This document shows positions 1-64,000 of a stretch of DNA of 64,000 nucleotides, piece by piece. The notes under the pieces are model-generated. The model was not told where the DNA came from, ran no database searches, and saw only the letters and a program-made list of their open reading frames with translations. The DNA is from Cokeromyces recurvatus (Eukaryota; Mucoromycota; Mucoromycetes; Mucorales; Mucoraceae): assembly GCF_025118155.1 (NCBI RefSeq), contig NW_026251392.1:248001-312000 (forward strand), given 5' to 3'. The first letter of the stretch is position 1. Each line of letters starts with the position of its first letter. Position numbers and translations under genes: made by a program.

Positions 1-1106
1 GTTCAAGAGTTTGCTCCTTATGTATTCCAATTATTAGCACAATTATTAGAACAACATCAGGGACAGGATTTAACACCTGCTTATGTTGCTTTATTAAATC
101 CTCTTTTGAATCCTGCAATTTGGGAACAGGGTAATAATCCTGCTCTTGTTCGTTTATTACAAGCTTATTTGAATAAGGGCGTCAATACTATCTTGTCTAA
201 TAATCAATTAGAACCCATTCTTGGTATCTTTCAACAAAAGCTTGTCTATTCTCGTCAATATGATCATTATGGTATGCTCTTATTGGAAACTATTACATCT
301 CGTGTTCCAGTGTAAGTTTTATGTCTTTTTATTTTTTCCTTCATTTTCCTTGACTTTTATTTCTTTTCTTTTTTTTTACAGTAATGTTATGGAAAAATAT
401 CTTCCTGCCTTGCTCTCTGCTGTATTGAAAAGACTTCAAAGTAAGAAGAGAGGAGATACAATTGTATTTGATAAATTTACTCGTAACTTTACCTTATGGA
501 TGTGTCGTTTCTTCTTACTTGAAGCTTCAGGTGGACCTGATATGATCATTAAAGTGTATGAAGCCTTACAGCCTGGGTAAATAATTATATTGAATAATGT
601 ACACACATACATATTAATATTGATCAACCAATAGACTTTTCGGACAAATCATGAAATTATTTGTTCTTCCCGATTTAAGCAAATTAAGTAAGCCTATTGA
701 TCGTAGATTAGGCAGTTTTGGCGTGACATGCTTATTGACAAAGTCAGATGCCATGTTGCAATCACCTTATGTGAATCAGCTTTGGAGTGAATCCTTAATG
801 GCTTTATTAGCTTTATTGGAATTACCAGCCTCTGTGGATACAGAAGGACCTGATGAATTTTATACACTTGATATTGAGGAAGGGGGCTATCAAACCGCAT
901 TTGCCAAGTTGGCTACAAGTAGTCCAATCGTAGACGATCCTACTACTCACTTGCCTCCTTGCCCTGTCTTTTTAGTTCAACAAATCATGGCTATGCCAAC
1001 TGAAAAACGACACATTATTAAGACTTTAGTAACCCAATCTCCAGAAGCTTCTCAATGTCTACCTAAATATTTCCAAAGCGCAAATATTTCTTTGGATCAA
1101 TTGTAA
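1..1106 (+). CDS. CSE1: Exportin-2 (CSE1/CAS), C-terminal part
   Basis: The 5' part lies outside the window. Exons are 1-311, 382-576 and 635-1106, joined at canonical GTAAG/ACAG and GTAA/ATAG sites with the frame kept. The product is the end of a helical-repeat karyopherin: it opens with VQEFAPYVFQLLAQLLE and ends with the C-terminal HEAT repeats containing GVTCLLTKS. In the known family, CSE1 re-exports importin-alpha from the nucleus with RanGTP. The in-frame joins (VPV|NVMEK and QPG|LFGQIM) match how the family reads. There is no sign of decay. The alternative, another importin-beta family member, is less likely because the LAQLLE...LLNPLLNP block is typical of CSE1. Confidence 0.88.
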
Positions 1107-1314
1107 TAACTCTTTTTTTTTTAAGAAAAAAAAAATAATAATAATACACAAACAGTCTTACATAATATTAGCGAAATAAAATAATTTTCGTATGTTTATA
1201 CTACTGCTGTCTTCGTGACGTGTTTGGCTTCATTTTAAAAATATTTTTTTTTTTAAACGCGACTTTTCTGTTCCTTTTTTTATTATTATTATTATTATTT
1301 AATGCTGAAGTATC

Positions 1315-3278
1315 ATGCTTGCTAAGACACTTGAAATTAATTGGCATGATGGACAAGCCATATATTCTGTAGATTTTTCACCTGATGGTACACGTTACGC
1401 AACAGCTGGTGCAGACAATTCTGTTAGAGTAAATTATAGTATAGATTATTTAAGAAAAAAAAAAATGTTAATGTATACCCTTTATATATAAATATATATA
1501 TTTATATGTATATAGATTTGGAGCATTCAAAAACGGTCTGATAATGTATTATTAACCAACAACAATGGAGTTCATGTAGAAAAAAAAAATAAACAACTTG
1601 TTGATTCTTTACCTGTCAATATTGATTTTTTATCTGAATTAAGACGACATTCTTCACCTGTCAATGTTGTTCGATTTTCTCCTCGTGGTGATTATCTTGC
1701 CTCTGCAGGCGATGGTAAAAATTAAAATATATATACATCTATATCTATTTCTATTCATCTTTCAAATCTGTTATTTTGATGAACTAAATGTATATTTTAT
1801 TATATCCTATTCCATTTATGTATGTATATATATTTATTAGATGCATGTATTATATTATGGAAATTATCACCTTCAAAAGAGTCCAATTTTGGTAATGAAT
1901 ATAGTGATTATGAAAAGGAAACTTGGACTGTAGTCCATATGTTCTAGTAAGTTATCATTCATATTCATAGGGTCTATGTATGTATGTATGTATTCATATT
2001 TATTTCAATCTCTATAGTGGACATAATAAAGAAATTTATGATTTAGCTTGGTCACCCTGTGGTAAATATTTTATTACAGCATCTATCGATAATACAGCCA
2101 GAGTATGGGGTTTATTAGAAAGTATGTGTACTATCTCAAACAAGTAAAAATATATATATATATATATATACAAATATTAACAACTATATACACATATAGA
2201 AACTTGTATTCATGTCTTTGCAGATCATACACATTATGTTCAAGGTGTAAGTTGGGATCCTTTAGGACAATATATAGCAACACAATCAAGTGATCGTTCG
2301 ATGGCGATATATAGATATCGTAAAACACAAACAGGAAAGTTACAATTTAGCCCTTGTTCTCGTCGATTTGTTAGAATTGATAAAGGAAAGATTGCTTCAG
2401 CAAATGAGGATACCACTACAACAGGTTCATTTCGTTTATATCATGATGAAAATCTAGTATCATTCTTTAGAAGACTCTCATTTAGTCCTGATGGCGGATT
2501 ATTGATAACGCCTGCAGGTTTGAATAAGTCGATTGAAGCAAGTTTGACAGAAGAAGAAAATGAGATGGATGAAAATGGAGATGATTTGTTAAATTGTTCT
2601 TATATTTTCCCGAGAAATACAATATTAAAATACCCTGTGGGTTTTATTGGGAATTATCCAAAGCCATCCATAGCGATTCGATGGTGTCCTATGTTATTTA
2701 AGAAGAGAAGAAATATAGCATCCATGTTTGCCTTGCCTTATCGTATGCTTTATGCAACAGCTACACAAGATTCAATTTATATTTATGATACCCAACAATC
2801 TCGTCCCATTTGTGCTATTTCAGGCATGCATTTTGCTCCTATTACTGATCTTACATGGTATATATATAAAAAGTAAATGCTAGATTGTATATCTAATGAG
2901 CCACTCTTCTCTTTATATGTATATATATATAATAGGTCAAATGATGGATCCATCTTAATGTTTGCTTCAGCAGATGGTTATTGTTCTGCCGCAGTCTTTT
3001 CAGATGGAGAATTAGGAACAAAATATGAAAAATTACCAGAAACAATCATACAAGAGCATGACATTGAAATGATGGAGATTCCAACTAATAATAATGAAGA
3101 GACTCAAAAGACAATTGATGATTGGACAAAGTCTCAAAAACGAAGGACATCTATTCCATCTATGACTCATTCTACTACTACATCTACTACATTAAATATG
3201 GATAAAACGAAAAAGAGAAGAATTACACCTATTTTAATTAGTTCTCCTTCTTCTTTAACAACTACTTCAAATCATTAA
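1315..3278 (+). CDS. CAC2: Chromatin assembly factor 1 subunit B (CAC2/CHAF1B-like WD40 protein)
   Basis: Exons are 1315-1428, 1516-1714, 1841-1946, 2018-2122, 2200-2857 and 2936-3278. The start is the ATG of [21 protein letters not shown], which matches the CAF-1 p60/HIR N-terminus; an ATG at 1302 runs into a stop after seven codons. WD40 repeats follow ([71 protein letters not shown]), then a low-complexity Ser/Thr tail ending SSLTTTSNH. The family member brings histones H3-H4 to replicated DNA with CAC1 and MSI1 in the nucleus. Introns 1-3 and 5 are very AT-rich with TATATA tracts. The gene is convergent with the CAP-Gly gene, with 95 bp between stop codons. Confidence 0.9.
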
Positions 3279-3284
3279 AACAAA

Positions 3285-3285
<1 letters not shown>

Positions 3286-3320
<35 letters not shown>

Positions 3321-3360
3321 TTATAAAAGAATGTCTTTTTATTATTATTATTATTATTAT
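3286..3360. repeat. (CA)n and (ATT)n microsatellites between convergent genes
   Basis: A run of CA dinucleotides at about 3289-3316 is followed by an ATT triplet run at about 3340-3360. They lie in the short space between the CAC2 stop and the CAP-Gly stop and probably belong to the 3' UTRs. Confidence 0.9.
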
Positions 3361-3373
3361 TGAATGTATTCTA

Positions 3374-4386
3374 TCAAACCTTAATTGTATCTTGTTTCCT
3401 CACGAATATACCACAATTAGATTTTGTTTGAAAATAACGAGTATCACCTACTTTTCCATCTGTATTACCAACTAAAAAAAATTATGAGTATAGATAAGCT
3501 TTTTTATTTCTCTAGTTGTGTCATGATTACCTCTAGTATCTAATTCAATGCCTAACCAATCTTCTTGACTTGAATCAAAATGGACCTTTCCTATATATTT
3601 AACAGTCCCAATAATGGGTAGAGGTCGTTTAATCAATTTGACTTTTGAACCAATTAAAATAGATTGTTGTATGACAGGCACTGGATCTGCATAATCCTCC
3701 AACACGGTAGTCGTATGACCTTCTTCTTTATGAAGAGCACGACTCCAACGAGATAATTTTGTTTTAGAAAAGAAAGTATGAGACAAGTTAAATTCCTTGC
3801 CACTACTTGTGATGGTAGGTAAAGAAGATGACTGCGAATCAGATCTATTCTTCTTCTCTCCTTGATCATCGATCCTAGTAGTAGTAGTAGTAATGGATGG
3901 TGTTGGTGGAATGTCAAAGGTTAATCTTGTTGGACGCCTTTGAAGAAGAAGCTGTTTTTCTTCTTGAATATCCATACGAGCTTGAGTTTCTAAAGCTAAT
4001 AATAAATCCATATCACAAGCAGTAATATCCTTTAATTTGGCTGTCAATAGATCATTTGTTGTTGTTGTTGTTGATGATACGCTCTCATTAGGTTGTTCAA
4101 CTACGGGTGTTAGTAATAAACTTGATGGAACAGTAGTGGTAGTGGTAGAAGAAGAAGAATTAAGTAAAATTCCAGTTGTTGGTCTTTTAGTGGTCATGGA
4201 TGATATATGAGTAGGTTTTTTAACTGTTGTAGTAGTAGTCGTGGTTGTCGGTGATGACTTTGAAGATTTTATATCATTCGTAAATACATTCTCCTCTTCA
4301 ATATCTCCTGTTGATTGTGTCTTTCTTAATGAAAGTGAACTTGATGAAAGCTTCTTTTTAGCATTCTTTAAATTAAATAATGGCAT
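3374..4386 (-). CDS. CAP-Gly domain protein
   Basis: Two exons, 3531-4386 and 3374-3471, give 317 aa. The second exon is short and carries the second half of the CAP-Gly domain. The first exon ends in HFDSSQEDWLGIELDTR and the second reads VGNTDGKVGDTRYFQTKSN then CGIFVRKQ, so the GKNDG-like glycine signature is present as GNTDGKVG. CAP-Gly domains bind the EEY/F tails of tubulin, CLIP and EB proteins. The first 240 residues are low-complexity Thr/Ser-rich sequence encoded by ACC/ACT repeats. The domain sits at the very C-terminus, as in some dynactin- or tubulin-cofactor-related proteins, but I cannot assign an ortholog. Confidence 0.87.
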
Positions 4387-4627
4387 TCTATTCGTTGGAA
4401 TAAAACAGAGAGAAACAATATATAGATATATAAAAAGGGAAAAAAAAGGAAGGAAATAATATATGTAAGAAGAAGAAAAAAAAGGAAAAAAAAATTCTCA
4501 CAAAGCATATAAGCAAGCATTCATTTTAAGCATGTGGCATAAAATAAAATAAAATAAATAAATAGATAAATAAATAAATAAATAAAGGACGTTCATTGTT
4601 TGCAATATAAATAACGCATATATTATT

Positions 4628-5100
4628 TTATTTAACTTTAACATTAGCAGGTTGTGCTGTTGAAGGTTGTGCTGCTTCTCTTCTTGCTGCATCTTGAAGA
4701 AGTGCTGTATCAACTGCTTGAGCTGGAAGTTGAACATAACGAACGACTGAGCCACGAATAAAACAATTCTTTACAGTAGCCTTTTTAAATAAATAAATAA
4801 ATTAATTCATCTGAAGAAAAAAAAAAAAAAAAAAAAAAAAGTAAAATTCCCATGTTATACATGTATAATTTACCATGTGAGGATATCTTTCTTCATCAAT
4901 TACGTGAATATCATCTAATTTAATATTTAAGAACTGATCTACTGATTTTAAAACACCTGTGATTGCAAGATCATTTTTTAATTCAACCGTAACTTTTTGA
5001 TCAACTAAAGTTTTAAAGAAAGAATAAAATAACTAGAAAAAGAAAAAAGTGTTATTGTTTGTTGTTGTTTATGGTTTAATCTTGGTTATATAATTACCAT
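4628..5100 (-). CDS. LSM2: U6 snRNA-associated Sm-like protein LSm2
   Basis: Exons are 5098-5100 (the ATG alone), 4874-5032 and 4628-4780, giving 104 aa. The product begins MLFYSFFKTLVDQKVTVEL and contains NIKLDDIHVIDEERYPHM and NCFIRGSVVRYVQLPA, the Sm1 and Sm2 motifs of LSm2. In the family it joins LSm1-7 (mRNA decay) and LSm2-8 (U6 snRNP). The start codon is followed directly by the donor GTAATTAT, so the first coding exon contributes only three bases plus 5' UTR. The C-terminal extension is Gln/Ala-rich. A poly(A) run of 22 bases lies in the second intron. Confidence 0.95.
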
Positions 5101-6607
5101 TATGTATTTATAATTGAGATGTTTATGATATTTTAACGCGGGTTATTTTATTTTTTTTTTTTATTTATTTTGCTGGATAAAAATGTTACAAGTCACTTAT
5201 TCTAGAAATTAAAATTCCGTCGTATCGTAATGACCATTCATCCTTATCATACATAATAGAACATTGCACTGTGACAAGAGAGTTCATTTTACGTAGCATT
5301 TCTTTCTTCGTTCTATGATTTATTAAAAATAGCAATAATTTCGCGCAAATGAAAAAAAAAGTAGTATATAAAATGATACATTTTTGACAGCATATTTTTA
5401 TTCATGTATAATAAATGATCTAGTTGATAAATAAATGCAAAATGAAAGGAAGAGGATAAGGATATTCAAATAAAGAACATTCATTGTTGCTTTGTTTTAT
5501 TTATTTGAAGCTCATATTAAACTGAATTAGTGAATATGCTTCTCGTAGCCTAATAAAAATGAAATTATAGTATTCGGGGAAACAACTTGTTAATCAAGTC
5601 CTGTTAACCAACTTTTTATTATCATTCTTTATGATAAGTGATTAGTCTGAGGCTATTGTAAAGTACCAGCAAGTCTACAAGATTTATAACAAATGCTATC
5701 TGCAATTTTTTTAAAATAGAGAGCATAGAGATATTCAATTAACTTTATTCTCTATTGCTGTTATTTGTAATCTAAGATGCACGAATCAAAATTATATAAA
5801 AAATACAAACTACCACTTATGGAATCAAACTCTTGCTGCTTGTGCTATCATTCATTCAATTTATTCCCAGGAAGATATTTCTGTAAGATTTTGACATTCT
5901 TTAGGATCTCAATAACCTGTAGCACACATAGACAAGTATTAGAATAACGGCCGATCAAAATAAGAACACTATCGCTGGTCTCCCTTTGAGATAAAATTAT
6001 GTACTATTTTGTGTCAATTCTTTAAGAGTCATATATACGTTTATTCTTTTATTATAATTCACTTTAATATTTTAAGTATCCTTGAATACTACAGACTTTA
6101 CATTTATATATTTTATGTTTGCTTTTTTTTCTTTTTTTTTCTTTTCTTTTTTTTTGGTTTTATTAGGTTAAATCCCAGGAAACCCATACCCATACCCACA
6201 CGACACACGACGGTGCTTATGTATTATTATTTGCGTTACTTAGTAATGCGTCTTTTATTATTATTTAAATAACGACAAACTAGATATGATAACAATAGGA
6301 GTCATAAAAAAAAAAAAAAGTACAATATTATTGCATATAGGAAATACATTAACTGCAGAATTATCGATCTTTAATATATTAAATTACTGTAGTTTACCTT
6401 TCTTTCCCCCCTCCCTTCCCTTGAATAATATTGTACAACCATTTCATCTCTTTAATATGTAAATGCAAGTCTTTTTTTTTTAATCAACAAAGTTTTTTTT
6501 TTTTTTTTTTTTTTTGTACACTATAATAATTCAGGTCACCTAAAGGATAAAAAAAAACTATCTTTTATTTTCCCTTTTTCCTTCTTCTCTTTCATATATA
6601 CACCATT
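5101..6607. other. Intergenic, no gene seen
   Basis: About 1.5 kb of AT-rich DNA between the divergent LSM2 and HSF-type genes. It holds poly(A)/poly(T) tracts (for example around 6487-6515) and pyrimidine-rich DNA just before the downstream gene, as expected of a promoter. I found no sustained reading frame, tRNA or repeat copy here. Confidence 0.6.
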
Positions 6608-8808
6608 ATGGATTATTCTTTGCATGCCACTACGACTACTACAACTACGACGACTACTACTTCTTATTTAGATAGTGATCAAAATCAAAGTCAGATCAAT
6701 ACCAATGATAATATTTTACAGCAACAAAATAATAATAGATCTTATGCAATATTTAATAACACGAATCCATCTACTTCAATTCTTTTTGATAACGCAAGTT
6801 CTCCTCCTCTAGAGACTTCACATTTGATTATGAATACACGACCCATTACGGAAATACAAGAGTCTTGGAATCCGCATCGACTTCATCATTCCGATGACTT
6901 GTATAATAGTTCTCCTATTCCAGCTTTGCCTCATACGGAACGTGGCATTGCTGGTTTTGTGTCAAAACTTTATCAGTAAAGTATATAATTATTTTATTCA
7001 AAAAAAGGGGGGGTTTAGAGAGGGAAGGAAGGAAGGAAGGAGAGAAGAAAGGGAGGGGGACAGAGTGAAAAAGAAAAAAGTGTGTGTGTGTGTATGAGGT
7101 TTTAAAATGTATTTGTCTTCCATTCCCCTCCCCCTCTTTTACTATTTCTCCTTTTTTTTTGTTTATTTAACTGTTATATTATGGTCTCCTCTTTTCCTTT
7201 CTTCTCCTCCCCCTTATTTTTTGCCTCTCCCCCCCTTTTTTTTTTTATAAGACTGTACAACTGATAAATTTTGTTAATAGATGTCTCCAGTCAAATGATA
7301 ATAATCAACAATATGCAAGATGGTGTAAACATGATGGAAAAGATATGTTTATTATCGATCGTATACCAGGTAAATATATAAAGAGAGAAAGAAAGAGAGA
7401 GAGAGTGAGAAAGACCAATTTTTTTATGCATGTAAACACATATTACATATCTTAATTTATTTATGTAGAATTTACTGAGGTGGTCTTACCACGTCTTTTT
7501 AAACATTGTAAATTCCCTTCATTTGTACGCCAATTAAACGTGAGTATATTACAAAAAAAAAAAAAAAAGAGGAAACACAAATAATGAATCCTTTTTTTTT
7601 TTATGTAGATTTATGGATTTCAAAGAGATACAGATGCAAGGAAATCTAAAGATACAAAAGATAAAGATTCTTGTAGATGGTATCATCCTTGTTTTAGACC
7701 AGGTCGAAGAGATCTGTTTCATTTGATTCGTAGAAAGGCTACTCGATATTCTAGAAAGAAAAAAGCAAAGATATGTATTGCAGAAGAAGAAGAAGAAGAA
7801 GATCCTGAAACTATTTTAAATGTTGGCTCTGGTGAAGAATCAGAAGTGGAAGAGCATCATGAAGAGGAGGATAGAATTCGTAAGAAATCTTCAAGTGCAA
7901 TTCAACTTTGTGAAGGTAATGATAAAATGACGATGCGTCGCTCATCATCAGCATCCTCTTTAACACAACAGTCAGTTCAACTATTGGATTACAATCAACA
8001 TACTTCTCCAAATCATAATTTAATCTCTCTAACAGATATCATGCCACCTTCTTCCCCTTCTTTAACTTATGTAACAAATCAAGTAGATAAAGTAGATGAT
8101 CATCTTATCATGAGTACAAATAATCATTTAGTCTCTCCTCTTTTACAAGATCAAGGTCAACTTCGCTTGCAACTCTTTCATATGAAGCAACATTTTGAAA
8201 GAATGCAAAATTATTTTGAAAAGCAAATGACTTGTGCTCAGATTCAAATTGAAAAGCAACAAATACGTATTCAACAATTAGAAGGCGCTCTTCATTATAC
8301 AACACTAGCAAAGCATTCTTCTGTGAAACAAAGTACAACAACGAATTATACTAATAATAATAATATGTATTCATATTCATTCATAGCCGAGAATCATCCA
8401 ACTCATCTTTATGAATTGCATTCACAAATGAATCAAATGACTCCATCAGGAATAGACGAAAATCTCCATCAACATCATCACTTTCACTTTCAACCTAAAG
8501 AGGAGGATAACAGTCAAAGGATACGTAGTACAATCTCCTCTTTACCCCCTCATCTTTGGTCAAATACTCCTCATGACTATTTTCCTCATCAACATAGCGT
8601 AACTAATCATGATAGATTAGTCACTGCTGGCAGTAATGATGATAATAGTAAGAAGAATACTACTAGTCCTACAAAAGAAGATGAATTAAACCCTGTATTA
8701 TTATCTTCATCTACTTCAACTACTTCTACAAGTACTGTACCTATAAATGCACCTAATACTAACATTTATTCATCATCTAATCATATAAATTTCAACTCTT
8801 TTATGTAA
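6608..8808 (+). CDS. HSF-type DNA-binding transcription factor
   Basis: Exons are 6608-6975, 7281-7369, 7469-7539 and 7609-8808 (575 aa). After a low-complexity N-terminus with a poly-Thr run, an HSF domain spans about residues 112-200. It contains GIAGFVSKLYQCLQ, RWCKHDGKDMFIIDR, PSFVRQLNIYGFQR and FRPGRRDLFHLIRRK. The FxRQLNxYGF recognition-helix motif is intact. A leucine/glutamine coiled coil lies at about 360-403 (LQLFHMKQHFERMQNYF), the expected oligomerisation region. The rest is His/Asn/Ser-rich, with poly-Glu after the domain. The family binds nGAAn-type elements. Whether this is the true heat-shock factor or an SFL1/MGA1-like or Skn7-like regulator cannot be settled by eye. The first intron (305 nt) is unusually long and purine/pyrimidine-biased. 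Confidence 0.9.
7010..7250. repeat. G/A-rich then C/T-rich low-complexity tract within an intron
   Basis: Within intron 1 of the HSF-type gene a purine run (GGAAGGAAGG, about 7018-7080) and TG dinucleotides are followed by C/T-rich DNA (about 7115-7250). A purine tract and a pyrimidine tract on one strand could pair within the pre-mRNA; this is inference. Confidence 0.7.
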
Positions 8809-9491
8809 AACCTTTCTCCTCTCCCCCCCCTTTTTTTTTAAAAAAAACCAAAAAAAAAATTACATTATGTATGTAGCTAATATAAGATGCAATTATATAT
8901 GTTAAAATATGTATATATTTATATGAATTATTATAAAAAGAATGATATTGATACCTGTCAAGATGATTGTAAACAGGTTCCACACACAAATGTAAACCTT
9001 CTTTATTAAAGAAATATGTATGCTGGCAATAGCAGCAGCATGTCGTTTTCCTCCCCTCCCCTCCCCCTTACAGGTAACTCCGATAAAAGCAAACAAACAA
9101 ACAAATAGGCTATTATTATTAGGGTTAAGAGATTTTTTTTTTTATAAATGATAAAGAAGTCAACAAGCATAAACCTGTTTAAAAGTCAACATTTAGACTA
9201 TTAATAGTATACTAGAGTGTATTTATTGAATGACAAATATATGAAAAGATATAGATAAATATGTGTGTGTAGCTTATTTATTTTTTTTTTTGTTACTGCG
9301 ATGATGCTTATTTGATTCGGGACCCCCTTTTCCATGGTTGAAAGGAATTAAAGCTATTGGCTAACCGTGTGCCTTGTACAAGATATAATATTTGATGTTC
9401 ATGATATCAAGTTTGATTTTTCTTTTCTTTTCTTTTCTTATTTTTTTTTCATCTCATTTATAAAGATTAACTTTTTTTTTTTTGAATTGAA
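8809..9491. other. Intergenic, no gene seen
   Basis: Poly(T)/poly(C) tracts and AT-rich DNA. A TTAGGGTTAAG stretch at about 9119-9129 resembles telomere repeat or a telo-box, but is too short to interpret. Just upstream of the thiolase ATG there are long T/C tracts, a common promoter look in this window. Confidence 0.6.
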
Positions 9492-10994
<1,503 letters not shown>

Positions 10995-11493
10995 ATTACG
11001 TAATATAATAAAAAATTGGGGGGGGTGATTGAATTAGAGTATATCAAATGGCTTTTATTTATTATTTGAAATATATCATATAAATGCAAAAGTATACAAG
11101 TTTGTTATTAAAATAAATATTTATTTCTTGTATATTACTTTTCTTCCCCTCCCCCACACTAATGTATCATCAACGTGGACGTACATTTATTTTACTTACA
11201 TATAATTAAATATATCGTATTTGAAGCCTACATTTTAATTCTTCTGTACTTCACTTTGATAGAATAGGGAACATTAAAATTTATAGCTATAACTTTAAAA
11301 TAATTATAAATCAATCAAATTTGGGATCATCAGTAGATAAGAAGAGATCTGATAAATGATTATAGCTACTGTTTAGAAAAAAAAAAAATCTTACTACTTT
11401 TATTTTATTTTTTTAAAAAGAAAAGAAAAAAAAAATTTATCCATATTTGTATACATATTTTTTTTTTCCACTCATCTACGTTTGCTTATTATC
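10995..11493. other. Intergenic, promoter of tRNase Z gene
   Basis: AT-rich with a poly(G) stretch after the thiolase stop and poly(A)/poly(T) tracts before the next ATG. No other feature seen. Confidence 0.6.
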
Positions 11494-12684
11494 ATGGTTG
11501 CTCCAATGGATATCACGTTTTTAGGGACTGGAAGTGCTCAACCGAGTGCTACGAGGAACCATCAAGCTATTGCTTTAAGACTTAATGGGGAGATTTGGTT
11601 ATTTGATTGTGGAGAGGCAACACAACATCAGTTTCAAAAGTCTAAATTAAAGATGAGTAAGATTACACGCATCTTCATTACACATATGCATGGCGATCAT
11701 TGCTTTGGGTTAGCGCCCCTTCTTTGTAGCATGACTGATAATCTTAATCCTGCTAACGCATGTGATTCAAAAGACGAACTTGAAGAGGGCTCCCCCATCA
11801 TTGATATTTATGGACCATCACCATTACGATCTTGGCTTAGAACAACACTTTTATCTACTTATTCTAATCTTGGACGATCTTATCGTGTTCATGAATTGTT
11901 ACATTCGACTGATCCCGTTGATCTGAACGAGAATCGACACCCTAACGAACTCCCCGGTGAAAACGTCAGGATGGAAGCTGATCATCTCTTTCGACTTCCA
12001 CTCTATCTATCTGAAGAAAAGGGATATCAAGTCCAGGCTGCACCCATTCAACACTCTATCCCTTCCTTAGGTTACGTGATTCGTGAACCTGATTGGCCGG
12101 GTAAAGTAAGTGGCTTGATCCCCCTTATCAAGAAAAATTGGACAGAGCTAAGGGCCTCAGGGATAGCAAACCCAATGAGCCTGTTGGGTCACATTCAACG
12201 TACAAATCAACCTTACCATCTACCTGATGGTTCACAACTTGTCCCACCTCCACTTCGTCCCGGTCGTCAGATCGTCATCTTGGGCGATACAAACGATCCA
12301 TCTCAACTCTTGCCTGCTATCCGACAAGACCCTGCTCCTACTTTATTAGTGCACGAAGCCACGAATGCACTCACTAGCCTTGATACCACCACCACCTCTT
12401 CCTCTCATCTCAACCAGAGTCTCACGTTTGAGGACGTTGAATCAAAAGCCAAGAGTCATGGTCATTCTACTCCTCAAATGGCCGCTCTCTTCGCTAAAAG
12501 GATAAATTGTAAAAAATTAATTTTAACCCATTTCAGTGCTCGTTATCGGGGTGATAACGATCCAGAGGCCTTAAAAGTGATGGAAGAAATTCGTGCGTTA
12601 GCTGTTAATACATGGGGGGATCAAAGAGATAAAGATGTGTTCTGTGCTCAAGATCTTTGGACATATGATATAAAATTAGAATAA
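11494..12684 (+). CDS. tRNase Z, short form (ELAC1-like)
   Basis: A single uninterrupted frame of 396 aa starting at MVAPMDITFLGTGSAQ. The frame is open four codons further upstream but without an ATG. The zinc-hydrolase motif HMHGDH is at residues 64-69 within ITHMHGDHCFGLAPLL, followed by GDTNDPS, the HEATNAL block and the late HFSARY. This is the standard metallo-beta-lactamase set of tRNase Z, which cuts the 3' trailer from pre-tRNA. The length matches the short (ELAC1/bacterial-size) form rather than the roughly 800-aa long form. It is the only long intronless housekeeping gene on this side of the window and has more C-ending codons, so a retro-copy or older transfer is possible but unproven. 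The stop is 80 bp from the convergent CHERP-like stop. Confidence 0.93.
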   Translation: MVAPMDITFLGTGSAQPSATRNHQAIALRLNGEIWLFDCGEATQHQFQKSKLKMSKITRIFITHMHGDHCFGLAPLLCSMTDNLNPANACDSKDELEEGSPIIDIYGPSPLRSWLRTTLLSTYSNLGRSYRVHELLHSTDPVDLNENRHPNELPGENVRMEADHLFRLPLYLSEEKGYQVQAAPIQHSIPSLGYVIREPDWPGKVSGLIPLIKKNWTELRASGIANPMSLLGHIQRTNQPYHLPDGSQLVPPPLRPGRQIVILGDTNDPSQLLPAIRQDPAPTLLVHEATNALTSLDTTTTSSSHLNQSLTFEDVESKAKSHGHSTPQMAALFAKRINCKKLILTHFSARYRGDNDPEALKVMEEIRALAVNTWGDQRDKDVFCAQDLWTYDIKLE

Positions 12685-12764
12685 CACACATGGTGTGGTG
12701 ATGGTTTTGTGGATTATATTTTATTTGTATTGTATTGTATTATATTATATATTTAATAAGAATT

Positions 12765-15041
12765 TTAAAGACTATCACACTCTCTTGCTAAATGACCCAC
12801 CTATATATATATAAGAGGCTATATTAGGAGTCTTTCTTTCTTTCTTTCTTTCTTTCTAATAAATTTTACATACCTTATTACATTTATAGCATGTGAAAGG
12901 TTGGTAAGGCTCCCTTCTATTATAGGCCTGGCTTTTACTTCTTCTAAAATTGTCAAATTCATCAGTTACTGTTTGACTACCTAAACCCATATATCTGTTT
13001 TCAACAGGTACTGCAGCAGGTAAATTAAAATCAGCAGATTTAAATCTGTTTGTCGAACCATAGGATGGAGGGTAAGAAGAGGATGAAGAAGGAGGTAGCG
13101 TAGATGATAGTGGTGATCTACTTCTACTACGGCTATAACGTCTATTATTTCGATAATTGTTTCGAACAACGGGACTTCTACCTCTTCCTGGAGAGCTCCT
13201 TCTGTAAGGGCTTCGTCCTCTATCACGAGAATTACTTCTTCGACGATATGGGGGACTTCTACTACGACTTCTACTATAATTTCTTCTTTTATGATAGTTA
13301 TGCACAGGACTACGACTACGGCTACGACTACGACTATGACTACGACTACGACTACGGCTAAGGCTACGGCTAAGGCTACGACTAAGACTGCGATTGCGAT
13401 TGCGATTGCGACTGCGATTAAGACTGCGACTGCGACTAAGACTGCGACTAAGACTGCGACTAAGACTGCGACTAAGACTGCGACTATAACTGTGATCACG
13501 GCCACGACTATAGCTACGACTACGACTATAGCTACGATTTCGACTATAACTACGACCTCGACTGTAGCTACGGCTATGACTTCGACTACGACTTCGACTA
13601 CGACTACGACGATCATACATTCTTCTTCTTCTTCTTCCTCGATGAGTTCGACTACGTGAAGTACTTTGACTATGTGAACGTCGTTTCTGTAATTTTTCTA
13701 ACGCCTCCTTTTTCCTTTGAGCGGCTATCTCCATATAAGAATTCAAATAACCCTTTTCCCAACCTTGTGCATCTATATTCGTAGTAGAAGCTGTCTTTTC
13801 ATCTAAGATAACATCATCCACTTTTAATAAATCTAAACCATTGTAAAAATCATCAACAGCCTCAATTAATTCTTTAGAAGGAGGTGGTCGAGGATAAGGC
13901 ACTATAATACTGTTTGGATCAATCGGCTTATAGTACTCATTCTACGAAATGAATATATTAAATAATTATAGAAAATGGATAAATATAAAAGTACGTTTAT
14001 ATTTACTTTTGTAAGTAGCATTAATCCAGCAGGTAATTCATAGTATGGTTTTGCTGGTGAAGGTGGTGGTGGTGGTAATGGTAAAGAAGTTGCAGGCGGC
14101 ACTGATGTTGGTGATGGATGTGATGGCACAGAGGGGGTAGAAGAGCCTCTAGGAATTGGATGTTGTTGCTGAAATGCTGGTGAAGGAATAGGAGGGGCTG
14201 AAAAAGGAGTAGATGGATAATTAGGATGTGGTTGATATGGCATAGGTTGATAATTCATATTAGTTTGAGGATATTGAGGGGGATAAGAAGATGTATGATT
14301 GCCAGCTGGCTCAGACACTTCTTTTCTCATCGTATTAATTACATTTGGTTCAAATATACTTTTATCATTCCAAAATGTTATGACCTTGTTCAATAATAGT
14401 TGATTTAGAAAATGAATTTATAGATTTTCATTAACCTTACCTTCATAACTTTGGCTTTATATTCCGCCGATTCAGCTGCATCATAAGCTAATCTTAAAAG
14501 GGGTACTAAAAAAGGTGTCATCGTATCTTTCATCCATTGCATTTGCTTTCGTGCTCTGTATCAAATATTGTATTTTTTTTTGAGTTAATATAAAAAGAGA
14601 AATAGCTTGTTTATCAAAAATTTACGTGTGAAATAAAACGTCATTGATTAAATAAACTACATGAATTCTATCTTCTTGTCCTGAACGCGATTTTGATAAT
14701 GAGAATATATATTCCATTAGAGCATACACATGAGATGCTGATTGACAATGTTCAAAGACCCATGTTTTTCCCGTCTAGTGTATTATTATTATTTTTTTTT
14801 TATTGCAGCCTTATTTTTGAGTAATGGATTGTCGATTTAAAAAAAAAAGTAATTTGTTGGAATTTACCTCTATATTTGCTTTTGAACATTCATGCATGAT
14901 CATGTGAAGAATGACACGAAAATCTTCTACATTTTTCTTTGTTAGATTCCTAGAACTTCCATCTAACATTTGCTGACACAATTTTTGAAAACTAAAAGAG
15001 GGAGAGTTGTCTTCCGTTGATACTGATGTGAACGGATTCAT
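12765..15041 (-). CDS. CHERP-like pre-mRNA processing protein: CID, RS domain, C-terminal zinc knuckle
   Basis: Exons are 14868-15041, 14626-14774, 14441-14555, 14007-14384, 12874-13941 and 12765-12800, giving 639 aa. Residues 1-146 form a CID (RNA polymerase II CTD-interacting) domain, including [12 protein letters not shown] and [19 protein letters not shown] Pro-rich stretch (147-272) ends with the [10 protein letters not shown] motif shared with CHERP/SCAF proteins and continues into [13 protein letters not shown] long Arg-Ser domain (about 365-560) follows. The last 12-codon exon completes a CCHC zinc knuckle, [14 protein letters not shown]. Animal CHERP, a U2 snRNP-associated protein, instead has an N-terminal SURP and a C-terminal G-patch; neither is seen here. 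Nuclear splicing or 3'-end processing is the likely role. The zinc-knuckle codons are split across the last intron, which carries a TTTC microsatellite. Confidence 0.88.
13290..13625. repeat. Tandem (CGACTA)n-type minisatellite encoding the RS domain
   Basis: On the plus strand this is a degenerate hexamer array (variants of TACGAC, TGCGAC, TAAGAC). On the minus strand it encodes alternating Arg-Ser dipeptides of the CHERP-like protein. The array is nearly free of stops in several frames, giving false open frames on the plus strand. Confidence 0.95.
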
Positions 15042-16156
15042 TTATATAGTTTTTTTACAAAGAAAAAAAAACAAAAGAATTTTTATTTATCATAAAAAAA
15101 AAAAGTCAGACTCTTTGTTTTTTTATTTTTTTTTTTAGGGATAACACAGAAAACCCTTAAAATTTAATTAAAGCATATTAATATATTATGTTTCTCATCA
15201 AAGCTTAAGCTGAATAATTGATTTTAAGGAAAAGCATATATTCATGTAGATCATATTTTAGTATAATGCAGATTTATTCATTCTTTTTCAGAAGGAACTT
15301 TTGCTCTCTTGTTAGAAAAAAAAAAGATGTTCTTGTTTGTATGTACAGATCAGATAAGTACTACAAAATTTATAGAAAAAACTAGAACAAGTTAGAATCA
15401 ACCTCATGTTTATATACTTTGGCATTATTCTTTAAAGACTATTTACACAAGTATTATATACTGGTAATTTTAATGAAGAACGCAAAAAAAAAATAGTAGT
15501 AATAATAACGAAAATAAGAAATACCCTTTTAAAAGAATGTATAATTCATATTTTCTTTTCTTATACAGCAGCTTGATATTGAACAGTAATATTGTAAGTT
15601 CAATTCAGATGTCATATTTTAATTCTGCTAAATTATTATTTTATCTTGGATCAATATAATAAAGGCTCTTCTATGCAACTTCAAGGAATTCTATTGTGTT
15701 CACCCAAGTATTAAGAAATTTTGACTGTATCTCTAAAAACAAAACAAACTATAGTATCTAACTTACAAAAGAAAATTGTGACTGTTCAAATAGAGTAAAG
15801 GGCAGAATGTAGGGTAATACCTATTTCTCTTACAATTTGGTATTATAAGAGGATATTATACTTGTTTTAAGAAGGTGATATTGACTTTATTGATTTGCTT
15901 TTACAAAGTATATATTTGTATATTGATAAATATATACACACACACACACATACATGAATACATAAAAAAGCGCGGCGGCTCGGAGAGTCCATAATCTGAT
16001 GTCCGATCAAAGATAACAACAAGAATTGGAGTAAAAGTTCTTTTCTTCTTTCTTCGCTTTACATGAATTATAATATATGTGAACACATATTTTAGTTGAA
16101 TAAATAAATAAATAAATAAAAATTAACTAAATCGTTTACTACCTTACTTTACTGAC
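15042..16156. other. Intergenic between divergent genes
   Basis: About 1.1 kb of AT-rich DNA between the CHERP-like start and the Zn2Cys6 start. The only non-AT island is the CGG-rich stretch at 15971-16007, listed separately. No coding frame or RNA gene recognised. Confidence 0.6.
15973..16005. promoter_or_regulatory. CGG cluster with inverted CGG-N19-CCG, candidate Zn2Cys6 binding site
   Basis: CGGCGG at 15973-15978, CGG at 15981-15983 and CCG at 16003-16005 stand alone in very AT-rich DNA about 150-185 bp before the start of a Zn2Cys6 regulator. Gal4-class proteins bind paired CGG triplets, often inverted with a fixed spacer. Autoregulation is an inference; the motif itself is directly visible. 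Confidence 0.35.
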
Positions 16157-18909
16157 ATGTCATCAAGCAATAATTCTGGAAATCGTGAACATAAAAGAAA
16201 GCGATTAACACAAGCATGTGAATTATGTAGAAGAAAAAAAGTAAAAATATAAATTATTTCTTCTGTTCCGCAGCATATTTACCTTTTCTGTAAACAAATA
16301 ATAATAATAATAAAAAATAGATAAAATGTGATGGTGGTAAACCAGCTTGCAATAATTGTATAAGACTTAAGAATATTTGCACATACAGTTCAACTAATAA
16401 AAAGCGTGGACCACGTCAAGGATATATTGAAATTTTGGAACAAAGACTTGCAAAAATGGAACAGATACTTTTGTCAGATTCTATTAGTAGTGGCAATACT
16501 TTGTCAGACGTAAAAGGGTTAGATCAAACAAGTTATAAAGGCAATCAAGTAGAAGAGCAGAAGCGATACAACGAGACTTTACCACATATATCTTCTTCGA
16601 CTACCCATTTTACTTCTGCTGAAGGATATAATAATGATAATGACACGATGAATAACTATAGTGAAAGTAGCAATAATGCAAGGAAAAATCAAAAAAAGCG
16701 GTCAAATGAAGACTTATATAGTGAAACATCACCATCATCCTATTCGAGTTTTTCGCATAATTTTCCATCATCTAATATACACATGTTAAATCAATGTTCA
16801 CCTTTACTGCAAGAAGATAAAACCAATCAAAATAATTTATTTCCCTCAATGAGTGTTATTGAACATTTAGTTGATATTTTCTTTAAATATTTATTTTCGA
16901 TAACGCCTATTTTTGATGAACGAAAATTAAGAGATGATATTAGAGATCAAAAATGTTCAGATTTTTTGATTTTATGTTTACTTGCTGCTTGTGCAAGGTA
17001 CGTTATATGAAAACAAAAATATAATAATAATAAATAAATAAATAATAATAGCTTACTTTGGGGGATTTTTTTAATTAATCATCAAGTGTGACTTAGATTT
17101 TCTGATCGACCTGATATAAAGGAGAATCCACCTTGGCGTTCTGGTGAAAAGTATGCTGAAAAAGCGCGAGAAATACTTATAAAAGCTATTGATGAGCCAA
17201 GCATACCTAACCTTCAAGCAATTATATTACTTTCACTCCATGAATATGGATGTGGTAGAGGGCCAAGGTTTGTCTTATTTTAATCAAAGTCAAGCCTTTT
17301 TTTTTTGATATTAAACTAGTTTTGACAGATGTTGGATGTATAGTGGTATAGCAATACGTATGGCAATGGAATTAGGACTTCATGAAGAATTAACTGAAAA
17401 TCAACATGTTGAAAATACGTCTGAAAAATTAGTAAATCAAGAAATCCGACGTGGACTATTTTGGACAGTATATTCTATTGATAGGTAAGATTATACATAT
17501 ATATGTATATATATATATATTAATTGATTATTCTTTAGAATATCAAGTGCAGCAACAGGACGTCCTTCAGTTATACAAGACAATAGCTGTAGCGTATTTT
17601 TACCTGGAAAAGTAGATCAGGATAAAGAAAATCAATATTATTCAGAAACATTGGATAATAATCGACATATTTTTTTAAATGTAAATGGATTTCGAAAAAG
17701 TTACCTCTTGGGCGCATATAATTTGGGCACAGTCCCGCTAAATGACGACATAGGTACTTTCCAATACTTAAGTCACTTTGCTTACTTTATACGTGCAATA
17801 AAGTTACTTGGAAGAGTAACAAATTATGTCAATCAGAAAGGAAAAGGAGGACAATCGGATCTACCTCCTTATCATCCTGACTCTGAATTTACTAAATTGG
17901 ATCAAGATATTGACAATTGGCAAAACCAATTACCTATGCATTTGAAGAATACATTGACAAATTTGGAACTAGATAAAAATATTGAGCCTACTAACAGTAA
18001 TCAACAGCTTTTTATCGTAAGTTTCTATTTAATTTTGTATTAAAAAAAACGTATTAGACTAATTTCAGTTTTCATGCTAGATACACATTCTCTATAATAC
18101 GATAATCGTCTTACTACATCGTCCTTCTTTAGTAATGATGGATACACTTAATAATGATGCTATTCAGCCTGTAATTAAGGAATTTGTGCGGAAAAGTGTC
18201 AATAAATGTATGGCTGCAGTTGATAATGTTACTAACTTGCTTAGGCTTGGGAGAAATCGTAAAGAATTATTACCTCCTTATATTACCTATTTTATTTATA
18301 CAGTAGCTACAGTTGTTGTAAGTACCTTATTTTCACCACGCCCTGAAGAAGCCCAAAAAGCAAAACAAGCACTTGGTGTATATTTCGAACTTCTATTGGT
18401 AAATATATACATATATACATATATATATATATACATTATTCTAATAATGCTAACCTATTTATATATAGACCGCTCGTAATTATTGGGCTATGGCGGACAA
18501 ACTGTACTTTATGATTCGAGATTTATATGCTTTACATATAAATGTTTTAAAAAGATATCAAACAAATAGTAAAACTCCATCAAATGAAAACCAAACCACA
18601 GGATTATTAGTAGCTCAGCAAGAGCCTCAAATGCAACAAAGTACTTTACCGGTATACTCACAACAACATATGAATGCACTCGATATGTCTTTACCTGGAA
18701 ATATTAATGATAGTCTTTCGGATTGGACTTTATCATATTATAATGCAGCTATGTCAACTGAAACACCTGAAGTTGGTTTAATGAATGATCAAGATCAAAA
18801 TATGTTATTTTCTACTAATTTTTTTCAAATTCCTAAAAATTATGATCAATCTTTATTTTTCTCAACCTTTACTCCTGTAAATTCTGATATCAATAGCAAT
18901 AATTTATAA
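16157..18909 (+). CDS. Zn(II)2Cys6 fungal transcription factor
   Basis: Seven exons: 16157-16240, 16321-16997, 17097-17267, 17329-17484, 17539-18016, 18081-18398 and 18469-18909 (774 aa). The six cysteines are at residues 21, 24, 31, 38, 41 and 48 (CELC, then C, then PACNNC and NIC), the exact C-x2-C-x6-C-x6-C-x2-C-x6-C pattern, split by intron 1. A short linker (KKRGPRQGYIEILEQRLAKME) leads to a coiled coil. The fungal transcription-factor (MHR) domain spans roughly 140-450, with GIAIRMAMELGLHEE, RRGLFWTVYSIDR and SSAATGRPSVIQD. The C-terminus is Asn/Gln-rich. It should be a nuclear DNA-binding regulator; the target pathway cannot be read from the sequence. Confidence 0.94.
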
Positions 18910-18974
18910 ATATAATATTATAATTTTCATTCATTTTTGTATGTCCTCATATACATATAGAGAGAGAAAGAAAG

Positions 18975-18975
18975 C

Positions 18976-19014
<39 letters not shown>

Positions 19015-19015
19015 G
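18975..19015. repeat. (TAA)n microsatellite after the Zn2Cys6 gene
   Basis: A run of AAT/TAA triplets in the 3' flank between two convergent genes. Confidence 0.9.
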
Positions 19016-19146
19016 AGTTTATGTAATAATTTGTTATTATAAAAGATAATATCTGTGGCAAAAAAATAAAAAGAATATGGTATATATAAAAATAAATATT
19101 TACGCACACTATAGAGGTATATGAGTACGCAAATCAGTAAGTCTAT

Positions 19147-21018
19147 TTATATTTTGTTAATGCTCGGAAGTTTTGTTCCATCATCACCGTCATGACAATG
19201 AAGTTTTTGAATTTGACGCCGTGTTTGTCTTCTTTGTAATCTTGAAATAGGATGTTTCTTTATTAACTTTTTCCTTTTTTCAGGTTTCTTGATTTTACCA
19301 TCAACATAATCTATGACAGTTTGAAAGATAAAGGCATCATCACTACTTGAGCTACTGTCATCATCGTCATCGTCATCATCATTATCTTTCTTCAAGGTGT
19401 TTACAGAAGTAAGCATATTTCTGTTTTGAAGTGATATTAATTCACTACACCATCGTCCACCCAGCATATGTCTTTCCAACATTTGCCATAAAATCCTTTG
19501 GCAATGCAATTGATAATTATTACCAATATCTGTTTCTTCTATTTGTTTGTAAGCAAATGTACTTAAAAATAAAGTCGAGAGAGGCTGTGATAAGCGAAAC
19601 CTTTCCTGAATACGAGGCATTTCATTCATTAGAAAAGATTTTCGATGACTATAAGCTGTTTGATCATAAATGTCATGTTGTTGGTTGACTATAACCACAA
19701 CTCGTTCCCACCATGAGTATTGATCTTGCTCGAGAGATTTTTCGGGTTCTGTCATATCAATTTCCATAGCTTTTACTAAATTGTTGAGCAACGGATATAT
19801 TGTCCCACTAAGTATTACAAGGCAAAGAAATGATATCGAGAATAGAAAGAAAAGGAAGAGTATATCATTATTGACTTTATACATTTATATGCATATATGT
19901 ATATACATATTTACAATTAAACAAAAAGATAGTATAAATATACATACATGGTTTCAATAGAGATAATAACTAGAATTGTGGTAATGCCCAATCTTTGACC
20001 AAGTCCTGTTAGATAATTTTTTGATACAGGATTATCTTGGCCTAAGCATGTATATTGAGATAACGTAACGAGAGATGAACTACAATCAATATTCCATTCG
20101 ATTGTTCGTTCAAATTCCTCTTTTGGCTAAGAAATAAATATAAAAGATGGGTTCAAACATACACAATATGTATATAAATATATATGTATCTAAAATACAT
20201 ACCGTAAAAGGTTGATTATCTTTATAATTAAAAATTAATTTTAATACTTCTGCTTGACTTTCGCCTGCCTGTAAAAAATAATTTTATAAATAACTCTTTA
20301 TATATATATATATATTTATACATGTATAATATACATACGATAGCAAACGTAGGTATTACATAATGATATTTGATAGTATCGATCTTTTGTATGAATGATA
20401 AAGGTTTTATAGGCACAAAACACCCATTAGGCTGGATAATATCAGTACTAGCTATATTATGATTATAATTAAATTCTTTTTGATGTTGAAAAGTTTTGGG
20501 AAAGGGGATAGTTCGTTGAGGGAAAGATGCTTGGGGTATATTATTTACTTGATCAATTGTAGCTGCTTTGGTAGTTGACGGTTCTGATCTTAATTGTAGC
20601 ACTTGTGAAGGTGCTTCCACAGCTGATTTTATGGAATTAGTGCTTTGTAATACAATACTACCCCTAGTACTAAAATAATGAGTGTCTACGGATGAAAAAG
20701 TAGAATTTCTCGAAAGCGAAGAAGAAGAACTGGATCCAATAGAGTCTCGATATTGTAATGTTACTGGTGAATCATAACTGCAACGTATATCATTATTTTT
20801 GTGAATTACATGATCTTGTTGATTTGGTTTATACTGGTGATTTTTTTTAACGTTTTACTTTAAAGGTTTAATATTATTTTTTTTATCTTTTTTTATTATT
20901 TTTTTTTTCGCTATTATTACTTTAATACCTGTTTATGAAGATCCAGTGGTGAGTCCTCCAAGTTTATTTTTTCGAAACTATCATTCCAAGAATCAGATAT
21001 ATTGATTCGTCGAGTCAT
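19147..21018 (-). CDS. Unknown protein with one hydrophobic segment and acidic/basic tail
   Basis: Exons 20929-21018, 20339-20833, 20203-20268, 19948-20126 and 19147-19807 sum to 1491 nt (496 aa) with consistent phases. I do not recognise the family. The N-terminus begins MTRRINISDSWNDSFEKI and is Ser/Thr-rich and probably disordered. A compact region around 255-330 contains CFVPIKPLSFIQKID earlier and QAEVLKLIFNYKDNQPF. A hydrophobic stretch TTILVIISIETMIGTIYPLL could be a membrane segment. The C-terminal part has SWWERVVVIVNQQHD and WQMLERHMLGGRWC, then a poly-Asp/poly-Ser stretch and a strongly basic end. The short second acceptor (ATCACCAG) is the least certain junction. Confidence 0.7.
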
Positions 21019-22140
21019 TTTACATGTATAAAGGATAAAAAGTAATAATAATAATAATAAAATGGTAAAAAAAAATATATGTGAAATACTGCTTTAATGA
21101 CTTTCTTTCTGTAGCACATATAAATATAAATGGACCGCTGAGCCACTTTTGTTTTTCTATTAATCATATAAATTATGATCACCACTTTTATTGCTCTATT
21201 AACTTAAAGACGAAAAGGTAAGTACTAATTTTTTTTTAAGCGTTATAATAGAAAAGCTAAACTAATATGTCTTATGTCAAATGATAAAGTTTAAAACAAC
21301 TTGGGAATCCTCTTCGGCTATACTTTATATACACATATTTATATTATGAATAATTTGATAATTATTTTACTTTCTACTTCTAGATACCACTATAATGATC
21401 AATAACATTATTAAAAATTAGTTTATCATATTTGTGTTTGTTAAATAAATCAAGTAAAGAGCCAGTTAATGAACATTAAAGAACCTTATCCAACTTAAGT
21501 TTTGATATAATAAGCATCATGAGTAAATTAAAAATTGAAACCATGCCTAATATATTTCTTTTAATATTGCAAATGCAATTCTACCGAAATATGAGGAATA
21601 TAAAAAATAACGGATCCCACTGCGAAAAGTTGGCGTACGACATATAAAAGTACTATACGTCGTACGCCACAATCTAAGCTGCAATTTTTTTTAATTGTTT
21701 ATTTCTACTAATTTTTAATATAAAACCTCCAACTAAAAAATATGTTATGCTTAATATACTATCCAAAAAAAAAAGACATGTCTACTGCTAATATTCATTA
21801 TTTTTTTAATGTTTAAATTTACAGCTATTTTGGCTGTGTTTTTTTACAGGGTAAAATTTTCCAACCAAAAAAATTAGCCAATAGAATTTATAAAATTTAA
21901 TATTGCTGAATTTTAAAAATACTTTTAATTTTTCATTGTAGTTTTTTCCCTTACAGTCGAAGAAACTAGGTTGTGTCAATAAAAAAATTTTTTTGACCAT
22001 TTCCAAAATAAATAAGGGACACCAATAGGAAAATGGGACATTGGTACGAACATAGTACACAGAAGGGAATATGGGAAATTAAGGTACTTTAGTTTGTTTG
22101 ATCAAATCAAAATTGTTACAACTTCTTACCTGTAGCATCA
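21019..22140. other. Intergenic, 3' flank of the Fanzor relic
   Basis: AT-rich, no sustained coding frame. It contains the perfect palindrome at 21631-21669. If the Fanzor gene belonged to a mobile element, this region, downstream of the nuclease stop, is where its guide-RNA sequence and element end would be expected. Confidence 0.5.
21631..21669. repeat. Palindrome with 11-bp arms (TGGCGTACGAC)
   Basis: TGGCGTACGAC at 21631-21641 and its exact reverse complement at 21659-21669 flank a 17-base spacer. It is GC-rich in an AT-rich setting. It could form a hairpin or be a transposon terminus; the role is not established. Confidence 0.85.
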
Positions 22141-22278
22141 TTAAGTCGTCGGTTCACCGGAGTGAGCCGGGACAACCACATTGGAGGTGACGGTTTGTCG
22201 TTTGAAGACGGTGGGGCGATCATTGTCATTCCATATAGACGGAGCTATGTAAAACATATTTTTGCTGGCCATTACATG

Positions 22279-22876
22279 TCATGGTTGTAAGATTTATAAT
22301 TTAATTCAATAAGATAAATAGTCATAATAGAATACATAGTGCATTTGTATAATAATTCTCTCTATAAACATATTTAGTATATTTACCCTTGTATAGAAAA
22401 ATAACTAATTAATAAAAAGTCCTACATCTAAAAATATACTTTCTTCTATTATTGTTCTGCTGAATATTAATTTATAAAAATAACTTTATACAAGTTAAAC
22501 TGGGGTAAACTAAGAATAATACAAATACGCGTAATAATTGATTCTACTCAGAATACACGTATTAGTTATAAAAATAAATATATACTAAAGACATGAATCT
22601 ATAATTATAACTCTTAGTAATCCTTCTATAATTATATTATCAAATACAATTTGTTATATTTTTTGTCTTCTTATTACTCATCATCCTTATTCACAAAATA
22701 TATAAATACTCTTACATTATTCACCCTTATTTTGTATAACTTATAACTAATAACAATACTTGTATTGAATTAACTTTTAATAAACTTATTGACAAGTCTC
22801 AACGTACTTCTTCTGTCTTATTTTCTTTTACTTTATTTCTTTTATTTAATTAATTAAACTTACCTAAACCACAACA
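22279..22876. mobile_element. Solo-LTR-like repeat, copy 1 (TGT...ACA), inside the Fanzor relic
   Basis: Starts TGTCATGGTTG and ends CCACAACA, with an inverted second copy at 24811-25333. It separates LKCSEDC from VMASKNM of the Fanzor zinc-ribbon region, with some coding residues lost between them. TGT...ACA ends and absence of ORFs suggest a solo LTR or a non-autonomous element. No clear target duplication is visible (flanks TTACA and ATCTT). Confidence 0.7.
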
Positions 22877-23068
22877 ATCTTCACTACACTTCAGATTTTC
22901 TATATCATTTTCAAAGCAAGAATTGTAGATCTATGAAGAATTGGTTTTAGCTGAAAGTGCAATATGTAAACTATATGTTGTTTTTTCTTAATAACCTTTA
23001 ATGTATTAAATTCGTTGATGACTAGCAGCAAGAGTTCTCTAAGCCTTTGCCTTGTTTTTAATTGTTGA

Positions 23069-23739
23069 TGTTTTGATAGCAAAAAGTTAAATGAAGAGAA
23101 AAAGACAAAAGACAAGTCTGTGAAAACTTCGAGTAGTTTTTATTGAGAAAAATAATACAAAAATTGTACCAAGAAAAAAAAATATGGAAAAATGACGAGT
23201 GCTATTTATATGTTTTTATGAGGTAAGTCATATTGATTGGAGTGTGATTTAGATAAGTGAATCCTGCTATAATAAAGCCTTTATGCACAAATATGCACGA
23301 ATATGCACAAATTTTGTCTCCGAATAACTCTGCATGCAGTATGCAGATTTCTGCCTGAGCTGTTGCTGATATTAAAAATATACACGATTATTGTCTTTGG
23401 GATAAGCAACGCGTTAATATTAATTTACAGTGTATCTTCCCTCTATAACAATATACAACGTTATGGATGTATATATAATATGTACGACTTGTATCAATAA
23501 TCGTAATTCAATATAACAATCATAATCCTATTAAATTATTATTATTACATAATATAATGTATATAATTATTTTGAATGCTCGAATACTCAAACAATGACT
23601 ATTATCAAAACTGAGAGTAGAATGAATATTATGCTGTGAAGCGCAATATATTAGTTTTATTTGAACAACCTCTTTATTATGTAATAAATGATGGTTTATT
23701 TCTATTAACTTAATTATAAAGGCTACTACAATCACAACA
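23069..23739. mobile_element. 671-bp solo-LTR-like insertion with perfect 5-bp target duplication GTTGA
   Basis: The element begins TGTTTTGATAGC and ends ATCACAACA on the plus strand. GTTGA occurs immediately on both sides (23064-23068 and 23740-23744). Removing the element and one GTTGA restores the Fanzor frame across KIYQ|QLKTRQRLREL. Size, TG...CA ends and 5-bp duplication match an LTR left after recombination. No coding frame is convincing inside. Confidence 0.85.
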
Positions 23740-24810
23740 GTTGATATATTTTGTTAGATACGTCATGACGGAGATCTTTGAACTTGATATGATCCTTGTT
23801 TTTTAGTCCCTCACCAAAGACCACCAGAGGCATCTTGCTGCTGTTTCCCTTTTCAAAACAGACTTTATTGTTTCTGCTGTAAGTTACAGATATAATAGTT
23901 AAAATTTGCTGAAATAATAATAATAAAAAAAGTGTATACCTTTTTGATTTTGGGATGGTGGTGAGTGCTCTTTCTTCTTGAGCAGTACGAGGCTTGCGAG
24001 TTTTTCTTTGTCTTCTTTCTCCTGCTTTTATTATACTTCTTTCCACCATTTATTAAGATGTTGACACTTTCTTGGATGGCTTTTTGGGAACTAAGGTGGT
24101 TCAACCATTTAATCTTAGAAGTTTCAAAGCCATAGAAAGTAAGCAAAGTATTCATGTGCTGCGGCATGTAAGTTATGTACAAACCAAATTGTTCCACAGA
24201 CACAGTTTTAGGCGAAGGAATGTCTGTTTCAATCTTTTCAATACCTAGTCTCTGTTTACTCTTCTGTTACTCTTTCATTCGTCTTACACTTCCACCCATA
24301 TTGTAATATTCGATTGAGGACAAGCGACATATGTCAGTGGTCACCATGATAAGAGACAAAAGGATCCCGTCTTCCTGGGTCTACAGTACATGGACGGAAA
24401 TACCTGTCCACCTCTTCGCTTGTAAAATCGTTCAACTCTAGACAGCTATTGTTTTCTGGTGATGACGGAAGCACTTTTCTAGCAAATAGAACTCTGTACG
24501 TGTAGCCATCAGTATACAATTCATTGAGAAACATCTTTCCTTTTCGTTCAGGCAGTGCTTGAAACTTTTCACAACTATATTTTTTTTTCGTCAGTAATTT
24601 GATTTATAGATATATGTAATAGTAATGTATACCTTTGAATGCCCAGCTTCTTAAAGTCAAACATTTGATAGAAGCATCTTTGTTTATGATCGAAAGGAGA
24701 TGATTCATTAGTTTGCTTTTTTTGTTTAACATCTGGGAAAATTCCGTTTAGGTTCTGAGCATTCATCTTTATGAATCGCCAGTGCAATCCAGGATTTGGG
24801 AATAGACTAA

Positions 24811-25333
24811 TGTTGTGGTTTAGGTAAGTTTAAAAATTAAAATAAAAATAAAAGAAATAAAAAATAAGACAGACAGAAGAAGTACGTTGAGACTTGTCAA
24901 TAAGTTTTATTAAGAATTAAGTTCAATATAAGCATTAATAATGTAAGAGTATTTATATATTTTGTGAATAAGGACGATGAGTAATAAGAAGATAAAAATA
25001 TAACAAATTGTATTTGATAATATAATTATAGAATGATTATCAAAAGTTATTATAGATGTAGATCTATGTCTTTTGTATATATTTATGTTTATAACTAATA
25101 TGTGTACTCTGAGTGAAATCAATTATTACGCATACTTGCATTATTCTTGATTTTCTCCAGTTTAACTTGTAAATTAATATTCAGCAGGACTTTTATTAAT
25201 TATTTTTCTATATAAGGATAAATATATTCTTAATATGCCTATAGACAGAATTATCATACAAGCACACTATATACATTTTCTATTATGACTATTTATCTTA
25301 TTGAATTAAGTTACAAATCTTACAACCATGACA
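24811..25333. mobile_element. Solo-LTR-like repeat, copy 2, inverted relative to copy 1
   Basis: Begins TGTTGTGGTTTAGG and ends CCATGACA on the plus strand, the reverse complement of the copy at 22279-22876 with many substitutions and a net shortening of about 75 bp. It ends the recognisable Fanzor coding sequence on its 5' side, so it either truncated the gene or came with a rearrangement. Flanks ACTAA and AACGG show no duplication. Confidence 0.72.
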
Positions 25334-25679
25334 AACGGCCCTTTAAATATGATAGATATTGATGACGTATTTGACCTTCACAAAATAAAATTTTCGTTTC
25401 AATATATATGAAACGTGATTGTAGTAATTTTTAACAAAATTGAGAATATTGGTGAATGATTATAGTGTTTGTTTTGTTTGTATAAAAACAATATTTTAAC
25501 AATTTTTAAGCCAGCATACTTTTGATAAGTATTTTAATTGATATATGCTTTATTTTATTGTATTAACATTTATTTAGTTAGTCTTATCTTTCAAATAAAA
25601 GTTAGTTACAACATTTCATATATAAGAAAATACTGATAGCAATAAACGGTTTATTTAAAAAATTTTAGATAGTTTAAGG

Positions 25680-27639
25680 CTAACAACTAGAAATGGAAAA
25701 AGTTTCACAGATCGATCTAATGGATGGCCCATCAAATTGGACTAGTCCTATATTTTCTTTTGCAAGCTTTTTCTGTACTTCTTGCACCTTTAGTGCGCCG
25801 TTCTATGAAAAAAAAATTAGAACGCTTACATATATTCATGATGACAAGTCAAATTATACATACAAACAAAGTTGCCAAAAGTTCAAGATATTGGATAAGG
25901 CAAATCCTGTCATTCCAGTTGGTAGGTAATTTGGCCGTTCTTGTTTCGAGGACCTTCTAATTGTTTTCATCATGGAAAGACATCTCGCAGAGTGTAACTT
26001 GTGTTGTTACAACATGAACGGAAAATACCTTGAGTTCTTCGAAGGTCTTTTTTGAAGCATTCTTGTAGTGGGAAGCTTCTTTCCTTAAGGCAGACATACT
26101 GCACTCTAATATTTTTAATGAGTCCTCTACTGTGCGCGTTGTGTGCTCCTTTAAAATACCACTATAAAATGTATCATTAAGAATGAAGATATCTGACTTG
26201 ATTTGATAAATACTACCTGGAGGCTTCAACAAGTATTAATTCCATGTTGTTCATTGTTTTAAATATACCAAGCGCATCAATAAACTTGTTTGGCGGCGCA
26301 GAACGGTAGTCGTAATCGTACTCTTGTTGGTTCAACACGCGTGAAGACAAAAATGGTGATTCACACCTATAATAAAGAAATCAATAAAAGACCATCTTTC
26401 TCTCAATATCACTCTTTTTTTTTCTCACCATTTGAATTCCACAAGCCCAGTAACATTTTGATAATGCCAACAAAGACGGGATTATATTTTCGACAAAATG
26501 AGTTCTTTCATGGTTTTGTGCGAACTCTTGTATTGATCTGCATGATAAATGAAATGAACAGAGGGTGTATTTTACAATATCCAAAAATGCTTTTGACGGA
26601 GTTGTTAAAGCAAAATCAGGTTTGAATGCCCAAAGTGTCTCATTGAAATTATCAAAGGATGCTTTTTCTAACAAAGATACAAGACAATCAAACATCTCAA
26701 GAGACCGGAGTGAACTATTCTGCATTTGTTCATTAATGCACGCTTTATATTCGTTGAAGGTCTGCTCATTTGAGCAAAAAGAAGTGCCAAAGTGGCACAT
26801 TTTCTTTAGCGCTTCAAGTTGTGTTTTTCTCAACTTTGGCATATGAAGACTTTCGGCCCTAGCAGAGGGTGCCTCGAAACGATAATGATTTTTTCCTTCC
26901 CTTACTTTTGTCAAATGCTATAGTATACATACGTTAGAAAGGGTAGATGAGAAATATAGAGACTTATTAGCTTACATTTTCAGGAAAAGAAGCTTGACTC
27001 TGGAAAGTTCAAATGTTAGTATATCAATAATTACTGCTAAGAAATAAAAACTTTACCATATCTGGAGAGTCTTCCTCGTACTGGCGTTTCCTTTCTACCT
27101 ACAAAAAAAAAGAAAGTGAGAGATTAAAAGAAAAAATTACTCGTATTTCACTTATTACAATAGCACTTCTCGTAGCGGGGATAGCTGAAATACTGGAAAT
27201 TGTCATTTTTCCATAGTTGTTTAAGGTGTCTGATACCTTCATTAAGATATTTTGTTCTTTAGAAAAAGGAGCACAAGCTACGTTTGAGCTACGATTATCG
27301 CGCTTTTCTTCTGAACCACCTTGATTCTCTTGAGTATTATCTTTGGAACTGTCTTGGTGAAACTTTTTGTGTACAGTCAAATTCATGAGCCTCTAGATGA
27401 AAAATAAATAATATGCTCTTTTGTGAAGAATAAAAGATATTTACTTCAATTTCATTAGTACTAGAAATAACAAATTTCTTGAAAGTAATTTGAGTATTGT
27501 TAACTTTAACCAAGTCACTTTTTATTACTGCCAGAAGTTCAAAAGTCGAACTAAAACAGCTTTTGGAATCATAGTAACAAGTGGCGTCAATAGCGTTCCA
27601 AGATTTTGCAGGGGTATGATAGAAATAGTCAATACACAT
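25680..27639 (-). pseudogene. Broken copy of a multi-exon gene of unknown, probably repetitive, family
   Basis: Minus-strand coding blocks, in order: MCIDYFYHTPAKSWNAIDA (from 27639); RLMNLTVHKKFHQDSS; VERKRQYEEDSPDM; HLTKVREGKNHYRFEAPS (from about 26917); RTHFVENIIPSLLALSK; TGLVEFKW; CESPFLSSRVLNQQEYDYD; GILKEHTTRTVEDSLKIL; EVLETRTAKLPTNWNDR; and a C-terminus LVQFDGPSIRSICETFS with a stop at 25680-25682. The blocks are joined by plausible introns. A one-base insertion before TGLVEFKW shifts the frame, and the next Cys codon is TGA, so this copy is dead. The pattern recalls a family of hypothetical proteins I remember as recurrent in Mucorales genomes; I know no function and could not check it. 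Confidence 0.65.
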
Positions 27640-27833
27640 TTGTATGTGCAACGGAAAGAAGTGATCTTTTAAATGATTTATTGCTTCCGGAGTATTTGCT
27701 TTTCAAACGCGAAACTCCGTAATGCTCCTCCCTATAGTCATGACACCCCCTTTCCCTGAAAGGCAATTTTTTTCAGCTCTGATGCCTCGTGATGTTTGTA
27801 AACAAAGATGCAAAAATAACCTTCAGGCGTGTA

Positions 27834-28013
27834 TAAAAGTATCCTTCTTATACACGACAAGAACACATAGTCAGCGTCTGGTCGGTCCGTTGGCTTGAAG
27901 TCTGCACCATCTTGTACGAGATGGACTACCTATTCCATGAGCAGGTTCCTCTAGAGATTTTCCCACTTGACTCCAAGCTAACCATTTGGCTTCACCGCAA
28001 CCCTCCCTCGTAA
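27834..28013 (+). other. Open frame with TATA-like upstream element, possible gene fragment
   Basis: An open frame from about 27843 includes VSVWSVRWLEVCTILYEMDY, an ATG at 27921 and a stop at 28011-28013. It is less AT-rich than its surroundings, which is why it stands out. A TATAAAAG sequence near 27835 sits inside a 9-bp inverted repeat (CGTGTATAA and TTATACACG). I do not recognise the peptide. It may be a fragment of the same mobile region or a divergent gene start. Confidence 0.3.
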
Positions 28014-28210
28014 CGGGTTTACGAGGTTCCGTATCTTCTTCTCTTCGCCTGATATTTTACTTTTACGAGGCAAAAGATTTTCAGATTCTGTCGCATTCTG
28101 GAATAACCCGGACAAGCCCAGTATTTCGTACTATGTGTCCTTTTGCGTCATTTATTTTTTCTTTCATTATGACATTACTGAATCGCAAAGTTTGTCCAAA
28201 TTAAGTAAGG

Positions 28211-28410
28211 AAATCGTCTGAAATTTAAAAAGAATTTAGCCAAAAAAAGAAGGAAGTCGTCTGAATTTTATTTTCCGAAAGTCTGAAATTAAAACTGGTT
28301 TCGTCCAGAAAAAAATAGAGAAAGTCCGGAATTTTTTTGAGAAGGTCCGAAAACTAAGTAAAAATACTGTGGCTACTCCGGACACTGCAAAAAATTTGTC
28401 CGTTGTACGT
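28211..28410. repeat. Degenerate GTCYGAAWTT motif repeated about eight times
   Basis: Variants GTCTGAAATT, GTCTGAATTT, GTCTGAAATT, GTCCAGAAA, GTCCGGAATT, GTCCGAAAAC, TCCGGACAC and GTCCGTTGT recur every 20-40 bp. Such subterminal motif clusters occur at ends of DNA transposons where a transposase binds; that role here is inference. Confidence 0.55.
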
Positions 28411-28460
28411 ATTACTTTTTACATTTAATTGGCTATTTCTTTGAAAAAAAACATGAACTA

Positions 28461-28462
<2 letters not shown>

Positions 28463-28497
<35 letters not shown>
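28463..28497. repeat. Poly(T) tract, 35 bases
   Basis: Homopolymer directly visible. It lies between the degenerate motif cluster and the LAA1 3' flank and could mark an insertion tail or a replication-slippage site. Confidence 0.95.
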
Positions 28498-28499
<2 letters not shown>

Positions 28500-29247
28500 A
28501 GAATAAATAACGTTTGTTTATCTATTTAAAAAACGTAGGATTAAAGATAATAGACAAGTTAGTATATGTGTTAATATAAAGAACAAGAGTTATAGACAAT
28601 AGTTGTTATTTTACCTTCATATACATTGAAAAATGCTCTGTATAAAAAGTAGAAAAAGCTACTACCAGCATAAACAAGACTCTTTTGCTAAGAAAGAAAT
28701 AAAACTGGTCAGTTTAATTCCGTTAATAAGGATATTCTAAATCTTTATACTACCTTGAATATAATAAATATATATAGAAAATAAAATAACTGTAAATAAA
28801 TAAATATTAATCTAAAGTAAAAGAAAAAAAAATTATAAAAGAAAAAACGATAAAAGAATAGAATAAAAAAGAAATAACAACAAATGTAGAAAGATAGTAA
28901 TTTTCTTAACTTTCTCTATGATCATATGATTTTCTATATATCCATTTTTGGAAAAAAAAAGTATTTTTTTCTGTAATTTCACAATGCAAATAGTCTAATT
29001 ACTCTTCAATAATGTTATTTATTAAATATTTCAACATTCGTTCGGCAATTCAACTTAATTGCCACCATCATTTCGAAATGTCAATTTTAATGTTGTAATG
29101 GAAATGAAGATTACTTTTATAATTAACTGTTTCCAACATTTTTTTTTTTAATTTAAATTAGATAAGAGACAAAATAATTTTATATTTGTGTACATAATAA
29201 AATAATGTATTTTATTTTGAATTTAACATTAATACATAATAATGCTG

Positions 29248-29250
<3 letters not shown>
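28498..29250. other. Intergenic, no gene seen
   Basis: AT-rich DNA without a sustained frame or recognisable repeat. Confidence 0.6.
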
Positions 29251-29297
<47 letters not shown>

Positions 29298-29418
29298 CTT
29301 TTGTTCTGCACTTGACTAACGAGAATAAGAAGAGATACAATCGTGAAAAAATAAAAGAATATGGGGAAGGAAAAAAAAATTAAAATATAGTGACATTCAG
29401 GGAAAAGGAAATTGGATG

Positions 29419-29470
<52 letters not shown>
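29251..29470. repeat. Inverted homopolymer pair: T47, 121-bp spacer, A52
   Basis: T47 at 29251-29297 and A52 at 29419-29470 could pair as a long stem. The frame open across it on the minus strand encodes only homopolymeric Lys and Phe and is not a gene. Homopolymer lengths are unreliable in assemblies. Confidence 0.9.
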
Positions 29471-29473
<3 letters not shown>

Positions 29474-29806
29474 TTTTCCGAGATTTGAGTAAACTAAATA
29501 CTTTTTACTATCGAGTCTACTAATCGTGTAATATATGATATAACTTAAGGCTTTTTTAGTATTACTTTTTGTATCTTCAGGATTACTGTTAGCATACTTA
29601 TTAAGACAAATGCAAATCAATTAATTAAAAAAAAAATCTTTATCACTATTATACACGTTCATAAAGAGTATATACTACTTTATTGTTTAAAATTTAATTA
29701 TGTTATGCATATTACTATGGAAAAGTCTCTTTCAACAAATGACATAAAAAATATATATATACATATAAAGGAAAATACTTATTTATAATTCTTCAGTATT
29801 TTTTTT

Positions 29807-32800
29807 TTATTCGAAATTACTAAAGTCCATTTTCAAGGCAATAGTAGGCTGCTTATTGTCCTTATGAGAATCCTGAAGTTGCTTTTCTCTTTGTTGTTGC
29901 TTTTGTTGTTTTTCTTGGCTAGATAAGATACTATAACGCATTGCAGATTCTAATTTGGATTTAACGTTATCTGGAAGCTTGGTTACAGTATCACGAAAAA
30001 CAGTGGGCGTGTTTGTAGCAACAGATATCAAGTGCGCTAAAATAGCTTCATGTGTTTTAGTTTCGCGACCATTGTATGGCGGATCATCTAGCAAGAAAGT
30101 TAATGTTGGAAGAATAATACTTAATACTAACGATTCTAAATAATAATAAAGGTTGCCAGTTAGTTAGGTTATGAATATTATCTATATTAGTACTTACTTT
30201 GTTCTTCCTGAACACCACTTATTAGTGCAAGTAAAGTTTTAGTATCTTCATTTAGAGATGCAAGGGATGCATCGTTCATATTATCTTTATCTTCCTTAGC
30301 CGTAATAATACGCGAGATAACAAATGATAAGGTTGAATTAATAATAACTTGTCCTAAATTAGCCAATGCGGGAAAACTATCTTTTTTCTCGGGAAAACTA
30401 ATAAAGTTTCGAAGGCATTGATGTGCAGTAATAGAAAGCTATTCCAGATTTACGTGTTAGTAAAAATATATATTCATATAAAAAAAAAATAGTATTGATA
30501 TAATTATACCTCTACATCGTTTGATGATAGAGACTTTTTTAGAGTATCAATAAACTGCTTCCTTCCCTCTCCCTCTCTCAAGATTGCTTGTGGACAACCA
30601 GTTATGATTAATACAATAGCAAGAAGTCTATTTTTTTGCGAAGCTACGGAAAGCTTTTCACCATTCTTCGTCCTTTATAACAAAAAAAAAATTAATATGT
30701 ATAATAATATAAATATAAAACTACTTACTCAAAGAAGCCATCAAGTAAAGTATGAATTATTGCTCGTATTACTTCAGCTAAAGAGTTAATATTTTCAGTA
30801 GATAAGTCTATTTCAAAATTCTGAAATACGGTCTTTAGAGATATAAGAACCCGAGGCCCTAGAGTCATGTCAAATTTACTTTCAGTCAAAATTCCAGAGA
30901 AAATATACAGACAGATGGCTAATAGATCGACTTTATAGTCTTTAGGTGTCATGTTTACTAGTAGTGCAATTGTATCTAAGGAGGGTCCCAGCAATAATGC
31001 TAGATTATCTTTTGAAGATCGTTGCCGTAAAGAAGCAGGCTTATTTGTCAGCGTTGGGACATTTTGTAAAAAGACATTTACCAATAAACGTAAAATATAA
31101 TAAAGCTTGGATGTAGTAGGAAAAACGTCAGGATCTAATGTGATATCTATCGTGTGTTCATTATTTTCTCCATCTAAATCGTCACAGAGATAAGCTCCAT
31201 AACTCTGAATAAGTCTTTGCAAGATTTCAATAATAATAATTTGAGTACGGTAGCCCTCAGTTTGAATTAAACGATCCAACACATTTAGTAGCTCCAAGAA
31301 GACTGCTTTTGGAAGAAATTGATTTCCTGCTAGTGATGGTTTAATAAATGTAAAGAGTGCATTTAGACAGATCGGAACAGTGACATTATCATATTTGCTT
31401 GAACTGGAACTACGAGAAAGGCTTTCAATGCAAAGACCAAACAAAATATAAAACAAATTGGATGGATGATCTATTGATTGCTCAAAATCTGGATTGCTCT
31501 TAATAGCTTCTACCATAGATTCCTCTTGGGTTTCGATTAAAGTAGCAACTGCTTCCATAATCTTTAACCAGGAACGGCGATAATACGGTAGAACTACATC
31601 CTTTGTAGCAGCCGAATACATTGAATCAATACCACTGCTAGATGACGCTTGAACGCGATCTGTACTACGACTAGATAATGCCACAATATCTGACTCTAAA
31701 CGAATTCTAGCATAGTCTTGAAGCGCACGAACCCACATGGGGCTTAAGACGGTTAAATTAGGTTGTAATACCTGTTTTAAATAGCCTTGTCTCTGACTTG
31801 ATACTTGAAGCTCTGCCCATGCATTTAAAACAGATAACTTGACCATAACTGAAGCATGAGGGCTTAGATCCTTTACCTCACCAACAGCTGTCAATTTTGA
31901 CTCACTTTTACATTTGTCTAAAGCCGATATCAGCAATTTTAACACACGACCAAGTTGGTAAAGGTCCTTCACAATACCACTGCCAACATAAATAGCACAA
32001 ACACGGACAGCAGCTGATACAATTTCCGATGATGAGTCAGAGCCAAAGGCTGGTGTTAAAGCTGCACCAATTTGAGCAGAATACTGTTCCAGTAATAGCA
32101 TATCCTCCATATCAGCATCTAATGTATTTGCGAATTTCTCTATAACCATCTTCAGTAAATTAATACCAGATAACCTTAGTTCATTAACATGTGCAGTGGC
32201 TGCTGTAAAAGACAGTCTTATTAAATCGGGTACACGAAATACTAAAAAGTCTCCTAAACCAGCCTGTTGTCTACGACGTCGAGCAAGAATAAGATCAAAG
32301 TGTTCTCGAATACCACTTGCTGATATTAATTCAATTGTTTGTTGAAGGCATTCAAGAGCAAATAACTGCGTTCTCCACCTTGGTGGTATTTCAACGTTGA
32401 TATTAAGTTTAGTTGTCATACCAGAAGCATCAGCTACGGTTGTTGCAATGTCCACATTATCTTCATCAACAAATCCATCAGCATCATCGTCACCAAATTC
32501 TTCATCTTCTTCCTCCTCTTCAGCAGAATCTTCATGCATCGTAGAAGCGATTTTAGATGGCTCCTTTGTGGTCCCACTATTTGACCCAGTTACGATACGT
32601 TTAGTAATATTTACCCAAATAGAAGGTTCAGCGACGGCTGTCTCCTGCAACCAGTTTCTAATCACATTTTTAACATCTGATAGCTGGGGATCTGTATCCA
32701 ACATCTTGAATAGTTCACTATCTAGGCCTGGTTGAGCTGCTTTAAATACCAATTCTGAATCACGCTGTACTAACTGATATAAACAAGTTACAGCAGCCTT

Positions 32801-33835
32801 TTTAAGAGGCAAATGAAGGCTAGTAATTTGATTTTGAAGATAAGGAACTAATTCTTGTGTTCTAAGATATTTGGGTGCAAACATCAAGAAGTGCTGAATA
32901 CAACGAATTGCCTCCACATTTACTCGCTCATCAGGTTCTAGCTTAAGTTCTTCAACCATATTCGAACAAAGCTCTCTAACTTTTGAAGAAGTTTGGAGCT
33001 CTGGACCGAGTGTGCCAATAAGTTCATAAATGATACGACCAAATTCTTGATAAGCTGTAAAGCCAACAGACATACCGGCATTAGTGACAGCAATGGATCC
33101 ACTACCCGGCTCATGTGTTTCGCTTAGGTAAAGCTTCGCTACCATACTAAGGGTACTATTCACATATCCAGAAAACATTAAACCAGCTGCACTAACAGTC
33201 ATAGCCATAGCCTCTAGAGCCCATGCATGAACAACTGGATGTGGGTCATTACTAAGAGACAACAGTATACCTACAATTGTTTTTAAGTGAGCAGCAGCAG
33301 CCATTCCACCTACATGGCTGTAGATGTACCCAATACTTAAGGCACAACCAGCACGAGCATCGGGGTCTCGGTTAGAAACTACTAAATCTACTAGTATTTG
33401 CATCTGTGAGGCAACAAATGATCCACCAATAATAGACGTCAGACGGCCAATAGCTTCACTAGCAGCATTTCGTAAATAAGGATCAGGATGAATGATGACT
33501 TCCATCAAGATTTCTTGAACTAGTTGTACAGCACGAGGACTAAATGGTACCGTCTCTCCTTTTCTTTTTCTTATAAATGCCATTATGTTTTGAAGGAACC
33601 TAATAAAGCCACTACAATATTTACAAGTATCGCAGCACGTTTTGAAGAGTTTTTTTCTAATTTAGGATCTTTTACCACTTTAAGCATAAATTCAAATGTC
33701 GATTCTTGAATGGATGGAGGCTGATTTATAAAGAGTGTTGCAAATAGATCGATGCTGGCATCAATATAAGAAGTAGAAGGTGATACTGGTTGTGGAATAT
33801 ATGATTTTTTATTAGCTATTTGCTGTTGCTGTTGT

Positions 33836-33870
<35 letters not shown>

Positions 33871-36843
33871 TTGCTGTTGTTGTTGTTGTTGAGATAAGTA
33901 GTAACTATTACTATTGTCATTCATTAAGTTCGTATACAAGTAAAAAGGATCCAGCTCAATAGAGCCAATGATTGGACGTTCAAGTAATTCTTCTACACGT
34001 TCCAATCTATCTTTAGTCATCCATTCTTTACCACGATTTACTTCTTCACTAATATCATCATTATGGGTAGCTATATCTATATGATAGCCTTGCATTTTAC
34101 TTGTTACGCCGTAACCATGACCATCAGCTGTATTCCATACGCTAACAAACTGACCAGGCACAGTCGCTGTCACTTGATGATGTGCTCCTGATGAGGGTGA
34201 AATTTTTTCAAGTTCTGTAAATACTAACAATGAATTTCGCAATAATCCACTAAAGGATGATTCGTGAGTTGATAAGAGAGGTCGAATAACATTAAAGCAT
34301 TGAAAGATTCGGCGTCTTAATGCATAGTATTGATCAATTAATCTTGTCTCATAGGGCACACAAGGTGACATGGTAGTGGGTGCAAATGAATTAGGAGCAG
34401 TTGCCAAAAATGCTAATGTATTATTCAATAAAGCTGCAAGTCTCTTTACAATATCTAGCGTTGCTAATGATTGACTATTATGAACTAAAAAGCTGTATAT
34501 GGAACTTATAACGCAATCACGGTTATGAAATAAAAAGGACCATTCAGATTCAGAACGAATACCATTAGCTTCTTTTCCGGATGGTTTTGGTAAAGTGCTT
34601 TTCCAGAGCAGTAGGAGCTGTGGTAGATGTATTTTGACTAGATTAGGCCCCAAGCACATAACTGAACCAATTAAAGTACATGCTACTTGTATTTGAACAC
34701 TAGCAATCTTGGGATCTTTGTTGGTTTGTTTTATCAATTGATTAGCTAATGACATTGCTCGTGCACTTAATTCGAATGAGGTGTAAATAGGATGCGCTGG
34801 AAAGACACTCATAATAGCAGCGACCGTATATGCATAAGCAATTGTACGTTGAAAAACTTTAGTTGTAGTAACCTGGTTAGTTAAATTACCCAAGTTTTTC
34901 TCAAGTAAATTAAGAGATTTTGGCAATAAATGTAGTAAATTTGTAGGTACTGCATTGCAGAAACAGCGAATACACCATACAGCAGACATTTGAACAGCGA
35001 AACTAGAATGTGTTAACAATACAAATAATGGCTCGACTATAACATCCTAAAAAAATTATTGATAATATTAGACTATTGTTCTTTTCTGTAGCCTCCAAAT
35101 ATACATATACATATATATATATATATAATTCTACTTACTTGCACTGAACTGGCAGCTCCTTCTAATTCACAAACTAACTGAGATACCAAATTTGTTACAC
35201 ATATCAAAATGTCTCTATTAGGTGCAGTTTGATTTGCCATAAGTGGTGGCCATTTTTTAATCCAATTATTAACCAATGATTGAATGGCATTAGCTTGTCC
35301 TTGCTCACTTAATAAACGTTTTCCAATTGTATTATGTAATAGGAAATTGACTTGAGATCGTAAATAAGCTCTATCTGAGGCATTTGATGTCTTTGTATTA
35401 TCCAAAATTTCACATAAAACATGTTTTAATAGTGTCGAATAATTTGCTTCTACAAATTCTGTTCCTAATAAAACAAATAGAGTAGCATAGGTTTCGATGA
35501 TACCAGTTTTTAATTCATGTGAAGCATTAGGTCGATTATAGCTTGTTGATAATTGTGAGAGCATTTCTTCAATCGACATCAATGTCACCGTTTTCCCAAT
35601 TTCTTCTGTTTTATTCGTTAGACCTTCTCCTGTAGTAGCATGTCGAATAGTTGGCTTATTTGGATCTACAGTTGCTGGAGACTGTGTGAACACAAGAAGT
35701 GTTGCAGCTAATGAAGAAATTGCTCTACGAACGGGAAAGGTTGAATGTTCAAATGCCTTAAAAGTATGTTGTAATAAAGTTTCTATGTCATGTTGTGTTA
35801 CAGTTTGAGTAGCATGTTGAATAACAGCTTGAATACACTAAACATGTATACAAAAATGTACATGCATATAAATACATATATACATATTAATTGTTGTCTC
35901 TAATAAAACATCATTTCCCTTACTTGAGCAGACGCAATTCTAGTCACTAATGCTTTATCAACAAGTCCATATTTTAATTGCTTCATTAAATCCTTTAAAA
36001 TCTGATCAGTTGCTGCTTTTCCTGCTCCTTTCAACAATAATGTAAATGCTGTTATTGTCTCCAAGCGTAATAAAAGTGGTATCTATTTTGTGGCAAATAG
36101 TTTTATTTTTATTTTTTATTTTCTTTAAAAAAAAGACGATATTTAATACAGGAAACAATCTTACATTGCTGTTCTTTAAAATTTTCAAAAATATCACAGC
36201 TGTTTCCGCAAATAAAGATAAAATCTATTTAAGGCACACTAAGTTTCTAGCTATTTCAAATTGCTTAAAAAAAAAAGTCTTACCTTCCCACCAGAAGAAC
36301 CCATGATTGCACCTATCGTTGATACTGCCGCTCTACAAATAAATCAATATATAAAATGAAATGAAATTAATAAACTAGATATTTGCAGATATTTACATTT
36401 TTGTTTCTTTTTCGATATTTTTATTGGCACTAGCAAGACTATGTAATGTAGTGACAGTATCAAATAATGTTCGAGTATCTCCTCGGGTATAAAGAATAAC
36501 ATAACATCTTCCAATTAAAAACCGGATAGGCCTTTTAGGCTTTGCTGTTGTAAGTGAAATAAGTCGAAGTAATGTCTTTTCAATAATGGGTTGTGCTTTT
36601 TTCAACACTTCCTATAATAAAGTTCAATATGTCATTTTATTTTAAGTTAAGTTTTAAAAGGCTACTTACTACATCAATGGTTTTACTCTCGCGTTCGACT
36701 TGAGCTAACCACTGTAAAATGTATAATTCCTGCTTTTCTGTATTTTCATTTAGCTGTATCTTTTGTTCATCAATGACAAATACATCTGGAATGCTGTTAT
36801 TTATACTTGTTGTAGATGATTCCTGTTTAGAAGTTTGGGACAT
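29807..36843 (-). CDS. LAA1: HEAT-repeat clathrin/AP-1 accessory protein LAA1 (HEATR5 family)
   Basis: Exons: 36670-36843, 36397-36611, 36284-36332, 36165-36224, 35924-36082, 35139-35837, 30729-35046, 30510-30672, 30198-30438 and 29807-30135, about 2135 aa. The whole length is HEAT repeats. Diagnostic stretches include LGRCYV-like LIGRCYVILYTRGDTRTLF near the N-terminus, VHAWALEAMAMTVSAAGLM, SGYVNSTLSMVAKLYLSE and FGRIIYELIGTLGPELQ, as in yeast Laa1 and HEATR5A/B. The family works with AP-1 in trafficking between trans-Golgi and endosomes. Length fits (yeast about 2000 aa). Odd points: the large exon is one base out of phase near 33583-33590, so two long frames abut (see findings), and a poly-Gln run of about 25 residues lies at 33822-33892. 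An acidic loop EEEEEDEEFGDDD is also present. Otherwise the gene looks intact. Confidence 0.9.
33822..33892. repeat. CAG/CAA repeat encoding poly-Gln in LAA1
   Basis: On the minus strand mixed CAA and CAG codons encode about 25 glutamines in an otherwise conserved HEAT protein. Mixed codons argue for a long-standing tract rather than a fresh expansion. Confidence 0.95.
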
Positions 36844-36975
36844 CTATTAACCTTTCACTTGATGTTAATTTAGATGCTTGAGCAAAAATAAAATAAAATA
36901 AATAATAAATAAAAAAAGATTCCTATTCAAAAATTGTAAAAACGAGATTGAAACTCAGTTGTACTTTTGTATAAT

Positions 36976-37045
<70 letters not shown>

Positions 37046-37274
37046 AGAGAGAGAAAGATTGGCTTAAAATAATCTTTCTTTGATGTCTCGTTTCAAATTA
37101 ATTTCATTTAGTTGAAATTTATAAGCATTTCAAAACAATTTTACTTTAGTCAAATACCAATCGAAAATACCGTATTTATTTTATTTATTTTTTTTCAAGT
37201 TAAAAATATACAATTTTTAGCTGAACATTGACTTATGATTAACAAATTTAAACTTAACAGCTGTATTCTATAAT
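36844..37274. other. Intergenic with T12-A53 tract
   Basis: Upstream of the LAA1 start. It contains T at about 36978-36989 followed at once by A at 36990-37042, then a GA-repeat. No gene seen. Confidence 0.8.
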
Positions 37275-37754
37275 CTAATAAAGTACAATACTTGTCCAAC
37301 CCATTTCCCGATCTTCCCATTCGAGGCCATGTAGTTGTATCAATAGGCCCGAATCTCTCCCTTCTGAGCTGTTAAATTTGTACTCAATCCAACAAGGTAA
37401 ACGTGTTTGACCACCTCCACCTTTTCGATCAGGTTCGCCTAACAGTGATACAATTTCATATGCTTGCATTGTACTTTTCAATCCACAGGGAAGTTCCTCT
37501 GGTAAAGCAAATTGTGAAAATCCATCACGAGTTTTACCATTATAAATGTCAATGGCGTCAAGAACAAGATTTTCTTTGTCTGAAGTAAAACATAATGATA
37601 TACCTAAGGGTTTGTAAGCATGATAGATATAATTTGACAGTTTGGATATAATTGGTTTTGCATCTGATGGTATAATTGTGTTGATTTCATTTGATGATGA
37701 TGGTAAGCCTAATAGCTTGTAGAGATTATTTGAAGAAGGAGCGTCAATAGGCAT
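37275..37754 (-). CDS. Small conserved-looking protein of unknown function
   Basis: A single frame of 159 aa starting MPIDAPSSNNLYKLLGLPSS. I do not recognise the family with certainty. It alternates short predicted strands with Gly/Pro turns: YKPLGISLCF, DAIDIYNG, LPCGLKSTMQAYEIVSLLGE, RLPCWIEYKF, HGLEWEDREMGWTSIVL. The arrangement GL...V..LGEP...WIEY is reminiscent of small beta-rich proteins found in bacteria and some eukaryotes. No signal peptide or membrane segment is seen. No intron is needed. Confidence 0.72.
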   Translation of the reverse strand: MPIDAPSSNNLYKLLGLPSSSNEINTIIPSDAKPIISKLSNYIYHAYKPLGISLCFTSDKENLVLDAIDIYNGKTRDGFSQFALPEELPCGLKSTMQAYEIVSLLGEPDRKGGGGQTRLPCWIEYKFNSSEGRDSGLLIQLHGLEWEDREMGWTSIVLY

Positions 37755-38953
37755 CAGAAAAGAAGAAGAAGAAGAAAAAAAAAATAAATAAAAAGGAGCG
37801 CTGGTTATCTGGACAAACTATAATTGTGGCTCCTATCCATATTTTTGGAAATGTGAATTCTATCAAATTTTTCTCTCTTTGTACATGAGTATATTATAAA
37901 TATTGTATAAGCTTGTTCATATACATTCAACCATATACCCTTTTCATTTAATCTTGGCTATTAGCTATACAAGCTTATTTATATAATCCATTGATAAATA
38001 ATCATAGCTATGATGAGTCAATTAAGCATAAATAAGCAAAATATATCTATTCAACAGACAAACTTAATAAGCAATATCTGAATAACGATAATAACAAGTA
38101 CATATATCATAAAGTCAACTACACTAAAGAGAGGACTAGAAAAACTATGAATTATCTATTGATATTAAAATAAAGTTGTTCGTTAGAGTGCGCAATAAAA
38201 AAAATAGTATGTATTTCAATTGCATTTGAATACTTGGATAATCTCATTAACAAAGATAAGTTTTAAAGCGTTCATCATCAACTGCAAGAAGTTCAGCACA
38301 AGGGACTACAGTTAATGTTATCAACAAATGCTAAATATTAAAGTGAAAGTCTTAAAATACAAAGCATATTTTCTTTAAAGCAAGCAGAGAGATGTCTTCA
38401 AAAATAAAGAAATTCTATTCAAGTATGCTCTAATAGTAATACATCAAAGTCATCAATAAATGATGAAGAAGACAAGCTACCTAATAACCAAAAATCAGGA
38501 GCATTGTTTTAATGTAAGTATCGTAATTTAATTGATATGGGGTGTAAAGGGTATGTACCAAATCAAAATAAACAAAGCAATGACTAAGAGTATAGCTCTT
38601 ATAATAAGAACAATTTACTTCATTCTAAGCAACTTGAACAAGGAATTATCATCGAATAGGAATCATAATTGTAGCTCTTTACCTAATCATTCACTTTTAA
38701 TAATATCATCACTGATAATATCAATAATTGACTAAAAAAAAAGATAAACGATGACGTAGTGGAAGAAAAATGATGTTATGCATTTGCTTTAATTTATCCA
38801 ATTATATTTCCAAATGGAAAAAAAAAAGTTATCCACTAATAGATTAGTGAGTTTATTGTTGCTTCTACTGCATAAATCATGTGAAAAAAAGGTTTAAATA
38901 GAACAAAATTTTTCCTCTTTTTTTTATTTTTTATTTCTTTCCGTTTTAGCACA
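37755..38953. other. Intergenic, possible faint coding remnant
   Basis: AT-rich. A short open stretch near 38430-38513 reads SINDEEDKLPNNQKSGALF and stops; too short to call a gene. Pyrimidine-rich DNA precedes the F-box gene. Confidence 0.5.
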
Positions 38954-39964
38954 ATGTATACATTATCAAGTTTACCTATAGAAATACTGTATTCTATCAG
39001 TAATTATTTAGATACTGAAGATTTAATAGTATTGGCCAGATTGAATAGTTGGTACACTTATTGGCTATCGTTTATATTAAGTGAAAGAATCGAACACTAT
39101 GTGAGAAAAGAAGGATGGAGAATACATGTATGAAAGGCAATATTAAGAAAGAAAGAAAGAAAGAAAGAAAAAATGATGTATAAAAATGATATATATCACT
39201 TATTTATAAGCTAATATATGTACTATTTATTATAGATTGACATATTAGCTAAATCATACCCCTTACAACAAGACACTAATACTTGTTCATCATTCCCCTT
39301 TTCAACTGAACTTTTACTTTTAAGTGAATACTCTAGAATCAATCGATCCACTCTCACATTAGAATTTAATCTATGTCCTATTGATGACGTTGGGTTTGAT
39401 GCAGATGTAAATGCTACTCAGGCTGAACGATCAATTGTATTATTTAATGAGATTAAGACCAATATAGATATCGTTGCTTATTTTGCACAGATTTCTCCTC
39501 ATAAACGATTACAGCATGTTAATCAAGCAGGTGCAACTATAGTCAATGATCAAACCCTTTGGCAGAGTCAACAGAGTTATGATTATAGTTGTAGTAGTAG
39601 TCGTAGTAGTCGTAGTCGTAGTCGTAGTAATAGTAGCAGTAGCAGTAGCAGTACTAGTAGTAGTAGTGGACTGGCAGTTATAGGTTTAGGGTTCAAGATT
39701 CAATATAATATGGAAACAAGAAATAACAATGAAGTTTTATTACAATTAATTGAAAAGTTTAAATTAGACTATTATAATAGCAGTAATGGCTGTCAAGAGA
39801 TTGATTTGGATCCTTTATTGTCAAAGAAGAGTGATGAAGGGTCTGCAGTGATATCGTTTGATAGAATATATGTATCTCCTGAATGGTGGCTAAAGCAGAT
39901 GTCAGTTCCTATATACAGCAATAATAGCCATAATTCTGAATATTCAGAGCACGGATATTGGTAA
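38954..39964 (+). CDS. F-box protein
   Basis: Exons 38954-39127 and 39236-39964 give 300 aa. The N-terminal 45 residues, MYTLSSLPIEILYSISNYL then DTEDLIVLARLNSWY, match an F-box, which recruits SKP1 and a cullin to ubiquitinate targets. The rest has no repeats that I recognise. A Ser/Arg-rich insert (encoded by an AGT/CGT microsatellite at about 39588-39668) precedes GLAVIGLGFKIQYNME. A Trp-rich stretch, YVSPEWWLKQMSVP, lies near the end. The substrate is unknown. Confidence 0.8.
39588..39668. repeat. (AGT/CGT)n triplet repeat in the F-box gene
   Basis: Triplet repeat encoding a Ser/Arg-rich run inside the coding region. Confidence 0.9.
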
Positions 39965-40059
39965 AAGCCATTGTTATGATTTGACTTAAGAAAGTAAATG
40001 ATTAACAGTACAAGTAATTATGTAAGGTCTTCTCATTTATTTATTCATTTAAATAAATA

Positions 40060-41039
40060 TTATAAAATAACATCATATTTACAAGTTCTAACCATAGTTT
40101 TCCAATATTCTATTAACTCTTTATGAATACTTTGAACTTTTTGACGTTGTTCCAATGTTGCCTTTGATCCATAAGAGTCAATTTCATTTCCATATTCATC
40201 CACTTTCGCTGGTGCAGGCTCTAAAAGTGTCCATTCTAACGAAATTTCTTGAAAAATACTAGATACAGCCACTTCATAATAACAAAATTTTGACTTGAAT
40301 AAATTAATACTAGGTTCATTCTTTAAAGAAATTTTTGCTTGAAATGTTTTTACTCCAAGGATTTCCATAGCTAAATAAATAAATAAATAACAAGCTACTT
40401 GTAATTTATTTTGTCTTATTTTACTTACCATAGCACATCATAATCTTTAATGCATCTTTCCCTCTACCTGTTCTCCTATATTCAGGTTCTGCAATCATAA
40501 CTTCAATTTCACCAAAAGTGCGATCATTATCGGGATCATTGAAAAAAATATTCACATCGCCAATCATTACTAACAGATAGATGAGTATATATTATTAAAT
40601 CCTATAATAGATTAGTTTACCTGTATTATCCTTAATATCAGATTCTGACAAGTCTTTTAATAATAAATTACTATCCTTAGGAACAGTAGTGATGATAAAA
40701 GTAAGTTCTATCATTTTAATAGATTAGATTACTATGACTACTAATATTCATTTAAATGAGTTTGAAATAATATTTACTTTCTTCATCTTCATGCCAGGAT
40801 CTTTGCATGTCGTATTCTTCTTCTAAAGTAAGTGGCTCAGAAGCTGTCATTTCTTGGAGAAAGGGCGATTTCATCCATTCATGATATTTTGGCACATGTT
40901 CTCGTCTATAAGGTACAAGTGCAACTTTTTCCCCAATCTAATCATTCAACTTATTTAGGTTTTTTGTTTTTTTTTTTTTTTAATTAAACAAAAAAAAAAG
41001 GGGGAAACTTACAAGAACAGTGTTTTCGTTTAGCCTCAT
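40060..41039 (-). CDS. NAT9: N-acetyltransferase 9-like protein (GNAT)
   Basis: Exons are 41013-41039, 40778-40937, 40621-40707, 40429-40569 and 40060-40370 (241 aa). The N-terminus MRLNENTVLIGEKVALVPYR and EHVPKYHEWMKSPFLQEMTA match the NAT9 family. The acetyl-CoA motif is RRTGRGKDALKIMM, preceded by IGDVNIFFND and FGEIEVMIAEPEYR. In the known family, NAT9 is a cytosolic N-acetyltransferase linked to tubulin. All introns are in phase with GTAAR donors. It is divergently arranged with the U11/U12-65K gene, 148 bp between start codons. Confidence 0.92.
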
Positions 41040-41187
41040 AATAAATAAATAAGGAACAAAAGAATACAATGAAAAAAAAAAAAATGCTTTGTGTGACTTT
41101 TAACAGTTGTTGTTAAATGCATACCCTTTTTTTTTTTTTCATTTAAAAAAAATACACATTAATATTTATTTTTTTTTTTCTTATGAA
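41040..41187. promoter_or_regulatory. Shared divergent promoter, NAT9-like and U11/U12-65K-like genes
   Basis: Only 148 bp separate the two start codons, with poly(A)/poly(T) tracts and no clear TATA box. A single nucleosome-free region probably serves both genes. Confidence 0.6.
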
Positions 41188-42671
41188 ATGAGTCTGCAAA
41201 ACATTGTAATAATAAAAATGTTGAAATAAGTTACAGATAAAACTAAGTCTTTTATTTTTATTATTAAATCAAAAGGATAATATTATCACATTAATTGTAA
41301 AGCATGTTCCTGATTTCATTACAAATTCAAATGATTTAAGAAATAAGTATTTTAGTCCGTATAAGCCTCTTGATATACGATTTATGGAAAGTCAAGCAAT
41401 GGTAAAAACGAATAATAATAACAAAACAAGTGTTATTTTTATTTTATTTTATTTTATTTTATTTATTTTTACTTATTCAATATTCTTGTTGTTTGTTGTA
41501 TTAGCCAGGTTTTGTATTTTTGGATTTTCCTGATAGGAAAGCAGCTGAAGAAGCATATAATGAATTAAAAAAAATCAACTTTGGTTTGTATTTTAAGCAA
41601 GTTTTTGTAGAATATGCGAAACCGAATCCAAATAGACAAGAAAGTATCATGTAAGTTGAATAGTTCTCTTACAAGTCACATGAATCAATATTAAAATATG
41701 TCTATATTTGTATATGTGTATATGTGTATATCTATGTCTATATCTATGTCTATATCCATATCTATGTCTATGTCTATGTCCATATCCATATCCATATCCA
41801 TATCCATATCCATATCCATATCTATTTATCTAGGCATACATTAACTGCAGAAGAATTAGGGACGACTGCTAATCCAATATCGGAATCTCAAGGTATTTTA
41901 TATCCGCCTAACCCACATTTAAAGTACTATTATCCTGATCCAACGCCTGCTATTTTAACAAATATGATGTATGCTATCGGTTCTGTACCTAGACTATATA
42001 CTCAAGTACTCCACTTGATGAATAAACTTAATATGCCTCCTCCATTTGGCTTTGCAGAGAAAGAAGCAAAGCCTTCGATACTAAAACGAAAGCACGACGA
42101 TTTATTATCAAGTGATGAATCAGAAATAGAAGATGATACCCAATCAGAAGAAATTTCAGTTAAATTACAAGAAGAAAAGGTAAAGCAAGCTCGACTCGCT
42201 CGAATAGCAGCTGAAAAACAAAAGTTAGCGATTAAAAGTGCAAATAGTCAACAAACACAGTCACATCAACATCAACATTTAAAGCAAAAGTTAAAAATTG
42301 TAGTTAATAATACGCGATTAAATGAAGAACAAAAGGCAATTCGAGATAAATGTAAACCTTTGTCAGAACTCATACATCTTTCAGCTTTCAAAAACTATGA
42401 AGCAGGTGAACCTAGTTCAAAACTATATATCAAAAATCTAAGTAAAAAAACAACTCAAGAAGATTTAATTCAACTCTTTTCTAAATTTTCAAAGGACATT
42501 GTAGTTGATTTAAAGTCAAAAGGTAGATTAAGAGATCAGGCCTTTATTAGTTTTCAGGATCCAGATGCAGCTACTTTGGCACTAGAATGCACAAATGGTT
42601 ATGTCTTATTGGATCGGCCTATAGCTGTGCTTTATAGCCGGGGATCAAAGCAGAAAGAAGAACGGCCATAG
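41188..42671 (+). CDS. RNPC3: U11/U12 snRNP 65K protein (RNPC3-like), minor spliceosome
   Basis: Exons are 41188-41205, 41276-41401, 41505-41650 and 41834-42671 (375 aa). RRM1 covers about 10-95 (ITLIVKHVPDF, PGFVFLDFPDRKAAEEAY, VFVEYAKPN). The linker has the diagnostic YPPNPHLKYYYPDPTP and SVPRLYTQVLHLMNKLNMPPPF. RRM2 is about 290-370 (KLYIKNLSKKTTQEDLIQLF, DQAFISFQDPDAATLAL). In the known family this protein bridges U11 and U12 snRNPs by binding U12 RNA. The first coding exon is 18 nt and was inferred from phase and splice sites; the in-frame open sequence further upstream lacks an ATG. The CATATC repeat before exon 4 is intronic, although open in frame. Confidence 0.9.
41700..41830. repeat. 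(TATCCA)/(TATGTC) hexamer array in intron 3 of the U11/U12-65K gene
   Basis: Degenerate hexamer repeat on the plus strand, pyrimidine-rich, ending just before the CTAG acceptor at 41833. Confidence 0.9.
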
Positions 42672-42946
42672 TAGCTGCACGGAGTTAAAGAAGACCCTTT
42701 TTTCTTTTTAAAAAAAATAAATAAATAAATAAATAAATAAATTGAAACATGTTAATAAACTACTTCTTTAGTAATAGATATATATGAATGTACATATGAA
42801 TGTATATATGTATATATTAGTTTAATTTATTATGTGTATACATGTATATATTTATATATATTAGCTTAATTTATTATATGTATATAAATATATAGATTTA
42901 TATATAGATGTTTATTTATTATCAAGAGAATATATACAAAATAGGT

Positions 42947-44122
42947 TCACCAAGTAGTTATAAGCTTGTGTTGATCAACTAAATATTTAAATAGGGTCCC
43001 AGAAGGTGAATACCATTTTTTATGCCAATGAAAAGCAAACACAGCATTTAATTTCTCCTTATTAAAATGGTGGCTGGTTTTAAATAAACTTGGTAATGAA
43101 TTTGATCTTCTACATTGAGTTGGATCTGTGAAACACCAAGGTAAAACCGCCCAAGGAGCTATTCGATGACGCAGGACACGATAATACACACGAGCATAAA
43201 GGTGATCTCTTAATGATGTCAACTGAATAACACCCTTCAACATATCTGAGGCGACACTCATCATTTCGCATAGATACGGTGATTGTGCATGGAAATACAT
43301 GAAAGCACCTGAAAACCGGCTATCTACTGTATTAGATGATGCAAATTTAGATCTTTCAAAACAGCTTGCTTGTGATAGCCATTCCTGATGAAATAAGGGA
43401 CTCATGTCTCTAATAAATAACACATCTAAATCAAACCAAAGGCCTCCATATTTATAAAGTGCTGCTAATTTTAATGTGTCTTCTAAAAAACCGTCTTTAT
43501 CCATGCCTTCTAAAGGAGTCTTTTGAAATAAATCTGTCTCTGTTTCTATAATCTTCAACTGTACATTTTTAGCTTTTACTTGATGCCATAAACTATCTGC
43601 ATGTAATAGATTCACTTTATCTCTTTTAGAGATCCAAAATAAAAGCTGGTTCTGACTAGCTTGAGTGGCAACAAAGGACCGAATCGCAGCTAATTGATTA
43701 TCTGTCAAGCGTTTGGTCATTTTCGTTGACCAGTGGGTATGAAAATAAAGGGGTGAAGTAAAATTATAATAGGATTGATTAGATTGAATAAGAGAAGCAT
43801 AATCAAAACAGACATCATCTTCCTTCACAGGCACACTGGGTATGATTCCATAATGTTTATTATTTGTTTCTCTATAATGACTGAAGCAATTACTGGAAGA
43901 AAGTGGACCTGGATCAGTTCTAGGCGAGGTCAAATAATCCTTTGGTGAAATTCTAGAATTAAAGTCGATGCCAAATATAGTAAAAAAGGTAATGGTACCA
44001 AAGATGGTTGCTGTTAAAATCCATTTCAATATAATAATTAGGATTCGATTTTTATGCAATTGAATTGTTGTGTTTATTGAAGCATCATCTATCGATTGAT
44101 TTTGCCAAAACCATGGCTGCAT
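42947..44122 (-). CDS. Type II membrane glycosyltransferase (DXD, GT32-like)
   Basis: One exon, 391 aa. A short cytosolic head precedes a hydrophobic anchor at about 27-52 (ILIIILKWILTATIFG, TITFFTIFGI), then a lumenal catalytic region. The motif ALYKYGGLWFDLDVLFIRDM carries the nucleotide-sugar-binding DXD (Asp-Leu-Asp) and the YGG characteristic of the Gly_transf_sug family (OCH1, alpha-1,4-galactosyltransferase type). Downstream ARVYYRVLRHRIAPWAVLPW and FHWHKKWYSPSG fit the fold. It is probably a Golgi enzyme; donor and acceptor are unknown. Extended AT microsatellites lie 3' of the gene at about 42720-42930. Confidence 0.88.
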   Translation of the reverse strand: MQPWFWQNQSIDDASINTTIQLHKNRILIIILKWILTATIFGTITFFTIFGIDFNSRISPKDYLTSPRTDPGPLSSSNCFSHYRETNNKHYGIIPSVPVKEDDVCFDYASLIQSNQSYYNFTSPLYFHTHWSTKMTKRLTDNQLAAIRSFVATQASQNQLLFWISKRDKVNLLHADSLWHQVKAKNVQLKIIETETDLFQKTPLEGMDKDGFLEDTLKLAALYKYGGLWFDLDVLFIRDMSPLFHQEWLSQASCFERSKFASSNTVDSRFSGAFMYFHAQSPYLCEMMSVASDMLKGVIQLTSLRDHLYARVYYRVLRHRIAPWAVLPWCFTDPTQCRRSNSLPSLFKTSHHFNKEKLNAVFAFHWHKKWYSPSGTLFKYLVDQHKLITTW

Positions 44123-44344
44123 TGTTCTATTTGTGTTAAATTATAGTATGTTTGATCCCTGATGTAAAAAGGTTAGATAAAATAGGATAAAAAAAATAAA
44201 CTGTTTTTGGTTTTTTTTTTTTCTTTAATTAATTCGTCGCTTTCTGTATATCAGCCAATAAAACCCAAGAATAATAAGAACAATAAATGTTTATTTTTAG
44301 TGTTTTTTTTTTGTATGTGTGTATGTGTGTGTGTGTGTGTGTCT

Positions 44345-45151
44345 CTAATCTTCATCATCATCATCCCATTCCCAACTATTTCTCGTTGATGATGCAATAG
44401 AAGATAGTTTCATTCTTCGTATTAACGTAGGAGAAGAAGTATGCTTTATTGAAGGGGAATAACTACTAGATAAAGAATCATCCCAATTTTCTATTCTGGT
44501 TGCCTTTAGGGGCTCTTTTCCCTTTTTCTTTTTTGTTATTGATGATGTGCCAAAGAAAGTAGATAGGCTTTGAATGCTATTATTCTTTGAATGAACAAAT
44601 GAAGAATACACATCTTCTTTTATCATTTCATCGTCGTTATTTATAAAGTTTTTCTCTTCTTGCACTTGTTGTTTTTGCTTTTGTTGTCCCCAAGTAGCTG
44701 AAATTAAAATAGAAGAAAAGGCTTCAGCAGCAAATCCAGCACAGCCACCAATAAAGATACCGCAACACATTGCAGCAATACAAAATAATATGACAGGATA
44801 AAATACATGCAATATATATGAAAGAAGATGAAAAGGCTTTGTTACAAATTGATACCAACAGGCACTAAAAATCCATACAAATGGTGAACAAATAAAAGTA
44901 ATAATTTGAATAAAAAAACTGAAAAAGTGTTTAAAAAACCAAAAGGATAGACTCGCTGCTGTTGATAATACATTGAATATATGTAATAAACCGTCAGTTG
45001 TTATTTTCTTTGATGCTTCATCAGTAGCATCTAATGAAGAAGAAGAAGTAACATTTGACATGTTATTTAATGGAGTGCCGTCATCTGTTGCACTTATAAT
45101 TTTTATTAGAAATGCTGTTATAATGTAAAGACTTAATCGTCGTTTTGTCAT
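44345..45151 (-). CDS. Unknown multi-spanning membrane protein with acidic C-terminus
   Basis: One exon, 268 aa. An N-terminal signal or anchor (LSLYIITAFLIKIISA) is followed by a Ser/Thr-rich lumenal stretch with possible N-glycosylation sites. Three hydrophobic segments lie at about 60-140, ending in LFCIAAMCCGIFIGGCAGFA. The tail is hydrophilic with a Lys run, and the protein ends SWEWDDDDED. It resembles small fungal membrane proteins with a C-terminal WEWDDD-like ending, but I cannot name it. An endomembrane location is an inference. Confidence 0.7.
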   Translation of the reverse strand: MTKRRLSLYIITAFLIKIISATDDGTPLNNMSNVTSSSSLDATDEASKKITTDGLLHIFNVLSTAASLSFWFFKHFFSFFIQIITFICSPFVWIFSACWYQFVTKPFHLLSYILHVFYPVILFCIAAMCCGIFIGGCAGFAAEAFSSILISATWGQQKQKQQVQEEKNFINNDDEMIKEDVYSSFVHSKNNSIQSLSTFFGTSSITKKKKGKEPLKATRIENWDDSLSSSYSPSIKHTSSPTLIRRMKLSSIASSTRNSWEWDDDDED

Positions 45152-46620
45152 TTGATAGATTTATATGTATAATATAGAAAGGAAAAAAAAAAAAAATTAA
45201 TATTTCGATTTCTATTTTCAATATCGCAATTTCTGAGTTTATTATGCCTCATAACAGAATAAATCAGCATACATATTCCTCTTTTAAAGTAATAAAAAAT
45301 GCTTATCGACATGCTAGTTTATGTTTATTAACAATAATCATCCATAGCTTATTTTATACATAGAACTATCTTATCTACTATAGACAATAGTAACTACATG
45401 AATAGTCGTTTATTTTATTATACATGTGATATATATACACAACAATATATCATCACATGGAGGCGTACTATGCATTACTTGTTGTACAATAGTGAATACA
45501 AATTTAGATATCATCTAATTCGTCTTTATTTAAACTATCATGGACTGTCCTATTATAAGTAACAATGGAGCCTTTTTATATATATATATGAGATCACGGA
45601 AGAAAACAGAAATACGAATATTTGTGTAACTAAGAGACAAAACTAGATGAATCGATATTTATAATTTGGTTAGGTTAGAGACAAAATAGCACTAAAATTA
45701 GAATAGGTAAACTTCCTATAGAGATGATACGCCTTACCTATCAACAGGGAAGTCATGACTATTTTATTTGTAAGGAATATGATGACTTTAGTAGTATGTA
45801 TGCTATGTTATATTGTCACAAATATATAGGACAAGCTTATGATTTACTATTAAGCAACTTGTTAATCTATCTCCTTTTTTTTTCTTCTTTTTTGTCTTGA
45901 ATGTTTATGAGCAGAAGTATCTATCTAAACTTGAAAGTGTTAATGGTTACTCTATATTTAAGTGAAAATTTAAACTATCAGGTATCGAAACTAGTTAATA
46001 AGAACTGACTGAAGCCTAGAGAGGTAATACTGACGGCAGAAAGTTGATTTATCTTCGTTTCTTTTTTTTTCTAAGGCATATTACACGCTCTTTGTTTGCT
46101 CTTGACACGAATGAATCCTCAATAAAGCGTATTTTAATTTGATGATCGCATCTATGACAGTTAAAACCTAATGAAAAAATGAAATGTTATCTTGATGTTT
46201 GATATTCAGGAACAAGTTTTGTCAAACATGAAAAAAAAAGTATCAACAGCTTTATTATACGATTTACTCATAGAACATGGCAGGATAAATTTATATTTAT
46301 GACGATTTCACAGCAATAGGATACAGTTGTTTGATAACAGTTAGAGTAGATAAGTTATTAATAAGTGGAGTTAGATTTGGCAACTAACTGTAAAATCTAT
46401 TCAGAAATGAGGATATTTTTTCTTAGATACGTGATGGTTTTTGTATCTATAATAAACACTTTAATCTATGTTTGTTTGAGTACAATGAACTAAACTTCCA
46501 ATGTTTAATTAAGAATGTTGCGTTAAGCTTGTTAGAACTGAGTAGAATGACTTTCTAAGAATGACAAAACTCAGCAAAAGTTATAGAAAATAGAAAAAAA
46601 AAAAGAGGAGAAAATAATGT
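45152..46620. other. Intergenic, nothing recognised
   Basis: About 1.5 kb of AT-rich DNA with short poly(A)/poly(T) runs. No sustained frame, inverted repeat or known element copy seen. Confidence 0.55.
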
Positions 46621-46629
46621 TCGATTAGT

Positions 46630-47010
46630 CTAAACCAGGTGCACCGCGTGGAGGTTGAACATTAAGCACCCATTTTCGCAACCACGAATGGTTACGGGGA
46701 ATTTCAACCCTTTAAAGTACCTAAAAAGCAACAACTACTTGCTCTGCCTCATATGCTTCCCATCTTCAAACATTCTACGAACCTCTGAGACGTGGCATAG
46801 GTGACGTTCCCATTAGAAGCTCTTGAACAGAGGTAGCTTATGAAGCTAGTAGGTTGCTCCCTTAAAGCCACATTAAAAGAAAAAAGAAAAAAAAAGACTT
46901 TTACTTTTCATACTGCCTCATATGCCTCCCATCTTCAAACATTCTACGAACCTCTGAGACGTGGCATGGGTGACGTTCCCATTAGAAGCTCTTGAACAGA
47001 GGTAGCTTAC
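46630..47010. repeat. Two 96-bp direct repeats in a GC-richer island, SINE- or ncRNA-like
   Basis: Unit 1 at 46744-46839 and unit 2 at 46913-47008 share about 94 of 96 positions (both begin CTGCCTCATATG and end GAGGTAGCTTA). A purine-rich spacer separates them. A GC-rich stretch at 46630-46710 (GGTGCACCGCGTGGAGG) precedes them. There is no open frame. On the minus strand GGTTCGTAGAA resembles a pol III B box. Unknown function. Confidence 0.75.
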
Positions 47011-47450
47011 ATACTACTCAGCAAAAGTCTCAGTTAGTACAATAAGTAATATCTATACCACATCTTCTTGTTGAACTATTCAGGCCTATGTATGCATGCA
47101 TTTGCTTATTTTAATTGAATAAAAATAATATAATGAGTACATAAACATCTAAATACTAGTTAAATAAAAGGAAGTAGTGTACTTACATCTATTCTTCTAA
47201 AGTAAGTGTTCTAGACATTAGATTGCTTGACGATAATATGAAAACAAAAGAAAACAAAAAATAACTAGAAAATACAACTTATAAATAAAGGGGTAGTTTA
47301 TAAATAACTATTAAATGATCGTTTGCTATTGTCCAATCAAAATAGGCTTCTTCTTACTCAAAAGAAGTATTTGTAACACACATATCCAACTTTTATCACG
47401 TCTTAATCATTTGAAATCATAAATAACAAATCTGCAGAAGGATGATAACA

Positions 47451-47797
47451 TGTTGTGATATTTCTTGTAAAATATCAAATAAAAGTATTATAATAAAAAG
47501 ACAAAAAAAAACGTCAAGGAGAGTGAACAATGGTTCTAAAGTCAATGATTTTTATTTATGAATTTAAATTGATAGGGTATTTATAAGGATTGTTAAAGAG
47601 GTCTGAGATAAAATGCGAGTCATAAAAGTGTTAGTTAACGACTGAATAAGGTATGTTATTATTATTATAGATAATGAAGTGTTTGAAGCTTTAATATTAT
47701 TTGATGGAGTGGATCAAGAGAGCTTTTCAGGGGAATCTAGATAGAATTCCTTGATCCGCTTGTTTAATCAGGGAACATGACATTATAAATCAGCTCA
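47451..47797 (-). mobile_element. Ty3-type solo LTR (about 347 bp)
   Basis: On the minus strand it starts TGAGCTGATTTATAATGTC and ends CACAACA, with an internal TTATAAATA promoter-like box. It matches the copy at 62279-62561 along its length and the fragments at 49993-50056 and 51957-52116. It lies next to a gene remnant (47798-47990). Confidence 0.82.
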
Positions 47798-48230
47798 TGG
47801 CAATATGTATAAATGCAGATTATTATATTTTTTTTTAAAAAAAAAAGAAGAAGCAAAGTACACATTACCACTGTTGCAAGTGTCTATTCTCTCAAAAGGG
47901 TTACCACGAACGATAATTGCTAGTTGGTTATAACAAAAACTAACTTCATGCGTCCATTTCATACAATAATTAGTCATCTTATCAGCTTAAGTATAGCACG
48001 TTGTATTTAGATTGATTTCTGTCATATTATTTGGATCAAACATACTTCATATGCTTGTCAGAAAAGAAGATAAAAAACGAAAGGTTTATATAGTCATTAC
48101 CGAAAAGTATATGTGTATATATGTACATGTAATGAGCTACTTATTATGTTTGCTTACTTTTTCTTAGAGAGCATAGCAGAAATATCAAACTCACTTAAAT
48201 TCTTTGGCACGTCAAAGTTACGTTATTATT
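47798..48230 (-). pseudogene. Gene remnants next to an LTR
   Basis: Two minus-strand blocks look coding: NFDVPKNLSEFDISAMLSKK, ending at a GTAAGC donor at 48157, and YCMKWTHEVSFCYNQLAIIV with RGNPFERIDTCNSG, ending at a GTAATG donor near 47866. I do not recognise them. The LTR at 47451-47797 begins where further exons would be expected, so the gene was probably cut by it. Confidence 0.35.
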
Positions 48231-48513
48231 AGGTATATCAAATACATATTCTTTAAAGTACTCTTGCTATAGCATTCTCTTTTTTCTTTCTTTCTTTTAT
48301 GTACACTGTATTTCAGTAATGGTATTAAAGTCGTTTAACTATTAAATATATAAATTCCTTTTTTTTTATAATCCTAATGATATTAATATACTCATATTTC
48401 TTTTCAGTAAAAACCTAGTGCAAAGTAGTGTTTGTTATCATAATAATGTAAGAAAGAAAGAAAAAAAGAAGAAGAAGAAGAAGATCAATAAGGAACATTA
48501 GAACATCATTTAC

Positions 48514-48653
48514 CTTCGTTTGCTGATGACTGTCGTTGGGTAATAGGTTGCTCGAGAAAAGAATCAAAAGTTGTTTCTACATTAGAAATAGCTTGCTTAA
48601 AATATCCGCCCCCATTCTGAAGTAGCTTCACTAGAACTAAAGAAACCGCTCAT
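48514..48653 (-). pseudogene. Golgin-like N-terminal exon remnant
   Basis: The minus strand starts MSGFFS and, after a one-base shift, reads NGGGYFKQAISNVETTFDSF and LEQPITQRQSSANE before a GTAAATG donor. This recalls the N-terminus of coiled-coil golgins of the TMF/Sgm1 type. No coiled-coil body follows. Weak evidence. Confidence 0.35.
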
Positions 48654-49128
48654 TATTAAATCATTTAAAAGCTTTATATGAATGGGATTTCAAAAAAAAA
48701 AAAAAAAGGAAATACGTATACATAAAAGAAATACAAGTTTTCTAATAAGTACTCAATATCTTTAATATATTGTACTCATCTTAGTTAATTTAAAAAAAAT
48801 AATAATTTGATTGTAAAGGAAGAAAAATAATCATGATAGTTTCTCTGATAAGAAATTAGTCAATAGTTTACATAATTACTACTACATTACATCTTATATT
48901 TCCTATATTTTTTATGTTATAAGTTCTCTACTTGTTTTATACTTCTTAAAGTCAATTTGGAGCAAAAAGATATTTTATTATACAAACAATAGTTAAAGAA
49001 GGCGCAAGATTATTAAAAGACGCGTAAGAAAAGATATATTTATTTATTTTTATTTTCATTTTTATTTCATATATAAAAAAAGTGAATCCCCAATTCGTCA
49101 ACAGTAAAAATAATAATATTTACTGCAG

Positions 49129-49170
49129 TCCAAAGGTGGCCGCGTGGAGGCTAGGATTCGTTGCACCTTC
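49129..49170 (+). repeat. tRNA-Glu-like 5' half, possible SINE head
   Basis: TCCAAAGGTGGCCGCGTGG followed by a TAGGATTCG stretch resembles the 5' half of a tRNA-Glu (TCC...GGTGG...GTGG...TAGGATTCG). No T-arm or acceptor 3' half follows, so it is not a tRNA gene. A similar GGTG..CCGCGTGGAGG stretch is at about 46638-46655. Confidence 0.3.
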
Positions 49171-49195
49171 TTTGTTCTTGTATTTTTTATTTTTA

Positions 49196-49361
49196 CTAGG
49201 AGGTTAGAAAAAACCCATAGCTATCACAATATGTAACGCCCTCTGAAACAACAAGATACCCTACAATGTCCTCCTAATTCAAGGAGGGCAAGATAGGGTG
49301 TCTTGTTGATTCAGAAGGCGTTACATAAGTGGTAACTATGAGAAAAAGAATTTCCTCCTAG
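49196..49361. mobile_element. Foldback (MITE-like) palindrome, about 166 bp
   Basis: Nearly the whole stretch is self-complementary: CTAGGAGG...ATGTAACGCC...AACAAGATACCCTA on the left pairs with its reverse complement on the right, around a centre near 49278. The inner ATGTAACGCC / GGCGTTACAT arms are perfect. There is no ORF. It would fold into a long hairpin if transcribed. Confidence 0.85.
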
Positions 49362-50411
49362 GGCAGGGAAGAAGAAGAAGAATAAAATAGTATTATTTAA
49401 TGACTTACCTACAAAAGAAATAGTAATAATAAAGAAGAAAAAGAAGAAAAAATAACTTTGAATATCTACTTTTTTATAAGAATAAGGAGGTTGTTGTTGT
49501 AAATTACAGTCACAATCATATGAAATCGATAAGAATATGTGTTACCCCACATTTAATACAGTTACATTATTTAATTTTCTTCCTTTCTTATAAAAAGTAA
49601 CAATGTGTAGAATAGTAAAATGTTGTCAATTTTATATCTTCTTTATGACTATATGAAATGTGTTTATGTTAAAGAAAAGAAAAGAAAAGTAAATAAAATA
49701 AATGTCTTTTTTTTTCACTTTTTTGTTGTTTATATTCTCATAAACTTTCTTTTTTCCTATTTAGGCAACTAATATGCATCTCATTTACAAAATACTACTA
49801 TTTTCTAACAAGGGGTATTTGATAAGTCTAGTCTCCCTTGTGTTGTGCTTAAAATCATTCTTTTGCCCAAATGATGTTGTAAAGATTAACAATTTTAGAT
49901 TCTTTGATGTATGCTATGAAAACCAGTTTAAGTATCTTTGACTTGCATTCACAGTAATCTTTCCTCCCTTTTTAAATACAAAGATATGTTATAGATAATG
50001 AATTCTTTGATCCGCTTGTTTAATTAAGGAATATGACATTATAAGTCAGCTCGTAATATTATCCTCCCTCTAGGTTAGAACTACGCTTTTCTTAAGCATC
50101 ATTAAACATGTGTTGAAATAAGCAGTACACTTCATGTTGAAATTTGGAATTATATTTGTGAATAAGCATGTGTTAGGATAATATTTGTGATTCACGCAAT
50201 AGCATTATGGGTTGGTAAGATAAAATGTGGAAAAGAATGAAATAAGTGAAACAGGTGATATGCATGTAAAAAAATAAACTGTGAGGTAACTTATCTGTAA
50301 CGTGACCGCATTCACCAAAAATGAAGTTATAAAAGAGAGAATTATTTTATTTTATTTTATTTTATTTTATTTTATTTTATTTTTTTTTTTTTAATATTTG
50401 TTTGTATATTT
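49362..50411. other. AT-rich repeat-region filler with an LTR fragment
   Basis: Contains an LTR fragment at 49993-50056 (CTTTGATCCGCTTGTTTAAT, on the minus strand matching the LTR start but with an internal deletion) and an ATTTT repeat at about 50342-50390. No gene seen. Confidence 0.6.
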
Positions 50412-51841
50412 TCATAATAAATACTCTTCTCCAGTTTCTGAATAACATTTAACTTTTTTGATGGCTACGATAGTATTATACGTGAGTAGGATAAAGTAGT
50501 ATATATATATATAATAGATAATTTTAGGTCTTCTCATTAGAGATAATATATTTCTTATAGCAAGTGCTATTGTTAAGGATGATTTATCAGTGATTGCTCC
50601 AAGTACACAAAATCTAGTAAATATATCAACAACTAGAAGGATGTAGTTATTTCTTTGTAAAAATGTTGTCATAGGTCTAGCGGTGTCAATACAAATATGG
50701 TTTCATGGAGCATTAGCATAAACTGATTTTAATGGATAATATCCATGTTTTGCTAGGTTAAAATGTTGACAATCAGGACAGTCTTTTACTGTGTCAAGAG
50801 CATCTTCTTTTAAGCTTTGTCCGATGAATTCCTTCACTATATAAAGTTGTTACTATAGCTTGAGCACCACGATGTCCTTCTAAATAAGTCTTTATAAGTA
50901 GCTTTGGTCTTTCTTCTAGTGCTGGTGTTATTAAATCAGCAGGGCATCATCACACGAGATGTAAGAATAGATCCATCGTCGTTGACAATTTGTAAAGTAA
51001 TAATGGTCTTAGGAGTTTTATCCCCAATCAGCATTTTTTTCAGGTTCGAAAAGACGTGATAAAGAATCTGGAAGTATATTGTGAATATCAGGTCTGTGAA
51101 TAATTTTAAAGTCATAATCCAAGATGGTATCAAGCCAATTGATCATCATAGAATTGGCAACGGGTTGAGTATGGAGGAAAGTAAGAGCTTTATGGTCGGG
51201 TATATAAGATAAAAGGAATTCCCCCATAAGAATGGATGAAACTTCTTTAAAGCAAATATGATACCAAGTAATTCTCTTTTGGAAGTTGAATAATTTCTTT
51301 CAGAAGCAGAAAGTGAACGAGCCATAAAACCAATATATCTTGTTTTGTTGTCAATGATCTGATATAGAACAGTGTCAATAGAATAGTTACTAGCGTCAGT
51401 AGCAATGTAAAATGGCTGTTGAAGATCGGGATGATGAAGAACTGGAGCCAAAGATAAAAGTTTCTGAATCTTCAGGAAGACAGTTGCTTGTTCCTTTGTC
51501 CATAAAGTATCGTTAAGTTTACCTTCAAATCTTAACTTATCCAATGGAGCGGTTACTTTTGAAATGTTAGGCAAATATTTTCTGAAATAATTTATCAAAC
51601 CCAAGAATCTTTGAATTTCTTTACCAGAAGTGGGTCGTAGCCAAGACAAAGCATTGGTGACATTACGAGGACCGATACAAAGTCTATGTTCTGTACAATT
51701 ACCAAATAAATCCTTTTTAGGTGCCAATGTTAAAGGTGAATTCCAATTGGAATTAGGCGATACGCATTTGATTACCTCGTCCTTTAACCAAGTATATAGT
51801 GATAGGTACAATAAGAGTATGGTTAGTATTAATACTTTCAT
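50412..51841 (-). pseudogene. Ty3/gypsy pol fragment (RT, RNase H, integrase), decayed
   Basis: Reading on the minus strand: RT entry (VSPNSNWNSPLTLAPKKD, HRLCIGPRN), an abrupt jump to SGKEIQRFLGLINYFRKYLP (so the RT core with its YxDD box is deleted), the RNase H-like part (FYIATDASNYSIDTVLYQ, SKRELLGIIFALKKFHPF), HKALTFLHTQ and PDSLSRL of the linker, the integrase zinc finger CPDCQHFN, and VVDIFTRF with the first catalytic Asp. Several frameshifts and a TGA replace the frame, so it is dead. It is head-to-head with the gag fragment. Confidence 0.88.
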
Positions 51842-51956
51842 TCCGTTTTCTGTTAATGAATTTTTTATGATGCTTATAATTATAGCTAACTGGATAATTA
51901 GAATTATCTAGGTCCATCATGTTATCATTACCGTCTGTATTGGATCATAAAATTAC

Positions 51957-52116
51957 TCAAGGAATTCTATCTAGTTTCTCTTGAAACTCTCTTGATCCAC
52001 TCTATCAAATAATATTAAAAACTTCTGACAATTCATTATCTATCATATCTTATTCCGTCGTAATTAACATTTTTTTGATTTGCATCTTATCTCAGCCCCC
52101 TTTAACAATTCAAGAC
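51957..52116 (+). mobile_element. Ty3-type LTR fragment
   Basis: TCAAGGAATTCTATCTAG to TTTAACAATTC matches the LTR at 62279-62561 in the same orientation. It lacks the LTR ends and the TATA-like box. The gag fragment follows directly, overlapping its end. Confidence 0.8.
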
Positions 52117-53242
52117 TCTATTGGTACTGTCTTTGATAACAAGAAAGAAGATGACATCTTGATGAAGGATTTATCTATTTCTGATATTCAAAAAGGCTCT
52201 GGCTCCGATGAGGATGCTATAGAACACTTACAGGAAACTCTTAGAAACTTATCTCAAGAACTTGCTCGTGGTGTAGCTAACAACATCGCTTCTGAAAAAT
52301 TGACTGCTTTACAGGACGAAGCAAACCGTATAACTGGATATATCAAGTTCCTAGATGAGGTTCAAACTTATTGTTCCCCTCAGTTATCTACTTCTTCTCC
52401 TTCCTCAACCCTAATTACCTCAAGTCCAAGAGATTCTCATTTCATACCAACTGATCTCCCTTTCTGCCAATGACAAGGCAATGTATGGAAAAAAAATTCT
52501 AATGTTCAAGAATCAGTGAAAGACTTGCTTGACACATTTGCTTTAGTAGCTAACTCTAGCCGATTAAACCTTGATCGTAACTGGGGTCGCCTAATAACAA
52601 TTAGGATGAATCGTGATCAACGATCATGGTTCAATGAAACTTTGAAGGGACGCTCTTTAACTTGGAAAGAAGTACGATCAATTGTAATCTATACTTATGC
52701 CTCTCAAGATGTAGCACAAGAAATCGACAATATAGATAGACTCTTGTCACTTAATATGCATCCAAATGAATCCATGGAAGCCTTTAAAAACTGTTTCCAA
52801 CGAATCCTTCGTGCAGATAAATGGGAAGATGATATTAGAACTGCTGCTATATTCAAACGTTCTTTATCTGCTTCCTTGTAAAGAAAAGTTGCTTGTTCTT
52901 TGTTAAATCTTCCTCGTAACAGCCAGGGCTCTGTTGGCAAAGTTGTAGCTAAAGCTGTTCATTCTTATCAAGTATCCCAATTACCTACAACAACTTTCCT
53001 TTATATCTATACGTTAAAGATAACTCTATTTACTTACTCAGCTATGACTAAAGCAATAGAGTTACAATTTAGAAAGGATGTTGTGGTAAAGCTTATTAGT
53101 GACAGCAATAATAGCAACAGAGACAACAGAGACAACAGTGAAACTAGTGACAGAAGAAGAAAAAGACGCGCACCTTCTCCAATTAGGAAGGCTTTGGAAG
53201 AGACTAAAAGGATAAAATCCTTTTGTTTTAATAACTTCATAG
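52075..53242 (+). pseudogene. Ty3-like gag fragment
   Basis: One frame with two stop codons (TGA at 52471-52473, TAA at 52879-52881). The gag core has RDQRSWFNETLKGRSLTWKE, then IDNIDRLLSLNMHPNESMEAF, then LPRNSQGSVGKVVAKAVHSY. A basic stretch (RRRKRRAPSPIRKALEETKR) leads to FCFNNF, which looks like a spoiled zinc knuckle. Homology to gag seems to end there. Confidence 0.75.
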
Positions 53243-54239
53243 AACCAAATAATGCTTCGATACAAGAATTTGTTCCTTATGCTTTGAATGGCATAATTGA
53301 CAAAAATAATTACAAGCTTAACAAGCTTTGTAATAACATTCTAAAGGAAGCTAAATCAAAAGATGATGCAGAAGATAGAATCAAAAATGTAATATCTCCA
53401 AAGCTTCTGGAATCAATCATTCTATTTAAAAAAAAATTGGATCTTCGTTACTCAATTTGAAGTATATTATAGGAATGATACTCAAATTGACGAATCAGCA
53501 GTAGTAACAATGAAAGATAAATATCATATTCATCCTGTTGCTAAAATCATGAATAAAAATGAAAGAGGAAGATCCTGGTACGAAATATCCATATTTTGGG
53601 ATAGATATGAGATGCTAATTACGGGAGGCTTAAGTGGAAGTAATTTATCTAATGATTTAACACCTTTTCTTGGACCAAATATACCGTTAAAAGGGCTCAT
53701 TGATATGGGCCCTCACAATACTGAAGAAATTTACACAAATTATCAAGTTAATATGACTCCACATTTCCAAGTAAGGCATTTAAGAAATTGGCTTATGTTA
53801 TCATCGTCATATAAGTGGGCATGTATTAGCGCAAACTTTTTTAAGAAGGGCTTTGCTACGATAGATCCTTTAAATATAAAAAAATCAAATCCAATAGTGG
53901 AGCTAATATCAATTATGTTACATCATATTTGTTATAAAAAAAAAATTTGAAAAAGAACAATATGATATAATATTACAGCTGCTCAAACGTTTGCCCGCTC
54001 TACAAAAGTCGCCAAATCATTATAAGCTGAAGAACTTTACAGCTATCAAAAAATATATTGATAAACACGAAGTGAGCGCAGATTTACATACTATTGTAAC
54101 TTGTATTGAAAGAGTTCAAAAGAAAAAGATAGATCTATCTGAACTCATTTCGCCTGCTGAAGTAGTGCGTCTATCTTCAAAAATATATGGATATATAAAA
54201 AAAGAAAATAAAAAAAGGCTTAACTGCTATAAATTATAA
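53243..54239 (+). pseudogene. Unidentified decayed coding region behind gag
   Basis: Three consecutive frames, shifted near 53445 and 53945 (both at A-runs), together encode about 330 residues. Sections include ASIQEFVPYALNGIIDKNN, IHPVAKIMNKNERGRSWYE, ISIFWDRYEMLITGGLSG, TPFLGPNIPLKGLIDMGPH, FQVRHLRNWLMLSSSYKWA, LLKRLPALQKSPNHYKLKNF and ISPAEVVRLSSKIYGYIKK. Composition is protein-like (Trp, Cys, Pro and His spread normally), so it was once a gene. I recognise no retrotransposon, viral or cellular domain. Confidence 0.5.
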
Positions 54240-55807
54240 CACTAAAAAAAATGCTTTCATTAGCTATTTAATTATTATCAAACGTATTATACTTAAGTTG
54301 AAGTTATATTCATGATAAATAGAGCCTTATTTCGTGCTACTGTATCTCTAAATAATGAGACCATATAAGCATTGTTTATTCTTCTTTATTTCCTTCCTTC
54401 TAATGTAGTACAGTTTGTGAATAAAGATAAATAAAAAAAATGATGTATTAACTTGAGATTTTAAAGATGCTTTGATGATAAAAGCCTATGAATATATTTA
54501 AATTTCTGCATAATATTTGACCTTAACAATGCTATGTTCTGTTTTATATGGTCTTAATAATACTATATAGTTCCTTGATAGAATATCTCTTGTGCTTTAT
54601 TATTTTAAAATCAGTCTTTTTTTTCTAGTCTCCTTTATCGAATTTGCTATAATAGATACTTTCAACGATCGAATTGTTTCAGGTCTGTCAATATAAGCCA
54701 AAAGTTATGTTCTTTTTTGTATAAAATATCTTAATACCTTCACTGGGTATACTATGTCTTAATAAACTTTTGTGCTAATTAGCTATTATCTTCTATTTAT
54801 TATCATGGGCTTTGTTTGCTGCTCTTCATTGTGCTTTAGAATACGAATAAATGATGTTGACAGTTTACCTTTATCAATGTTTCAATCGTCAATTATGTTT
54901 AAGAATAACATTCTTTATAATCTTGCTGCTACAGCAATGTATGTTTTGTTATAAAGTGTAACTTATTTCTTCCATCTCTTTTTAAACTCTTTTTATATAT
55001 GCTATACATATTTTCTAATATTGTCCAGCCACATAATCCTAAACTTTGGATAATTTATTACACGCCTAATTTCGTTCTTTGGGACAAAGTTATCTGAACA
55101 AGTTAAGCACTTTTTTGATATGTGATAAGTTATTCATTGTGATAATTGAAATTGATACTACTACCTATGATTTACCTCCCCTTCATTATAAGTTACTATA
55201 AGAGATCTAGTGGATGGGGGGGGAAATAAAGCTTTATTGTACTATTATATATACAACAATAAAATGTAGCTTTAAGAACATATAGCATGTTGAAGGCAAC
55301 TAAGGCTACCTTAGGATCGTTTAACAGTTAGCAAATATATACGCATATAAAAAGATGTGTGCGACATTATCATTTAACAAGCTTTTAGAGCACTTCCCTC
55401 TACCTCTCTCCCTTCCCCAAAGAAAAAAAAAGTTTTCAACTTAAAATTTCAATTATGCTTACAAAATAAAAATACACTCTATAGCTTATTTATTTAAAAT
55501 AGCCGAATATCCAAGGATATCTTATAAAAATAAACAAAAATAAATGAAGGGTTATAAACTAATGAAAAGGAAGTGTCTTTAGAAATTGTAACAAAAAAAA
55601 ATCAAATGATATAGTAATTGAAGAAGAAGAAAAGAAGGGGAAGAAGGGAGGAAGACAAGTTGAATTATTTGATCCAATAACAGCCACCAGCTAAACTGAG
55701 TTTGAATAATAACTTGACAGGGTGGTTAATGTGGAGCAAGAAAAAAAAAAAAAAGGGAATTTAGACAACTACTCATACACCATTTTTATTATTTTGTACA
55801 TAACATA
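54240..55807. other. Intergenic, no gene seen
   Basis: About 1.6 kb AT-rich. The short frame at 54772-54954 has no support. Poly(G) at 55217-55226 and poly(A) tracts occur. The final 200 bp are probably the uS15m promoter. Confidence 0.6.
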
Positions 55808-56707
55808 ATGTTCAGTCGATTAAATCAATCTAGTCTTGGACATTTTGGTAAATAAATAATTAGACTTTTAGATTTTTAGCTCTTTTGCTTATAACCTTTT
55901 TTTTTTGGCGGCGGTGGGGAATTTCGATATAGTTCCTAAAAGTACCCCTAGTCTTTTAAAACATCAATTTCATGGATCAGCCATTACTTTTGCAAAGAAA
56001 CATCCTAAACAAGTTAAAAAAGAAAATCTTGCTAAACGTGCTGCCAAACTAGCCGAGTATGAGCGTACAAAGCCTTCACCCGTTGTGTCGAAATCAGCAC
56101 CATTCTTTGATTCTCTCATTACACCTGCTGCAGCCTATCAACAACAACAACAAGGTTATCAACATTTTTTAACAAAGAATGATGAGCAGGTTCTGTTTGA
56201 AGAGATGCCCAAGAAGCTTATTGAACAAAATCACATGGCTGCGATAGACGGTATGGAAGAAGCTGTTAAGGCTGAACAAAAAAAAGTAGCCATGTTTCAA
56301 AAAATCATTGGTCTCCAAAATGCGAATGCCAAGGCAATACAGATTTGGAATGTTCATCAAGCTATTGATTGGTTTAAGAGAAAAGAAGGTGATACGGGTA
56401 GCCCTGAAGTCCAAGGTAAAAGAAATAAAAAAAAAGTATATTCAAAATTGTTTATGAAACAAAGTATTCATGTATATTATTATTATTGTTATTGTTATAG
56501 CTGCTATTTTAACCGTCCGTATACATAATTTAAATTCACATTTAAATCAACATCGTAAAGATAAACATAACTATAAACAGCTACGTACTATGGTTCATCA
56601 ACGAGCAAGAATTCTTAAATATCTTAAATCAAAAGATGCTACTAGATATTATAAATGCTTAAATAACTTGGGCTTAGAGCCTAGAGCTGTTGAAGGTGAA
56701 ATCACTA

Positions 56708-56712
<5 letters not shown>
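55808..56712 (+). CDS. MRPS15: Mitochondrial small-subunit ribosomal protein uS15m
   Basis: Exons 55808-55847, 55933-56415 and 56501-56712 give 244 aa. The start is MFSRLNQSSLGHF, spliced with a GTAAATAA donor to a GATATAG acceptor so that the next residues are VPKSTPSLLKHQFHGSAI. A frame open from 55905 lacks an ATG and includes intron sequence. The N-terminus is basic with Ser/Arg, suiting mitochondrial import. The uS15 signature is GDTGSPEVQAAILTVRIHNL, then HLNQHRKDKHNYKQLRTMV, then ARILKYLKSKD. The N-terminal extension is typical of fungal mitoribosomal S15 (yeast Mrps28). Confidence 0.92.

Positions 56713-56755
<43 letters not shown>
56711..56755. repeat. Poly(A) tract, 45 bases, starting at the uS15m stop codon
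   Basis: The TAA stop at 56710-56712 runs directly into the homopolymer. This could be a replication-slippage tract. Confidence 0.95.
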
Positions 56756-56756
<1 letters not shown>

Positions 56757-56846
56757 CATATATGTATGTATATACACATATATTATATATCTATAAAGTA
56801 TAGATTGAATGAACATAATAAACGAGGATACTTAATGAATGAATGA

Positions 56847-59754
56847 TTATTTACAAAATATTTTATTAAGTAAGGATTTTGAAAATTCGATTGGATTTTC
56901 TAAATCATCTTCAAGATATTTAGGCTCTAAGGATCTATAAAAAGGAAAATTAGATGAAATAAGAAATACTATGTTATATATAAAATACCTCTGTAATAAC
57001 TCATCTGCTAATTGAATACAAGTTTGTTGATTTAATGTCATATTTTGTATCTTAATATCTTGTATATCAATGTTGACTGTTTGGAACTGCTTAGCTAAAA
57101 GATCGACATAACTCTTTGGTAAGCATACAGTATCATGATAAACTTCTTTGGGTATAGTCTACGTAATTTAAATGTATTAGAATATTACAGTAACTAATAT
57201 AATCTTTCTTTTATTAAAAAAAAACCCCCTCTACTTACTTGAAGTATAAGCATTGGATTAATTCTTAAGAAGAGGATGGTCTCTTTCAATTGTCTTGCTT
57301 TGACTGATTTATTTTGTATCATATCCTTTGTAATCCTATCGAAAAAAAAAATTAAGATTTTAAATACCAAATGCTTTGAAATAATTATATTTACATAATT
57401 TGAGTTTTCATAATATTAGTACATTCTTCTATGACAGGCCAAATAAGTTCATGGTTCTTTAAAAAGGCAAAAGAGAGATGCTTCCATGATTCAATAGAAA
57501 CAGTATCTCTAGGTATACCGTATGAGTATCTTACAAGCTGTCTTAATCCTAAACTAAAGGCTTCACTATTTATTTTCATACTCCAAAGTTGTATAGGAGC
57601 CATGTAGACTGTACACAGTGATTCTATTTGTTCCTCTTTCAGTTCATCTTTTACCTGCTGTTTTTTATTATTTGAAATGCTACAAGGAGTCAAATCATGC
57701 TCCTTTAAATCATTAGATGATATAAAACCTTTCTGCATTTTAAAGTCCCTTATAAAAATATATATAAAATAAAATAAGTTTTCCGCTTCTCCTTTCTCAC
57801 AGATTGTATATATTACCTAATTAAATCGATATATAATAATATACTATCACTAGACCATCTTTCATCTAGCAAAGCCTTTGAAATAAGAGCCATATATACC
57901 ATTCTTTCTCTATCATCTGATAAGATAGTCGATGCCATTTGCATTAATCTTTGAATTAAAGGAAGTAATCCTAATACGATAGTTAATATTTTTTTTGTCT
58001 TTAGCAAAAGAACAATGACACTATCTTACGTAAATAGGGCATACACTTGATTAATAGTTCACAAGCAGAATTATTTGTCTTTAACAGAGACATTAGATTC
58101 TTTGCTAAAATAGATCTAATAATAGATTATTATTTTAAATGTATAATTCTTTCTTTCTTTCTTTTTATCAATATTTACTTACATTATTTGGTTTGAATTT
58201 TGATATTCAATAAGATAAGATAAAAGATGATAAGCAAATTTAGATTGTTTGTCTTGTTGAGCAACATGAAATAGTAAATAACATACAGACGATTCTGGTC
58301 GCTTTTTAATGATGGATGATAATTGTATCATTGTTTCAGTGGACTCGTCAGTTGTCTGATCTAATATGGCTTGGATCAAATCCTCATTTTCTATGTATTC
58401 TATTGAGAACAAATCAGGAAATTGAATTGTTAATTGTGCTATCCATGATTGAATGTTTGGTATATTTGTCTTGAGAATGGCTTGGCAATCCTTTGACAGT
58501 AATGATTTAATCTCTTCTTCATCTGTAGAGAGCACAACTGTATCATGATAGAGTCCATAAAGTTTAATCCAGTTGCCCTTTTGTAGCAAGATTAGTAAAA
58601 TAATATGAGTCAGAGGCGATATTTCTTTATCATCAAGTATCTTTTTTTGCTTTTTTGGTGTTAGTGGCTTATCAGATAAAACTGCTTTGGGTGTCAAATA
58701 AGTAAGAATTCGATTCCATTCTCCAGCAATAGCTTTATTCGTATTATTATCTTTGGAATAAGATAGAAATTTATGTAATGCTTCATACGTGATTATTTCA
58801 AGCTGATTTTTAGATACATGCCACTATACATATAAAATAAATATACATCTCCTTTTATATATAAACAGTTAAATACCTTTTCCAAAATTATAAGTAATTG
58901 TTCGATAGTACTCCAAAGTATCTGATCAATAGTATTGCTTGAAATACAGGATCCATCTAATTCAATAATTTTTAAGGAGTCATTTTCTTTTATATAATTA
59001 TCGTGAAGGTGAAGTAAATTGTACTGGCAAAATTGTGCTGCTATATTATAAGCTGAACAAGCAAGCAATGTTGTTGCTTGGCCACACTCTTCAATTATAT
59101 AAATTAAAGATGGGAGAAATAACAGGGTCATATCTCGACAATTATCCCTTAATACTATAGATTGTTTATATAGAAATTGTAATAAAATTATAATAGCTAG
59201 TTGTGTTTTCTTATCTGATCTTGATAGTTCTTGGACAAAAAACTGTTGTATTTGTTTATTATGAACAGAGTCAAGAATAAAATAACCTATCAAGTGCATA
59301 GCTGCTTCGTTTGGATGACGTTTCAAAATCTTTTCTTTTAATGGATCAAACACATGCTTAAAGAGAGTTTCATTTGGGGCTAAATAATTCTCAATAGACA
59401 TAATAGCTCGAATGGTAGGTGCTATAGACATGGAAAAGCTTATGAAAAACTTGTAATCATTCAATGGGGAAAATAATAAAAATAAAACTTACATTCACTC
59501 ATTTTTATCAAAATTTCAGTTGAAGTACTTTCTTTTATAGATTTTACTGCTTTCTCAAAAACATGATTATGTACATTGAGCAATAAATAGATTGTCTTTC
59601 CTAAAGGAAGATTCGAAGTATAGTCCTCAATTGTTTTTTCTATTTTCTTAATTGGTTCATCAAGGTCATTATCTTCTGTGCAGACTAACCCGTTTCTTTT
59701 AATAACAGTAGCCGCATCGTTTTCTTGATCCAAAAGTAATGTTGACATGACCAT
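56847..59754 (-). CDS. Helical (HEAT/ARM-like) repeat protein, function unknown
   Basis: Nine exons, 59493-59754, 58877-59421, 58183-58823, 58030-58115, 57817-57970, 57395-57748, 57239-57335, 56989-57158 and 56847-56934, sum to 2397 nt (798 aa) with every phase consistent. The protein starts MVMSTLLLDQENDAATVIKR (a second Met lies two residues in). It is almost entirely amphipathic helices with Leu/Ile spacing (LFKHVFDPLKEKILKRHP, EAAMHLIGYFILDSV, TQLAIIILLQFLYKQ, SWKHLSFAFLKNHELIW). It has no signal peptide or transmembrane segment. The fold suggests a scaffold or transport adaptor. I cannot name a family. The C-terminus ends NKIFCK. Confidence 0.78.
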
Positions 59755-59843
59755 CTAAACTGATCGGTTAAAAAATAAAAAAATAAAATAAAATACAGTG
59801 ATAGAATTTATGCTTCGTGACGGTGTTAAAAAAATACGACATG

Positions 59844-59880
<37 letters not shown>

Positions 59881-60040
59881 CATGACAAAATAGTAAGAGT
59901 AGTAGTAGTGGTGGTGGTGGTGGTAGTGGTAGTGGTAGTAGGTAATACTGGTATTGTGTAGTGATGATTAACATTAGTAAGGATGTGTTGGTAGTAGTAT
60001 TGTAGTTGTAGGTATAAATGGCGGTGGTGGTATAAGTGGG
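59755..60040. repeat. Poly(A) and GGT/AGT low-complexity tract
   Basis: A-run at about 59843-59879, then a (GGT)/(AGT) array at about 59897-59945 upstream of the helical-repeat gene. No gene. Confidence 0.9.
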
Positions 60041-61426
60041 GTGTTTATAGTAAATATAGCCGTATGTGTATCCTCTATTTCTGATGAAAGTAACACGGGT
60101 GTTTGGAGAGTGACTAGAATTCGCAGCATATTTAGCCCAAGCCTAGGCTGTGGAATCGAATCACTTCAAGGGTTCCCCACCAAGTCAAATGAACCCTTAA
60201 TTTTTTTATTTATTCTTATTTTTTGTACTACACCAGCAACTCTTTTTTTTTTCTTTTCACACCAGCAGTAGCATGAATAATGATGTTTTATGACTATATT
60301 CTACCAAGCAACGGTAGTAGATACAAGAGGAACAATGTTATTAATATTATATGATACTATTATAGTTAGACCATATACAAGAAATAAATCCTTTAAACGC
60401 TCCCCTCCCTTTTATATATAAATGTATATATAAATGTATATATAAATATATCATATGAATGTGTATGATGTACCTTGGCATCATTATGGTCCTCAGATCA
60501 TAGAAAGATAATAGAGCGTTTGAAAAGCCTTATTTTGAGCATATACAGATACAGATCTATAGTTGTTATGTTTAATCATAATCAACATCTCAGGAAATAA
60601 TCACAAGTAAACGTAATATACAGGCTCTTTTAATTGTTTAGCAAGCTTCTCTAGCTAATAATATACATCATGTTATGGCTTACTTAGGAACAAAGACTTA
60701 AAAAAAAAACTCTATCAAGAACATTGTAATAACAACCGATATCTCTTTATAAGCTAGTGTAAAGAAGAATGTTTTCGATTACTTCAAAAAAGAAGATATT
60801 GATAAATATAACAATTCTGTAACTATAACAGTGATAAATGCAAAGTATTTCTTTTCTGAGAATATATAACTTTTTTTTTCCTTTATTTTACTGAAACGTT
60901 ATCTAGATATTGTATAAACAAAATAAATAATCTTAACTCTTCCTTTATCCAATTTTATATATTTAAAGTCATATTTTGCCTCACAAAATATATATTTGTA
61001 TATATGATTATTATGTTATTAGAAATAGACTACGAAATTGATGTTATTTACTAATTTTTTCATGACTTGTTCGTTCATTAAATATATTGGATTTTTTTTC
61101 TTTGTTACCAGATTTAAGAAGACAGCTTAACAATAGTAAATATAAATTATATTATCATAAAAGCATACTATTTATTTTATATTTTATTTGAATTGAAGAT
61201 TTTCAACATAATATTCAAAATTTAACAAAAGTTTATGCTGGCCAAATCTCGATAAGTGATTATGTTAGCTGTATATACATCAAGGTCAATAACCATGCAT
61301 CAACGAAACAAAATTTGATTTCTACGGTAAAGCAGTATCTTGTTCCTGAGAAAAAAATATTTTAATCCGTTCTGCGGATTAGAAAATTTTGTTGCAAAAG
61401 TATTCATTCGATATTATTTTTTCAGT

Positions 61427-61461
<35 letters not shown>

Positions 61462-62091
61462 TCTTTCTTCCTTTTAAAGATCTTGATTTATTTGAACAAA
61501 ATAAGTACGCAGTGATATTTGAAAATGGTTAAAAAGAAATACAGATAAGGTCGAGTGGATAAGATATTAAAAAAAAAGTTGAAATAGATTGCCTAATAAA
61601 TCCCTTATTCTGTGTAATATATTGTTAAATACTTGTCAATTCCTACAAACTTGAAGGCCAAAAGAGGCTAAGAATTATATTTCAAAAGCCGTAAATTTTA
61701 CAGAGAAGATAGCTGTAATGAAAATACAGTAGTAATACGTATTATTGCTATGAAGTATATATATATGTATATATACATATTAGGAAAAAATAGGCATCAT
61801 CAGAACTAATTATTCTAATTAATATCTTTATTACAAAAAGAGATATTTATGCTGTTCCCGAGCTAAAATGTAGCAACAGTGGAGATTTGAAAAAGAAATT
61901 TTCGCTGTTGTTATAAAAATACATTTCCTCCTTTATATTTAGTATATAGTAACATGTTATATATCATTCTTCTTATCTCCCTTCTAGTCTTTATAAGGTT
62001 TCTTTACAGCCATTGTAATAACTGGAATAGAACCGATTCATTTTAATGTACGTTAAATAAAATAAATAATAATAATTATATTGCAGCAAAT
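60041..62091. other. Intergenic, mostly AT-rich
   Basis: A patch at about 60085-60190 is less AT-rich and open in frame (TGVWRVTRIRSIFSPSLGCG), but I cannot support a gene. A hairpin AATCCG-TTCTG-CGGATT, with A/T-rich extensions, is at about 61353-61391. A poly(A) tract is at about 61429-61458. Confidence 0.5.
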
Positions 62092-62272
62092 CTAAAGTTT
62101 CTTGATCATGATATGATTTGTATCTTCTTGTGAACCTAATTTGAATATATGGCATCCCACTTTATAGAAACCTTGACATGTATAAAAGTTAATAGCTGAA
62201 GGATTATGCTCCCAAACACCTAACCACACCGCATTGTTTGTTTGCCTAATTGACGGGCTTTTTCAAGACTTG
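62092..62272 (-). pseudogene. GNAT acetyltransferase C-terminal relic
   Basis: The minus strand reads SSLEKARQLGKQT, then after a one-base shift AVWLGVWEHNPSAINFYT and CQGFYKVGCHIFKLGS, ending in IMIKKL with a stop at 62092-62094. NPSAINFYxxxGFxxVG is the classic C-terminal signature of GNAT acetyltransferases. The upstream two thirds are missing and the LTR at 62279 begins seven bases away. Confidence 0.72.
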
Positions 62273-62278
62273 ATGTCA

Positions 62279-62561
62279 TGAACTGACTTATAATATCATG
62301 TTCCTTGATTAAACAAGTGGATCAAGGAATTCTATCTAGATTCCTCTGAAAAATTCTATTGATCCACTTTATCAAATAATATTAAAACTTCTAACAATTT
62401 ATTATTTATAACATATCTTATTCGGTCGTAACTAACACTTTTTTGATTCGAATCTTATCTTAGACTTCTTTAACAATTCTTATAAATAGCTAAATAAAAA
62501 TTATTGACTCTTGACTTTCTTTTGTCTTTATATTATTTGATATTTTACAAGTAATACTACA
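62279..62561 (+). mobile_element. Ty3-type solo LTR
   Basis: Starts TGAACTGACTTATAAT, contains TTATAAATAGC near 62480, and ends TACTACA. It is the best comparison copy for the other three LTR pieces in the window. Flanks (TGTCA and GTTTT) show no clear target duplication. Confidence 0.8.
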
Positions 62562-62984
62562 GTTTTATCTATGGTTTTAACAGTTAGGTATTCATATAAG
62601 AATATCTAAGATCAGGGAGGCATTAGAAAAATATTAGTTACGACAGAATAATCCTACTTAGCATTGTCAGTAGAGTGTACCAACTTCCTTAAGTTTATAA
62701 AACATGAAGAAGTATAATACATAAATAAGTTGAAGTCGCTTTCCCTTATATTATTTGCCCAGATACTTTAAGTCTAGAATTTAATAACTCTGACTATACT
62801 TATTTATTTCGATGGTCATTGAATTCTTATAAAAAATTTTGTTTGATGATATGAGATTATAGCATATGCATGCATAAAAGGGAAATATTTTTTATTTTTA
62901 TTTTTTTTTTGAATACCACAACTCGGCAACTACACCTAAAATCTTGGGTTTATAAAGAAAAAAATTGTGGTAAATAAAACAACT
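62562..62984. other. Intergenic, no gene seen
   Basis: AT-rich, ending in poly(T). A TATA-like CATAAAAGG occurs at about 62873. Confidence 0.5.
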
Positions 62985-63290
62985 TGATCGGAAAGGGCAG
63001 CGCCTTTCTGTTGGCCAAGCGGCGATCATGGAGAGATGAACTTTGTTAGCTGTAGATGGGAGTGATTAAATAATAAAATCGGGGTTAGTTCTGAGCTTTA
63101 ATGATAACATGCTACCTTCCAGGATCCAATGTTCAACACCAGGCCTCCAATGGAGGTCGATAAAAAGATGTTGTTAAATCGCGGGGTCATTTCCTACCAT
63201 GCAAGAGAGGAAAGCCCGCAGCATTGAGGGCATTCCTGGGAGTAACACGGCTGTAGTAGAAGCAAACAAGAACAGAATCTAATCCACCTC
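62985..63290. ncRNA. GC-rich island without an ORF, candidate structured RNA
   Basis: About 300 bp near 45-50% GC in DNA otherwise near 25-30%. There is no open frame on either strand. A hairpin GAAAGGG-CAGC-GCCTTTC lies near 62993-63012. A GAGAGGAAAGCCCGC stretch near 63205 recalls CR-I-like GAGGAAAGTCC of RNase P/MRP RNAs. A run of T follows at about 63318-63328, as for pol III. The identity is unproven. Confidence 0.35.
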
Positions 63291-63827
63291 TACACTATAA
63301 AGGACTTCCTCTTCAATAATTTTTTTTTCTCATATAAAATAAAAAAAAAAATGAAAAAGGGAGGATGGGCTCTAAAGTTAATACGTATTGTGTAGTACAA
63401 TTGCTATAAAAAGTTACACATTATTTATTTAGAACTACTGTCATATTTGTTGCGGTTACAGAATACTTGTAAATTATAATATGTAACAGTAAGGAAATTA
63501 GTTTGGTTATACACAAAGACTTGAAATAGAAGAAATATTATGTAAAGAATTGACAAACGAAGAAAATATTATTAAATTTAACAAATTAAAAAACAACGAC
63601 GTACATGAAAAAACATGAAAGAATAAGTTAATATAAAAAAAAACTTGTATGGCAAAAATAAGCAGACAACTTTTTATAGAACACAGTTTTGGGATAATGA
63701 AAAAAAAATATTAGTTCAGAGGCAATTGACTCATCAATGATAGACGATAATAATAACAGTAATAATAATAACATAATATAATATAAATAGTAAATTTTTA
63801 ATGATGGGGGAACAAAAAAAAAACGGT

Positions 63828-63994
63828 ATGAAACTGATGGCAGACTTGTTATAGCTGATACATCGAATAAGCTATCTAACATTAAAAATAACTACTTTAA
63901 TAATAAGGAAGGATATTAAGGATATTGACTTAGTGGCCAAAGCTGATAAAAATGATAGAAGATCTATGAATCCTCTTAACATTGGTAGTTGGGT
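63828..63994 (+). pseudogene. Coding remnant or exon at the window edge
   Basis: One frame reads ETDGRLVIADTSNKLSNIKN; after a shift another reads KDIDLVAKADKNDRRSMNPL with NIGSW before a GTAAG donor at 63993. The residue mix is protein-like. The rest is beyond the window. Not recognised. Confidence 0.35.
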
Positions 63995-64000
63995 AAGATA

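Follow-up and report, generated by a model that had tools for sequence, protein, structure and literature searches.

The window analyzed in this study, 64,000 nucleotides of contig C56 (C56:248001-312000), belongs to the 28.05-Mb, 64-contig genome of the mucoralean fungus Cokeromyces recurvatus. The minus strand from 24810 to 22141 of the window is a confirmed dead Fanzor1 gene of this member of the Mucorales, and the locus as a whole is, with little room for doubt, what is left of a TIR transposon that carried Fanzor1; the element looks non-autonomous and of the Tc1/mariner type. The fossil itself is ordinary, and Fanzor1 genes within transposons have been known since 2013; the value of the locus lies in the family that surrounds it.

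Anatomy and identity of the Fanzor1 remnant

The preliminary description had read a series of peptides as the remains of a decayed Fanzor/TnpB-type nuclease. In the conceptual translation of the window all of them lie on the minus strand in the order claimed: FIKMNAQNLNGIFPDV (24775-24728), VDPG (inside 24387-24337), EYYNMGGSVRR (inside 24311-24270), VVFGEG (starting at 23824), NEFNT (ending at 23002), LKCSEDC (ending at 22874), and VMASKNM (starting at 22275). The coding remains up to RuvC-II occupy 23740..24810, as delineated by tblastn with the Mucor saturninus protein P0001, by open frames, and by a DNA identity of 93.8-96.1% over about 1 kb to twelve relatives in the same genome. They include a WED block, YTDGYTYRVLF (24484..24516), and a RuvC-I block, TVDPGRRDPF (24337..24387), and are broken twice, by a frame change with a stop codon (24336-24334) and by a second, in-frame stop codon (24269-24267). 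Further remains at 22877..23068 comprise LLLLVINEFNT, an intron, a YNSC knuckle, and the linker ENLKCSED, and the C-terminus, VMASKNM...GEPTT with its stop codon, lies at 22141..22276, all on the minus strand. Comparison with the relatives places short introns at 24632-24575, 23939-23877, and 22995-22931.

One assignment had to be revised. LKCSEDC, proposed as a zinc ribbon, is the linker between two zinc knuckles, of which the first is YNSC, with a cysteine lost, and the second is deleted together with the RD motif. The window copy therefore no longer has the C4 zinc ribbon with RD behind it; the relatives L040 and L044 keep LKCKTCNIFWNRD.

Three solo LTRs account for the large disruptions (23069-23739, 22277-22876, and 24811-25333), and the twelve relatives (L039-L050) lack these inserts. 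LTR B (23069..23739) is flanked on both sides by TCAAC (23744-23740 and 23068-23064), and its site is uninterrupted in the relative L047; a search with it returned 59 matching pieces, its own included, with one full-length identical copy at C23:6548. A tandem repeat of TATGCACAAA, in about three copies, is found within it at 23282-23312. LTR A (22277..22876, plus strand) has TG...CA ends and no matching duplication, and about 58 bp, including the second zinc knuckle and RD, are missing at its site. Among its 42 matches, its own included, 5-bp duplications were found at eight of nine other copies examined; these copies, together with the TCAAC repeats at LTR B, show the TG...CA ends and 5-bp duplications of solo LTRs. 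A second, more diverged copy of LTR A (24811..25333, minus strand, 75% identity, inverse orientation) occupies the place held in the relatives by the 5' half of the element, and it too has no duplication. This half, about 1.8 kb long in L040, is absent from the window except for a 30-bp match of its left repeat to the right end. Recombination between two LTR insertions with loss of the intervening DNA would explain the absent duplications. The possibility that the inverted repeats 22277-22876 and 24811-25333 form the TIRs of the Fanzor transposon was rejected, as they are solo LTRs and the gene extends outside them. Elsewhere in the window, the minus strand at 51146-51907 holds a retroelement reverse-transcriptase RNase H fragment (PF17919, E 8.1e-31).

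The window copy is thus a broken member of the Fanzor1 family, its decay being visible in the frame change, the in-frame stop, the solo-LTR inserts, and the deletion of the second knuckle and RD. The tblastn search with P0001 (773 aa) matched the window in five stretches, of which three, linked, have E = 1.7e-105 at 73-80% identity, the C-terminus has E = 1.8e-15, and another has 1.3e-4, which puts the observation far beyond chance. A protein search yielded 54 relatives, 49 of them from Mucorales. The family assignment itself comes from these relatives rather than from the broken protein of the window: a profile of 20 of them run against the PDB matched SpuFz1 with E = 1.8e-14 (the next match having E = 0.34), and an AlphaFold2 model of the relative P0006, with a mean pLDDT of only 61.8, matched seven chains below E 0.001, all from Fanzor proteins (SpuFz, PpFz, and GtFz; E 2.2e-12 to 3.3e-8). 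The fold search with this model gave no non-Fanzor match under E 0.001. Pfam, applied to the five window fragments singly, found no Fanzor or TnpB domain and returned one unrelated match below the cut-off. Both DPG (RuvC-I) and TDG (WED), described as Fanzor1 signatures (PMC10711439), are present in the window. No P0006 relative was confirmed in viral contigs.

The transposon and its family

The genome contains 70 PF07282 places, 60 of them above the cut-off. The family of the window, sampled here as 13 copies including the window itself, has frameshifts in all twelve relatives and stop codons in ten. These lesions were counted with our own aligner, which scored gaps linearly and worked from a joined query, and they identify copies as broken rather than giving exact numbers; a shared frameshift at residue 807 probably belongs to the query itself. 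The suggestion that intact copies may exist elsewhere is not borne out within this family, as no intact copy was seen with this aligner among the twelve relatives. In the tree the nearest neighbour of the window copy is L047 (support 94/95), nine of ten inner branches are open, and the end branches are about 0.024. Variable sites among the twelve relatives are spread evenly over codon positions 1, 2, and 3 (60/294, 58/291, and 63/289, respectively), and the private changes of the window copy number 4, 6, and 1 at the same positions. As the nearly unresolved tree, this even variation, and the lesions indicate, the 13-copy family arose in a burst and then decayed neutrally, without coding constraint.

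The ends of the relatives are inverted repeats starting with TA|CAGTCGAAGAAACTAGGTTG, of which the window retains the right one only (21954..22076, minus strand, ending GACTG), with a putative TA target duplication beside it at 21952..21953. TA adjoins 78 of 80 ends examined, the search word itself having contained TA; no empty insertion site was seen, which leaves TA a candidate duplication. Allowing up to three mismatches, the 20-base end has 128 matches in the genome versus two for the reversed control. Among the 100 of these ends listed, compared with 138 merged Fanzor matches, a Fanzor match lies within 4 kb inward at 63 and outward at one. Paired at distances below 6 kb, the ends form 26 pairs, of which 22 have a Fanzor match inside. 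The other four pairs are 86, 112, 325, and 1,084 bp long; the short Fanzor-less pairs of 86-325 bp (C23:982962-983073, C53:14425-14510, and C30:24899-25223) resemble MITE-like derivatives.

These elements look like non-autonomous transposons of the Tc1/mariner type. Among the matches listed, a list cut at the scored candidates, the 4 kb inward of the end pairs that hold a Fanzor contain no DDE_3, so their transposase is a presumed one. DDE_3 matches lie inward of five and outward of three of the 100 ends listed, which shows no link to the element ends. At a related end, CAGCTGAAGAAAATAGGTTG, with 37 ends, DDE_3 is found within 5 kb inward at seven and outward at one, and Fanzor inward at two. 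The genome has one PF03184 match. A candidate autonomous partner of the Fanzor elements is a DDE_3 reading frame that stays open over 503 aa (C1:703429-705177) and lies 1.7 kb inside an end at C1:705150, which has three mismatches to the Fanzor-element end.

Right end and left flank

The preliminary description had also pointed to a possible conserved non-coding end next to the relatives, and such an end seems to exist. In the window, a hairpin, CGGCTCAC-TCCG-GTGAACCG (22150..22169, minus strand, seven of eight pairs), lies where the coding part ends and is followed by the motif TACAGGTAAG (22125..22134, minus strand), which is common to other Fanzor subfamilies of the genome. Several subfamilies have TACAGGTA(AG) after the stop codon. 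A C-terminal pattern sought in 28 loci gave 17 sites in 16 of them and none in the other 12, and ACAGGTA follows the stop at all 17 sites, in 14 exactly within 260 nt and in three with one mismatch within 60 nt, against a background of 0.029 per 260 nt; the sites are not independent, five coming from the window family and others forming near pairs. Across the genome there are 79 occurrences of TTACAGGTAAG, versus 21 for the reversed control. Forty of them have a same-strand Fanzor match no more than 1.5 kb upstream, none is so placed with respect to a match on the other strand, none lies upstream of a match, and 39 have no match nearby. The exact 11-mer is present within 600 nt downstream at 21 of the 70 PF07282 places and absent at 49.

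The window hairpin alone is not significant (p 0.14), and among the rows taken singly only four of 25 reach p 0.05. Jointly, hairpins searched for in the 7-18 nt ahead of the motif in 11 rows, one per subfamily as judged and selected for carrying the motif, score 142 versus 96.7 in shuffled sets (sd 11.1, highest 128), a value reached by none of 300 sets, and the mean score of 12.9 exceeds that at all 24 slid positions (6.1-11.2). The stem letters vary from row to row (TGTCT/AGACA, TCCTTT/AAAGGA, ACATCCC/GGGATGT, and others). Conservation among the copies of the family is no higher at the right end than in the interior (the mean identity is 0.924-0.940 for the terminal windows versus 0.937-0.977 inside). 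None of the 44 predicted pairs in the consensus fold of the family 3' ends shows covariation, and in this fold the motif is paired with sequence farther downstream, at odds with the idea of an unpaired motif. Rfam gave two matches under E 1 on the right end, both far below the cut-offs.

Two mosaic elements were noted by eye. The L049 locus (L049:3140-3400) has a gene of the window family and, past the motif, a 3' end like that of L054, possibly owing to recombination between Fanzor elements. The left end of a Fanzor element on C19 (L056:7380-7660), read outward, resembles the right end of subfamily L006/L008 and bears its own TACAGGTAAG; this element appears chimeric.

The hairpin and ACAGGTA together are a candidate for part of a guide RNA, or else for a splice site. 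The splice consensus is AG|GT. The motif agrees with it, and TACAGGTAAG could act as a strong donor (CAG|GTAAG) to which an acceptor (TTACAG) may be directly joined; the right end would then start an intron, or U1 would shield it from early polyadenylation. This would account for the constancy of the motif beside variable stem letters and for homology to other subfamilies that ends just past it (matches to query 14-170). Introns of the family lend it mixed support: of the five intron positions that recur among the copies, two have GTAAG donors and one uses the acceptor TTACAG, but the remaining three donors are GTATAC or GTTATT. A splice site also has no need of a hairpin, and the one found 7-18 nt upstream outscores both the shuffles and all the slid positions; we regard splicing as a possible explanation of the motif, though less likely than not. 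If the right end is instead part of a guide RNA, its hairpin may correspond to the first stem-loop of Fanzor1 RNAs. The RNA of SpuFz1 is described as lying between the stop codon and the right repeat (PMC10432273), and three Fanzor1 RNAs have in common a first stem-loop of seven pairs (PMC11423790).

At the opposite end, the flanking bases are biased. The three outer bases were taken at 80 of 96 ends (28 left and 29 right, as assigned by the Fanzor direction, and 23 without a nearby Fanzor). With tests picked after looking at the data, T adjoins TA on the outside at 27 of 28 left versus 15 of 29 right ends (Fisher p 1.6e-4), and A precedes this T at 20 of 28 versus 10 of 29 (p 0.008); the window family alone has T at eight of nine left versus three of 11 right ends (p 0.01). 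TAMs adjoin the left end of the element. This position agrees with the locus drawings described in PMC10432273 and PMC10711439, and the (A)T-TA left flank resembles the TAM 5'-ATN-3' that PpFz1 of Parasitella parasitica requires (PMC11423790). The T bias reads as a putative fossil TAM. The asymmetry might also be the work of the transposase, or an artefact of a mis-drawn end if the left end truly starts with T or AT, and would then say nothing about Fanzor. That account has a substantial chance of being right, if somewhat below even: T is nearly fixed at left ends, as a base of the element would be, among the 23 ends without a nearby Fanzor, 18 likewise have the T and 17 the A before it, and no empty site was seen. 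On the other hand, A at the second position is a mere preference, like a target motif, and the right ends have similar repeats but no bias.

Known Fanzor elements and a possible natural role

Fanzor1-only Tc/mariner elements with TIRs and TA duplications have been described (Bao and Jurka 2013, PMC3627910), and the Fanzor1 hosts given there include Rhizopus, Mucor, and Phycomyces. The Mucorales elements ROr-4, PBl-3, and MCi-4 of that paper are MuDr elements with 9-bp duplications, in contrast to the Cokeromyces element with its ends TA|CAGTC. Spu-1 of Spizellomyces punctatus, which carries SpuFz1 (Saito 2023, PMC10432273), is similar in having inverted repeats that enclose a Fanzor gene but, as far as found, no transposase, an RNA region between the stop codon and the right repeat (here a candidate only), Ty3 insertions at some loci, and Fanzor-less derivatives. 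It differs in that the Cokeromyces protein is distant from SpuFz1 (profile E 1.8e-14), and the Cokeromyces elements adjoin TA, are longer between the hairpin and the end, and are represented by 13 examined copies of this family that all look broken. PpFz1 (Xu 2024, PMC11423790) is likewise a mucoralean Fanzor1, with a first stem-loop of seven pairs in its RNA; that RNA is 75 nt long, whereas about 215 nt separate the hairpin from the element end in Cokeromyces. A literature search pairing Fanzor with Mucoromycota found nothing and one with Rhizopus little, and the right-end motif and flank bias were not met in the portions of the Fanzor literature consulted.

A tentative scenario, which we consider possible as a whole though improbable on balance, would combine a transposase acting in trans, Fanzor cutting, and copy-back repair. 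A transposase from elsewhere would have mobilised the elements; the Fanzor RNA would be read out through the right end, that is, the hairpin, TACAGGTAAG, the TIR, and then the flanking guide; Fanzor with this RNA would cleave empty sites next to an (A)TTA-like motif; and repair of the cut sites would copy the element back. The orientation-specific (A)TTA footprint, taken with the common hairpin-TACAGGTAAG right end, might be a sign that a Fanzor1 with a right-end RNA, acting in trans also on broken copies, decided which insertions stayed, a proposal that we hold to be doubtful. It is about as conceivable as the combined scenario that the Fanzor gene was a passenger and the transposase alone spread the elements, and the even codon-position variation and the lesions in all twelve relatives fit this, the copies of the burst not having been kept for coding. 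A passenger would nevertheless leave the left-flank bias and the motif common to divergent subfamilies to be accounted for.

The natural role of Fanzor is treated as open in the discussion of PMC10432273. If the proposal of Fanzor1-dependent retention of insertions is true, such retention would be that role. A 28-Mb genome with 70 PF07282 places, common ends, a right-end motif, and a left-flank bias constitutes a natural experiment on whether RNA-guided cutting keeps Fanzor elements in place, and the motif and flank bias of the sister copies may help to show the natural function of Fanzor.
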